From Siphonodentalium dalli (lineage: Eukaryota > Mollusca > Scaphopoda > Gadilida > Siphonodentaliidae), in contig CP136061.1 in NCBI GenBank assembly GCA_032622095.1, positions 25,732,991 through 25,796,990 of the forward strand: DNA of 64,000 nucleotides, in the 5' to 3' direction. A program made the translations under genes and the position numbers. Of the stretch, positions 1 to 64,000 are shown piece by piece (the first letter of the stretch is position 1; each line of letters starts with the position of its first letter). The notes beneath the pieces were generated by a model. It was not told the DNA's origin, did no database searches, and saw only the letters and a program-made list of their open reading frames with translations.

Positions 1-492
1 TCAATTCAGGGTCAAAGCCCGGACGAAGTCGGGTCACCTTCTAGTATTATATATTTTGTCTGTATGTATGTATGTATGTATGTATTCATGTATGTGTCTT
101 ATAGACTCGAAAACTGCTCGACCGATCAGACTCAAATTTGGTATGTAGGCCTACATTGATCCTGGGAATAATATGGGCGGGTACAATTTCACGTGCGACC
201 GTGCCCTTGACCTTGACCTCGCTCATATAGGCATGTTTCTGGACCTCGGACCGATCCCACTCAAATTTGGTATGTAGGCCTACTTTGATCCCGGGAACAA
301 TATGGGCAGCTCCAATTTCACGTGCGACCGTGTCCTTGACTTTGACCTTGACCTCGCTCATATACGCTCATATAGGCCTGTTTCTGCACCGATCGAACAA
401 TAGTTTGTCTAGACGTTGTATATTCTGCCCAGACGGAGGCGATCCCAAAGAAATCCCTAAATAGCCGAAGTCGGGCACATAAGCTAGTATAT
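1..492. repeat. HINE-like dispersed repeat fragment with two ~125-bp units
   Basis: Two tandem diverged units, each holding ACTCAAATTTGGTATGTAGG and ending in a run of TTGACCTTGACC, lie between hairpin-bearing ends (CCCGGACGAAGTCGGG at 17-32; AGTCGGGCACATAAGCTAGT near 470-489). A (TGTA)n microsatellite sits at 58-92. CTAG-type ends, a hairpin, an internal tandem array and a microsatellite resemble the other HINE/pearl-like elements in this window. The short ORFs on both strands follow from the repeat and are not genes. Confidence 0.55.
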
Positions 493-585
493 AATATAAT
501 GCCCGATTGAAATCCCCTTCATCCCGATGATATCAACGACTTCCGCCTGGATATAAAATGCAATTCAATATCAAAGTTTTCACAG

Positions 586-696
586 ACAAAGATGATAAAG
601 TATGTGGGTTACAGCAAGACAGAGATCATCCAAGCAATTCGCCGGAAAGTTAATCAGGGCGTCAAGATAACAACGCTCGAAGACGGCAGGCTTACG
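586..696 (+). CDS. Carboxylesterase (AADAC/HSL-like), upstream exon, partial gene
   Basis: A 111-nt exon candidate between acceptor TTTTCACAG and donor ACG|GTAGGT, open in phase 0. It encodes 37 residues ending in TTLEDGRLT, which joins in frame to the exon at 1547 to give LEDGRLTMYDAEFDSIKVRV. That matches the beta-strand and R/K-VY-P approach region usual ahead of the HGGGW oxyanion hole in arylacetamide-deacetylase-like esterases. It contains no catalytic residue. The first exon, with start and any N-terminal membrane anchor, would lie upstream of the window. Called from splice sites, phase and continuity only. Confidence 0.5.
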
Positions 697-1546
697 GTAG
701 GTGCCAAATATACACCCTGCATTTAAACCTTGTTTGTCGTCTACACAACGGAGCGGTGGTTCAATCATATATACTTTATTCTCCCAGCCAATGTACATGG
801 TACGGAGACAACGGAATACATAAAACGATACCTACCCCATGTCAAGTGCGGATGGACGATTGTTAACGTAACTAGGTAATTAATCATATTCAATTTAATG
901 TTGCCATCAGGAGGTGACACGGGGTTTGACAAATAAGAATAGATAATGTGTTATGGCAATTCACAGGCTGCCGGCTTGTGAACTGGAAGCTACCTGATAT
1001 AACCTGCATGGAGAACAGGTAGCTACGGAAGTTTGAACGGTTCAACAACATTGAAATTGCTTACACTCAGATAAATGTCCGTCATTGCAAGTGAGACACC
1101 ACTCCACGCGCGAAGTATATGTGCATGACAGGTATGGATAGGGGAATACAAAAAAGTCTTATTCGGTGAGGGTATCCATCATACATTATGGTATCAAAGC
1201 CTTAGAATGAGACTGATCTGGGATGTCACGTACTCGGAGTTTAGGTGTCAAAGACGCGGAGGACATGATTATTCTTTTTGTTTACTGCGCTAACCGACGA
1301 ATCACAATTGTCCATTGCCAACATCAGCATTTGGATTAGGTCTGACACACGAACAATCTTTCTGTTGCATGCATGATATCTGCACGATGGCGGATGTCTG
1401 TATATGGGATATGTGCCTCACACAATATTTATTTATCCAAAAAATGTTTAATCGGTCGTTTATTTAATTAAAAAGTTATCGATTTTGTTGCGCTAACAAT
1501 CAACGTGGTGAAGGTAACATTATGTGCTCCATTTGTCATACTGCAG
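697..1546. other. Esterase intron, no recognisable content
   Basis: Unique-looking AT-rich sequence between two esterase exons. No repeat family shared with the rest of the window and no RNA gene was seen. Confidence 0.4.
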
Positions 1547-1664
1547 ATGTATGATGCGGAATTCGACTCTATTAAAGTGAGAGTGTACATGCCTAAATTC
1601 GTCAAGAAGAACTTACCTGGGCTGGTATTTTACCACGGAGGAGGATGGATATCGTTGAGTATAG
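1547..1664 (+). CDS. Carboxylesterase exon carrying the HGGGW oxyanion-hole motif
   Basis: A 118-nt exon with acceptor ATACTGCAG and donor ATAG|GTTAGT, phase 0 to phase 1. The translation includes VRVYMPKF, then PGLVFYHGGGWISLSIG. HGGGW is the hallmark oxyanion-hole motif of the hormone-sensitive-lipase/AADAC branch of alpha/beta hydrolases, which hydrolyse ester or amide bonds of lipids and xenobiotics. The catalytic GDSAGG serine motif would lie on later exons, which I could not find. Spacing from the RVYMP strand to HGGGW is normal for the family. The gene is real or recently decayed: no internal stop, good splice sites. Confidence 0.75.
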
Positions 1665-2171
1665 GTTAGTAATTAATTAGCCCCCCCCCCCTTCGCTGTC
1701 CATTTCGATGATTAGATAACATTCAAGAATTAAGGCAGAAAATGATATGCCCATGTAAATAGTTTTAAGAAAGATTTTCATCGATATGGGTATGGTGTAG
1801 TTTACTAGTTTTACTGCGATTAACGTGTGTAGCAATAGCTACATGTGAACAACAGCACGAACATGTGTTCGAAAATAACAACATGAATTCATCTCCATTT
1901 TCCTTCAATACAAATCGACAGGAGAGATTTCCATATATATCTTAAGTTTCATTTTCTTCGGTCAATGCTATCTTATAATCATACTCATATCTTCAATTTG
2001 TTACATTATACGTGGGGCTTTAACACCCCAGGCATTGCATATCAACGGTATGGTACATTCGGTACATTCTACCTCTCTGCTATATAATGTTCTGAGTCAC
2101 CTAGTTACCTGGTAATTCAATATAACATGTGGACGTGCTATAATTATCATGATCGTTTCGTTCCTTTGCAG

Positions 2172-2235
2172 ACTCTCATCACGTTTTTGTGAAGCGGTTG
2201 TCGTTCGAGGCTAACATTGTGATCGTGTCTGTCGA
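2172..2235 (+). CDS. Carboxylesterase exon following HGGGW
   Basis: A 64-nt exon with acceptor TTTGCAG and donor GTCGA|GTGAGT, phase 1 to phase 2. It reads DSHHVFVKRLSFEANIVIVS then VE, the helix and beta-strand that precede the family's V-D/E-YRLAPE block. The next exon should begin by completing E and continue YRLAPE; no such sequence was recognised in the rest of the window. The gene is therefore either interrupted by a very long intron or truncated by the repeat-rich DNA that follows. Confidence 0.65.
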
Positions 2236-3335
2236 GTGAGTATTGCTTAGTTAATCAGGCGTCACTTTTCACATCTGTGTTTGCGTCATGTTTTATACAA
2301 AGACGCCTGGAAGGGTATGGCAATTTATGACTATCTAACTCATAAACCGGCTCTTCATCTTCGGTTTAAACGGCAGATTAAAAACAAGTTTAAACTCACA
2401 AAACGGGCTGGTTCAAGTGGCGATAATTATCCGCAAGTTGGCTAACTCACATGGTCATTTTCAGTTCCGATTAAAATTATTCTCAGACGCTTCAGGTATC
2501 GAGTCTGACGAAATCCGCTATTTTTCGCTATAAATAACTTCCACAGACTTCCAACACGTGCAGTATGACGTCACCGCCCAATTGTTTTCTTTTAAATAGG
2601 TTTGGTCAACACAATGTACATTCGGTTTCGTTTCCGCGAACTACTTTCGTTTTCACAAAAGAAAAACGTGGCTTCTTATTCTATTTCAAAATCCAAAAGC
2701 GAAATCTACCCCAGTTTGCTCGGTACCAAAGGTAATATTGGTCAATTCTTGACTCTTTATATACGTATTTCAGATTGTTTTTAATTGGTTGTCGTAAACT
2801 CTGAATTTGTAAACACTCTGTGAAATTAGCAATTCGGTGGAAAAGTGCCTTCGCTATTTTTAGCTATTGGGTGGTGTTTGCTAGAATTGCGCTGACTGAA
2901 GGGATACCCCTAGTCTTGGGGATTCCATGCTACTATCACCTGATTGGTTACATCCTTTTACAGATGATATTGCAATGAATGCTGGTAGTAATGGAACCCC
3001 TACCCAATTTTGTCAGACTCAGTACCTGAAGCATATGAGTATGATTTTAATCAGAAATGGATCATTGAAACTCCATTCACTGGTATACAGCTGAGCATGT
3101 ATACAAACAACATAATTTGATTGATGCTTTATTCTGATAATTACAAATGAATATTGAGAAATACAGAACGATATTTGCAAATGGATGTGAAGTATTGATG
3201 ATATGAAGGATATACATATACATACATGTATTGAAAACATGTATCCGTTGCAATGGGGATATCTTGCATCAAACATATTTTTTATTTTTGTTTTTTTATG
3301 ATTCTCATCAATATCTTTATTGTCTAACATCTGTA
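2236..3335. other. No gene recognised
   Basis: AT-rich sequence after the last recognised esterase exon. ORFs at 2602-2784 (+) and 3019-3330 (-) have random-looking composition and no flanking signals. Confidence 0.4.
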
Positions 3336-3339
3336 TACC

Positions 3340-3855
3340 ACATGAAAGTGATGAAACCCCTATAATATCATTGAATAATCCATTACATATTTTTTGTATC
3401 TGTCACTAGTGGCTAATAGCTAATAGTCCAAGTGGTAATCACTTTCATTTTATACCTGCGCGCGTGACGTCATTTTGTTTCCGTACCAAAAGTTAAACAA
3501 ATTATATTATATTATTGACACAATAATGTTATTGACAAATGTTACCAATAGATAACCCAATAGATGTCAAATAAAGACGAAACTAAAAGGGACTATATTT
3601 CGTTGCGCGTGTATTGCAGTACTGACGTATAGTGGTGAAGCGTCTGAGCCAACACAAGACTTGTATACAGTTTGCGTGTTCTCTACAGAGCTGATGTTGT
3701 TAAAAAGGCATTTTGTTTTCCATGTGATATACAAGATCTTCATCTCGTTATGTTGGGATATAAGATTTTATGAAACTCGTTTCATAAAATCTTATATTAT
3801 ATCGTTTCATAAAATCTTATATCCCAACATAACTCGTTGGAGATCCTCTACTCGC
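3340..3855 (+). repeat. Dispersed repeat family R2, copy 1, with terminal hairpin
   Basis: Matches in reverse complement to 31995-32590 and partly to 26420-26775 and 45893-46130. Shared blocks include CGCGCGTGACGTCA-like sequence, GATAACCCAATAGATGTCA, GGGACTATATTTCG, and an end reading CAACATAACTCGTTGGAGATC. At 3751-3830 two facing copies of GATATAAGATTTTATGAAAC form a hairpin. No ORF of note; probably a non-autonomous element. Confidence 0.65.
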
Positions 3856-4040
3856 ATATATGGTAGCCAGCTAGGCGCGCACCGCCTCTCAGTAGGTGCA
3901 CCGCGCCTCGAGCGAAGGCGCGCCGCGCCTTTCGCTGATTATCATCGCGCCGATCCGCGGAGCGGTCTTCGTTCGTCGTCCGTTGCTTCTACTAATTACG
4001 TCCGCGCGTTCGATTTGATTGAATTATCGAAACTAAATGT
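3856..4040. other. Short GC-rich CpG-dense island
   Basis: About 130 bp (3868-3995) is strikingly CpG-rich in AT-rich surroundings, with repeated GGCGCGC/CGCGCC blocks. It abuts the end of repeat family R2. No coding or promoter assignment is possible. Confidence 0.45.
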
Positions 4041-4044
4041 AGCT

Positions 4045-4340
4045 TTAACCCTTTCAGTGCCAAGTCCGATGTTTGTATCAACCCATATTTCCTTGATCAT
4101 TTTTCAAATTTACTGATTATAATAATGTGATACATTGATGGAATGAGCTCTTAGTTGTATACGTATACGTTTACATCGAGGTAGGTCTGTACTTTCACCC
4201 TTTCAGTGCCAAGTCCGATGTTTGTATCAACCCATATTTCCTTGATCATTTTTCAAATTTATTGATTATAATAATGTGATACATTGATGGAATGAGCTCT
4301 TAGTTGTATACATATACGTTTACATCGAGGTAGGTCGCAA
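4045..4340. repeat. TTAA-type MITE left end, tandemly duplicated (149-bp period)
   Basis: Starts TTAACCCTTTCAGTGCCAAG, the same terminus as the TTAA-flanked MITEs at 30636, 46814 and 47588, then repeats almost exactly after 149 bp (second start about 4197). No right-hand inverted terminus is visible, so this looks like a truncated and duplicated copy. Confidence 0.6.
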
Positions 4341-5177
4341 CTTTCTTACATCAGAGGATACGTTCTTACACCAGAGGATGCAACAAGGCAAATACGTACT
4401 TAGCGTGATTAGTTATATACCAGCTATAAGATACGATATGTATATGCACATGCATGGTACACTTGAAGAGACACGGAAGTGACTGGAATTGGAATTCATT
4501 AGAATTTTTAAATTCTTCCGACTTGATCATCACTCTACGTGCACATGTCTGATATGGCTATAATCCAACTCAAGGCAATCAGGGTTTACTAATGTAACTC
4601 TGCGCTTTATTTTCTATGTCAAGAAATATACCTAAATCGAGAGCGTTTCGCCACACGGATAAAGACCATAAAGAGCGTTGTGTGATATTTTTTTCGAAAT
4701 AACCAACATTGGTTTCAGTCCGATATAACAATGCATAAGGCAATCAGGCTTCTCTTATCAGTTGCAGTATATCTTATTATCTCTGTTACTAGTAGTGTTA
4801 GCACAACAAAAAGAGTTATCAATAAAGAGTGTTTTGTCATATATAAAATTGATATGTATTAACCATAAACCTTCAGTGCGGTGTAACATAGTGCATGATT
4901 TTGGTCCCTTTCTTGTATCTGAATAATTGCCTTTGGTGCGATGCGATGTGTGATTTAAAATGAGATATTGGCATAGTGTGCCATCGCATTTGTACTATCT
5001 TATCATGGGAAATAAAATATGCTGCCAAAATTAAATAAATCCTTCATAGTCATGTCAAGTCTGTATAATAAACTATAAGTATGTACTTTCTGTGTCCAAT
5101 TACTCAACATATATCATGAAACAGGTATGCAGTGACTGCGCGGCTAGTAACTGTGTTCCACTGGTCCTATCCGTCTA
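4341..5177. other. No gene recognised
   Basis: AT-rich sequence without clear repeats or splice-bounded ORFs. Confidence 0.4.
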
Positions 5178-5346
5178 TTCTGCTATGACGTTAGTAGGTC
5201 TTGTGAAATTGTTATGCTGTTGGTAGGACAAACTGACGTCGTTACGAAAAGTACTGTTTTTGTTCTTTTAAGTGTCATTTTCGCGGTGTTTGGCTAAGCC
5301 GAGGGTTTTTATAAATAACAGTGTGTGTATGAAACATTCAATAACG

Positions 5347-5378
<32 letters not shown>

Positions 5379-5640
5379 TAGTAATGGCTGCGCTGGTATT
5401 TGCTAAATAACATTAATAGCTAAATTGTTGATAGTCGATTTGCAACAGCTAATACAAACAGTATTAACTTATTTGTATTGTGCTTCTGAATGTTTCATAC
5501 ACATTATACCGTTTCTTGCATATGTTCAGATTATCCGAACACCGCAATAATGACAACTTTAAAACTGATTAACGGTATCTTTTCGTAACAGCATCAGTTT
5601 GCCGTAACCTCGCATAGCAGTTAATCATTATCCATCAGCA
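5178..5640. repeat. Imperfect fold-back element, ~160-bp arms
   Basis: The left arm (CAAACTGACG..CGTTACGAAAAG..AAGTGTCATTTTCGCGGTG..TATGAAACATTCA) reappears reverse-complemented at 5480-5640. The centre holds an (AT)n plus poly-T run near 5350-5375. The arms are clearly diverged, so this is an old MITE-like insertion. Confidence 0.55.
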
Positions 5641-6187
5641 CCATATCACATTAGCAGGACAACTTGACTAGGGTGTGTTCCTAAATTTCCACCGCGGATC
5701 GATTCGGTCATGCGTTGATGGTTCTTCGTCGTTAATGACTAATAATTACGCACGCCAGTTCCACCCCATGCATCCGGACATGCTCGTAGCGGAAGACATG
5801 CCCGTAGCGGAATAACCACATGGCCCGCGATTTGCACACCATTCACGGTTAAACACATTTTGCACCGAAACCAACACATACCAGTGGTTGACGGTGGTGG
5901 TACTATTTGTGGCTATAATTTACCCAACTGTACATCAAACTTCTTTAAACATGGACGCAGTTTAATCCTATTCTATAGCGAAGTTAGGCCAAACATTGTG
6001 GCAAACTTTTCATTTCTTACATAAAATTACGATTTCTGTGGTAACAGCCCAGACAACATAGTCTTTGCATACATTGCTATTTCTGCGGATATTCCCTTAA
6101 TATAATAGACAACATTTTCAGTCATGTTTCTACATTTTTCATAGTAAAAAAATTAACATATATGCAGGTCATAGCAAGAAAATATGG

Positions 6188-6229
6188 CATGTCTATAGCA
6201 GTGTTTTTACGTTTGCTATAGACATGCCC
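6188..6229. repeat. Perfect 14-bp-stem hairpin
   Basis: GCATGTCTATAGCA and its exact complement flank a 13-nt spacer. No poly-T or gene context ties it to a known RNA. Confidence 0.6.
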
Positions 6230-6827
6230 CAAAATCAAGTGAGTGCATCCATGGAAACTAATTTTTCGGGCACTAATATGATTGACATCGCAAACATGTC
6301 CAGTTATTTGTTATTTAATTACGCTAACGCATGGTCATATTACCATATTTATTCTTGTCGACCACGTCCATCGATAACTTATATAGTGCGTAGAAATAAC
6401 CACACGGAACATGGTGCTGTTATCCCTTACACGAACAAGTACCCTTATGATTTTTGCGATGCTTGATTAATCTGCAAGGCCAGTGTCTAGTTGAAACATT
6501 CAAAAACATATATTCTTGAACTTTATTAACCCATGCCATACTACTAGTGTTCGCGCTGCCACTTGCCAAATTTGCTAATGGCAAAAATAATTCAAATTTG
6601 GCAAACAATAATTTCATTTGGCAAATCACTTTTTAATTCCTCTAGAAAAATTGAAAACAATATTGGTCAATCAACACCATTCATTTCAGGAAACGTACAA
6701 TATAATTATATTAGTGGTGTTGTATATGGTTTACGAAAAGTGAACACCTCTATTAAGATGAAGTTAAACTGATAGCATTAATATCGATTGGTGGTGGGAT
6801 TTAGTGTGGAGGTGTTTACATAGCAAA

Positions 6828-7093
6828 CCGGGGCCCCGGTGGTCCAGTCGGTATAGTTCCAGCTGCATTACGCCGCCAGCGTCGACGAAGCTGGTTCTAA
6901 CCCCGTCATATAGAGGGTGACAGGAATCGTGTACCTGGGCAAGGTTGTCAGTTGCTTTCCGGGGTCTGTGGTTTATACACGCAGTGGAACGATTTTCCGG
7001 TGAAATTAAGCCTCTGTGTGGTCTTTCCTCCACCCGTAAAATTGACAACGTCGTTTGTGGCCTAGCGGCTAGAACGACTATAAACACTAACAA
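6828..7093 (+). mobile_element. tRNA-derived SINE with perfect 10-bp target duplication
   Basis: Begins with a tRNA-like head: A-box-like TGGTCCAGTCGG near 6839 and B-box-like GGTTCTAACCC near 6893, about 54 bp apart as in pol III promoters. The body contains TCTTTCCTCCACCCGTAAAA and GGCCTAGCGGCTAGAACGAC, then a short ACTAACAA tail. The direct repeat ACATAGCAAA flanks it at 6818-6827 and 7094-7103. The SINE needs LINE machinery in trans. ORFs across it (both strands) are incidental. Confidence 0.8.
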
Positions 7094-7103
7094 ACATAGC
7101 AAA

Positions 7104-7889
7104 TCCTCTTGTGATGCGCCCTTCTGATAAGGCAACCCTTCTATCGTGTTATTGTTTGATTATTTGTTTATTATGTGGTGATAAACTAGAGATGCGAATA
7201 TGATTATTAACTTCTCGCTTTTCTATCGATATCAAAAGTTGTTCAAACCGCGAGTGTCAGAACATAAGACTCAAAGTTGCAGAAAATGATACTTACAAGG
7301 ATAGTATTTCGCAAATTTTGAAATAATTTGGCAAACAAAAATTTCTTTTGGCGAATTATATGGCAAAGTAAATTTTGGTCCAGCGCGGACCCTGCAAACT
7401 ACAAAACGTTAGAGCAGATTAGAAATTTACCCCTCCTTAAAGTCAGATAAACGCGTGAAACCAGATCCAGACCAGCGACCATAAATCGACCAACTTAGAT
7501 TCCAATAATTGGGACAAGTACCGATAAGCAACCAATAAGTTTACATGTCCAATAAGTTTACCTTTCTTTGACTGAAAGCAGGCACAATGTACCAGGGACA
7601 AACAATATCCGCATAGCGTAAGTGCTGTCGACATCCAAATTGGTATATGCATGTACTCGTGTGTATACAGCAATAAAATGTGTCTAAGATACTCCGTGTA
7701 TCGGAGTTGAACATCAGCGTGAGTTTTCTAACAAACTTTAAAATGGACGTATCCATAACCAACGAACGGCTCTTGGTTGTGTAACATCAAATCAATTACC
7801 ATCAAAGCCACATGGCGGCCCCAATCGTAATTCAAAGTAATTTGTCAGTTCTGTTAGGTCAGCATATGACATTTTGGTACGTGCTTTGA
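7104..7889. other. No gene; TTTGGCAAA-rich repeat remnants
   Basis: The stretch 7305-7395 is rich in TTTGGCAAAC-type words and ends CCAGCGCGGACC. It echoes 6545-6620 on the other side of the SINE, so the SINE may have landed inside an older element. The rest is unremarkable. Confidence 0.35.
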
Positions 7890-7894
7890 TTAGA

Positions 7895-8260
7895 TAAGTG
7901 ATGTTACTTGGCACATGGCGGTTTGTGATTCAAAATACAGCTAATAATGTTCACTTTCGAAATTTTACCGGTACCGAAATAGGTCGATACATACATGTAC
8001 ACTCTGCCGTTAAATGAGCATGCCGAGTTCCCAAAAAAAACATATTGATGTAATGTAAAATACAACTTTAAACACGGTGTTTGGGTCCCAAACAAAAACA
8101 GAAAATTCCACGAGGTGGTTTAGAAAAGAGCGTTCAGTATTAGTCTATTCTAGATATCGCAGACATGACGAGCGTTTTTTCTTCACTTGTATGTATGTGA
8201 AAAGTAGAACATAGCTGTAAAACTGCTGTAGCCATGGCATGTATTGCCATAGATCACGAA
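7895..8260. repeat. Dispersed repeat R3, copy 1
   Basis: Shares CACATGGCGGTTTG near the start and AAACACGGTGTTTGGGTCCC, plus a GGCATTTTATG-type block, with 8585-8860 and 9640-9960. All three are in the same orientation, so the local cluster probably arose by duplication. Confidence 0.6.
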
Positions 8261-8339
8261 GCTGGCATATCAGCACACCATAAAAACGATGGCCAGACTA
8301 AATACATAATATACACATTGTAATGAATCTCTCTTGGTC

Positions 8340-8480
8340 TAGATATATATAAGAGTATAAATTCAGTGTGAAAGTTTGTCTATCTATCTGTCTATCTGCC
8401 CGGATTTTCTCCCTATACCGATTTCAATTGCATTTGGTGTGATGACTCGGGGTACCCTAGCGGATGTTATCACGGTGTTA
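8340..8480. repeat. HINE-like terminal fragment with (TCTA/TCTG)n
   Basis: GTCTATCTATCTGTCTATCT runs into CCGATTTCAATTGCATTTGG. A microsatellite next to a CCGAT..AATTTGG-type block is the arrangement seen at the microsatellite ends of the 122-bp-satellite elements. Confidence 0.4.
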
Positions 8481-8584
8481 GATTTAATTAACAAATTATA
8501 AAATAAATAATAAGTGAATGGAGCAGAGCTCAATTTAAAAAAAACAAAAGTGTTTAAAATAAAATATACATATTTTTTTTATCT

Positions 8585-8860
8585 CAAGACACATGGCGGT
8601 TTGCACTCATAAATACATCTAATAAATAATCACTTTTTAATTGTTACCGACAACGAACTGGTTTGTACTTACACGAACAACCTTTCTGCGGGCATTATAT
8701 GTGTCGGGAAGAAGCATTTAATTCATACAAAATTTAACGTTTAACACGCGGTGTTTGTTCATAAGAAAGAGCGTTTATTAAAATGAAAACGTTTATCAAA
8801 TGGCTGTGACCATGGATATTATTTTTCAGAGCTAGCATATGAAGCCGGTATGTCAATGGT
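8585..8860. repeat. Dispersed repeat R3, copy 2
   Basis: Diverged copy: ACACATGGCGGTTTG start, GCGGGCATTATATGTG middle, CGCGGTGTTTG near the end. See 7895. Confidence 0.5.
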
Positions 8861-8960
8861 TCGTTTTATTTGTCAATATATCGTATACCTCATTCCAAAT
8901 TACGCCGAGGCGTATAGTTTTTGAGTCTGTCATGGTCATTATTTGTTTAAATAATCTCTC

Positions 8961-9639
8961 ATTGGGGATGTTTCACATGATATGTTCTCGTAAAATAGGG
9001 CGCGCTCGTCTGACAGAGAAATACAGTGTATCAAAAAAGTCGAGGTCAAAGTACCGTCCGCTTAGTATGTTGAAATATGCCAAATAGTAATTGCCGGAAA
9101 GAATCTGGAACCCATTCATTAATGGCAAGCACGTGTCCGTATGTTGTAGCGAAGTCTTTTTCCTGCGAACGATGGATAAACGGCATCCCCCACTGTGTGG
9201 TGTCATCATCCGAGTCTTTAATGATAATATGTCATCCGTGACCACATTGTCACATAACACATGAGCGCATATATAGTACATTACCTAAACATGATATGTG
9301 AATTAAACATATGAACATATAAACATATAAACAGGAAATACACATAGATAAATGTAGTTTGTATAACACATACAAAGCTAAACCTAGAAATCGGCAGAAT
9401 ATAGGACATAAATATTTGACACCCGCTGCGCTCTGTGCCAAATCATCAGGTTGTTGCACCCGTGAATCGGCGCCGTTTTCATGAGTGAGATGGATATATC
9501 TAATTACCCGCGGTGTGATGTCATTATCGAATATTCCGACTAGAGTGCTATATAATTGAGTGTCGGGTAATAAGTTAATCGCAGTCGATACCCCCCGTAG
9601 ATTATCAAAAGTTTCTATCTAGGGTATTATATAACATTA
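8961..9639. other. No gene recognised
   Basis: Mixed sequence with several overlapping short ORFs of no recognisable family. Confidence 0.35.
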
Positions 9640-9960
9640 ATTAAAGCCATATGGTATAGTTCGCGCTTTAAAATGCATGTAATAATATTCGCTTTTGAAT
9701 GTTTTGCCGGTATCGATATAGGTTGATAAAAACTCGAAATACTGTTCTACGGGCATTTTATGCCACAGAAAGGCGCACTGGAGTAACAAAAAAATCAACT
9801 TTGAACACGGTGTTTGGGTCCCAATACAAACAACATACATATGCACATTTATTTTACTCATATGCAAAACGTTGAAAACAGAGGTAAAACTGCTGTGACC
9901 ATGCCAAGTATTTTTCAGAGAATATGAATCTGATATATAAACATTTCGTGTATTTGTCAA
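9640..9960. repeat. Dispersed repeat R3, copy 3
   Basis: Shares AAACACGGTGTTTGGGTCCC-like sequence, a GGGCATTTTATG block and CTGTGACCATG with the other R3 copies. Confidence 0.55.
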
Positions 9961-10049
9961 CCTATTTTATACTCCTTCTTGTCAACAGTTAATCACATCT
10001 CTGTCACCACATCACAACATCAACGACTTCTTTGATAACTCAATAAAGA

Positions 10050-10585
10050 CATAACTATTTAACGATAATACTCGCAGCAAACTCCCCAGAAATAGCAACA
10101 GACGTGATCCCCCACGCAACAAGCTTAGAACATACAGAACGTTCAAAACAATCACTTGTTTGGAGGAATATCTTGACATCATTTCCACCCCCAAACAACG
10201 AGAATCCCTCACGAAATTCAGAATTAGTTGTCACACACTGGGCATTGGGCGCGGACGCTATTTCGATTTCGATGAAGCAGACCGTAAATGTGAAACCTGC
10301 AACCAAATTGATAATGAGGAGCACTTTCTCCTCCATTGTACCTCACTGTCCGACGAGCGCGCCATATTTCACGAGAAACTAATACCTGATCTCCTAACCA
10401 CCCCTAACGAGAGGTTATTCAATAAAATATTAACAAGCACAGACCCAACAACTCTACAGGCACTGGCATATTTCGTCCACTGTGGACTGAAAAAGAAAGG
10501 TGTTTGGCGATCAAGTGACGAACTGGTTAATCGAGTACAACAAAAAAGGAACACTGCCCTATCAGTCAAATGTACATTAACATAG
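10050..10585 (+). pseudogene. LINE ORF2 C-terminal fragment (zinc-knuckle region)
   Basis: An open frame of about 178 codons reads NKLRTYRTFK, then EYLDII, LTKFRISCHTLGIGRGRYF and the knuckle CETCNQIDNEEHFLLHC. This is the tail found after the reverse transcriptase in CR1/Jockey-like LINE proteins of invertebrates. RT and endonuclease are missing, as expected for a 5-prime-truncated insertion. The 3-prime side runs to AATAAACTTGATTGATAGAG near 10,700, a plausible LINE tail. There is no start of its own, so it is not an independent gene. Confidence 0.75.
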
Positions 10586-10729
10586 AATAACATTATTATG
10601 TATTTGTTGCTACTTATTTTGTTCCATGCATATTCGATGTTCTTGTCCTGTTATTCTATATATATGTTAATGTACATTTGACCATACATGGTGTAACGTA
10701 CTAATAAACTTGATTGATAGAGTGATCTA

Positions 10730-11029
10730 AATTGCGTAAACAACACTTGGAAGCTCGGGCGATCCATGTCCGTTTATACATGTATATATATTCACCAGCG
10801 AATATGAAACAATTAATATTGTATATCTTTGGAAGTGTTTTCGTCTCCCATTTGTATACAACGTCATATGGGCAAATCTTGTAATCTGATGGTATATCGG
10901 GTTTATAGCAGACAATTTCAATTGAATTTTAATGGTCAATGACTGAGCACTGGCACTAACGTGGTAAACGAGGCTTTTGTGCGTTGATCTATTCAAAGGG
11001 TCAATTCAAGACATATTATGTACTTGTTC
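10730..11029. other. No gene recognised
   Basis: Plain AT-rich sequence between the LINE tail and dispersed repeat R4. Confidence 0.35.
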
Positions 11030-11400
11030 GGGTGTGTTAAATTGATAAGTTAGTATGCAGGCGCTATGCCAACTAAAGGAATATTACATTCTACTAACAT
11101 CGCCAAAAATTTGAACCAAATTGGCCGTAGCACTCCATAGAAAACATCGTCATAACTACGCTCAATTGTAAATATTTACTAATCGATTCGGGACGAATCT
11201 ATAGGCGATAAACTAACGAAAACAATTTCGCCATCGAGAGTCACTGCATTTAATTAATATATAAGAATGACGGTGTGTGCTGTGACGTTTGCTACACTAT
11301 TTGTAAAAAAAAATACTACATTGAACAGATTATTCTCCATTTCTATGTTATCACCATACCGGAGTGTTTTACATCACTTTAATACAAATAGTAAAATGTG
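11030..11400 (+). repeat. Dispersed repeat R4, copy 1
   Basis: Clearly homologous, same orientation, to 56110-56475: shared CACTCCATAGAAAACATC, TCGATTCGGGAC, ACGATTTCGCCATCGAGAGT-like and CCGGAGTG..CATCACTT blocks. No coding content. Confidence 0.7.
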
Positions 11401-11819
11401 TGCATATGACTTGCTTGAAACGATTAACATTTGGATGTTTTTTGTGTGTATTTCTTGACCACCATATGATGCATTCTTCCTAAATGTTATATGTACCAAA
11501 ATGTTATATGTACCAAGCCTCTACCAATTACTGGTCAATTGTTTTGAACATTAGTACATATATTTACCACTATGGTAACTTATACACATGCAAATGCGAG
11601 CTTTGTTGGATTTTGTTCAGTAAAGCTATCCTCATTGTTCAACTTAGATATAATGATCGGAAACATGCATGTACTGAATTGTTTCTAAGTTTGATCTTTA
11701 AAACTTGACACACTATGCTTGCTATATGCCATTGACGAGAGCCTGTCCGCATATGAATATGAACTCGGTCTGCATGGTGTAATTTGTTTTCGTATAGTGT
11801 TATGGCTATCCTTAAATGG

Positions 11820-12200
11820 CTGCCAAAATGGTGGCCAAAACCTGGAAAATGGTAAATATTGCCCCAGCATGCCATGTAATCGCTTACAAGTTGTGATTGA
11901 CGAATACAATTGGCTATGCTGTCTACATTAAATTTTAGCATTTCTGATGCACATTTGTTAAGTGTTACTAATGTAACCAATGACATTGCCAGAATTATTG
12001 GATTTTTATATCACAAAACTTGACATCAAAATTGGCAAAAATTAACTTTTCGAGTCTGGACCATTTATTCAAGTAAATGGGACTATCTTTGGTATCAAAG
12101 ATGTTTATTGATTTTGGTCTGTCTTAAATGCGTCACACTAATGTGTTTTTCGACAACATTACTCAAGATGGCTTCCAAAATGGCAACCACATTTGGTAAT
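11820..12200 (+). repeat. Dispersed repeat R5, copy 1
   Basis: Homologous, same orientation, to 27770-28140: GCCCCAGC, CAATCGCTTACAAGTTG, GGCAAAAATTAACTTTTC, CAAGATGGCTTCCAAA. GATGGC/GCCATC words recur throughout this family. Confidence 0.7.
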
Positions 12201-12519
12201 TTAGTTTTACACATATCCCGAGTAGTATTCTCTGTTCCCAAGAGTTAGCAAATTGTAACTCACTTGGTTAGTAACCATATTACTTAATCCACTGACTACT
12301 ACGTGTTTGATTCTCGTGGTCCCTGTACCTTCTGGGGCATGATTAATTCATTTAAATGATGTACTGAAGTGTGGACTTTTGCTAAAAATGTCTTTTGGGA
12401 CTCTGGCCATATATTTTAACGGAAAGGGCAGAATGTCTAAACGGAACAGAGTGAAACCATATTAGCATAAAAAATCAACTTAATTGTATGGTATATATCA
12501 AAATGGTATAGCCAGGGAG

Positions 12520-13022
12520 TTATTGTATGGTCATGAATGGAGCGAAGGAGGAGCCTATACGGTGATGGGGTGGTGTGTCCATGGTGAGATGTATATGTAT
12601 ACAAGGGGTGTCTGTATGGTCATGTGTCAGGTGATTAGCCATACAAGGATTATGTGTATGGTTATTGGAGTGGTGTATTCAGTATAGTACACTAGTTAGT
12701 TATTGTATGTCTCTTTCTTCAGTCTGTATCATGACATTAACCATTGCCCGTATGATTTGACTTCTGAAAGTTTGAGGCGTTGGCAGCATTTCACTGATTG
12801 TACCACATTTTTGTGTGGTACAATTCCGAATATCTAGAATTGTACCACAAAACGACATTCGTGTCTCCATGGGTATACACGATACTGACCAATCGGGACG
12901 AGCCTTGTATGTATGATTAGGCAAGGTCGTATTACAAGTATATATAGTGACTGTATGGTAATGTGTGGGATATACATGCCTACATTGGGTGACTATTGTC
13001 ACGGATGGGTGTATATGTATGC
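12520..13022. repeat. Degenerate ~60-bp minisatellite (GTGTATATGTATAC-rich)
   Basis: Repeated GGTGTATATGTATAC and TGTATGGTCATG blocks at roughly 45-60-bp spacing, the same family as 18180-18990. ORFs here come from the low-complexity repeat. Confidence 0.6.
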
Positions 13023-13440
13023 ATATGTTGGCTGTATGATCACGTGTCGGACTGCGGGTGTATGCATATATAGCATATAATATAGGGAGTGGTTGTATGC
13101 TTATGTACAATGTATATAGGTGTACATGGAATGACTGTATCATGATTCTTGAAGTGTAAATGCATACCTGGAGCATAGCTGGATGGTCTTTGGTGGTGTA
13201 TGGGTATATATGAAGTGCCCATGTGGTCATGGTTGCATGGCCATGGTTGCATATGTGATGTATATGCATCTCTACCATATTACGTTATGGGGTGTAATGT
13301 TATGTATACATATTACGTGATGTCATTGATGAACAATGGGGAGCTTCACCATGAATTATATTCCTAATAGGTGTATTACCGCATATTATGTCAAAGGGAC
13401 ACAATGCATTCTTTGTGAATATTAAAGGGAGACAATGCGC
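13023..13440 (+). repeat. Left arm of a ~400-bp inverted repeat
   Basis: Reverse-complement match to 16091-16491, from ATATGTTGGCTGTATGATCA at the outer end to GGGAGACAATGCGC at the inner end. The enclosed 2.65 kb holds a C2H2 ORF, a HINE-like array and homopolymer-rich DNA. Arms differ by point changes and small indels. Confidence 0.75.
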
Positions 13441-13728
13441 CGAATCTAGAACCGTTTCTCGGTTATACGCTGCATATTCGTATCGCCCGAATATATCTTT
13501 CTTCGTTCCTGACATAACTCCGTGTTTACTATTCTTATGTCTTTGTAGATTGTAGTTCGTCGATAAGATCTTTCTGCATAATTGGCAAATATTTAATCGT
13601 GTATTTTGGCTTGACGGAAATAAAGCGTGATCCAACCGAAAAATCGTAATTTTATTCCCAATGATTTTAGAAATTAGAGACACTCGGTAATCGGTCGGTG
13701 TCAAGGCCGTTAATTGTGCATAAATCAT
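13300..13728 (-). CDS. Hypothetical one-finger C2H2 protein (142 aa)
   Basis: An ATG-initiated 142-codon ORF with one textbook zinc finger at residues 48-69: C48-x2-C51-x12-H64-x4-H69, including ICQLCRKILSTNYNLQRHKN. The finger would bind one Zn ion and probably nucleic acid. The rest has no recognised domain. The 3-prime half of the ORF runs into the inverted-repeat arm (13300-13440), so the C-terminus is repeat-encoded. It may be a fragment of a transposon protein or a spliced host gene; no neighbouring exon was identified. Confidence 0.35.
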   Translation of the reverse strand: MIYAQLTALTPTDYRVSLISKIIGNKITIFRLDHALFPSSQNTRLNICQLCRKILSTNYNLQRHKNSKHGVMSGTKKDIFGRYEYAAYNRETVLDSAHCLPLIFTKNALCPFDIICGNTPIRNIIHGEAPHCSSMTSRNMYT

Positions 13729-13740
13729 AGATGTACTAAA

Positions 13741-14106
13741 CTGTTAAACTACTGAAAGGGTGTGCCTTTGAATGCAGAAAATCGGGAAATAGGTAACTGA
13801 GGTGTGGCAGATGCAAACCAAATGCAACAAACAGTCTATGACATTTAAATAAAAAATATGAAGTGTTTTCCATGTTACTGACATTGAAAAAAATCTCCCT
13901 GTTTTTAACTAAATTTTCCTAAATCTCCCTGTTTTTAACTAAATTTTCCTATTTCTGAGGACAAATCTCCCTATTTCCAATTATGAAAGTAAACAGGTCT
14001 GATATAAATAGATATATACTATAAAAAGGTACATACATATATCAAATATATCAACAATGGTTCAGAAATTTAAATATACATTGTACTAGTATATATATAT
14101 ATATAA
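13741..14106. other. No gene; short 30-bp tandem duplication
   Basis: AAATCTCCCTGTTTTTAACT plus ten more bases occurs twice back to back near 13889-13948, with a third partial start after it. (TA)n at 14090-14105. Confidence 0.5.
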
Positions 14107-14840
14107 ACCAGCCGATGAGCCCGACGTTATCCGGGCTATTCAAAAACCAAATTTCAAGTCGATAGCTCTACCCAGCCCGACGTTGTCCGGGCTATTCAAA
14201 AACCAAATGTCAAGTCGATAGCTCTACCCGTTTCCGAGATCTGGTCTGCGCATGCGCGAAGCTGGCGTCGCACGGGCTCGGCGACCCGATAAAATTCGTA
14301 TCCGGGGCAAGATACATTCACATACCAAATTTCAAGTCGATAGCTCCACCCGTTTCCGAGATCTCGTCTGCGCATGCGCGAAGCTGGCGTCGCACGGGCT
14401 CGGCGACCCGATAAAATTTATATCCGGGGCAAGATACATTCACATACTAAATTTTATGTCGATAGCTCCACCCGTTTCCGAGATCTCGTCTGCGCATGCG
14501 CGAAGCTGGAGTCGCACGGACTCGGCGACCCGATAAAATTCGTATCCGGGGCAAGATACATTCACATAGCAAATTTCAAGTCGATATCTCCACCCGTTTC
14601 CGAGATCTCGTCTGCGCATGCGCGAAGCTGGCGTCGCACGGGCTCGGCGACCCGATAAAATTCGTATCCGGGGCAAGATACATTCACATACCAAATTTCA
14701 AGTCGATAGCTCCATCAGTTTCCGAGATCTCGTCTGCGCATGCGCGAAGCGGTGGCCGCACGGGCTCGCCAATACGACAACGACCACCGCCTGGTCAAAC
14801 TACACACACGTACCAAGTTTCGTCCCGATCGGTCGATATA
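14107..14840 (+). mobile_element. HINE/pearl-like element with 122-bp satellite array
   Basis: The terminus GATGAGCCCGACGTTATCCG (hairpin GCCCG..CGGGC) is present twice, followed by about five tandem monomers of exactly 122 bp, then a distinct tail (ACGACCACCGCCTGGTCAAA, CGTCCCGATCGGTCGA). Each monomer contains CCGTTTCCGAGATCT and TGCGCATGCGC (at 14247 and every 122 bp to 14735). Overlapping ORFs of 84-123 aa arise because the monomer lacks stops; they are not genes. An internal satellite plus a hairpin terminus fits non-autonomous Helentron-type elements; class by inference. Confidence 0.65.
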
Positions 14841-15019
14841 ATTCTGATATATCCCTATATGATGTAGGGATAGTACAATTTCATATATTTATGTCATTCT
14901 TTCTTTCAGATTTGATGTACGGGTAGTATAATGTGATAATTGGTCATTCTTTATAGTGGAATCCATTAGTTTATATCAAAACAATGTTCTCCTTAGATTT
15001 TCTTAACCTGGGAAGGTAT

Positions 15020-15960
15020 AATAACCCATGCTAACTATGGGCATTATCCCCATAACAAAAATAAAAAATAAAAATAAAACCCTCGCTCCATCGATTCTCA
15101 AAAAAAATTGCCCGAGAATCAAAATACTTTTTTTTGGCCCAAAGTTTTAACATTTTTTTTATTTTTGTAAGTTTTTAATCTTTTTTTGAAATTTTGAAGT
15201 TTAAAATTTTGTTCTGTGTCCTTTTAACATTCATCCACAGTGAGTGCCGAGTGGATATAATAATGAATGGGATGCTGATGAAGTGATGAGAAAATTCAAG
15301 AAACTCCTAGAAATAAATCTAACGGTCGAAGATTCAGGCAATGATTAAATTTCAATAAACTTCATCAAAATGTTATTCTCGTCTTCGTTATATATTCATA
15401 TTTGGGTGGGAGAGAAGATATACGAGATATACTTATTGATAAAAGGTACATTAAGAGCCCGAAAATTTGAAGTTTTAAAATTGGTAAAATGTTATCTTCA
15501 TTCGTGAACAATTTGAAAGTTTTTTTTTTGGAAATAATTTAGAAGTTTTTGGAAATAAATTTTGTTTAAATTTTGTTAAATTTTTAAATTTTTTTATTTT
15601 TGAAAAAAAAAAAAAAATGGAAAATTTAAATTTATTTTCAATTTAGATAAAATGTTATCTTAATTCGTGAACAATTTGAAAGGTTTTTTTTTGGAAATAA
15701 TTTAGAAGTTTTTTGGAAATAATTTTTTTTTTTTATTTTTGTACATTTAAATTTTGTTTAAATTTTTGAAAAATTTTAAAGTTTTTTATTTTTGAAAAAA
15801 AAAAAAAAAATGGAACATTTAAATTTATTTTCAATTTAGGAATTTTTTAAGTTTTAACCTTTTTGTTTTTATTTTTGAAAAAAATTAAGTTTTGTAAGTT
15901 TTCAATCTTTTTTGGAAATTTTGAAGTTTAAAATTTTGTACTGTGTCCTTTTAACTTGCA
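15020..15960. repeat. Homopolymer-rich A/T tract with internal duplication
   Basis: Long A and T runs. A block containing AAAATGTTATCTT and TTCGTGAACAATTTGAAAG occurs at about 15486 and again at about 15648, and TTTTTGGAAATAATTTAGAAG recurs. No coding content. Confidence 0.55.
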
Positions 15961-16140
15961 CCCACTGCGAGTGCCGTGTGTCCCTTTAACATTCATCTAA
16001 AGTGAGTGCCGAGTGTCCCTATGAGCACCTCGTGTCACTTTAACATTATCATGCCGAGAGTGCCGTCCCTTTAACATTCACGCATTGCGAGCGCATTGTC
16101 TCCCTTTAATATTCACACATAATGCATTGTGTCCCTTTAA
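15940..16140. repeat. Minisatellite (GTGTCCCTTTAACATTCA-type)
   Basis: Five to six degenerate copies of GTCCCTTTAACATTCA with GAGTGCCG spacers, unit about 35-50 bp. A single related copy is at 15217-15247. It merges with the right inverted-repeat arm. Confidence 0.6.
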
Positions 16141-16491
16141 CATATATGCGGTAATACACCTATTAGGAATATAATTCAGGGTGAAGCTCCCCATTGTTCA
16201 TCAATGACATCACGTAATATACATAACATTACACCCCATAACTTAATATGGTAGAGATGCCTATACATCACATATGCAACCATGACCATGCAACCATGAC
16301 CACACTGGCACTTCATATATACCCATACACCACCAAAGACCATCCAGCTATTCTCCAGGTATGCATGTACACTTCAAGAATCATGATACAGTCATTCCAT
16401 GTACACCTATATACATTGCACATAAGCATACACCATTCCCTATATATGCATACACCCGCAGTCCCACACGTGATCATACAGCCAACATATA
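16091..16491 (-). repeat. Right arm of a ~400-bp inverted repeat
   Basis: Partner of 13023-13440; see that entry. Confidence 0.75.
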
Positions 16492-16679
16492 ATCACGAAA
16501 CGCTCTTTAAATTTGGAGAACCCCTTAAAAGAGGGGTTAAAGTTAAATTTCAGCGTAGCTCCATATCTAATATCAATAAGTGTGTGAATATGTACATATG
16601 TGCAAAGTTTCATGCTTTAGTCACAATTTGAACAATTGCCTTGAACTTTTTACTTAATCTACTCCACTACACAGGAATG

Positions 16680-16930
16680 TGGCGGTATCGGCGTCGGTGT
16701 GCCCTGGGCAGAGTACGAACGGGTATATATACTGTCGGTGTCGGTGTGTCCGGGACTGAGTACACTTACATGTATACATAAAGCACGCCGTATATACGGG
16801 CATGTGTCGGTGTCGGTGTGCCCTGGGCAGAGTATAAACGAATATATATGTATATGGCACACACATATAGAGTTGGGTTCTGAGATACTTCAGTAAACAG
16901 TAACCATACTTGCGCATGTCGGTGTCGGTG
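16680..16930. repeat. GTCGGTGTCGGTGT / CCCTGGGCAGAGTA minisatellite
   Basis: Four units of GTCGGTGTCGGTGT, three of them followed by CCCTGGGCAGAGTA- or CCGGGACTGAGTA-like sequence and a variable ATATA spacer. ORFs on both strands reflect the repeat. Confidence 0.6.
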
Positions 16931-16957
16931 TCCTACGTACACATATAGCTATATATA

Positions 16958-17445
16958 CTAGCTGATGGGCCCGACGTTGTCCGGGCTATTCAAAAACCAA
17001 ATTTCAAGTCAATAACTCCACCCGTTTCCGAGATCTGGTCTGCGCATGCGCAAAGCTGGCGTCGCACGGGCTCGGCGACCCGATAAAATTCTCGTATTCG
17101 GGGCAAGATACATTCACATACCAAATTTCAAGTCGATAGCGCCACCCGTTTCCGAGATCTCGTCTGCGCATGCGCGAAGCTGGCGTCGCACGGGCTCAGC
17201 GACCCGATAAAATTCGTATTCGGGGCAAGATACATTCACATACCAAATTTCAAGTCGATAGCTCCATCCGTTTCCGAGATCTCGTCTGCGCATGCGCTGC
17301 ATGGGCGTCGCACGGGCTCGCCAATACGACAACGACCACCGCCTGATCAAACTACACACACGTACCAAGTTTCGTCCCGATCGGTCGAGAATCGTAGATT
17401 TGTATTAATGACAGACAGACAGACAAACAGACAGACAGAGGTCTT
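16958..17445 (+). mobile_element. HINE/pearl-like element with 122-bp satellite, copy 2
   Basis: Starts CTAGCTGATGGGCCCGACGT, has about three 122-bp monomers, the ACGACCACCGCC tail, CCGATCGGTCGAGAATC and a (GACA)n microsatellite at 17410-17440. It faces copy 3, tail to tail. Confidence 0.7.
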
Positions 17446-17460
17446 CAAAATATATATGAG

Positions 17461-18060
17461 ATATGTTTGTATGTCTGTCTGTATGTCATTGATACAAATC
17501 TACAATTCTCGACCGATCGGGACGAAACTTGGTACGTGTGTGTAGTTTGACCAGGCGGTCGTCAACGTCGTATTGGCGAGCCCGTTCGGAGCCCGCTTCG
17601 CGCATGCGCAGACGAGATCTCGGAAACGGGTGGAGCTATCGACTTGAAATTTGCTATGTGAATGTATCTTGCCCCGGATACGAATTTTATCGGGTCGCCG
17701 AGCCCATGTGACGCCAGATTCGCGCATGCGCAGACGAGATCTCGGAAACGGGTGGAACTATCGACTTGAAATTTGCTATGTGAATGTATCTTGCCCCGGA
17801 TACGAATTTTATCGGGTAGCCGAGCCCATGTGACGCCAGATTCGCGCATGCGCAGACGAGATCTCGGAAACGGGTGGAGCTATCGACTTGAAATTTGGTA
17901 TGTGAATGTATCTTGCCCCGGATACGAATTTTATCGGGTCGCCGAGCCCGTGCGACTCCAGCTTCGCGCATGCGCAGACCAGATCTCGGAAACGGGTAGA
18001 GCTATCGACTTGAAATTTGGTTTTTGAATAGCCCGGACAACGTCGGGCTCATCGGTTAGT
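17461..18060 (-). mobile_element. HINE/pearl-like element with 122-bp satellite, copy 3 (inverted)
   Basis: Reverse-complement arrangement: (TGTC)n microsatellite, GATTCTCGACCGATCGGGAC on the minus strand, about four monomers, and terminus GACGTTGTCCGGGC..CTAACCGATGAGCC ending at 18060. Tail-to-tail with copy 2, making an 1.1-kb imperfect palindrome. Confidence 0.7.
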
Positions 18061-18076
18061 ATATATATATATATAT

Positions 18077-18112
<36 letters not shown>
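18057..18112. repeat. (AT)n microsatellite
   Basis: About 50 bp of nearly pure AT at the terminus of HINE-like copy 3. Confidence 0.9.
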
Positions 18113-18116
<4 letters not shown>

Positions 18117-18179
18117 CCGTGTCGATAATATATATGGAGAAATATATATGATTTCGTGTATTCTTACATGAAGGACCTA

Positions 18180-18990
18180 CCATATGTGGTATGTATGTGC
18201 ATCTTTGCTGTTGGTGCATTGTCACTAAGGGGTATATATGTATACAGGGAGTCGCTGTATGATCATGGATCGGATGTATGAGTATACAGCGAATGGCTGA
18301 ATTGTCATGCGTGAGGTGTATGCAAGTTTGGAGTATACAAATGGCCATGTGGTATTGGTGTATCCATTCAATGCTGAGGTGTATATGTATACATTGAATG
18401 ACTCTATGGCCATGTGTGGGGTGTATATGTATATCTTGAGTGGCTATATGGCATGTATGTGGCAAATAGGTATTAGGGAGATACCATATGGCCGATGGTG
18501 AGGTGGTGTAAATGGTACGGGTATGTCTTGAAGGATCGTATGGCAATTAGTGAGGTGACCATGCATGACCACTGGTGAGGTATATATGTATACCTGGAGT
18601 GACTTTATATGCATGGGTGGGGTGCATATGTATATCTTTAGTGGCTATATGACCAATGGTGATGTGAATTGGTAAACAATGATTGACTATATGACCACGA
18701 ATGTGGTTATGAGTATACAGCGAGTGGCTGAGTTGTCATGCGTGAGGTGTTTTTGCAAGCCTGGGTGTATGAATGGTCGTGTGAGTGGGGTATTGGTATA
18801 TATAGAACGTCTGTATGGCCATTGGTGATGCGTATATGTGTACTTGGAGTGACTCTATTGTTATGGTGTGGTGTATATGTATAGCTTGAGTGACTACATG
18901 GCCATGGGTGTGGCAACAATATATACATGGAGTAATTGTATGGCCAATGATGAAGCGAATATGTATACATGAAGTGATTATTTGATATTT
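18180..18990. repeat. Degenerate ~60-bp minisatellite, second block
   Basis: A dozen or more copies of a GGTGTATATGTATAC..GAGTGACT..TATGGCCATG unit with heavy divergence, the same family as 12520-13022. The two blocks flank the inverted-repeat and satellite region. Confidence 0.65.
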
Positions 18991-19876
18991 TGATATTAGC
19001 TATGTGATATATGTGATACAAAATTGTTTATCAAAACATGTGGAAATACAACTATTCATCCCAGTTCATCCCAGTTTGAATAATACTGCTGATACCAAAC
19101 ATAACCATGATATACCAATGGCAGGCTGGTAGCCACTGCCTGAAGTAATAGGCTTCGTAATAATTGGGAATAACATATGGATGGATAGCCCAATCTCACT
19201 TCTTTTTTGCTCACGATATCAGTGACGATAAAAATCTTTGTTACTGTGATTAACATTGCAAGCTGATCCACATTAACTTGGAAAACAATTTGAAATTGTT
19301 CAAGCTGGCCCGGCTGGCCTTCAATTTATATGTTAAGATTTTATGTTTTACGTTGTCAAAAGTCTATTTTATTCCATTATGTATTATATCTTTATTTCCA
19401 TGTCCCATATGGTCAAGTGCATGTTATTTCATTTTATCTCTTATTTTCAGCTGAGTTCTGCATAGTTATTCTTATTTTATTGTATCAGTGGATGGAACCC
19501 TGATTAAATTTTATTTTTCCAATAGAGCAGTTGCTTGTTCTATCAAGTTGAATTTGGGTTATTGTTGGCCACTGTTCAACTGATCCAACTTCTGATGACC
19601 TCTATATATATTATAGCATTGCTATTAACTATATATGACCTGTTTCTGTTCAAAACACGTCAAAATAAGACTCAATAGCAGAAATGGAAAAAAGATGTGG
19701 CACAAGGAAAAAACTGCTTTTCGGACCCGAGAGACACCCACCCACCCCATCATACGTGCCTGAAAAAAATTTCCGACCCCCCCCCCCTGGTAAGGTGAGA
19801 ATTTACTTTTTTTTTACTAAGTTGGTGTCAAATCGGGTACAGCATTTTAAGCCGGGAAAATTAATTCTGAATCCCT
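18991..19876. other. No gene recognised
   Basis: AT-rich sequence with a 10-C run at 19779-19788. Short ORFs have no family signature. Confidence 0.4.
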
Positions 19877-20078
19877 GCTAACAGCGAGATATGAATTCCG
19901 CGCACCGCCTGGAAATCAATTCACGCGGGATTCGGGCCATTTCAAGGCGGCGCGCGGAGTTCGTATCCCGCTGTTAGATATGAATTCCGCGCACCGCCTG
20001 AAAATTAATTCGCGCGGAATTCGGGCCATTTCAAGGAATGCTATATAGCTGTGCGCGGAGTTCACATCCCGCTCTTAC
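19877..20078. repeat. Tandem pair of ~100-bp CpG-rich fold-backs
   Basis: Each half opens GATATGAATTCCGCGCACCG and closes with the near complement (GCGCGGAGTTC..ATCCCGCT). The same fold-back unit occurs twice in a row. EcoRI-like GAATTC and GCGCGC words dominate. Confidence 0.65.
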
Positions 20079-20169
20079 CATGGAATCGGGATGTATTCCC
20101 CCGTCTTAAAAATGCTCTAATACTGATGAATACTGACCGACATACCGACATTTATTTCATAAGCACAAG

Positions 20170-20461
20170 ACACAGGAAATCTCCGGAATATAGAATGGTG
20201 ATTGAGCTTGATGAATATTTATTCTGGGTTTTTAGTATTCGAGTTACACGTGTGGAGACCGGCGTATAATAGATATGTAAATTTTCGTCTTCAGCGTTTT
20301 TAACTCTCGAATGTTGGATGAGCTCGATCAATATTCATTCTGGGTTTTGAGTATTCGAATTACACGTATGTGGACCGCGAACTCCCCGGAGTATGGTAGA
20401 TATGTAAATTTTCGTCTTCAGCGCTTTTCACTCTCGAATATTGGGTGAGCTCGATCCTTAT
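20170..20461. repeat. Two ~140-bp tandem units flanking the 4.9-kb element
   Basis: Units share ATTCTGGGTTTT..GTATTCGA, ACACGTGTGGA-like, and AGATATGTAAATTTTCGTCT followed by TCAGCG. Partial relatives are at 25860-25905 and 26910-27000, on the far side of the mobile element. Confidence 0.65.
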
Positions 20462-20912
20462 GGTTACACTGGTGTAAATACTATAGCCAGCTCCCCCTGC
20501 GGTTGCGGGAGGAGTATAGAGTTTCACAGTTAAAACACTCTGGGCTGTGATTGGTTGCATGAATTAAATGTAAACTGTTGACAAAAATTCAAGGAATCAT
20601 TCTCCCACAAACTTCATTTGCCAAGAGGCCCATTCATTAAAGGTGAAGTCTGTTGTGGCTGTTTAGAAATTTTAAGTGTGATTGAAAAAATGACAATATT
20701 TTTTTAGTGCGGAACTGACCCTAGTCATGAAAAAACGAAAATTTGAAGTGGATTCCCTGCTAGACGGTGTTGATTTTTTTATTGGGAAAGTTTCCACAGA
20801 TGTCAAGCTCACATAATCCGAAGGCAGTTTGAACAGTTTCCATTTGACCTCTGATGCAGATCAACAAACGTTAACATTGAAGCCTATGGGAAATATTTAC
20901 ACCAGTGTAACC
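20462..20912 (+). repeat. Left 451-bp terminal direct repeat
   Basis: Bounded by 19-bp inverted termini (GGTTACACTGGTGTAAATA), so it is itself shaped like a MITE. The terminus is internally near-palindromic (TTACACTGGTGTAA). Its right end is 28 bp from the first ATG of the nuclease gene, so any promoter for that gene must lie in this repeat. Confidence 0.9.
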
Positions 20913-20940
20913 TAAAGGTATTTATCCAGTTCCTGATAGC

Positions 20941-21381
20941 ATGTCCCAAATCCAATTTTTAAACACACATTTAAGAATAAACATGGAGGAGAGTCAATTT
21001 TATGATTTTTACAATGCGAAATTATCCGAAAAATCGAGATTTGAGGGGTTGTTCGACTGTCGCGTTTGGACAGGTCGGACAAGAAAGGACGGTTATGGAT
21101 ATTTATATGTCAAGTTCCCTTCGAGTTATAATTCTGAGCCCGGTCAGCCGAGAAAGGATTGGGGTGTCCACCGAATAGCATTCGTCATAAAACACAGACT
21201 CGCGATGTCTCCACCCGCCTATTACCCTGGCAGCCTCGAACTTAGTCACATATGCCATAGGAAGACATGTGTAAATCCCGACCACATTGTTATGGAAAGC
21301 CATGAAAAAAATGTTGAACGACGCCATTGCGAGGGACAGAAATATTGCACTAGGGCACATAGACCCTTTTGTCTGATTTGA
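20941..21381 (+). CDS. His-Cys-box (I-PpoI-type, beta-beta-alpha-Me) homing-type endonuclease, 146 aa
   Basis: An intact 146-codon ORF. The core LSHICHRKTCVNPDHIVMES carries the candidate catalytic His103, and Asn124 is the expected metal ligand. Zinc ligands for site 1 are Cys40, Cys105, Cys110 and His115; for site 2 Cys130, Cys136, His140 and Cys144. From His103, the ligands at +2, +7, +12, +21 and +27 match I-PpoI exactly, and the last three are shifted by at most one residue. The RVWTGRTRKDGYGYLYV strand region is typical of the HNH superfamily. The predicted activity is a metal-dependent double-strand DNA nick or cut. Met15 (20983), with a stronger start context, is an alternative start. 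The gene converges on the transposase, leaving about 20 bp between stops. A small intact nuclease beside a transposase may serve cleavage, targeting or copy-number gain; that role is inference. Confidence 0.85.
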   Translation: MSQIQFLNTHLRINMEESQFYDFYNAKLSEKSRFEGLFDCRVWTGRTRKDGYGYLYVKFPSSYNSEPGQPRKDWGVHRIAFVIKHRLAMSPPAYYPGSLELSHICHRKTCVNPDHIVMESHEKNVERRHCEGQKYCTRAHRPFCLI

Positions 21382-21401
21382 GTTAAAGAGAAAGGTACAT
21401 T

Positions 21402-21647
21402 TCACCTCCTTGGTTTAACCCTTTTCCACTTGGATGACTTAGTGTATGTGTGTTCCTTTAACTGTTTGGGACATGCTTCAGGTGGAATCATGATATCCTT
21501 CTGATAGGCAATTTCCTCACTATGTTTGTCGTAGAGAGCATATAACTTTGCCCTCCTGTCCACTCTTGCCCGTTTGGACTTTTTGGTCATTTTATATGAT
21601 CTCAAGTCATTTCCAGCCTTCTGCACTGCTGCAAGTCTTTTGGACAC
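21402..21647 (-). CDS. Transposase C-terminal segment in a shifted frame
   Basis: Overlaps the end of the main exon in another frame and continues for about 80 codons (SKRLAAVQKAGNDLRSYKMT, then KKSKRARVDRRAKLYALYDK and HSEEIAYQKDI). The basic, DNA-binding-like tail looks like the natural continuation of the transposase. The frame switch lies near AAAGTGTCCAAAAGAC at about 21640-21660, in A-rich sequence. It may be a disabling indel, a sequencing error or ribosomal frameshifting; no intron fits. Confidence 0.55.
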   Translation of the reverse strand: MSKRLAAVQKAGNDLRSYKMTKKSKRARVDRRAKLYALYDKHSEEIAYQKDIMIPPEACPKQLKEHTYTKSSKWKRVKPRR

Positions 21648-23183
21648 TTTGATCTTGGGTGAATCTCACAATCAAGTTCTTTACACAACACAGATATGGA
21701 ATTCCCACAGCCTACATTTGTGGAATGGCAAGCTGAATGTGCACGCCCACTAACATTTCGGGTAAATGTCACATTTTTGGGCAGAGATACCCGAATTGCT
21801 CTGTTGAATGCCTCGGCTTTTTGCGTGTTCATGCCAAGAAAAGTCTTGTCATTCATTTGTGGACACAGTCTGTAGTCAACACACTCCGTGAGAATATCCG
21901 AACAGTCCGAAGTTTTATTGATCGTAAATTTGGGTCCTAGCACAGTTTCATTTTTAACGATCCAGTTGGATTTTTTCGTTCCCTTGCACAGATATGAGTA
22001 TTTTTTACACATAACATGGGAGTTTTGGAAACACTTCACTATTGCTTCTTTCACATTCAGTAAATGTTTCTTCATTCCTTCAGCGTTGGCTTTGAAATGC
22101 TTTCCCGCAGATGTCAATTCACCCTGACATCGATCAGAAATGTTCATTGCGAGTTTATTTATCAGTTTTGATTTGCTTTTTAGGTCAGGTCCAGCGATGA
22201 GAGTTGGCAGCGTCTTATGGTTTTTGATGAATTTCCGATGGTTTCTCGACACATGAGCTGAGTCCAGTTGATGAGTTGGTCTGGTCGCTGTTGCTCCTTC
22301 GTCATAGAGATCCTCACAGCCTTTGAAGCCCGCTGCATCGGGATCAGTAACAAGGTGACCAATCTCGATATTGCTATTGGTTTTCATTTCACCAAATGCT
22401 TCTTTCGCCCATGTTCTCTCATCGCCGATGCTCTTCTCAAATGGAATCGTTGCGAAACAGTCTTTCCCACATGTGTGATTATCACATTTGTTCAGGTGTT
22501 TGCGTTTCGAACAAAGCTTGTTGTGCACCACAAGTCCAATAATGTCATGTGACGGCGTTAGATTTTCAACAACACTGTATATAACTTGAGTGCTTGGTTG
22601 AAATGGGTTTCTGCCACACCCAGAATAAATCGGATTATTATAAAGTCCATCTGCCTGTGCGTCGATGATATGTGGACTCTTCTTTCCATCAGTTTGTTGT
22701 TTATGTATGAGTTTCGAACGTCTTTCTCGGAGATCCTTTTTATTTATTTCCTCAATTTTTGGTAAACTTTTATTTGCTGTGCTCTGAATTGACTTTTCGG
22801 CTGGCGGGGGAATATTAGCACTTGCACATATGCGTCTGAATCCTCCTGCTGCAATGGGTGTTTTAGATAATCCGACTGAAAGTCCAACATTTGGTTTTGC
22901 TGGTCTCCTGCCAGGGTTCCCTGTTATAATTTCATCATACAGGTTGAAAATTTCAGATCTAAAATCACAACACGTGCAAATCATTTTCTCTCTACATCCA
23001 ATTCCACGAATTTCCTCAGCGTTCATGTCCCAGTATAGGAATCCTGTACACGTGGGTTTATATGCCCTATGTTTTTCGAAGGAAGAGTTCCACATCATCG
23101 CATTTCGGCGTATATTGACCACCCTGTTTGATCCGCATTCGCATTGCCAACCACTGACACATCTCTTGTCTGGGCTATCATTT
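21602..23183 (-). CDS. Mutator-like transposase, main exon
   Basis: Follows acceptor TTTTTAATTTTCAG (AG at 23185-23184) and is open for about 527 codons. It begins with a Cys pair (WQCECG), then CTGFLYW and IGCREKMICTCCDFRSEIFN (zinc-ribbon-like). After that come GGFRRICASANIPPP, SPHIIDAQADGLYNNPIYSG, RNPFQPSTQVIYSVVEN, SIGDERTWAKEAFGEM, HLVTDPDAAGF and HQLDSAHVSRNHRKFIKNH. I recognise this block order from the large family annotated as Mutator-like transposase domain proteins in invertebrates. Asp in DAQADG, TDPDAAGF and the LDSAH block are candidate catalytic acids. Exon 1 joins in phase (AG|A). The ORF stops at 21602, apparently by frameshift; see 21402. Confidence 0.8.
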
Positions 23184-23751
23184 CTGAAAATTAAAAAGTA
23201 AAATCCTAAATTTTACTCTTTGAACCATATATATTAAAGGTACATACATATCGGTCTAACTGTGAGATATTTTTTTTCTTTAAAAACACTGCCTGCTCCA
23301 AACAGTCCTTTGAATGAATAGTAAACTAAAGCACTCAGTGCTGCAATTTAATTTATATATATCTGCATGCAAAGCAATGTTATACCTGTGCTGTTTGCAA
23401 TTAGTGACCCAATTCATATGAACAGAATAAGGGGAGTAACTCTATCTGCAAATTATTAGGCTGAAAACCTGTGTTTTGACTCAGGGTACAGTTTTCAAAT
23501 CATTTCCTGCACACAGAGGGATGGGGGCATGTCAAATTAATTTTTGTTGTCATGCAGGAGGACACAGCCAAGATTTTGAAAAAAGATTTTAAAGTCATAC
23601 ACTTGATTTGAGAAGATCAAATATATGTTTAGTTTATTGATATTATAATGCTGAATTTCATACCCCCCCCCCCCCTATTTCTTATCTATATGATGAAAAG
23701 AACATGCATATAACATTGTTTGTTGCATGGAATATTGTGAGAGATGTTTAC

Positions 23752-24002
23752 CTTTCATTTTTTCTTTCAGGCTCTTTGTTGTCAGATTGACCCTTCCCTC
23801 TTGGATTAAGACTGTTTGCAGCAGACCGAGTTTGATGTGCTCTCACAGAGTATGGCTTTTCGAGAATGTCCAGTGATGTAATGATCGTTCTTTTGCGTAA
23901 ATGTTTCACTACTCTGTTATCCACATATGGTTCTCGCTTGGCTTTATACAACTGTTTGTGTCCTGGTTTGAATCTGAGGGGATTATCAAATGTAAACTTC
24001 AT
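23752..24002 (-). CDS. Mutator-like transposase, first coding exon
   Basis: The ATG at 24002 opens MKFTFDNPLRFKPGHKQLYK and continues basic and unstructured to donor GAAAG|GTAAAC at 23752/23751. The 568-bp intron is followed by a strong acceptor at 23184. The split codon joins as AG|A, keeping frame into NDSPDKRCVSGWQCECG. The longer frame upstream of 24002 has no ATG and meets a stop, so 24002 is the likely start. About 940 bp separate the start from the right terminal repeat. Confidence 0.65.
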
Positions 24003-24940
24003 TGTCTCACAGTCCTCACAAATTCCAAAATCCACTCAACAACTCTGTCACATTAACAGCATTAATTTGGAAAATTCTTCTCGCGAATATACAACTTCCA
24101 GAATTTTTACAATGAGAAATGATATTTGTCTCGAGAAATGATGACAACTAACCGTTCTGAGATCAGCACCTTGCTTTTAAGGAGTTTTGAAATTAATGAT
24201 GCTTGAAAATGTCTGCCATCTTATCTGTTGATATATTACTACTTTATCAGCTGAAGGAACATGTTGTCATTATAACCTCATCATTGGCACCCCCTGTCCA
24301 ATGTTAGTTAACGACATTTGATACTGTGAGACAATAGATTAAGGATTCCTTCTAATTGGGATTGCAGCAGACATTACAAATTTTAGCACCATTTTCAATC
24401 AGGAAAATTCACCGGACCCAGGGTTAAAACACCCTTGTCTGAGCTCATTGTTTAAATAATTTTCCACTTAATTTTTCTGATTTTGGGACAAGTAGTAATT
24501 GTTCTTCAAAATTATGCCAAGTTTACTGACTAATGAACCCTCCACACTATTTATTTTTCAAAGTAAAGGCATTTTTTGTGTGAATCTGCAGCTGATTTGC
24601 ATAGGGTTAAATGAAACCTGTGCATATCTGTTCCTGTGGAGAAATTAAATTCATGGGACACAACAGATGAAAGCCAAGTGAAAACCTGATCAAATGAATG
24701 TGGTATAACTTCTCATGCTTTATTAGATGCCTCATATTATTAAATTAAACTCAAATCCAACCTGCATTTTGGCTTTTTATTCTGAATGGGTGTATTATTG
24801 GGTGGGTTCCAATTAAAGGGTCACATGGCATTAAAAACACATTTTTTTAAAACAACATCAGTTTAATAATTATAGGTATATATCAAGGTTCACAATGGGT
24901 TATGCACAAAAAATATGAAGAAAGGCCACATGGCCCTTTA
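24003..24940. other. Transposon 5-prime flank of the transposase, no gene seen
   Basis: AT-rich, presumably transposase promoter and leader. It ends GGCCACATGGCCCTTTA at the right repeat; GGCCACATGGCC is a near-perfect palindrome. Confidence 0.4.
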
Positions 24941-25391
24941 GGTTACACTGGTGTAAATACTATAGCCAGCTCCCCCTGCGGTTGCGGGAGGAGTATAGAG
25001 TTTCACAGTTAAAACACTCTGGGCTGTGATTGGTTGCATGAATTAAATGTAAACTGTTGACAAAAATTCAAGGAATCATTCTCCCACAAACTTCATTTGC
25101 CAAGAGGCCCATTCATTAAAGGTGAAGTCTGTTGTGGCTGTTTAGAAATTTTAAGTGTGATTGAAAAAATGACAATATTTTTTTAGTGCGGAACTGACCC
25201 TAGTCATGAAAAAACGAAAATTTGAAGTGGATTCCCTGCTAGACGGTGTTGATTTTTTTATTGGGAAAGTTTCCACAGATGTCAAGCTCACATAATCCGA
25301 AGGCAGTTTGAACAGTTTCCATTTGACCTCTGATGCAGATCAACAAACGTTAACATTGAAGCCTATGGGAAATATTTACACCAGTGTAACC
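24941..25391 (+). repeat. Right 451-bp terminal direct repeat
   Basis: Appears identical to 20462-20912 in full by eye and has the same orientation. Followed by TTATTACGCG, matching the TTAT that precedes the left repeat. Confidence 0.9.
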
Positions 25392-26072
25392 TTATTACGC
25401 GCGCCGCGTGTATAACTAGTGGGGAGTTTCTCGCTTCTCGTGGGGGCTGACATTATCAATGGGTGTTTTATTAGTTTTATTTATAGAATGGGAATTTTTG
25501 GGATGATTAAAAGTCAAACTGCGAGCTGGAGGCCGAGTCCGGTAAAAGGTATAGTTGGGGAATTTCAATTTCGTTTATTGTCGTTAATCAACGTTGATTA
25601 ATGTTGATTTTTGGTTTGTGATAAACTATATGTCAATTACAACTGAAAGAATTTTCTGCAGCCCATGAACTGGGGCTTGTGGTCGGAGACCGTCGAGTCG
25701 GTCGCCGTTTCGTTAATTAGGTGCTGGTTGTTATTGTTATTTTAACGGAATTCTGAGTTGGTCATTCGCAAAACCAATATATTTTATATTCTACAATAAC
25801 ATTCTTGGGTTTATAATATATGATCTTGAGCGCGTTACCATTTCTGACATTGGTTTTCTTGTTCATTCTGGGTTTGGAGTATTCGAGTTACACGTGTATG
25901 GTTGGAGATCTAACTTTCCCGTTATTATCAGGTCACCGATTCATTTATATACAAGTCGAGATGGTCACCGATTAATTTATAGATGTCAAGAGCACGTCAT
26001 GAAATCACGTGGTTTCTAGGTTGGTGAGTGTCACGGCTTAAAAATGTGCAAACGCACACAATTATAATATAC
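25392..26072. other. No gene; distant copies of the 20170-20461 unit
   Basis: 25860-25905 repeats TTCATTCTGGGTTTGGAGTA and a TTCGAGTTACACGTGTATGG block. Otherwise AT-rich and featureless. Confidence 0.4.
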
Positions 26073-26373
26073 GTGACCCGCCATATCAAATCCAGTCGTA
26101 AGTCGGGATTTTTTTCACCCTGTGCCAATGCATTCTCCTATATATGCGAGTCGACCATAGGTCGCCTCGCATATATAAGAGAATGCATTGGCCTAACAAT
26201 TTTTTATAATTTTAATACTTTTTTCTTGTATTCTTTAACAATTTTATAATTTCACCCATACAGAGCCCCAGACAAACATGAGCAGACGACACTATTCTAT
26301 ATGCTTCTATATATGTGTGGGGCTCCCTGCAGGGTAATGGGTGTTTTTTATTTTTATGTCCTAAAAATTGTAA
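26073..26373 (+). mobile_element. MITE family M1, 3-prime-truncated copy
   Basis: Left TIR GTGACCCGCCATATCAAATC, continuing CAGTCGTAAGTCGGGATTTT, then palindrome P67, AACAATTTTTTATAATTTTA and CAGAGCCCCAGACAAACATG. It stops before the second palindrome and right TIR. Confidence 0.75.
26125..26191. repeat. Palindrome P67, copy 1
   Basis: CCAATGCATTCTCCTATATA opens and the complement closes; centre GCGAGTCGACCATAGGTCGC. Near-perfect arms of about 31 bp. Confidence 0.85.
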
Positions 26374-26419
26374 GTCGAAAAGTCGCGCATGACATCAACA
26401 CCAGAAACTGCAAAATGAT

Positions 26420-26775
26420 TGATTTGTTCATTAAAGTTAAATTCTTTTCAACTTCGTTGCACTAACGAAAATAGACACAAATACAATTGGGGACTTTATT
26501 TTCCATCGCAAGGCTGAACACACAATACTGTCGTATACGTTTGTGAGGCGTCTGCGCCAACGATGTAAATGTATGCAAATTTAAGTTTCTTTTAAGGTTT
26601 TGTTTTGTTGAAAAGCCAGAAAGCTCTAGTTGTGTTCACGTGATATACAACTAAGATCTTCAACTGACCAGGTTGGTATATAAGATTTTATGAACCTCGT
26701 TTCATCAATTTGATTCACAATTCGTCGTATGAAAGTTATGTCCCAACATAACTCGTTGGAGATCCTCTATATCCT
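26420..26775 (+). repeat. Dispersed repeat R2, partial copy 2
   Basis: Shares TTGTGAGGCGTCTGCGCCAA-like sequence, CACGTGATATACAA, AAGATCTTCA and CAACATAACTCGTTGGAGAT with 3340-3855. Confidence 0.55.
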
Positions 26776-27229
26776 AGTGTGTTATCTTTTTCCTCGTTTC
26801 TGGTCGCGTTTTCAACCCCCCCCCCCCTCGGGCATTTTGAGTGCGTGATACTCGTCAACTCGGAAACACGTGATTCCCCACCGAGAAGACGTCAGATACC
26901 GACTCATAAGGGGACCGCGAACTCACCAGAGTGTAACATATATGTAAATTTTCATCTTCAGCGTTTTTAATCATCGAATATTGAGTGAGCCCGATTTGCT
27001 TGATTGATTTTGATTTTGTACAATAACAACTAATAATTTAATCATAAGCTGTCAAACCACATAATACTATAGATTAGAAGAGTAGCCTCACTGTAATAAA
27101 ACCATTGGTTGTCACATCATGGCCGCCGTTTTTTTTCAGATCAGGCCCTACGTCAGTTGATGTTAATTATAGCGAAAAAATCTTGTAAAATGTATACACT
27201 TTCGTGTATACTTTCGTCTTTCGTGAAGC
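26776..27229. other. No gene; 10-C run and repeat remnant
   Basis: C-run at 26818-26827. 26910-27000 is a relative of the 20170-20461 unit (GGACCGCGAACTC, TATGTAAATTTTCATCTTCA). Confidence 0.4.
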
Positions 27230-27234
27230 TAAGA

Positions 27235-27560
27235 CATGCCACTTTTATAAGGCAAAATTGAAACTCCACATCCAAGATGGCTGCCAAAATGGCGCGTGAT
27301 GTTGAAAATATGACTTTTGTTCACCAATATCTTCTGGATAAGTTTATCCTGTTTTGAACTGGTTGAGAAATATGACTTTATATTGTATTTTTTTATATTA
27401 ACAGGGCAAAATTGAAACTCCACATCCAAGATGGCCGCCAAAATGGCCGCGGGAAGTTGAAAATATGACCTTTTTTTTTACTTATATCTTCTATATCAGC
27501 TCATGCTGTTTAACTGGTTGAGAAATATGACATTATATTGTTTTTTTTATATTAACTGAT
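27235..27560. repeat. Two ~175-bp tandem units (CCAAGATGGC type)
   Basis: GGCAAAATTGAAACTCCACA and TCCAAGATGGC-GCCAAAATGGC occur at about 27241 and 27412, followed each time by TTGAAAATATGAC and GAACTGGTTGAGAAATATGA-like sequence. Confidence 0.65.
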
Positions 27561-27769
27561 CATTGGAGCAATGAACTATGTTATTATTGGGGGTCCTAGC
27601 ACCTTCCGATCTCTCAAAAATTTGATTTTACAGAATGCGGTGTAAAATTTCACAAAAAAATCACAATTGGGATCCTAGTCATATTTCAACAAGAAGTGAA
27701 GATAACTTTGTACTGTAAGTGAGGCATATCATTACCAATTGGAACCAAAATTGTTACTTTGGCTCAAAA

Positions 27770-28140
27770 TGGCTGCCAAAAACGGCCGCCAAAATATGGA
27801 AAATGGTAGATAATTGCCCCAGCGTGTCCTCCAATCGCTTACAAGTTGAGGTTGGGGTATCAAATGGCTATTCTGCCTTCTAACATGTCTGATGCACTAT
27901 GGTTAATTGTTTCTATTGTCACCACTGACATTACCAGAAATATTGGATTTTTATGTCACAAACTTAAATATCGGCAAAAATTAACTTTTCAGATTTGGAC
28001 CATATTTTCAAGTTAAATATAACTATCTTTGGTATAAAATGTGTATATTATTTTGTACTGTCTTAAATGTGTCAAACTACGGTTTTTATATACCAAATTT
28101 ATCAAGATGGCTTCCAAATGGCAACCAAATTTGGTAAAAA
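27770..28140 (+). repeat. Dispersed repeat R5, copy 2
   Basis: Homologous to 11820-12200; see that entry. Confidence 0.7.
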
Positions 28141-28209
28141 GTAGATTTTTTGCTCATCTTTACTTTGTAAAGTTTGAGCTATTGCCATGGCTTGGTATCT
28201 GTCGTCCGT

Positions 28210-28275
28210 GTGTGTGCGTGTGTGTGTGGGATGGTGCGTGCGCGAAGGAGGGTGCGCGTGTGTGTGCGTCTGTCA
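28210..28275. repeat. (GT)n-rich tract
   Basis: GTGTGTGCGTGTGTGTGTGG and a second GTGTGTGTGCG stretch. Confidence 0.85.
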
Positions 28276-28284
28276 ACAATTTCC

Positions 28285-28870
28285 TTTAGCACGGGCTACA
28301 GGTCGTATTTTTTGTCAGATCATTATGAAATTTGTCATAGCTGTTGCCATTGACATGTAGATGGGAACTAGTTATTTTTGGGGTCATTCGGCAAAAACAT
28401 GGCTGCCAGCGGCCATCTTGGATTTCAAAATTCAACCCATTAGCACGGTCTACAAGCCGTATTGTTTGTCTGATCATCATGAAATTTGTTATGGATGTTA
28501 ATATTGACATTCGGTCATAAAACATGGCTGCCGGCAGCCATCTTGGATTCTACTCTTTGCATGACTAAATCCTTTGGCATGGGCTACATGTCGTACCTTT
28601 GGTCTGATCATTATGGAATTTGCCATGGCTGTTAACATTGACATGTAGAGGGGAACGAGTCATTGTGGGGGTCATTCGGCCATAAAACATGTCCGCTGGC
28701 AGCCATCTTGGATTTTACTCTTTGGAACACAATACAGTCCACTTCCCTCATCCGATCATCACCAAACTTCATATCAATCTTGATAATTAATCTACTAGAT
28801 GAAAGCTATCAATGTTTTTGAATTTCATTGGAAAACGTAGCCGCCAGCAACCTTCTTGGATTTTACTCTA
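28285..28870. repeat. Tandem ~130-170-bp units (GCAGCCATCTTGGAT type)
   Basis: Three to four diverged units: AGCACGGGCTACAGGTCGTA, GATCATTATGAAATTTGTCA, TTGACATGTAGA, GTCATTCGGCCATAAAACAT and GCAGCCATCTTGGATT, ending with a degraded copy near 28855. No coding content. Confidence 0.65.
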
Positions 28871-29044
28871 TATATATCTCTTCGTGTTGATAATCTAGTA
28901 TTAGACATTTCAACTTTCCGCATATCCCAAATGGCTTCATTGACTGTAACACATGCAATTATTCCCCTTCCAGGTAACGGGTAGGGTGTATATGTGAACA
29001 GCCATATCAAATCCAGTCGTAAGTCGGGATTTTTTTACCCTGTG

Positions 29045-29103
29045 CCAATGCATTCTCTTATATATGCGAGTCGACCATAGGTCGACCATAGATAATGCAT
29101 TGG
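29045..29103. repeat. Palindrome P67, damaged copy 2
   Basis: The left arm is intact; the right arm lost most of its CTCGCATATATAAGAG block. Confidence 0.7.
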
Positions 29104-29323
29104 CCTAACAATTTTTTACAATTTTTATAATTTTGTCTTATATTCTTTAACAATTTTATAATTTTACCCATACAGAGCCCCAGACAAACATGAGCAGACG
29201 ACACCCTTCTATATGCTTCTATATATGTGTGGGGCTCTCTGCAGGGTAATGGATGTTTTTTATTCTATGTCCTAAAAGATGTAAGAAACATTTATTTAAA
29301 AAAAATGATAAACAATTGTTTGG

Positions 29324-29394
29324 CCAATGCATTCTCTTATATATGCGAGGCGACCAATGGTCCACTCGCGTATATATATAAGAGAATGCATTGG
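29324..29394. repeat. Palindrome P67, copy 3
   Basis: Both arms present with an extended TATATATATA in the right arm. Confidence 0.8.
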
Positions 29395-29594
29395 CACGGT
29401 GTAAGAAAAATGCCGACTTACGACTGGATTTGATATGGCGGGTCACAAATAACTAATAATTTCACACAATATCGAAAAAAACCCAAAAATCTTATTGTCT
29501 TGGCTCTACGTGTTTGAGAGAAAACCTCGTGTGTTTCGTAATGATGAATCAAAAATTTAATTGCAAACTATAACTTCATACCCCATATATTACA

Positions 29595-29870
29595 ACTATG
29601 AATAAATCAGTCACAAATATTTCAGCCCAATATAAACTAATGTTGGTGTGTACGTTAGTCCACCCAAGCAGGAGGCTGCAATCAACTGGAATTAAGCCAC
29701 ATTATTATATATATATATGGTCAGCGAGAGGGGCCTGTGATGTTAAACCCATCTCAAGCCAACGATGTATTGATCAGCAGGCACCACACAGACATTATTT
29801 GTTGGTGGTTGTCTCTCTAAATGAAAATAATTATGAAATTTCTTGAATCCAGGAAAATTAAGACACCTCT
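29595..29870 (+). repeat. Dispersed repeat R6, copy 1
   Basis: Homologous, same orientation, to 53580-53860: AATCAGTCACAAATATTTCA-like, ATCAACTGGAA, GGTGGTTGTCTCTCTAAATG-like, TTTCTTGAA. Confidence 0.6.
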
Positions 29871-30279
29871 CATGTTCTTCAGATATTCACTTTTGAAAAC
29901 ATTCTAGCTAAAAGGAGTTCTCGGTACCGGAAAACAGCGAAAATTTACAGTTTTGATTCTATAAAATTATGGTATATCGGGTTAATTCCAGCGATTTGAT
30001 GGTTCTAAACAATGTGTCAAAAATAATCACTTTAACCATTATTTGAAAAAGAAATTCCAGGCAGATTTTTTAGAAAATCCATTCTTGTTGGCAAAACGTG
30101 CAGCTGAACCTTAAATGATATTTAGTATTTTAACGTAACCGATCAGGCTTCAAACCGCGGTGGCTCTTTAATATTTTTGGTGCCTGGCTGACAGGACGCT
30201 GACGTCAAAACGATTGGGAATAGTTTATACTCTATATTATAAATTGTATATTGTGAACTTTAAAAGACACGGTGGTCAT

Positions 30280-30570
30280 AGGTGTTTTCCGGTATTCTTA
30301 AAAGTACTCAATGCGATCAGATGCTCTCAAATTACCATTTCTTTGGCTTCAGGGGTAAAATCGGCAGCAATAAGTGGCCCAGAAGCACGTGGAAATCAAG
30401 TAATAACCACTTGATTTTAGAGTTATCCATCGTCATCGGCAAGACCGCCCGTTTGACCACGTGTTTCTGTGCAACTTATTACTGCAGATCTCGAGAAATA
30501 ACAAACTTCAAAAAATCGATATCTGATCACCCTGAGCTTTGATGGGTGGGTTCCTCGACTCGAATCAAAT
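30280..30570. repeat. Dispersed repeat R7, copy 1
   Basis: TTGATTTTAGAGTTATCCAT and ATAACAAACTTCAAAAA recur at 55800-55930, and the GGTGGGTTCCTCGACTCGAA end recurs in reverse complement near 33715-33760. Confidence 0.55.
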
Positions 30571-30635
30571 ATGTTTGTTTACCTCCGAAGCCAAAGAAAT
30601 AGTAATTTAGGAGCCCCTGATCGGATTGGGTGCCT

Positions 30636-30905
30636 TTAACCCTTTCAGTGCCAAGTCCGATTTTTGTATCAACCCATATACCCTGTGCCAATGCATTCTC
30701 TTAAATATGCGAGTCGACCATAGGTCGCCTCGCATATATAAGAGAATGCATTGGTCTAACAAATTTTCATCATTTGTTATTATTTTTTTACAATTTTTTA
30801 CAATTTTAATAATTTTTTCTTATATTCTTTAACTCTTTCAATGCCAGACTCTACATACAGTAAATTAGGGCCGATGAGATCGGCCCCTGGCACTGAAAGA
30901 GTTAA
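30636..30905. mobile_element. TTAA-flanked MITE (family M2) carrying P67
   Basis: Opens TTAACCCTTTCAGTGCCAAG and closes GGCACTGAAAGAGTTAA, about 24-bp inverted termini beside TTAA duplications. TTAA targeting is known for piggyBac and Kolobok superfamilies. P67 lies at 30688-30754, followed by AACAATTTT-type T-rich DNA. No ORF. Confidence 0.8.
30688..30754. repeat. Palindrome P67, copy 4
   Basis: Intact apart from one substitution in the left TATATA block. Confidence 0.85.
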
Positions 30906-31175
30906 CCACCCACCACAGAATCTAATCACGATGATAGCTTTCTACCTACACGTGATCTTTGCGTGATTGTATATATACATATATATATATACTATTCACG
31001 GTGTACTATTTCAAATCTTGCCGACGCATCATGACAGTCATACTTTTTAGTAAATACGAACTATTCCGGTCCTAACAACTCAAGAACAGTTGACCCTATT
31101 GTATATATATAGATTCATTTATTCAAGTATTCGAATTTATTTAAATTAAGGATTATAAAGTTTCGCGACGTATCA

Positions 31176-31230
31176 TATATAAGTCTCGCATTTCAGAACG
31201 AAGAACCATTTTGATCTGGATTCGTGGCAG
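31176..31230 (+). promoter_or_regulatory. Possible TATA promoter and noncoding first exon
   Basis: TATATAAG at 31176 is followed about 50 bp later by TTCGTGGCAG|GTGAGT (donor at 31231). The small unit resembles a TATA-driven 5-prime-UTR exon on the plus strand. The next plausible acceptor before the signal-peptide ATG is TTATTTTGTAG at 40096. The link to the EGF-SRCR gene is conjecture. Confidence 0.25.
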
Positions 31231-31231
31231 G

Positions 31232-31864
31232 TGAGTTATATATATATCTTTATTATCCTCCATATATGGAGATTCATATATAAATGTTTATATTATGAAA
31301 ACAAACACAATTTGGTACATAACACAGTGTATAACAAATTTATAATTACAAACATATCTACAACACATGTCTCAATATGTATGATGATCCAACTACACAT
31401 GCACATATACACACACTCGTACACTACATAAAGTAGACATTCCATTATACAGCCATATCGTACTTACATACAGAGAAATAGAATACTCCGAGACGACCAA
31501 GCCGGTGTTGGACCCGAATCAGGGATCTCTCTCTCTGGAAGACCCACAAACGCCATGCCTTTGTGCAGTCTTACCGACTCAGAGCCGACCATTTCCCCAG
31601 CACCACTCATATATATATACACAGCCATACCATACTTACAGACATACAGACGACAGTCAGACAAGCATGCATACGAGACAAACAAACAAACCCAGAGGCT
31701 CGTAGACAGTAGACTACTGCCAAGTGTCAGAGTGCTAATGTTTGGACAATTATTTCATTGTTTATCTACTTTGATTTGACTGTATCAGAGTTTCGTTTCT
31801 ATATTATTCGCGTTAAGTTCGTTTCTTTGTTAGAAAAGTAGAAAAGTAAACCCATATTATAATA
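31232..31864. other. No gene recognised
   Basis: AT-rich. 31500-31590 in reverse complement has tRNA-like words (GATTCGGGTCCAACACC) but no convincing cloverleaf. Confidence 0.35.
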
Positions 31865-32013
31865 CACATCGTTTTCGAATAGCATGTTACACCAATACAT
31901 TGATAGACAAATTTTAAAGTTAATTCTCAAAGAGTATATTTTTTGCATGAACTTTAATTTTATATCAAAATATAAGATCATATCATGACCATGTCTGGCA
32001 TATATAGAGGATC
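31865..32013 (+). repeat. Direct repeat D, copy 1
   Basis: Nearly the same as 34107-34250: ATAAGATCATATCATG, TGACCATGTCTGGCATATAT, AGAGGA. After copy 1 comes an R2 element; after copy 2 comes a CTAGCAGGG element, so the unit ends exactly where two different elements begin. Confidence 0.7.
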
Positions 32014-32590
32014 TCGAACGAGTTATGTTGGGATATATATAAGATTTTTTGAAACGAGTTTGATCAATTTTATTCACAACGAGTCGTAGACGAGTTGTTT
32101 ATCAAATTTATGAAACGAGTTTCATAAAATCTTATATCCCAACATAATGAGTTGAAGATCTTGTATACCACATACAAAAACTAAAACTTTATGCCTTTTT
32201 AACAACATCAGCTCTGTATAGAACATGCAAACTGTACACAAGTCTTGCGTGGGTTCAGATGCTTCACCACTATACGTCAGTACTGCGCTACACGCGCAAA
32301 GAAATATAGTCCCTTTTGGTTTCGTCTTTATATGACATCTATTGGGTTATTGATTGGTTTCGTCTTTATATGACAGCTATTGGGTTATTGATTGGTAACA
32401 TTTGTCAATACTATAATTTTAATCGAAACAAATAATCAGTTTTCAATAGTAATTCACAGTTTCTCGTTATAATGTCACGCGCGCAGGTATACAATGAAAG
32501 TGATTACTGCTTGGACTATTAGGTATTAGCCACTAGCGACAGATAAGAAAATATGTAATGGATTTTTCAATGATATTATAGGGGTTTCAT
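31995..32590 (-). repeat. Dispersed repeat R2, copy 3 (reverse)
   Basis: Reverse-complement partner of 3340-3855; also contains a local tandem duplication of GGTTTCGTCTTTATATGACA around 32318-32395. Confidence 0.7.
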
Positions 32591-34106
32591 ATGATATAAC
32601 AATATATCCAATAACTAAAGTTGAGATTTCATAGTTCATGTGCTGGAGCCTTCAAACTATTGGTTGACACCACAGTAACAGTTTAGTCGCAAATGTGCTC
32701 ACTGGAGACATGTTAAATTAGATGGTCCACTTCAGAAGTTCTTGCAAAGGCCTAGGCTGTTTCAGTCAGTTAATAAATTTGAGTAATAATAGTACGACCT
32801 CTGCTTTAACCAAGGCTTCAGCATGATTTACATAAACAGAGAACAGAAAATTCCTTTGTTGAAGATTGTCACATCACCAGTTACAATAATTTGACTTGTC
32901 ACCCATCCTCATTCACAATAAATTATAAAATTTACAAAGCACGTTTAAGATATTACACAGCTGAAGATTGTCACACATTTGAGAACTGGTCCATAAATAC
33001 TGTTCGTTATCCACATTGAATGTGAAATTCAACTCATGGCAATTTGGAGCAACGTCTACACGCAGCAACAGATTATTACTCTATGGTGGTCCTCTACTTC
33101 CTGATATGGCACATTCTATGTATGATTCTGTAGTCTTCCTGAAAAAATAAATATATGAAGTCAGATTTTTAAATTATTCTTTATGCATGTCATGGTTTGA
33201 ACTGAAGAAAATCTATTATAGTATGGATCTTAAAATTTAACCGCCCATTTTCAGACATCCCCCACTAGTTGATGAACATTATCCACAAATCAGGTTCCAT
33301 CTATTTAGATCACTTGTACCAATGTTAATCATATTTCCCAAATATGAAATAACATACCGTATGATATCCAGGCATGAATTTAAATATGAATTATATGTTC
33401 CCATAACAAGTGTTATATAGTTTCCTGGGTATAACATAATGAAAAGGAGTCAAAAATACCTATCCTGGAGCGCTACTATCAATAAATATTGATTTTATAT
33501 AAACATTTTCTTATATAATGTGACTATCAAGTGGGTCATATATTTGTTATTATTTTTAGAAAGAGTAATCGCGCATGCAACGCTCAGAACAAACACGAGC
33601 TGTAAAATGTCGCAAATTGATGGTATGTATGTACCAGAATATGTGAAATATTATCAATATTAAGATGCATAATCCGATTGAACACCCCTCAATTACTATA
33701 TATTTGGATTCGGGGGTAAAACATATTTGATTCGAGTCGAGGAACCCACCCACCAAAGCTCAGAGTTATTACATGTCGATTTTTGAAATATATTATTTTT
33801 CACCATCGAGACTTATTAGTGGCCTGGTAAAAAGTCGACTAGCCGATGGTCTTGGACCAATTGCAGGTGAAGATGGATAGTTATTGAACAGGAATCACTT
33901 CTCCGTCAATTTCAGGACAAACTTTTTTTATGCAATTATTGTAAATTGGAATTAATGTTAAATCATGAAAATTGAGATTCAGTATCAAACACCCAGATTA
34001 TATTTGGTCTCTTTGAAGTTATTTAATTATTGTAGCCACGAATCAGCACTGTGAATACAGATTCCGTCAAATTGCGAAAACAATTAATGGATTAATGGAT
34101 TAACGT
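32591..34106. other. No gene recognised
   Basis: AT-rich, with an R7 remnant in reverse complement near 33700-33800. The ORF at 33556-33756 (-) has no family features. Confidence 0.35.
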
Positions 34107-34250
34107 TTTCGAATACCATGTTACCACCAATACTTTGATAGAGAAAATATAATTCTCAAAGAGTATAATTATTTTTGCATGAACTTTACTTTTATATCAA
34201 AATATAAGATCATATCATGTTTCATGACCATGTCTGGCATATATAGAGGA
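34107..34250 (+). repeat. Direct repeat D, copy 2
   Basis: See 31865. It ends immediately at the CTAG terminus of the next element. Confidence 0.7.
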
Positions 34251-36830
34251 CTAGCAGGGTTACCCGGCGTTGCCCAGGTTAAAGTAATGTGAAACCCTCT
34301 GTGGATATTGTTGGTGGGAAATTGCAAATACTCTTGCTCTCAAAGTGTACATGTTACACGTATTCTCATAAATTGTATATCCAAATGGCATCACAGAACA
34401 TGATTATTACACATGAAATATAAGTAGTGGCTCACCTTGTCAGGTCTGAGCGATTATCATTTTGTTTATCGCGTTTAATCAGTCCCACCAATAAAGAAGT
34501 ATTTATTTATTTACAATTGCGTATACTTCAGACGTTATAGCATGAAACATAAACACATTAGTTCGAAAAAATAAAAGACGACAATTGTATACATAGAGCT
34601 GTATCAAGCAGTCAGTCAATCAATCTAGTTTATCATATCTTCATGAAGATACAGATGTTTTAAAGATATGCCCAAGTGCTCCTCTGTTCTAGTGCTATAT
34701 ACTGGCTAATCATTTTCAGTTTAAATGAAATGATGTTATGCAGGTATAGCAGCTACATGTGCCCGACACATCGATATTTTGAGTTGTTTATGTTAGGCGA
34801 TGAGTCTGTTCTAAAAAATGAAAGAAATCCTCTGTATCGGGCAGATATACCATTGTCAGATGTCAAAATTGTGATTGTGAAATTGGAATGCCAAAAACTC
34901 CTTAGAACGACATGGATATGGCCTATGAGATGACTATATATAACTTTGTTGGATATCGGCGAATTGAACAATCTTAGTGAATCTCCTCTCGTCATCCATG
35001 ACCCAAACTACCCCAAATGTGATTTAGTTCATCATATCATTAGAGAAGAACGTGCATGAATTTGGTGGAATTAGTGCTAAATATATTTGCATCAACTTTG
35101 GTGCATCTCCCCTCATGCATGACTTGAACCGCGCCACTTTTGTCATATTTAAACCACGTCTATTAGACTCATGCATGTATTATATAATGGAGATGATTAT
35201 ATATAAGTTTGGTGGTAATCGGCAACTGAACAAATTCTTATCATAGTTATTACCCCCCCCCCCATCTCTCACCCAAACGGCACCAATTTAGCGTCTTTGT
35301 TTGGGCACCAATTTCGCGTGTTTAAATCACACGTTTATATTCCTCGTATCATGGAGAAGAATAATATATCAATTTGGTCGAAATCTGCGCAAAACATAGC
35401 CCCTCCCCTGACTCCAACAACGTCACTTTAGAGAATGTTAACCCGCACCATTATCTTACTCATAAAAAGTTACCCCTGTTAGACCGCATTGGTGCCATCT
35501 CGATTGTACACTTAAAGTTATATATAGAACACAGACAGATATTCGCAAATATTGATTTATTGTATCATTTGAGACGAACGTGTGTGAGTTTGATGGTAAT
35601 TGTCACTAAACATATTTTTTTGGTGACCCTCCCGTCCCTATTTCGGACTCAAGAGGGGCCACGTTTGACATCGTTAAACCACACACTTAGACTCATTATA
35701 GAGATGAATATATATACAATTTATGAAAATTGGCGAGTATACAAATTCGTATCAAATTTAGGGCCACCATTGCATATCTCTCAGCCCAAAGCACCAATTT
35801 GGCGCATTTAAACCACACGATTAGATTATTCATATCACGGAGAAGAATATGTATCAATCAGGTGGAAATCGGCGCTGAACATTTTGTTTATCAATGTTTG
35901 TGTCCCTCTCACCCTCCAGGCATCCCTGAATCGAATGGCCCAACTTCTTTAAACCACGCAATTAGACTCCTGATATCATGGTGATTATTATTTGTAAGTT
36001 TGGTGATAATCCGCGACTAAACAAATTTTTATCAAATTTAGTGCCCACCCCACCCCACCCCATCTCTCACCAAAGCAGCACCAATATGACGTCTTTAAAA
36101 TCACATGATTAGATTCCTCATATTATGGATAAGAATGTGTATCAATTTGATGGAAATTGGCGCTAAAAATATTGTGTATCAATTTTTGTGCCCCTCTCCC
36201 GTTTAGTGCACTCCCGACTCGAATGACGCCACTTTTGACAGCTTTAAGCCACACCATTAGACAGCTCATACCATGGGGATGAATTTGTATAAGTTTGGTG
36301 GCAATCGCCGACTAAACCAATTCTTAACAGATTTAGTACCCACCCACCGCCCTCCCCAAATCTCTCATCACAACGACACCAATTTGGCGTCTTTAAATCA
36401 CACAATAAAATTCCTTGTATCATGGAGACGATCTCAGAAGAATGTGCATCAATTTGGAAGAATTCGGCGTTAAAATTATTTTGATCAATTTTGGTTCCCC
36501 GCTCCCCTTCCGGGCATCCTTTACGCGAACGGCGCGACGTTTGAAAAATCTAAACCACACCATTAGATTCCTCATATTATGGGGATGATTATATATAAGT
36601 TTGGTGGCAATCGGCGACAAATTTATTTTCTGCTCCTCCCCCTTTTATGCCCCTGACAACAACGGCGTCACTTTAGAAAATTCTAACCCTCGCCATTATC
36701 TTTCTCGTAAAAAGTTACCCCTATTAGACCCCTTTTGTGTCATCTAGGTGGACCCTTATGAATTTCTATAGAACACAGACAGACATACAGACATTCGCAA
36801 ATATAGATATAGATATCTACACTTTTTGGT
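34251..36830 (+). mobile_element. HINE-like element (family H2) with ~250-bp internal tandem units
   Basis: Terminus CTAGCAGGGTTACCCGGCGT with hairpin potential. The unique head shares long blocks with 37309-38893 (reverse) and 46325-46800. Then come about five diverged units around GGTGGAAATCGGCGCTGAAC-like and CCACACCATTAGA-like sequence (35200-36650), and a GACAGACATACAGACA microsatellite near 36777. ORFs at 34676 and 35374 have counterparts in the inverted copy but show no protein family; they track repeat homology. Confidence 0.65.
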
Positions 36831-36965
36831 TGGATATGGGAATTATCTCATGAGTGATGACAAAAGAAATGAATTTCCACGAGTGGCTCTGCCACGAGTG
36901 GAAATTCATTTTATTTTTGTCATTATGAATGAGATAATTACCACATCCAACCAAAAAGTGTAGAT
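36815..36965. repeat. 151-bp palindrome
   Basis: ATCTACACTTTTTGGTTGGA and its exact complement bound arms of about 65-70 bp. The centre CCACGAGTGG..CCACGAGTGG surrounds CTCTGCC. It lies at the microsatellite end of the H2 element. Confidence 0.85.
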
Positions 36966-37308
36966 GTTCTGTTCATTATATGCTCCCCTCAGTTGTACCA
37001 TGACTCAACCCGAAAGAGTAAAGAGAGCAAATTTGTATACCCATGATAATGAGCTTGTGCATGTAAAAATAGTTCCATTTTTCAGACAGATTGGTTGAGG
37101 GATAAAGGGGTTAACACCATAGTATGTTTACCAAAATAATTTAATTGATCATATATCACAATTTTTCAACCTGAACACTCAGGGACATTTAGCTTAGTCT
37201 TCCACCAAGAAACCTAATCACTTTTAATTTTAGCGCGGATGGATACGAGTGAAATATCGATATCTCACTAGACGGATAACGGTTTGTATCTGATGTAAAA
37301 ATACTATG

Positions 37309-38893
37309 ATAATTGTGCGGGTTAAATTTTTCTAAAGTGACGTTGTTGGTGTCAGGGGAGGGGCTATTTTTAGCACATATTTCGACCAAATTGATATATT
37401 ATTCTTCTCCGTGATACGAGGAATATAAAACGTGTGATTTAAAGACGGGAAATTTGTGCCTTTTGTGTGAGAGATGGGGGGGGGGGGGTAATAACTATGA
37501 TAAGAATTTGTTTAGTTGCCGATTACCACCAAACTTATATATAATCATCTCCATTATATAATGCATGCATGAGTCTAACAGACGTGGCTTTAATATGACA
37601 AAAGTGGCGCGGTTCAAGTCATGCATGAGGGGAGTTGCACCAAAGTTGTTACAAATATGTTTAGCACTGATTCCACCAAATTCATGTACGTTCTTCTCTA
37701 CTGATATGATGAATTAAATCACATTTTGGGTCGTTTGGGTCATGGATGGCGAGAGGATATTCACTAGCATTGATAAGATTGCTCAATTCGCCGATATCCA
37801 ACAAAGTTATATATAGTCATCTCACAGGCCATCTCCATGTCGTTCTAAGGAGTTTTTGGCATTCCAATTTCACAATCTCGACAAATGGTGACCGAATTAA
37901 GTCACTTGAACAATTATATCTTCTCAACTGTCATATTTATATGGGGATGGAAATCAGGGCATAGAAGAAAGCATTAAAAGTATATTTATATCAATCTATT
38001 TAAGAGATACATATATTTATTCAAACTGAGGGACATTGAATCGTCAGATGATTGCATATTAGAATGGCTCATGTATATATTATAACACGATTGAGTCTGT
38101 CGCATTCAATATAGTTTCCACAAAAAAAGTTAAAATTGCCAAGAGATATTGAAATATAGAGCAGGCCTGTTCAAAAATAGTGGTCACAGTGTGCAATCAA
38201 ATATGGTTACTTCTGAGATAAAGGAAAACGCAGTCCGTAGCACTTGACTTTTCAGGATCCTCCAATATTGACATCTGACAAGGGTATATCTGCCCGATAC
38301 AGAGGATTTCTTTCATTTTTTAGAACAGACTCATCGCCTAACATAACCAACTCAAAATATCGATGTGTCGGGCACATGTAGCTGCTATACCTGCATAACA
38401 TCAATTCTTTTAAACTTAAAATGATTAGCCAGTATATAGCACCAGAACAGAGGAGCACCTGGTCATATCTTCAAAAGATCTGTATCTTCATGAAGATATG
38501 ATAAACTAGATTGATTAATGTAAATCTCTATGTAAAACACAATTGTCGTTTTTAATTTTTTCGAACTAATGTGTTTATGATGTTCATGTTTCATGCTATA
38601 ACATCTGAAGTATTCGCAGTTGTAAATAAATAGATACTTCTTTATTGGTGGGACGGATTAAATGCGATAAACAAAATGATAATCGCTCCGACCTGACAAG
38701 GTGAGCAACTACTTATATTCCATGTGTAACAATAATGTTTTGTGATGCCATTTGGATATACAATTTGTGAGAATACGTGTAAAATGTACACTTTGAGAGC
38801 AAGAGTATTCTCAATTCCCACCAACAATATCCACAGAGGGTTTCACATCACTTTAACTTTAACCTGGGTAACGCCGGGTAACCCTGCTAGTTA
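37309..38893 (-). mobile_element. HINE-like element H2, inverted second copy
   Basis: Reverse-complement match to 34251-35457, with unrelated DNA of about 380 bp at roughly 37880-38260 interrupting it and without the tandem units. The terminus CCGGGTAACCCTGCTAG ends at 38893. With copy 1 it forms a 4.6-kb fold-back. An 11-G run is at 37478-37488. Confidence 0.7.
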
Positions 38894-39353
38894 AGTTATA
38901 TATCGCCGGGTAACCCTGCTAGTTAAGTTATATATCGCCGGGTAACCCTGCTAGTTAAGTTATATATCGCCGGGTAACCATGCTAGTTAAGTTATATATC
39001 GCCGGGTAACCCTGCTAGTTAAGTTATATATCGCCGGGTAACCCTGCTAGTTAAGTTATATATCGCCGGGTAACCATGCTAGTTAAGTTATACATCGCCG
39101 GGTAACCCTGCTAGTTAAGTTATACATCGCCGGGTAACCCTGCTAGTTAAGTTATATATCGCCGGGTAACCCTGCTAGTTAAGTTATATATCGCCGGGTA
39201 ACCCTGCTAGTTAAGTTATATATCGCCGGGCAACCCTGCTAGTTAAGTTATATATCGCCGGGCAACCCTGCTAGTTAAGTTATATATCGCCGGGCGACCC
39301 TGCTAGTTAAGTTATATATCGCCGGGCAACCCCGCTAGTTAAGTTATATATAT
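38875..39353 (-). repeat. 32-bp tandem array (~15 copies) of an element terminus
   Basis: CGCCGGGTAACCCTGCTAGT plus TTAAGTTATATAT repeats every 32 bp with very few changes (ACC>GCAACC/GCGACC late in the array). The first 20 bp of the unit are the H2 terminus; the remaining bases look like flanking target. There are no variable spacers. Confidence 0.9.
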
Positions 39354-39390
39354 AGCGCAATGGCGGACTCGATGGGCGTCGGTGGCGCAC

Positions 39391-39851
39391 ACTTAAAGGC
39401 CCACTTAATTTTCGAGTCACCGATTATTTTTTTATAGTGACTTGATATACGGTTTTAATAACAATCTGTGCCATAAAATATGATTAAAATACTATAATTC
39501 ATGACTATTTGAAACATCTGTGTCTCAGAAGATGCCCACAGAGAAATAGAAAACTGCTGAAGACTCCCCCCCCCTGACATCCAGAAGGCAACATAATACA
39601 ATGTTTTTCAATTAAAGGGGAAGAACTCTATCGTTAATATATAGAGTTATTCCCCCTGCATTGAAAATAATACTGATTTTTACTTCAATCTTGATGACAA
39701 AACTCAACAAAAACAACATGTCCGCAGTTTATTACACCGGACAAGTTGATAACACAATGTTTTGGAGCTTCCTCTTTCAAATGGTATATATTATGGCATA
39801 TATTTTGTATAAAGTAATCTGGGGGTTCGAAAATTAAGTGGGACTTTAAGT
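39391..39851. mobile_element. MITE (family M3) with 25-bp TIRs
   Basis: ACTTAAAGGCCCACTTAATT at the left and its complement (AATTAAGTGGGACTTTAAGT, one mismatch) at the right, 461 bp in total. An internal hairpin, GGGGAAGAACTCTAT..ATAGAGTTATTCCCC, is near 39617-39656. No ORF. Confidence 0.75.
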
Positions 39852-39907
39852 ATATAATATCCGCAATTAAGAATATATCTGACAATGATATGCGGATCGA
39901 TTGACTG

Positions 39908-40056
39908 TACCACAGTTGTTAGAAATTTGTGTCAAAACCCCCCGAAAACAAATATCCCCACCCCTACTTACTATATAATTGACAATTATATAGTAATTAG
40001 GGGTGGGGATATTTGTTTTCGGGGGTTTTTGACACAAATTTCCAACAACTGTGGTA
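39908..40056. repeat. 149-bp near-perfect palindrome upstream of the signal-peptide exon
   Basis: TACCACAGTTGTT opens and the complement closes. The arms (about 70 bp) include GAAAACAAATATCCCCACCC and its complement, and the centre is TATAATTGACAATTATATA. It ends 69 bp before the ATG at 40125. Confidence 0.85.
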
Positions 40057-40124
40057 TGTCCGTGTCATTATACTGTCATACGTCCTTATTTTGTAGATCG
40101 CAGACGGAATAACGTGCCGACAAG

Positions 40125-40214
40125 ATGCTGAAACTTTTCTTTTCCGCTTTGGTCGCTGTCGTACTTGGCCAGGTTGTGCTAGTTGACTCATCAGACGAGA
40201 GTAGCGATGGAGAT
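40125..40214 (+). CDS. EGF-SRCR protein, exon 1: signal peptide
   Basis: ATG in context ACAAGATGC, then MLKLFFSALVAVVLGQVVLV and DSSDESSDGD, ended by donor GAT|GTGAGT, phase 0. A Lys, a hydrophobic core of about 16 residues and small residues near position 15 make a classical secretory signal; an acidic Ser-rich stretch follows. An acceptor TTATTTTGTAG at 40096 suggests an upstream noncoding exon. The next exon (45725) continues in phase 0. The first intron (5.5 kb) contains an M1 MITE, a TTAA MITE and a dead LINE. Confidence 0.65.
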
Positions 40215-40401
40215 GTGAGTATGAATGAATGCTGTATTGCATAACCTACCATTTAAAGTAGAACAATGCAGAACATATATACAAACAATCTATAATGAAT
40301 GTTGATGGCCGGTCTAAATTTTACACAATATGAAACATATTACATACATGTGACCCGCCATATCAAATCCAGTTGTAAGTCGGGATTTTTTTTATCCTGT
40401 G

Positions 40402-40477
40402 CCAATGCAACGAATGCATTCCCTTAAATGTGCGAGTCGACCATAGGTCGCCTCGCATATATAAGAGAATGCATTGG
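40402..40477. repeat. Palindrome P67, copy 5
   Basis: A small duplication in the left arm disturbs pairing. Confidence 0.75.
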
Positions 40478-40678
40478 CCTAACAATTTTTTATCATTTGT
40501 TTTAAATAAATGTTTCTTACAATTTTTAGGACATAAAATAAAAAACATCCATTACCCTGCAGGGAGCCCCACACATATATAGAAGCATATAGAAGAGTGT
40601 CGTCTGCTCATGTTTGTCTGGGGCTCTGTATGGGTGAAATTATAAAATTGTTAAAGAATACAAGAAAAAATTGTTAGG

Positions 40679-40750
40679 CCAATGCATTCTCTTATATACA
40701 TGTATGCGAGGCGACCTATGGTCGACTCGCATATATAAGAGAATGCATTC
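40679..40750. repeat. Palindrome P67, copy 6
   Basis: Arms intact, with a CATGTA insertion in the left arm. Confidence 0.75.
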
Positions 40751-41143
40751 ACACAGGGTAAAAAAATCCCGACTTACGACTGGATTTGATATGGCGGGTA
40801 CACATATATGCTGTAATAATGAAATACAACGCAATACACGTCATAGTTTAAAGTTTAAAATTAACACCTTTCTAAAAAAAAAAGAACAGTTATATGTTCC
40901 GCCTCCAGTAAGATTGATTGGTCACATAGAGCCGCGCAACATATACCATGTTCACGTCTCGAGCCGTCAACGTAAGGAAAACCAAGACAATCGTTTCATC
41001 GTCTCTCGCGGCCTGCTTTTTTCATGATGTAATTTACGGTAAACAACGTTATTGAGAGATTTTGACATTTTCTGCTGATCATTCTTCGGAATAAATGTAA
41101 AATTTCTAAGAATTACCAGGACTGTCGGCAGAACATATACGTT

Positions 41144-41244
41144 TTTGTGGTGAATTGACTGTAACATGGTGTGAGATTGACGGCATGGAGCCTATGTTCA
41201 ACTCCAAGCCGCCAATGTCACACCATGTTACCGTCAATCCACAA
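41144..41244. repeat. ~100-bp imperfect palindrome
   Basis: TAACATGGTGTGAGATTGAC..GGAG pairs with CTCC..GCCAATGTCACACCATGTTA around an 11-nt centre. Confidence 0.75.
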
Positions 41245-41577
41245 GAATAACTTATAATTTGTACACCTCATCTCAGCTGCCCTCCGCGTTTATGTAATCA
41301 CACACCATCTGTATTCACACGATTAGCTCCATAAGAATCAGTACAAATCACGAATGTTTCCGAAGTTCATCAGACTACAACTGATGTTGATACTTCATAA
41401 AAAGCGATGAAAACGTACGTCACTTAACCCTTTACCCAACAAACCGGCCAAAACCGGCCAAATAAAGATTCAACAGCCTAAAATATCTTCGGTCTGTCTC
41501 AATAGAACCATACACATATGGATATCATTGGAACCGGCTCCTTGACCACATTGTGATAGTTACAGTTATGCCCTGTG

Positions 41578-41644
41578 CCAATGCATTCTCTTATATATGC
41601 GAGTCGACCATAGGTCGCCTCGCATATATAAGAGAATGCATTGG
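41578..41644. repeat. Palindrome P67, copy 7
   Basis: Near-perfect consensus copy. Confidence 0.85.
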
Positions 41645-41725
41645 CCTAAAAAAAATCTTTTTTTAACACTTTTTACCATTTTTTCTTACATTCTTTAACA
41701 ATTTTATAATTTTTAATGTGTTAAG

Positions 41726-41792
41726 CCAATGCATTCTCTTATATATGCGAGGCGACCTATAGTCGACTCGCATATATAAGAGAATGCATTGG
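41726..41792. repeat. Palindrome P67, copy 8
   Basis: Near-perfect copy in opposite sense to copy 7. Confidence 0.85.
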
Positions 41793-42584
41793 CACAGGGC
41801 CCTTCTGTTGGGTAAAGGGTTAATAATCCCGAATGCTATCACAACAATGCTGGACTCCATGCATGTCGCGCCTTGTGTGAGCTGGTCACTCCATGCACAC
41901 AAAGGCGGATACCAGTTGGTTTTGGACTTCCAGTCCTGCCCGGCAAATCACTTATCAGGGCTCTCTACCGGGAGAGGTCTGGAAACTACCAAACCAGCCA
42001 GGAAGAAGCGAACGAAAAAGACTCCATCCAGGAAAAAGAGAGACACAGAGAGATTGGCTGCGAGGAAAAAGAGGAAATCGACTGATGCCACACCAGGCGA
42101 CACCTCCCGCGCAGCCGAGATCGATGCACCGCCCGAAGTGGTAATGGACTCTCCATCGCCACGGATAGACGCGGACATCTCATTTTTCAACCCGAAGACG
42201 CCGGATTACACCGCACCGGAGTCTTCACCTGCCTCTCCTACAGCAAACGAAGCACCAACATCCGACCCCGAAGATACATCCGACTCCGAAGACACATCTG
42301 ACTCCGACTCCGAAGACACATCTGACTCCAACCCCGACGACACATCTGATTCCGACTCTGACTGCGACTCCGACGACACACCCGACTCCGAAAAAGAAGA
42401 AAGACAAAAGAACTTAATGGAAGTTTTAGCGAGAGCACAAGAAGCATTAAGAAAAGCCGATTTAATACAAGCCGAAACCGAAAAGCTCATTAATCGTCCG
42501 ACTCCAAGTTTGCAAACATCACCATCCGAACCACCGCCAAAAAAGAGAAAGAGAAATAGAAAGAAACAAAACAACCGCCGCTAA
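41784..42584 (+). CDS. Retroelement ORF1-like basic/acidic protein (<=266 aa), likely transposon-derived
   Basis: An open frame of 266 codons. The first 13 codons are MITE sequence, so the true start is probably Met29 or earlier sequence now displaced. Residues about 70-95 are basic (KKRTKKTPSRKKRDTERLAA then RKKRKS), a motif style I associate with gag-like ORF1s of invertebrate retroelements. Residues about 160-210 are acidic Asp-Ser repeats (EDTSDSDSEDTSDS). A helical segment NLMEVLARAQEALRKADLIQ precedes a basic tail, KKRKRNRKKQNNRR. It lies 490 bp upstream of the LINE reverse transcriptase, so it may be that LINE's ORF1. Nucleic-acid binding is inferred. Confidence 0.45.
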   Translation: MHWHRALLLGKGLIIPNAITTMLDSMHVAPCVSWSLHAHKGGYQLVLDFQSCPANHLSGLSTGRGLETTKPARKKRTKKTPSRKKRDTERLAARKKRKSTDATPGDTSRAAEIDAPPEVVMDSPSPRIDADISFFNPKTPDYTAPESSPASPTANEAPTSDPEDTSDSEDTSDSDSEDTSDSNPDDTSDSDSDCDSDDTPDSEKEERQKNLMEVLARAQEALRKADLIQAETEKLINRPTPSLQTSPSEPPPKKRKRNRKKQNNRR

Positions 42585-42739
42585 GACTCCTCCACCACGT
42601 TTTCGCCGCCTTGCCTCCAACCACAGCACCTACGACAGCCAAACTGTTCGATTGTCATCGGAAAAAACCAAGGAAGGGTGAAGAGACTTGCACACTGCAG
42701 TCCGACCATCATACCCGGCCTTCGGCCGGAAACGACTCA

Positions 42740-42830
42740 ACGACGGTCACTTAAAGCCAATCGTGTTCATGCATTCCACTTCACAAAAAACGATGAAAAC
42801 GTACGTCACTTAAAGCCAATCGTGTTATTG
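42740..42830. repeat. Short tandem duplication
   Basis: CACTTAAAGCCAATCGTGTT occurs twice about 60 bp apart. The GATGAAAACGTACGTCACTT block also flanks the M4 MITE at 41405. Confidence 0.65.
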
Positions 42831-43019
42831 GGCGACACTGTTGGAATTTGAAAAATAAATGTTACTTACAATTGTTATGGTAGTTTTGAAAAGTTGTTCA
42901 AATTATTAATGTTCTATTAAAATGTACTGGTATATGATCATAAGAAATAACTTGCAGATCTATTGGGGTCATTGGTTTTTGACCCGGCAGAGTAATTAGA
43001 GAGTGCTCAATTTCCCTTG

Positions 43020-45480
43020 ATATATCAAGACTGCCCCGTGACGATAATATAAATAGTATAGCATTTGTTCCATGGTCAAAGCTGTTATCGTTTACCAGTC
43101 GGCTGTAGAACACGAACTCGGTCTGTTGAACACAACGATATCCAGTAAATCCGACATTGTTGCTTTATACACCATGGTGATTGACATCCTCATCAATGCT
43201 GCAAAGGAAGCAAGTCATAGAAGGACACACAAACGCAACGTTAAATCATATTGGAATGCTGATTTGAAAGCTCTTCATAAACGTATGCGACAATGCAGGA
43301 GGTTCTGGATATCTAAAGGGCGTCCAACAGACCTACCTAATCAATGTTTTCGTGCTTATATGGATTCCAAACGTCAATTTCGTCGATGCCATCGAGCATC
43401 AGTCAAATTCCTTAAAGTTCAATCTGAGAAAAGAATTGAATATTATGCACAATATGACCAGGCATCTTTCTGGAAAGCCATAAAGAGCAATACAAAATAT
43501 GGTATTAACCAAGGCTCTGAAATGAAATTCGGCGACCTCATATGCAGGGATCCTGAGGATATCGTTACTGGCTGGAGGGGCTATTTCCAAAATCTCTTTA
43601 AAAGCGGCAACCACGGTAATCCCAAGTTTGAAGCTTACATCGGAAACACTGTCAAACAGCTGAAAACTCGCAATACTGTGAACTTAGTATCTGATTTTGA
43701 ATTCTGTCACCCCGTATCTTCCAATGAAATTAGGTCCTGTATTCACAAGCTCAAAAAGCAGAAAGCTGGAGGCCTCACTCAGATCGTGAATGAGCATCTG
43801 ATACACAGTCCACCCAAATTATATGATGTCCTTGGAAAGTTATTTTCGTCCATGCTGGACTTTGAGTTCATACCCCGGGACATGAAAGTTGGGGTAATAG
43901 TCCCTATCTATAAAGGGGACCCAAAGCCTATCGAAAATCCGGATAGCCACAGGGCAGTCACATTGTTGCCTGTCACTTATAAATTATTTGAAACAATTCT
44001 CCTCGATAGGCTTCTACACTGACTCGGCGCTCTTTCAAAATTTCCCGAACAAACTTCAAAATGGCTTCCAGAAGGGTGTCGGGTGCAATGTAACATCCTC
44101 CTTTTTGCAGGAAAGTATAGAGTTTGCACTCAGTAATAACTCTGTAGTATATGCCGCTTTTCTAAACTCAAAAAAAGGCTTTCAATCGCGTTTGGCATGA
44201 TGGCTTGATATATAAATTGTACAGAAAAGGTCTCGCGGGACATATACTCAGAGTTATTGCTGACATGTACACCGACATGAAGAGCGTTGTGAGATACCAC
44301 GGTCTTCATTCAGAATCACTCGATGTAGAACAAGGGACTAGACAAGTTGACATCGTGTCACCTTTTCTATACCTTGTCTATATCGATGACCTTCTAGCTA
44401 CTTTATCCGACGCCCCAGAAGGTCTCCACATCGACGCTGTCTCTTGCAGTTGCCCCACCACTGCCGATGATATATGTTTGTTATCTTACTCTGACGGGGG
44501 CTTGAAGAACATGCTAAACACATATCACAACTACAGTATACCTGGAACTTCGAGTACTCTTTTTCCAAAAGCGAGGTAGTTGTCTTCGGGCCAAAAACGT
44601 ACCACCCAAGGCAAGCACGAGACAGCTCGATGTGGAAACTAGGCGAAAACAAACTCAAAGAAGTGGAGAGCGTGGTACATCTTGGGATACCCCAAAACCA
44701 GAAGTCCGACCGTCAACCAAATATAGATACAGCATGTGAACTAATGCGTAAAACCTTTTTCGGTGCATGCAGGTCGGCCACCGCAAATAACTATCGCCAA
44801 TATCTCAACTGATCATACTAAAGCATCTTGCACTCCCAAAAGCTTTATATGGCTGCGAGATGTGGTATCAGCTATCAGAAGCAAATTTCCTGCAACTCGA
44901 ACGATCTTACCGCATGTGTCTCAAAACAATTCAGTGTTTACCGACAAGGACAAGCATATGTTGCACACACAACGGCCTTGTGCAATATTGTGGGATTTCC
45001 GACAGATGCTGGATATGTGTTAAAATGACATTTGAAGTGCGAATGTTTGCGAAAAAACAAAACAATTCTGAAGTGATGAAAGGCCGTTTTTATCTATTAA
45101 ACAGAGTCTTTCGCTCAAATGGAGACCGCTTACGATCGGCAAATGTGTATGTACAATATATAATTACGTTTATAGCTGTGGTGCAACCGTGTGTCGGTCT
45201 GAAAAATGGATTTTGTGGTGTTGTTATGATATTTCTGTCACATTTACGTTCTAAAAATAGAATTTTTCGTCTTTTCGAAAGCAACTTCCGATTAAATGTT
45301 TGTACCGTTTATACACTGTGGTTATCACAAATCGTCGTTGAATGTTGTCAGCCAGCCACGACGGAGCACGAGCTAGTCGGCAGGATGCAAAAATGCCAGC
45401 TAACAAAACGACCATTGGGCATGGCATTTTTGCAGTTTGCAGTGCAATTTTGCCAGCGTATGAACGTACCCTTATAGAAG
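43020..45480 (+). pseudogene. LINE ORF2 with inactive reverse transcriptase
   Basis: ORF 43072-44022 covers the pre-RT linker and RT fingers (RDMKVGVIVPIYKGDPKPIE, HRAVTLLPVTYKLFETILLD). Frames then shift at about 44000 and about 44190 to QKGVGCNVTSSFLQESIEFA and GTRQVDIVSPFLYLVYIDDL. The usual AFLDxxKAFD reads AFLNSKKGFQ, so the first catalytic Asp is lost, and YADD reads TADD. Further decayed RT/C-terminal sequence (LPKALYGCEMWYQLSEANFL) runs on to about 45000. The endonuclease is absent. At least two frameshifts and catalytic losses make it dead. It sits in intron 1 of the EGF-SRCR gene, same strand. Confidence 0.85.
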
Positions 45481-45558
45481 CCGATGTTAGTTTCGCGTCC
45501 CATTTGTTGATTTAAGTATTTTTTGTCGAGTTTTTGGATCATGTAATAAATATAATCT

Positions 45559-45694
45559 ACAACTCGTCCCCAGTTTATAGCGGAATTTATAAAACTCGTC
45601 CAGTAAATTAGGTCCGGACCTCACCAAGGCTCGGCCCAGACCTAATTTACTGGACTCGTTTTGTAAATTCCGCTATAAACTGAGGACTCGTTGT
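45559..45694. repeat. 136-bp palindrome 30 bp before exon 2
   Basis: ACAACTCGTCCCCAGTTTAT..GTCCAGTAAATTAGGTC pairs with its complement; the unpaired centre is about 20 nt. It ends 30 bp upstream of the exon at 45725, close to where the branch point should be. Confidence 0.8.
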
Positions 45695-45724
45695 ATGTGA
45701 TAATCGGGTATTCTTTCATTGTAG

Positions 45725-45752
45725 GAATTACCAAACTGTGAGCTGTGTCCAG
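45725..45752 (+). CDS. EGF-SRCR protein, exon 2: linker
   Basis: A 28-nt microexon with acceptor TTTCATTGTAG and perfect donor CAG|GTGAGT. It reads ELPNCELCP and ends phase 1, exactly what exons 1 (phase 0 out) and 3 (phase 1 in) need. Two cysteines. Confidence 0.55.
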
Positions 45753-45892
45753 GTGAGTAATACTGCTATGTTAACACTAATGTAATGCCAGTCAAACATT
45801 GGTATGGCAGGTATCTACACTGACACACTGCAGGACTAGTATTCACCAACCTGATTTATATAGGATTGTACTTGGTTTATATATATAGAAGA

Positions 45893-46130
45893 TCTCCAAC
45901 GAGTTATATTGAGAAAAAGATTTTACGAAACGAGTTTGATAAATTTGATTCACAACGAGTCGTAGAATTTAATGGAGGTTAATAAATTACGTATACAATA
46001 GAACGAGTTTGAGACACCTTTTATAACATAATCAAATACACGCGAAGTATTCATCGAAAACAACAATAATAAACTTCAGCGATCCAAAGTCATTGAAATA
46101 ATGGCGTGACGTCATCGCACGCGCTAATAT
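45893..46130 (-). repeat. Dispersed repeat R2, diverged partial copy 4
   Basis: GATCTCCAACGAGTTATATT, AAACGAGTTTGATAAATTTG and CACAACGAGTCGTAGA match the 31995-32590 orientation. Confidence 0.55.
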
Positions 46131-46813
46131 TACACGTGTGTCTTACCAATATTTATGAAGTCGGTTTTGTGGTTTAATTATGTGATAAATATGATTATAC
46201 TTGGTTTATATCTGATTATACTGGATTTATTTATTACCGGATTTATATGGGATACATCCAGGTCTAGGTATGATTATAATGGGTTAATGTATGCTTATAC
46301 CGGTGTTATATATGATTTTATACCAGAGTTGCTCGTCGTTGTCCAGCCTGAGGTTAAATTGATGTGAAGCCTCTGTCGTGGACATTTGGTCGGAATAAAG
46401 AATGCTCTTACTCAAAGCGTTACACGTATTTTCATATTATTCCAAATGTCATCACAACAGTCATTGTTATACATGGATTATAAGAACTGGCTCACCTTAT
46501 CAGAGTTACTGTCATTTTTGGTTATCGTGATTAATTTGTCCCACCAAATGGCACCAATAAATAAGTATTATTTATTTACAAACGTTATCATTTTTAAATC
46601 GTACAGTCGACGTGGTTCGGAATTGACATTTGTTAGTTTTTTTTCCCAATATATTTTATTGGGATCAAAACATGAACATCATAAACACATTAATTCGCGA
46701 AGAATAAAAGACGTAAATTTAGTTTTACACCCAGATGTATAAATCAAGATAGTGGGTTAGACTAAGATTTTGAAGACACCTGGTTATCATATCTCCATGA
46801 AGATTCATATGTT

Positions 46814-47050
46814 TTAACCCTTTGAGTGCCAGGTCGATTTTTGTATCAACCCATATACCCTGTGCCAATGCATTCTCTTATATATGCGAGTCGACCATAA
46901 GAGAATGTATTGGCCTAACAATTTTTGTTTTTGTTTTTGTTTTTTTTTACAATTTGTTACAATTTTAATAATTTATCCTTATATTCTTTAACAGACTTAT
47001 TCTGTAGGTTTAGGGCCGATGAGATCGGCCCCTGGCACTCAAAGGGTTAA
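46814..47050. mobile_element. TTAA-flanked MITE (family M2) inside an H2 element
   Basis: TTAACCCTTTGAGTGCCAGG opens; GGCACTCAAAGGGTTAA closes. It contains a deleted P67 (46865-46913). Its insertion into TTAA with duplication is shown by the unoccupied homologue at 34657. Confidence 0.85.
46865..46913. repeat. Palindrome P67, centre-deleted copy 9
   Basis: The central and right-inner segment is missing; outer arms remain. Confidence 0.7.
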
Positions 47051-47086
47051 AGAAATTACCAGGTGCTCCTCTGTTCGTGGTGCTAT

Positions 47087-47128
47087 ACTACGATACGATA
47101 CGATACGATATACGATACGATTCGATTT
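47087..47128 (-). repeat. (TCGTA)n LINE tail
   Basis: ACGATACGATACGATACGAT on the plus strand, i.e. (ATCGT)n at the 3-prime end of the minus-strand LINE fragment above it. Confidence 0.8.
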
Positions 47129-47339
47129 TATTAGCTTATGTTGTTATGAATGTTATGATGTTGAAGCTACATGTATATACAGAGCATGGTAATACATAAA
47201 ATACGTGACGCATGCGCGGGTTTGGGGAGGGGTGGGAAATTGTGGCGTGGTGTTGTGGTGGTTCTAATGGGGTTGGGGTAACTTGGGAATATAGTATGCC
47301 CATATTGTAGGATATGTAATTGTTTAGCTTGGCCCATAG

Positions 47340-47575
47340 TTAAGCACCAGGGTGTTCCTGGCAAAATTTGAGGGCTTTTTTGATAAAGAGAGTCAAATGG
47401 GCCAATATTCTACCTTTCTTAGTGTTGAAAAGTGCGTTTAGTTTCATCGTGTTTGGCCTGTTATAGTAGTATGGTTCGATGTGTCTCTTCCTAAGATCAT
47501 TCAATTTTTGACATTTACGGATAATGTGGAATTCGTCTCCTGTTTCCAGGTTACATAGCTTGCATTTACTGACTA
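47340..47575 (-). pseudogene. LINE ORF2 C-terminal fragment (zinc knuckle)
   Basis: The minus strand reads CKLCNLETGDEFHIIRKCQK, LNDLRKRHIEPYYYNRPN, then HLTLFIKKALKF. It is the Cys-Cys-His-Cys tail of an invertebrate LINE, ending in a (TCGTA)n microsatellite tail at 47087. The upstream part is cut by the M2 MITE at 47588. Confidence 0.7.
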
Positions 47576-47587
47576 ATTATTCACAGT

Positions 47588-48055
47588 TTAACCCTTTCAG
47601 TGCCGGGTCCGATTTTTGTATCAACCCATATACCCTGTGCCAATGCATTCTCTTATATATGCGAGTCGACCATAGGTCGCCTCGCATATATAAGAGAATG
47701 CATTGGCCTAACAATTTTTCATCATTTGTTATTATTTTTTACAATTTTTTATAATTTTTTCTTATATTTAACAGACTTATTTTGTAGGTTTAGTGCCAGG
47801 GAATCTTACGTTTTTCATGGGCATCAAAATTATTACTATTTTTTTACATACTTGGTGATAGTTTGGAGTTATAACATGCCCCTAAGGTTTTATCCAGTTT
47901 GTTTTTAAATTCGCTATAGCATGCTTAAGCATACCAAAAAAAATTCAACCAAAAATAAAAATAAATCAAATTTAAAAAAAAAATTGTTTTAGGGCCGATT
48001 TTACAGACCGTAAATTAGGGCCGATGAAATCGGCCCCTGGCACTGAAATGGTTAA
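47588..48055. mobile_element. TTAA-flanked MITE (family M2), long copy with P67
   Basis: TTAACCCTTTCAGTGCCGGG to GGCACTGAAATGGTTAA, 468 bp. It holds P67 (47640-47706) and an extra T/A-rich middle compared with the 270-bp copy at 30636; the right end near 47960-48030 repeats TAGGGCCGAT. Confidence 0.75.
47640..47706. repeat. Palindrome P67, copy 10
   Basis: Near-perfect consensus copy. Confidence 0.85.
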
Positions 48056-48109
48056 AAGAATAGTTTATATATATGAGCTACATGTGCCCACGGATGTGGC
48101 TAGAGGGTC

Positions 48110-48300
48110 TCCGCTGGGGGGGGGGGGGGTCCACCTTGGGAATTTCCAACTGCAACCCCCCCTTGAGTCGGAATCACACCAACACAACTTTTTGCATAAT
48201 TCCATTTGCAACACCCCCCCCCCCTTGAGTCGGAATCGCACCAACACTACTTTTTGCATAATTCCATTTGCACCCCCCCCCCCCCTTGTACCTCATGCTC
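48110..48300. repeat. Poly-C-linked ~65-bp tandem units
   Basis: CTTGAGTCGGAATC-CACCAACAC and TTTTTGCATAATTCCATTTG repeat twice, joined by C runs of 10-13. A G-run is at 48115-48129. Confidence 0.8.
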
Positions 48301-48439
48301 AGGCCTAATTTCCTATATATTCATAAGCCATGCTTCTATTTTCCCAGTATGAGAACATTAAGATATTTTAACCTGAAAATTGCCCCCAAAAAAACAACTA
48401 GTGATCTAATTCCAGACAAATGCACACAGCTACCGACAA

Positions 48440-48785
48440 CAGACCAGGAAACACCGGGCCGACCATGGTTGTTCGGCCCGGTGTGAGAAAATTTTGAAAA
48501 CTATACAAGAAAATCGCAAATCCTAGCATCTAGACTGGCCTCAACTGAAGCTTTCCTAGTGTTGGAAATTTCAAACCTCATGCTCCCCTCAGGTTGGAAA
48601 ATTCTTCAACTGATGACCAATTATGTCTACAAGTTTGACCAAATGTAGTAAAATATTGTTTTGCTAAACTAATTAGCAGTTTTGTATTGGCCATGTGGAT
48701 GGGACAATGACACACCGGTTCGGCCCGGTGTGCGAAAATTTTGAAATCTGAACAAGAAAATCGCAAAATCCTAACATCTAGTAAA
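48440..48785. repeat. Duplicated hairpin unit (CACCGGGCCGA)
   Basis: CACCGGGCCGA..TCGGCCCGGTG forms a perfect hairpin at 48451-48482. A half copy with the same downstream GAAAATTTTGAAA and ACAAGAAAATCGCAAA recurs at 48712-48785. Confidence 0.65.
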
Positions 48786-48949
48786 ATCTCCCCCGTTCTT
48801 AGGAAGCCCTAAGTACGTAAGAATCACACAACACGCTTATGTCTGGATACAGTCACGCTCACGCCCGGACCCAGACGTAAGAATCACATTACACGCATAC
48901 GCTCTTTATCAACGACACTGCGGATACGAATGTTCTTTAACTATCAACG

Positions 48950-49085
48950 CGATTAACCCCACAGTGCCGTTTTTTGTGACTGGGAGTTTTTACCCTTACA
49001 TGTATATATATGGGAAGTTTGGTCTCGATCGGTGCAGCCGTTTCGAGTCTATAGAGGACAAATATACACATATATTTATATAATT
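48950..49085. repeat. HINE-like fragment
   Basis: GGGAAGTTTGGTCTCGATCG and GCAGCCGTTTCGAGTCTATA are the words seen at the microsatellite end of HINE-like elements. Confidence 0.4.
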
Positions 49086-49257
49086 ATATATATACGTAGT
49101 TCTCATAATATATAGTATATTTTTTCCCGTGTCACATATATGTGATTATCTAATTTTGCGGGAGACTAGACTATACCACTCAACAATAATCTATTCCGTG
49201 CACATGAATTACTGCACCATTTATATGACATATAAGGTTATATATAAACACTTACAG

Positions 49258-49368
49258 ATACAGATGTCTGCGATGGAATAGACTGTGGACACGGGTGTTG
49301 TGACTCTGCGAACGGGACATGCAGCTGTTACCCGGGCTGGATTACAAATATATCGCCATGTGATAAAA
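49258..49368 (+). CDS. EGF-SRCR protein, exon 3: EGF-like domain 1
   Basis: A 111-nt exon, phase 1 to 1. It reads DTDVCDGIDCGHGCCDSANG then TCSCYPGWITNISPCDK. The spacing C-x4-C-x3-CC-x6-C-x-C-x10-C with YPGW fits a compact EGF-like fold with one extra Cys. The acceptor CTTACAG has a second in-frame CAG 6 nt on. The only phase-compatible donor is AAA|GCAAGT, a GC-type donor; the GT option 4 nt later breaks the frame. Extracellular disulphide-bonded module. Confidence 0.7.
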
Positions 49369-49433
49369 GCAAGTATTATTTATGTATTCACAAGCAGTAT
49401 CAATGTACCAATCCATGTGTAGCCGATCATAAT

Positions 49434-49540
49434 GTGATCCGCTATATCATAACCAGTCGCAAGTCGGGATTTCTAATACTGTGTAAATACATAATATATA
49501 CAAAAAATGTAAAAAATAAAAAATTATGATCGAGTTTTGT
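49434..49540 (+). repeat. MITE M1 terminus remnant
   Basis: GTGATCCGCTATATCATAAC and CAGTCGCAAGTCGGGATTT, a diverged left TIR with no right end. Confidence 0.5.
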
Positions 49541-49822
49541 TTTTGACACATTTGTTTATAGTTCTACTCTGTCGACAAAAAGTAGCATAAAGTGAAGTTT
49601 GTGTCTATTAATGTGCTTTTGTAATTTGGACATATAGTGGTGTATATTTATTCAGAATTTAGCTGATTTGTTTGTCTTTAAATGCGATTATCTCTGCTTA
49701 TCTCTGGAATCGGTTCATGTTGACACTGGCATTAAAAATCCTATAACTGTTGACCGCAACAACACCTTAAGTGTGCAACCTATGTGAAGTTCTTATCACA
49801 TTCTATAGCATGCACGTACCAC

Positions 49823-50277
49823 AGTAGCGATGGCATAGTAGGTATGACAATTTATTATGGTGGAGTTTGGTGACAATTGGTCGTCGTAATTAATATGCAA
49901 TAGCTACTCATGTCTCCCGCTGCATATTCGCACAATGAGTCCAAAGTTCGTTACAATCCGACTTGTTCTTGTTTTGGTCCTTGTATAGTTCGCGTTGTTT
50001 ATTTCAGATACTTTCCACCAGCTGCATTTCCTCCAACAGTTCATCGGCCCACATGATAATGTTATATATATATATATCGTAGAGAATACAACGCAGCAAA
50101 ACATAATGAGTAGAAATCTACCTTGCATGGCGAAACGCAATGGGTTAATTGGCCCAGTCGACCCATTGTGCGAAAACTCAGCGGGCAATATGTCTAGTTA
50201 TGGCACATAATTTTGACGACAAATTGTCACCAAACTCCACCATAATAAATTGTCATACATAATATGCCATCGCTACT
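49823..50277. mobile_element. MITE (family M5) with long TIRs (>=60 bp, decaying to ~120)
   Basis: AGTAGCGATGGCATAGTAGG and CAATTTATTATGGTGGAGTT at the left reappear inverted at 50210-50277. Inner arms (CGCACAATGAGTC / CCCATTGTGCG) also pair. The ORFs at 49904 (-) and 49995 (+) cross the arms and are not genes. Confidence 0.8.
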
Positions 50278-50805
50278 TTTAAATACTTTAATTTCGTCCA
50301 ATATCACGAAGAGTCACACACATATGTACAGGCTAAACATAATTATATATAAAGGTTTTGGTTGTATAGATATACACATAACAATATTCTACATATAAGT
50401 ACATACAGATGATGATACCAATATCGTGCATTCATGTATAAACAAACAATATATGATTTTTGAAACTAAGGTATCATGCATTTACGCAATGGGTTATTTT
50501 TGTGAATGGAATATGAATTACGCCGTACTATGTCCTTGCAGACGTAATCACCGGGATACACCGGCTTTTAAGTTAACTGCATTAAATGGATACTGCACGC
50601 CAAAGCCGACCACCCAATGCATGGGACCATCCTCAATCACACCCAACAAAATACATGCAACAAATGCACGAAACAGAGCAGAGCCATGGCAATCAATGCA
50701 AGCCATACCCACCCGCTCCCTGAAAGATGCAAACTACATGTCAACTACAATGAAAATGAGTTTATGACTCGAATCATAAACCCATCTCCACCACAATCAC
50801 CATGC
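50278..50805. other. No gene recognised
   Basis: Open frames at 50426-51027 are low-complexity and continue into the 36-bp minisatellite. No domain. Confidence 0.4.
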
Positions 50806-50810
50806 CGCCC

Positions 50811-50958
50811 GCACCGCACATATATAGCCCACGAGCGCACTCCACGTCACCGCACATATATAGCCCACGAGCGCACTCCACGTCACCGCACATATATAGC
50901 CCACGAGCGCACTCCACGTCACCGCACATATATAGCCCACGAGCGCACTCCACGTCAA
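50811..50958. repeat. 36-bp minisatellite, 4 copies
   Basis: CGCACATATATAGCCCACGA plus GCGCACTCCACGTCAC, nearly identical copies. The period is a multiple of three, so all frames stay open. Confidence 0.9.
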
Positions 50959-51146
50959 TCCACGGCCCAAACCCATTCACAAACTGCACATATTCTGCCC
51001 AGTACAAAAGTTGACGGTCCCACATAATGATAATATTGAAAGAAGGTATTTGTCATTTTGTTAAAATGTTCACAGTATGTATCGACTGGTGTGATGAGCA
51101 AACCACTAGCCTGGTTCAATGTGATAAAATTTCCAAATATTCGCAG

Positions 51147-51569
51147 TCACTCTGACAAAAAAGATGACAAGATCCCTCCAATCCGAGTCAACTGGAATAT
51201 CGGTTGGGTGGTGACCAATGCAAGGAAGCAGACTACTAGTTCTTCCTTTTCCAGTCCGTCTACATGCAGGGAGGCCTCAATCCCAAACTGGTCAAGAAAA
51301 TCCTGCCAGACACAATTCCGTAATTCAGCAAGGAAGATACAATCAATAAATATGTGCATAATAAGACATTGGTATGGCATGCCACACTTTAAACAAATGC
51401 CACTATCGCGATATGCTGTATGTGCGAGCAAGCGCGCTGCCACTAAGAAAATAAATTTTTCCTTTGGATAGTCCCTGCATGTTACCCATAAAGGAGATAT
51501 GCAAAGTGATGGATGTGCAGTTGCAAATACTGATAATTTCGGGTCAGCAGTCACAGAATAAATCCACAA
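51147..51569 (-). pseudogene. LINE ORF2 C-terminal fragment (zinc knuckle)
   Basis: PKEKFIFLVAARLLAHTAYR, then CLKCGM..H....DC, then ELRNCVWQDFLDQFG. The Cys2-His-Cys tail is typical of invertebrate LINEs. No RT beside it. Confidence 0.55.
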
Positions 51570-51590
51570 AATCCTTTCAAATTCGGATAT

Positions 51591-52025
51591 TTAGGTCTGC
51601 ACCAAGTTTTTCCACAAAGATTTGGAAGGACACATGCACACGAACCAATGTCTGTCGTGTATACATTTATGAACATATGAAAGAGGTGAACGGAATATTA
51701 CTTCATACTTCTTCCTATTGCGTTTATTATCGTAATAATAAACTGGATCTCGAGGTTCATATGTGATTACCGTTTTATCAACATTGCGTTTCTGAGTTCG
51801 TTTTTGAGATGTTCGCAATCTTTGATGTGCGTCACGAAAATTTAAATGATGTCGTTCTAATCTTAGTTTCCAAAATTTATCTCTCTTGTATTTAGGTCGA
51901 GGTCTTAGAAAAATACCCAAAGGGAAGAGTAGGGTGCGATTAAACTCTGTGTAATACCTGGACATTTTAGTACTGTCACTTGGAAAAATATGCATGCAAG
52001 TGCATGGCTTAGTTGTGTGTCCCAA
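51591..52025 (-). pseudogene. Possible Ty3/gypsy pol fragment (integrase C-terminus)
   Basis: KLRLERHHLNFRDAHQRLRT, SQKRTQKRNVDKTVITYEPR, DPVYYYDNKRNRKK resembles the stretch between the integrase core and its C-terminal beta-barrel (AH..L..SQ.RQK..YD......GD.VYY.D). GD reads RD. No core domain, protease or LTR nearby. It abuts LINE-like sequence, so a nested decayed region is likely. Confidence 0.4.
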
Positions 52026-52795
52026 TTGCGTGGGCTATTTATTTTTAGACTTTTGAAAGTATACTATTTATCAGTTTGTGAGAAATTTAATTTTGCCTTT
52101 CGACCATGGTGAATATGGCGACATTGTTATTTATTTAGTATACAATTCGCGGCACATGTCTCTCATTGTTCACTTGTGAACTATATGCCGTTTTTTGTCA
52201 AAATGACTAAAGGTATGGAATATCGACAGAATATTTCATCAACTAGATGTTGAATCACCATATTAGACGATTGAGTCGGCGTTGAATATGCTTCTATAAA
52301 ACCACCGCGGCAATGTTAAGTATTTACTTATTAACGGGTTCTGTTTCATTAAAACTTCAAAAGGTCCTGAGAAATAAAGGCTTATTTTACTCCAAAAGCA
52401 AGCAGGAATGCCATAATCTTGGATTGGAGCTTTGCTTATAGATGTAAATTTCGTTGTTTACAAGGGGTACATTTGTCGCAATGAGTCATGATATATTTAA
52501 AAAGATTTGTCCAAATATATTGTTCTAAAATTGTCCCTTGTAAATGTTTTGGGATGACAAATCTAAAATATGGCATCGCTTGGCATTACGTCTGATAAAT
52601 CGGAGCAAGTGGAAACTTATCATCAAATAAAGTTCTTCATAACACATCGCTGACAATTTTGTTTTTCGACTGATATGTTAATTTTTCAAGTCATATGAAT
52701 AAATTTCAAAGGCCCATCGTTCTAAAAGCGGGATTTTGAATTCAGAGGTAAGAATATGAACACGTGGGGAGTGGACAGAGCCTTCCACATAATAC
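52026..52795. other. No gene recognised
   Basis: AT-rich intronic sequence. Confidence 0.35.
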
Positions 52796-53401
52796 CAGTG
52801 TGTAGGAACAGTTAAATCTGAAGTCGTTCTATCGCCGGTATTGTGATGGTTCTTGACCAGTAAAGAAAAATCAGTCTTCGCAGTTCACATTGACCATTCG
52901 TGTCAAATTGTTTTGCGTCACAATAAAGTGAACGATTCTGTCACTACTTTTGACATAATATAGGAAGGCAGTGTTTATCACCGAATTTGATGATAAGTGG
53001 TGTAAAATCAACATAATGCATATTTGGTTGTGTTTACTTGGTTATTTTCACGTATCCTGCCAAATTATAGTCATCGTATTTCCTTGCAAAGAACCGATTA
53101 AATTAAACCGACTCGATCGTGAGAGAACCGACCGAGATATCACAATTCGCGGGTTTCGTCGTTGTTATTACCCGCAAAGTAGGATTTTAATTATGTTTAC
53201 ATTGTTTGGGATCATATGTTATGAGGGGAATGGAAAAATAATAATCGAACTATCACCTATAGATGGCTAAAAAATTGCGTTTTAACTGTAAAACATTCAC
53301 GAAAATGTATAATCTGGATCATAAGGAACCGTTACAAATCATCAAGAACCACCACACATCGGCGATAGAACGACTTCCGATGTAACAGTTCCCACACAGT
53401 A
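52796..53401. mobile_element. MITE (family M6) with ~60-bp imperfect TIRs
   Basis: GTGTGTAGGAACAGTTAAAT and GAAGTCGTTCTATCGCCGGT at the left match inverted GGCGATAGAACGACTTCCGA and GTAACAGTTCCCACACAGT at the right. The ORF at 52971-53270 lies wholly inside and has no domain. Confidence 0.75.
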
Positions 53402-53579
53402 CACAATACCTACGTGTTCGAAGTCTGTATAGCATGGCAAATCATTCTTTGAGTATGGTTGAGTATTTTTTGTTGAGATTTTTTAAATTTACTTAAACGC
53501 ATTTTTTACAACATATTGCAATTTATTTACTGAAAACCTTTTGTGCCTATATTTGACATTTGTAACAGCTTAGAACATA

Positions 53580-53860
53580 TATTACAACAATCAATAAAGC
53601 AGCCACAAATATATTTCAGTCCAATGAACACAAATGTTATATGCAGTCTAGTACACTCAAGCAAGGCGCAATCCACTGGAAATAGACAGCCGTATTTAAG
53701 ATGCCTGTTCATTCAGCGGCGGATTTGAAACAATGACCTAAAACTAATTTCATACCAAAGTGATGTTGATCAACAGGAATGGCGTGAAATATACCAATTA
53801 TGTATTGGTGGTTGTATTTCTAAATAAAAGTTTCTTGAACCAAGAACAAATAATTCCGCT
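53580..53860 (+). repeat. Dispersed repeat R6, copy 2
   Basis: Homologous to 29595-29870; see that entry. Confidence 0.6.
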
Positions 53861-55343
53861 CTCAAGATCTTCGGGTGTCATGCCATAGATACATGAACTG
53901 CACTTTTGAAACATTCCTATTTTACATATGTTCTTGGTATCACCATTGTATATACTTTTCATTCCAAAAATGTATAGTAAATTTCACTATAATATCCAAT
54001 CAGTTGAAGTTCCTAAATATGGTGCTAGAATAATCGTTTGGAACTGCTATCATCTCTACCAAACATAATATTATCAGAAAGAACTCTACTCGAAGGTTCA
54101 CCTGAAAGTTCAATTAGGGAAAATCATAGTATTTTCGAGGCAACACAAAGATACATAATTAGTACAAAACGATTTTATTAACCTAATACTATGTCTTCTG
54201 CAATTGAGTCATATATAAAGTCGTATATAACGTCATAATTCGGAAAGCCTGACTGCACGGCTAAATCGTGTAGTCTCTGTACGCCTAGTTATACACAATT
54301 GACATATAATTCAACAGCCGAATGTCTAACTACACCCCCCCCCCCCATTGACAATCCTATCTTTCTAACCTTTCTTAAATCTAAATATTCTCCTTTCATC
54401 CCATTGGTTACCTTTAATTCCCTAATCACACCCCACTACAGTTCTTATCTTACCTCTTGCTATTTGTTGTTGAGTGTAATCTATATTAAAATCACCACTA
54501 AGTTATCAAAAGTACAAACCAGAAAAAATTCCCGCCTGACTCGCCCGAACGGCCTTATGTAGTTCGGGAAATTTAAGCGATCGGGGAGAGGACTTACAAA
54601 AAAGCCACAATAGGCAAGTTGTCTCATCCCATTCCAATCACCCATAGTAATCCATTAGCATTTTTGTAAAATATTCATCTTGTTTTGTATTGGAAATAAA
54701 TATTGTTTACACCAATCGTTTGTACATATACCAAATTCAAAGAGAACTTCTAGATGCGTTGTTTCAACAAGGCGTGTTTGTTTCAGATGAATGTGCATTG
54801 TCACACCGAGGTGACTAGATATACATTACAATTCAGAAAATTAGAAAATATCTCATATCTCCTATTCGGTTTTCGGGCATGATAATCTGGAATTGCTCGT
54901 AATAAGTATATACATACGATACATCACTCTTGTCGTATCGATCTTGACACGTTAATTATGCTATGATTATTGGAAACTGATCGAGTGGGGTCAATGGTCA
55001 GGTCACAAACAAATGGTAGTAACAATTCAGTTCATCTGATTCGTGGACTGCCCAAAAGTGACCCATTATTATAGGTTACTGTTGGACAGTCTATGCCCCA
55101 GACGATTGACAATTATAATAAGATAGACAAATTTAAATAAAAACAAAATCTAACTGGGAAAAGAACATTATGAAAAAGCAATAAAGACACCACCACATGT
55201 GTATGACAAAGATGGGGAAATGGCTAATATAAGCATCACACTTTCTGCCAAATCCCATTATCTAAAATAATTGTCTTTATATATATTATACAACTCTGTT
55301 AATTAATGTGCATGATTTAGAGAAATAAATATGTTTACACCAG
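53861..55343. other. No gene recognised (intron 3 of EGF-SRCR gene)
   Basis: AT-rich, with a 13-C run at 54335-54347. No shared repeat noted. Confidence 0.35.
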
Positions 55344-55448
55344 ATGAATGCGATGATGTTGATTGTGGTAATGGCCTGTGTGATACTGGCACTGGGGATT
55401 GCAACTGCTACCCAGACTATACTTCACCAGAAACGGGTTGTAACAAAG
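55344..55448 (+). CDS. EGF-SRCR protein, exon 4: EGF-like domain 2
   Basis: A 105-nt exon, phase 1 to 1, acceptor TTTACACCAG, donor AAAG|GTTAGT. It reads ECDDVDCGNGLCDTGTGDCN then CYPDYTSPETGCNK: C-x4-C-x4-C-x6-C-x-C-x11-C, six cysteines. It is paralogous to the exon at 49258 (shared CD.xDCG.G.CD and CxCYP). Followed in phase by the SRCR exon. Confidence 0.75.
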
Positions 55449-55799
55449 GTTAGTATTGTACGTTTCATCGGTCACATTTGACAAATATAGGCCTAGATAT
55501 CATGGACACCTTTGTGCTGTTTTAGTTTTTGGATTTACCAATGGTTTAGCCATTCATGTTGGCTCGCAAGCAGTCGATCAGACAGAGGTCATGGACCCCA
55601 GTACTTGTCACGCCAGAATGGCGCAAACGTAGCCAGATTAGAATGACTGCCGGTCGGCTCAGTGCCTATACAAATTGTCAACAAAACATAGAAAAATATA
55701 TAGATAAGGGCTGGAAATTATTTGTACATAATATAATAAGATTCGCGGTGGTGATTAAAGGTCGTCAACGGGAGAAGTCGAACTCTTCCGAAACCGCCC

Positions 55800-55935
55800 G
55801 CATGCCACATGATTTTAGAGTTATCCATCTTCATCCGCAATTTTGTCCGAGACCCTCTGTTTGACAAAGTGATTCTATCCACATATTATTACACATTTCG
55901 AAAAATAACAAACTTCAAAAATCGGTTTCTCTAAT
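55800..55935. repeat. Dispersed repeat R7, copy 2
   Basis: GATTTTAGAGTTATCCATCT and AATAACAAACTTCAAAAATC, as at 30410-30510. Confidence 0.55.
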
Positions 55936-56109
55936 TAATGATGCAGTAAGGGCTCCAGACCACCAATTACAAAAGCAACATTAAACCTAAAATGGACCGT
56001 TGTCTGCTTTGTTCTGTTGACACATTGTTGAAAACCAACATGATAAGTAAATTAGACGTGTAAAATAACATAGAATATCGTATTGCTATTAAAGACACAT
56101 TGTGGACTT

Positions 56110-56475
56110 GTTCTGATGCGTTAAACAGTTAAGTTAGTATCCAGACACTATGCGAACTGGATGAATGTAGCATTCTGCTACAACGCCGAAAATCTGAAGC
56201 AAATCGACCGTACCACTCCATAGAAAACATCTGAACTACGTTCAATTGTAAATGTTTACTTCTCGATTCGGGACACAGCTAGTGGCAATAAAGTAACGAA
56301 AACGATTTCGCCATCGAGAGTCACTTAATTAAATTAATATATAATAATGACGGTATGTGTTGCCAGTTTAGATTTAATATATGTAAACATAACTACTTTG
56401 AGCAAGATTATCTTTCATTTATATTTGATAACCCTATCGGAGTGATTCACATCACTTAAACAAATTAAGAAAATA
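56110..56475 (+). repeat. Dispersed repeat R4, copy 2
   Basis: Homologous to 11030-11400. Confidence 0.7.
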
Positions 56476-56913
56476 ATTTATGTTGTCCCTCTAAAAAAAT
56501 AAAAACAATATTAAATAAATTAAGTTATCAGGTCTTGACATCCCTTTGCCAATTGGTATAAACCATAAGGCAGACGAAAGTGAACAAGTACATAGCAAAT
56601 GGATTTTCATATAAAGAAGCCGATGCAAAAGTTATGATACGATGTTAGAGTAAATGGACTTTGAATTATTTTCGGGATCTTTTCTTTGTCATCTGTTCTA
56701 ATTTATATTGGAATAGAGGTCTGAATAATGCATGGTATAGTATGACGAATAATTATCAGGCAAATTTTTTCGAACTTAATTGCATGGTTCAAGTACGCAA
56801 ATACCAAGTACGTTTTGAATCACATTTGCTCCATCACCTCCTACGGCTACACCAGATATGCTTGCCAATATAAACCCTAAGATGGCATAATTAATCGTGT
56901 ACCAATCGAGCGA
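56476..56913. other. No gene recognised
   Basis: AT-rich intronic sequence before the 45-bp minisatellite. Confidence 0.35.
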
Positions 56914-57735
56914 CACATATGGTGGTGATATTGACACAAACGGGGGATGAGGTGGCGACACATATGGTGGTGATGTTGACACAAACGGGGGATGAGGTGG
57001 CGACACATATGGTGGTGATGTTGACACAAACGGGGGATGAGGTGGCGTCACATATGGTGGTGATGTTGACACAAACGGGGGATGATGTGGCGACACATAT
57101 GGTGGTGATGTTGACACAAACGGGGGATGAGGTGGCGACACATATGGTGGTGATGTTGACACAAACGGGGGATGAGGTGGCGACACATATGGTGGTGATG
57201 TTGACACAAACGGGGGATGAGGTGGCGGCACACATATGGTGGTGATGTTGACACAAACGGGGGATGAGGTGGCGACACATATGGTGGCAATGTTGACACA
57301 AACGGGGGATGAGGTGGCGACACATATGGTGGTGATGTTGACACAAACGGGGGATGAGGTGGCGACACATATGGTGGTGATGTTGATACAAACGGGGGAT
57401 GAGGTGGCGGCACATATGGTGGTGATGTTGACACAAACGGGGGGTGGTGTGGCGACACATATGGTGGTGATGTTGACAAAAACGGGGGATTAGGTGGCGT
57501 CACATATGGTGGTGATGTTGACACACAAGGGGGATGAGGTGGCGACACATATGGTGATGATGTTGACACAAACGGGGGATGAGGTGGCGACACATATGGT
57601 GGTGATGTTGACACAACGGGGAATGAGGTGGCGTCACATATGTTGGTGATGTTGACACAAAAGGGGGATGAGGTGGCGACACACATGGTGGTGATGGGTA
57701 TGAGGTGGCGACACACATGGTGGTGATGTTAAAAC
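56914..57735. repeat. 45-bp minisatellite, ~18 copies
   Basis: CACATATGGTGGTGATGTTG followed by ACACAAACGGGGGATGAGGTGGCGA repeats with few changes. Because 45 is divisible by 3, long ORFs exist on both strands (15-residue repeats such as PPHPPFVSTSPPYVS on minus). Indels near 57229, 57616 and 57690 break every frame, and there is no start or splice context, so I call it noncoding. Confidence 0.9.
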
Positions 57736-58033
57736 AAATGCTGGTGCTGAAGTAAACGGTGATACTGAATCGAATTGTGATGGGACGAAACAGTCACGAC
57801 TGGAGAACCAATCATATTAAAACAACACAATGTCAGAAAAGTTGAACCAGTATTGTGTATTTATGTCGTCTGCCAGATTATTGAAAACGTGGTTGAATAA
57901 TGTTGATGTTATTTTATGTTGTTTTCGTCCTTCGCACGATAGGAAATAGTTCTACAAATGGCTACCAACAAATTAAAATACGTGACACGCCATATCAAAT
58001 CCAGTCGTAATTCGGGATTTTTTTTACCCTGTG

Positions 58034-58100
58034 CCAATGCATTCTCTTATATATGCGAGTCGACCATAGGTCGTCTCGCATATATAAGAGAATGCATTGG
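58034..58100. repeat. Palindrome P67, copy 11
   Basis: Near-perfect consensus copy. Confidence 0.85.
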
Positions 58101-58320
58101 CCTAACAATTTTTTACAATTTTAATAAATTTTTTTTGTATTCTTTAACAATTTTATAATTTCACCCATACAGAGCACCAGACAAACATGAGCAGACGACA
58201 CTCTTCTATATGCTTCTATATATGTGTGGGGCTCCCTGCAGGGTAATGGATGTTTTTTATTTTATGTCCTAAATATTGTAAGAAACATTTATTTAAAAAA
58301 AATGATAAAAAATTGTTAGG

Positions 58321-58387
58321 CCAATGCATTCTCTTATATATGCGAGGCGACCTATTGTCGACTCGCATATGTAAGAGAATGCATTGG
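58321..58387. repeat. Palindrome P67, copy 12
   Basis: Opposite sense to copy 11, near-perfect. Confidence 0.85.
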
Positions 58388-58559
58388 CACAGTGTAAAAA
58401 AATCCCGACTTACGACTGAATTTGATATGGCGGGTCACATATACAATAAAGATTGTTTGATTTATTATCTCGCAGACAGTAATGATTTCAGATGGCAGAC
58501 TGAGCGCATACACCACATGTATACATACTAGTCTGATTCATTAGCTAGATAATGCGGTA

Positions 58560-58896
58560 GTATTTGCAAATATTTCCTGTCAAACTGTCTGTCGACCTAC
58601 CTAAAAAGTTGTTTTTACGTTTTTTAAACCACTTTTTAAATACATGGAACTTATGTTTACCTTGTCCGATCAAACAGAAACCAGTTGAAGATGAATTTCA
58701 TTTTATAACGAAATGTCCGTTATATGCTGATTTGAGAAATGAACTATATGAAGTAATGGAAGTGCAATATAATGGCTTTAGCGCTATGTCAGAAACTCAG
58801 CAATTCAATTTGATTCTCAAAAATGAAAAACCATATTCTTGTTATAAAATATGCAACTTGATTAGAAAATGTTTTGATCGAAGATCCCAGCAGTAG
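58560..58896 (+). pseudogene. LINE ORF2 C-terminal fragment (zinc knuckle)
   Basis: WNLCLPCPIKQKPVEDEFHF, then ITKCPLYADLRNELYEVMEV: Cys2-His-Cys knuckle followed by the P-Y-x-x-LR helix common in LINE tails. Stop at 58896. RT missing. Confidence 0.7.
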
Positions 58897-59124
58897 CAAC
58901 TATATGTAGAGGAACGTGTCAGAGAGTACTAACACATCAATTGGTTATTTAGAACAATGAGTTTCCGATTCAAATTGGTTGCTTGATATTGATAGATTTT
59001 GAAAATTCTCGAATGGGACGCCTCCAAAACACCGATAAGGTTTGGTAAATGGGCGGTCGACAACGTATGTGAACATGTAATCAAGCCCTCAGGCTAGCTA
59101 AATCTTCTTCGCGGATAATTTCAG

Positions 59125-59427
59125 ACAATGTCCGATTAGCTAATGGCAATGCTACAGCCGGAAGAGTGGAAGTGTACAAGCTTGGGGCATGGGGTACAAT
59201 ATGCAAGGACTCATTTGATGACATTGACGCCCAAGTTTTGTGCAGCATGCTTGGCTTAGGAGGAGGCATTGCCTTGACAGATGGAGAATACGGACAGGGG
59301 ACAGGGGCAGTACTGCTGGACAACTTAGAATGTACCGGAGTCGAGATTACAATCTCGGATTGTACACATGAAGGATGGAATATTCATGACTGTGATCATG
59401 AAGACGACGCAGGACTAATATGTGAAA
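59125..59427 (+). CDS. EGF-SRCR protein, exon 5: SRCR domain
   Basis: A 303-nt exon, acceptor GATAATTTCAG, donor GAAA|GTAAGT, phase 1 to 1. It encodes one whole scavenger-receptor cysteine-rich domain: DNVRLANGNATAGRVEVYKL, GAWGTICKDSFDDIDAQVLC, GLGGG, GQGTGAVLLDNLECTGVE, ISDCTHEGWNIHDCDHEDDA, GLICE. Six cysteines (in GTIC, VLC, LEC, SDC, HDC, LIC), the core set without the C1-C4 pair. SRCR domains bind polyanionic ligands and microbial surfaces in secreted or membrane receptors. Symmetric phase allows duplication or skipping. More SRCR or membrane exons probably lie beyond. Confidence 0.9.
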
Positions 59428-59475
59428 GTAAGTTATACACAATTGTCATCCACTGTTAGACAATTTACAGACAGT

Positions 59476-61083
59476 TGTATCATTTCATTACGGCAATGTG
59501 TTATGTACGGTTACGGAACATTGTATCATTTCATTACGGCAATATGTTCTGTACGATTACGGAACATTGTATCATTTCATTACGGCAATATTTTCTGTAC
59601 TGTTACGGAATATTGTACAATTTCATTACGGCAATATGTTCTGTACGGTTACGGAACATTGTATCATTTCAATACGACAATATGTTCTGTACGGTTTCGG
59701 AATATTTTACAATTTCAATACGGCAATATGTTCTGTATGGTTACGGAACATTGTATCATTTCATTACGGCAATATGTTCTGTACGGTTACGGAATATTGT
59801 ACCATTTCATTACGGCAATATGTTCTGCACGGTTACAGAATATTGTATCATTTCATTACGGCAATATGTTCTGCATGGTTACAGAATATTGTATCATTTC
59901 ATTACGGAAATATGTTCTTTACGGTTACCGGCTGTTGTATCATTTCGTTATGGCAATGTGTTATGTACGGTTACGGAACATTGTGTCATTTCATTACGGC
60001 AATACATTGTGTAAGGTTATGGAATATTGTACCATTTTATTACGGCAATATGTTCTGTACGGTTACGGAATATTGTACAATTTCATTACGGCAATATATT
60101 CAGTACGTTTACGGAACATTGTATCATTTACTACGGCAATATGTTCTGTACGTATACGGTTACGGGACATTGTATCATTTCATTACGGCGATGTTCTGTT
60201 CGATTACGGAACATTATATCATTTCATTACGGCAATATGTTCTGTAAGGTTTCGGAATATTTTATCATTTTAATACGACAATATGTTCTGTACGGTTACG
60301 GAACATTGTAGCATTTCATTACGATAATGTTATGTACTGTTACGGAACATTGTATCATTTCATTACGACAATATATTCTGTAAGGTTACGGAACATTGTA
60401 TCATTTCATTACGGCAATATGTTCTGTAAAGTTACGGAATATTGTATCATTTCATTACGGCAATATGTTTTGTACGGTTACGGAACATTGTATCATTTCA
60501 TTACGGAAATATGTTCTGTACGGTTACGAAACATTGTATCATTTCACTACGGCAATATGTTCAGTACGGTTACGGAATATTGTACAATTGCATTTCGGCA
60601 ATATGTTCTGTACGGTTACGGAATATTGTATCATTTCATTACGACAATATGTTCTGTAAGGTTACGGAACATTGTATCATTTCATTACGGCAATTTGTTC
60701 TGTAAAGTTACGGAATATTGTATCATTTCATTACGGCAATATGTTTTGTACGGTTACGGAACATTGTATCATTTCATTACGGAAATATGTTCTGTACGGT
60801 TACGAAACATTGTATCATTTCATTACGGCAATATGTTTTGTACGGTCACGGAACATTGTATCATTTCATTACGGAAATATGTTCTGTATGGTTACGAAAC
60901 ATTGTATCGTTTCATTACGGAAATATGTTCTGTACGGTTACGGAATATTGTACAATTGCATTACGGCAATATGTTCTGTACGGTTACGGAATATTGTACA
61001 ATTGCATTACGGCAATATGTTCTGTACGGTTACGGAACATTGTATAATTTCATTACGGCAATATGTTCTGTACGGTTATGTAA
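59476..61083. repeat. 46-bp satellite, ~35 copies, with 276-bp higher-order repeat
   Basis: TGTATCATTTCATTACGGCA then ATATGTTCTGTACGGTTACGGAACAT repeats throughout with point changes. Units at about 60349-60532 and 60625-60808 match almost exactly, a 6-unit (276-bp) higher-order period. Since 46 = 3x15+1, all three plus frames stay open for hundreds of codons; these are not proteins. The array starts about 50 bp downstream of the SRCR exon donor. Confidence 0.9.
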
Positions 61084-62609
61084 CAGTTGCAATTTTTCGC
61101 ATTTTGAACGGAAACAGATAACTATTACGAATTGCTATTTGTTGTCGTACGGTCCAAAAATATTTTCGGAGAATTGCGCAATACGAGCCAGTTTGTGAGA
61201 CAATCGTGCTTGCCACTCGCAGTAAAGGGATTACAGGGCTGCGTGCCGTGGTTATTTTGTACTTAATTAGGTCATAGCTTAGCGCTTTATGTTTCGCAAG
61301 TGTCTCGTGTTTCACGACGGCGAATGGTTTGATTGCCAATACAAATTAAGGCCACATGGCGATCACAACTCAAGAACATAATCTCATATTGATCTCCCAC
61401 ATTGAGGAGCTGAGAAACGATTGCGAACTTATTACTATATCCCGTATTTGAGAGTTTGATTGAACATTCGAACCCGAACCCGAATCGTAACAATGAATAT
61501 GAAAAAAAACGAATTCTAGTGACGTAGTACCCAATTCATAATATCAAGTTTGCGATTTCAAACGGGTACGTATACGGGTAGCTACCCGTAACGGTACATG
61601 TTTTATAATCGCAAACAGCTTCACGGGTATATAATTCAGCATATGAGCCAACTGCAAACAAATTCATATATTGTTTTTAGTTCCACGGTCCAATCAAGAT
61701 CAAGGCTTACATGTGTAGTTTCGGTCAAATATAAGACCGGTTGGACTTTCGCAACATATCTGAGGGTCGAGACACAAATATGTCAACGTTTATACAAATA
61801 ATTGGGATTTTAGTCTGGATCTAAACCCCTAAGTAGGTTGTCAAGTTCAACTTGAGAACGACAAAGAGCGTTCAATGATATTCTATTCATTATATGGTCT
61901 GAATAAAGAGCTTTTACGTCACTTAATGTGTTTCATATAGCACACAGTATAAATTCTATATATCGGTACTTCGTGTCTTTATCAACCTGTATTATCCCCA
62001 TTGCAATATTCACCATTCTTAAGGTTCAAATGCGCCATGTCCGTACAAAGGGTAAAATCTATTAAATTGAGAAATCAGGCACCACTCATATACGACAAAG
62101 TAACTATGTATGCAAAAAGTGTAATATATGTATGCATTAGCATTAAAGGCACGGGCGGCGTTCATTGCAGAAATATTTATATTTCTTCAAATCGCCATCA
62201 ACGGAAGGAACACCAAATATATACAGTTCCGCTCATAATTATGCCAAACATAATCAGCGCGTAAATAGTATATTGTCGCCAAAATGTACGAAGGTGTACG
62301 TAAACAGGAGACTGCTCGTGTTACAGAAGGCTTCTGTTTACATAACACAGCGCAATTCTATTGATTAATCATACAAAATGATATAAACGCTCTTTATTAT
62401 TTCCATATCAGGAAAACAGTAACAAATAACGCTCTTTATGTTTACCATATCCGGATCTAAACAAAGGCCAGGAAACGTAACGTTTTTTGCGTTCGTTTAC
62501 ATAACAAAGGGGGGAAATTTACAATAACATACTGTTTATGCCATATTTCTGATTGATATAAGAACAAAGTCTGTCTTTATTTTACTATTCTTTCTGCATA
62601 TTTTAACAG
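61084..62609. other. No gene recognised
   Basis: AT-rich. A small perfect palindrome, ACGGGTAGCTACCCGT, at 61574-61589. Confidence 0.35.
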
Positions 62610-62740
62610 CACACCCAGAGCCAACGCCGCCCGTATCTTTAATATTACATATACTATACTATAATTATGTACCTGTTAAATGTACCTTTGTCGTATATTT
62701 GTATTTGAATTTTGTATATCTCATATATCCTAATTATTGA
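62610..62740 (+). CDS. Possible further exon of EGF-SRCR gene (Pro-rich linker, maybe terminal)
   Basis: Acceptor TTCTGCATATTTTAACAG is strong. In the phase left by the SRCR exon it reads THPEPTPPVSLILHILYYNY and stays open to TGA at 62740; ATTAAA follows at 62751. PEPTPP is a linker-like sequence. It could instead end at CCC|GTATCT as a small exon. The hydrophobic tail is AT-driven, so confidence is low. Confidence 0.25.
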
Positions 62741-62768
62741 TTTATTGAGATTAAAGAATTGAAAAAAA

Positions 62769-62905
62769 ATGTATATAAGTCTAGGATTGTATATAAGTAT
62801 AGGATTGTATATAAGTATAGGGATTGTATATAAGTACAGGATTGTATATAAGTACAGGATTGTATGTAAGTATAGGATTGTATATAAGTATAGCATTGCA
62901 ACTCG
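62769..62905. repeat. 18-bp minisatellite (TATATAAGTATAGGATTG), ~7 copies
   Basis: Near-identical 18-bp units. The frame stays open both ways, giving spurious ORFs. Confidence 0.9.
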
Positions 62906-63269
62906 CCGAATTTGGTGCACATGCACATCATCCATTTTTAACACGTTGCATAATTTTTTCCAGGTTAATTGCAAAATTGTCAGAATTATGGCGAACCTGT
63001 GGTCAAGAGAGAAATTCGAACAAAAGAGGAATACACATAGTATTATGTCGACGAGTTGGTGAAGGAGTACCACTAATTTGTAGGGTATACACATTGGACG
63101 CGCGGAAGTGTGTTTACGCTAAATTCGACAGAAAATGACATCGTGTGTGCCAAGATGACCAGACTACGCATTCCTCGAATATATTAAAAATATATATATT
63201 TTTTTTCGCCGAATCATATATTAATGAGTCTATCATATTTCGAAATCCATCAACAGAACAAGTCGGTAC
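62906..63269. other. No gene recognised
   Basis: AT-rich; nothing supported. Confidence 0.35.
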
Positions 63270-63440
63270 ATGTTGTTCTTCCCATATCACGTATACACCA
63301 TATACAATAAACAGGACAAATCAGCAAATGTTGTTCTTCCCATGTCACGTATACACCATATACAATCAACAGGACAAATCAGCAAATGTTGTTCTTCCCA
63401 TATCACGTATACACAATGTACATGTTGTTGTTCGTTATAT
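63270..63440. repeat. 58-bp tandem repeat, ~2.7 copies
   Basis: TTGTTCTTCCCATATCACGT begins units at 63273, 63331 and 63389; AACAGGACAAATCAGCAAAT links them. Confidence 0.85.
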
Positions 63441-63580
63441 AACATATACCAGTTATTATATTGAACGGAACAATTCGAACTGAATAATGAATAACTGTAG
63501 CCTACCCCGCTATAACCAACACAAACTTCGTTGGCTGAACTATTCAAGGTCCCTTTAGAAGAAGTTTATATACAGGTTAT

Positions 63581-63592
63581 CCCCCCCCCCCC
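63581..63592. repeat. Poly-C run
   Basis: About 12 C residues before TGAATTC. Confidence 0.9.
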
Positions 63593-63713
63593 TGAATTCA
63601 ACTATTATAGTTATATTCGACTGTAATTGGTAAATATGGATATTGTCGTTCTGTGAATTCGATGAGGAGGTATAAACAAACATCACATTTTTTTAAAATT
63701 ATTAAAAACAGTG

Positions 63714-63770
63714 TCAACACCAACAACAACGACGACAACAACGACAACAACAACAACAACAACGACAATA
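63714..63770. repeat. (CAACAA/CGACAA)n microsatellite
   Basis: Imperfect ACA-trinucleotide tract. Confidence 0.9.
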
Positions 63771-63827
63771 TACAGTTGTCTCCCGAGAAGAAGGGCAACA
63801 ACTGTTTTGTTATCCGATTATAAAATC

Positions 63828-63945
63828 AGTGTCATACTAAATCCGTGCCATGCTATTAACAGTGTCATACTAAATCCCTACCATGCTATTAACAGTGCCA
63901 TACTAAATCCGTACCATGTTATTAACAGTGTCATACTAAATCCCA
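63828..63945. repeat. ~33-bp tandem repeat, 3.5 copies
   Basis: CAGTGTCATACTAAATCC plus a CCATGCTATTAA-type block repeats to near the window end. Confidence 0.85.
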
Positions 63946-64000
63946 ACTTACTGGTTTTCAACCCATTCTATACTAATACTCATGGATAAGTAGCCATCCT

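Follow-up and report, generated by a model that had tools for sequence, protein, structure and literature searches.

The closest described system is KolobokP (Kojima & Bao 2022, Mobile DNA 13:24, PMC9587614), DNA transposons of the form LTDR-INT-LTDR, i.e. two long terminal direct repeats (LTDRs) around an internal region (INT), with a DDD/E transposase and, on the opposite strand, an I-PpoI-like nuclease. As described there, the LTDRs are about 450 or 660 bp long with inverted ends of their own and RR..YY termini, solo LTDRs and multimers are common, the transposase has a C/DxxH signature and a CCHC finger after the first D, and the hosts come from seven animal phyla and are mostly bivalves. 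The same account proposes transposition together with nuclease-induced unequal crossover, argues against the nuclease choosing the integration site, calls for some means of restoring the composite, and gives the I-PpoI target as a 15-bp semi-palindrome with central TTAA; its counts took in only insertions with recognisable target-site duplications. Other Kolobok lineages (Kol0, KolobokD, KolobokE, KolobokH) resemble the element analyzed here in having a DDD/E transposase of the same superfamily, a 4-bp duplication and, in several, an accessory protein, but as presented in PMC9587614 they are without paired LTDRs and have other accessory proteins, and the superfamily description gives TTAA-specific targets. 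Bacterial composite transposons and IS26 translocatable units, also discussed there, have mobile repeats flanking a unit and a possible one-repeat circle, whereas the present element has its transposase between the repeats, in which no coding content was recognised.

The present element occupies part of the window, by which is meant the whole 64,000-nucleotide stretch of the Siphonodentalium dalli genome that was analyzed. It is very probably a KolobokP copy, a DNA transposon of the Kolobok superfamily of the form LTDR-INT-LTDR, placed there by the described architecture and genes. Its features are as follows, with the basis of each in brackets.

20458..20461, no strand: left target-site duplication TTAT (read from the sequence)
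20462..20912, + strand: left LTDR, 451 bp, identical to the right LTDR (repeat comparison)
20462..20480, + strand: left LTDR, outer inverted end, 19 bp (motif occurrences)
20894..20912, - strand: left LTDR, inverted end on the inner side, 19 bp (motif occurrences)
20913..24940, no strand: INT, 4028 bp (between the LTDRs)
20983..21381, + strand: I-PpoI-like His-Cys-box (His-Me finger) nuclease, 132 aa from its likely natural start (PF05551, I-PpoI match)
21402..21647, - strand: transposase C-terminal tail, in another frame than the main ORF in the window copy (ORF list, copy alignment)
21602..23122, - strand: transposase main ORF, DDD/E type, Pfam "Mutator" (PF20700, E 4e-48)
23184..23751, - strand: probable transposase intron, GT..AG, with an in-frame joint (inference, by eye)
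23752..24035, - strand: probable first transposase exon, without a Pfam match (ORF 23748-24035)
24941..25391, + strand: right LTDR, 451 bp (repeat comparison)
24941..24959, + strand: right LTDR, inverted end on the inner side, 19 bp (motif occurrences)
25373..25391, - strand: right LTDR, outer inverted end, 19 bp (motif occurrences)
25392..25395, no strand: right target-site duplication TTAT (read from the sequence)

A preliminary description of this locus had reported identical 451-bp direct repeats and two convergent genes, and both are borne out: the + strand nuclease and the - strand transposase have their 3′ ends facing each other. The 19-bp inverted termini that it placed at the ends of the element are indeed there but do not mark those ends alone, each repeat having its own pair; the sequence GGTTACACTGGTGTAAATA is present four times in the window, once at either end of each repeat, whereas shuffled sequences have it 0.06 times on average. 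INT has mutually inverted tips, starting with TAAAGG and ending with CCTTTA, and Rfam gave no matches in the window. The likeness to KolobokP as described in PMC9587614 extends to the plan, LTDRs of ~450 bp with short inverted ends, GG..CC termini (fitting 5′-RR ... YY-3′), short duplications, the DDD/E transposase and opposite-strand I-PpoI-like nuclease, solo LTDRs, multimers, and a 3-bp LTDR excision footprint. The differences from that account are inverted ends of 19 bp rather than up to 18 bp, arrays of up to 13 units as judged by nuclease matches, and footprints in which the tip of INT replaces a duplication. The architecture is already in print, having been named KolobokP by Kojima and Bao, so the proposal that this is an undescribed system falls and, because the system has been published, the find as such is an ordinary one. 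Calling the transposase "Mutator-like" was right as far as the Pfam match goes, "Mutator" being the name of a Pfam domain, but PMC9587614 puts such elements in the Kolobok superfamily.

Pfam places PF05551 (zf-His_Me_endon) in the + strand ORF with E 2.8e-13, and by sequence I-PpoI is the best PDB match of the nuclease (E 6e-4). The zinc-binding His/Cys pattern and the catalytic S-H, H and N positions of the I-PpoI group are present in the window nuclease; S88, H89, C91, H92, C96, H101, N110, C116, C122, H126 and C130 are invariant among the three nucleases aligned, and the SH..C..NPxH..N positions are kept in a second family of the genome (family B). The likeness to I-PpoI and other His-Cys-box homing endonucleases thus lies in the PF05551 zinc-binding region and the catalytic-site pattern, while enzymes of the I-PpoI type are encoded in a group I intron and the present nuclease in a transposon. 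Homologues of the nuclease were not found in the protein collection searched, and an AlphaFold model of it (pLDDT 38.7) was too poor for use. Just before the nuclease start the window copy is missing 11 bp that are present in the 14 other copies compared, where a TGA stands just upstream of the ATG at window position 20983. Because the deletion is private to the window copy, the first 14 residues of its ORF (from 20941) are taken to be spurious, and because the other copies carry the TGA, 20983 is the likely start. The window copy probably makes a nuclease. The transposase is represented by the PF20700 match, and D, D, DSAH/DTAH (DxxH), CCHC and E are common to the window and family B transposases, these motifs having been assigned by eye from the description in PMC9587614. 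At alignment column 747 (about window 21648), which is T in 13 of the 14 other copies and C in the remaining one, a single base is missing from the window copy; the last part of its transposase is therefore in another frame, and the copy is probably without an intact transposase product. In the family B copy, whose own transposase is spread over two overlapping ORFs, the corresponding tail stays in frame. A first transposase exon at 23752-24035, joined in frame through a GT..AG intron at 23184-23751, is probable, as read by eye.

The genome searched comprises 2.23 Gb in 9 contigs, and the window family is young and abundant in it, occurring as solo repeats, monomers and arrays. The best 40 of 1141 first-look candidates for the 451-bp repeat were scored, all 40 of them full length and 100% identical, and among 30 repeat loci read, INT lay on one side only in 23 and on both sides, in arrays, in 4, the other 3 being solo LTDRs. 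In the nuclease search, where the best 150 of 444 candidates were scored, about a dozen belonged to a 70% relative. Other full-length copies in the genome share the plan and carry both genes. The earlier reading of the locus as a single mobile unit, coding for two enzymes and bounded by long direct repeats (with inverted ends) and a duplication of 4 bp, therefore holds, as does the expectation of further copies of this architecture, except that their 4-bp duplications are not TTAT-specific. The concern that the nuclease might be absent from related elements is answered by the presence of both genes in the recurring copies and in family B. One element of that family (L061) combines LTDR ends GGTTACAGTGAAGTAATT and AATTACTTCACTGTAACC with both genes and with the INT tips TAAAGC..GCTTTA. 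The identity of its nuclease to that of the window is 42%, and its LTDR has a similarity of ~67% to family 1 over the 3′ half. LTDRs of family B are 450-451 bp long with ends GGTTACA..TGTAACC as in the window family, and among themselves they show 0-13 substitutions, with 2-12 between the left and right LTDRs of a single element. From these differences within and between families, the repeats are alike within families and diverge between them.

Arrays were found with 4, 8 and 13 nuclease matches at regular spacing, a spacing that alone is no proof of LTDRs between the units; at the array loci that were read, LTDRs were seen between units. In two trimers the units share private variants absent from the 12 other right-hand and 15 other left-hand sequences, which suggests that arrays grew in place. 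Between units of the C8 and C9 arrays there are 0-1 substitutions, and between those of the C6 array 1-4, compared with a median of 5 between single copies, and in the C8 array there was no variant both private and fixed among its 8 compared units. Loss of an LTDR had been suspected in the C8 array from a 4041-bp spacing. This was ruled out because an LTDR end is present at each of the two junctions read (L063, L064), and the short spacing is therefore attributed to an internal deletion.

Both outer ends were read in 45 composite elements, 31 in a first round followed by 2, 8 and 4. Left out of the 45 were 10 of the 20 copies of one batch, in which an outer end either escaped detection or fell within an array, the C8 array, the array at C3:3.23 Mb (with array sequence still on its left), the copy L067/L068 of family B, and L073-L077, L079 and L167, of which one side was fetched. 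Identical 4-bp flanks are present in 38 of the 45 and in all four solo LTDRs. The first 34 matching duplications comprise 21 different tetranucleotides, with T as the first base in 26 and A as the last base in 26. The target duplications are 4 bp and loosely TNNA, a weak specificity that also characterises KolobokP, and the TTAT noted in the preliminary description, although present on both sides of the window element, reflects no target preference and is one of many 4-bp duplications. TAAA occurs as a true duplication, on both sides, in two matched elements.

The duplications are mismatched in 7 of the 45 elements, and in all seven the odd tetranucleotide is the tip of INT: TAAA on the right in six (C7:77.9 Mb, C2:22.2, C1:212.6, C6:169.1, C8:81.2 and L061) and TTTA on the left in one (the C2:178 array). 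Five of these preceded the prediction of INT tips; the next eight elements gave two mismatches, both TAAA on the right, and four more gave none. The chance of seven INT tips in seven is 7e-9 from base composition or 4e-6 from the observed TAAA frequency, with only two cases independent of the idea, and for these two the corresponding chances are about 0.005 and 0.03. Agreement with the INT ends covers 4 nt, the length of the duplication, and beyond this falls to chance level (13 of 48 positions). Four of the seven tetranucleotides are one base away from a normal duplication. One such case is the C2:22 element, whose right copy has TAAA in place of AAAA. It sits in a tandem repeat, and of nine neighbouring units listed, seven are without exactly 4 junction bases, one without 3 and one without 14; because seven of the nine lack exactly 4, the insertion is taken to have duplicated 4 bp. 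A model in which the INT tip is an extra spacer beside a full duplication was rejected, as the bases past the tip fail to repeat the left tetranucleotide in the six right-hand cases. Since only recognisable duplications were counted in PMC9587614, insertions with INT tips would be missing from its tables.

The two LTDRs of an element also tend to agree. LTDR position 26 is C or G, varying by copy, and is the same on left and right in 17 of 17 readable pairs (18 given; permutation 5e-5), while a two-site haplotype agrees in 12 of 14 pairs. In L041 the left LTDR carries a private T at this position, opposite a right LTDR 100% identical to the reference, and L038 and L046 have one-sided private LTDR changes; the one-sided changes in these three elements may have arisen by later mutation. 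From the agreement it follows that an element's two LTDRs are equalised, by whatever route, on a subfamily time scale.

The mechanism that we propose starts from a transposase that would recognise LTDR ends and insert, with a stagger of 4 bp, at sites loosely fitting TNNA; LTDRs could also be cut out alone, arrays would grow in place by recombination between LTDRs, and nuclease breaks may promote this recombination, as proposed in PMC9587614. The suggestion in the preliminary description that the nuclease may cut target sites is conjectural, and PMC9587614 argues against such a part in site choice. The INT-tip scars and matched LTDR alleles suggest a mobile form, circle or array, with INT on both sides of a repeat. 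On this reading the inserting element derives from an LTDR-INT circle or array and carries a 4-nt INT flap that is occasionally retained instead of one duplication, which is a reasonable possibility though somewhat short of an even one. It is favored by the identity of all seven odd sides, by the two mismatches that fitted a prior prediction, by the end of the match at exactly the duplication length, by the empty-site units at C2:22, and by position 26, as a single-LTDR circle would regenerate two identical LTDRs. Against it stand the small number of cases independent of forming the idea (two of seven), the four scars one base off a normal duplication, the unequal sides (six right, one left), and the haplotypes that differ in two of 14 pairs together with the left-right mismatch of L041. 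Partial complementarity between flap and target was also unsupported, since TAAA was no significantly closer match to the duplications it replaced than to the others (p 0.15). The more specific version, in which a one-LTDR circle is opened at both LTDR edges, the strands are filled in to give two identical LTDRs, and the flap (TAAA on the right, TTTA on the left) replaces one duplication in about one in six insertions, is put forward tentatively and would more probably be wrong than right.

The main rival for the scars is gene conversion between inner and outer LTDR edges, perhaps after a nuclease cut and apart from insertion. Such conversion would always give INT tips and would equalise both LTDRs, yet it should leave tracts with varied ends, whereas the pooled INT agreement stops at exactly 4 nt and no partial change of 1-3 nt was recognised among the 45 elements; we regard it as possible but on balance unlikely. 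The nuclease might alternatively act in homing of the LTDR itself, cutting the INT-INT junction left by LTDR excision (a near-palindrome around TTTAAA) so that repair from another copy restores the LTDR, as an intron is restored in classical homing. A junction of this kind, CCCTTTA|AGG with 3 bp lost (C7:88109489), was the single exact match in the genome to the family 1 pattern, a pattern that requires exact flanks; it forms a near-palindrome around TTTAA, its 3-bp loss is of the footprint type described in PMC9587614, and as a candidate nuclease target it is a guess. The rarity of LTDR-less junctions, the mutually inverted INT tips (TAAAGS..SCTTTA) in both families compared, and the question raised in PMC9587614 of how the composite is restored would all suit homing, but the tip symmetry comes from two families only and that account suggests other cut sites, inside the LTDR or at abutted ends, and homing seems rather improbable. 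Finally, the preliminary description had allowed that the repeats could be two independent MITE insertions around an unrelated locus. The inverted ends of each 451-bp repeat are indeed complete, and there are solo copies with duplications, but many loci share one repeat-INT-repeat unit, identical in its INT and enclosed as a whole by a single duplication. This explanation was rejected because all composite loci read have INT tips on the inner flanks of their repeats, and the same INT, and we give it practically no credence.

The KolobokP lineage is extended here by a young and very uniform family. The combination of scars and matched repeat pairs offers a way to decide among circle, array and plain cut-and-paste, a question left open in PMC9587614. 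If insertion from a one-LTDR circle is true, the long repeats of this DNA transposon would be made anew with every transposition, an outcome shared with LTR retrotransposons though reached differently, and copies that have lost an LTDR may be cut by the nuclease, which would sustain the cycle.

Long tandem arrays that bear the I-PpoI-like His-Cys-box nuclease of KolobokP were found in the S. dalli genome, where 150 of 444 candidate matches were scored. Among these, 13 nuclease matches lie at regular spacing in one array (G000:C8:164865764-164914666), and about a dozen matches of a 70% relative lie in another (G000:C3:3233524-3283245). Within the internal region of KolobokP, a C run (window 23665-23676) differs in length from copy to copy. 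The window carries tandem repeats of its own, as follows, and units akin to the tandem repeat hosting the KolobokP copy at C2:22.2 Mb occur at 28292-28715.

14194-14768, 122-bp tandem repeat
16988-17319, 122-bp tandem repeat
17597-18019, 122-bp tandem repeat
38872-39351, 32-bp unit, 15 copies
56910-57696, 45-bp unit, 17.5 copies
59475-61085, 46-bp unit, 35 copies

The KolobokP copy at locus L062 is adjoined by the 122-bp tandem repeat (L062:5155-5628). A 31-base piece of this repeat has matches in L062 and in a second locus, L024 (L024:484-514). The 122-bp repeat is a dispersed satellite-like repeat.
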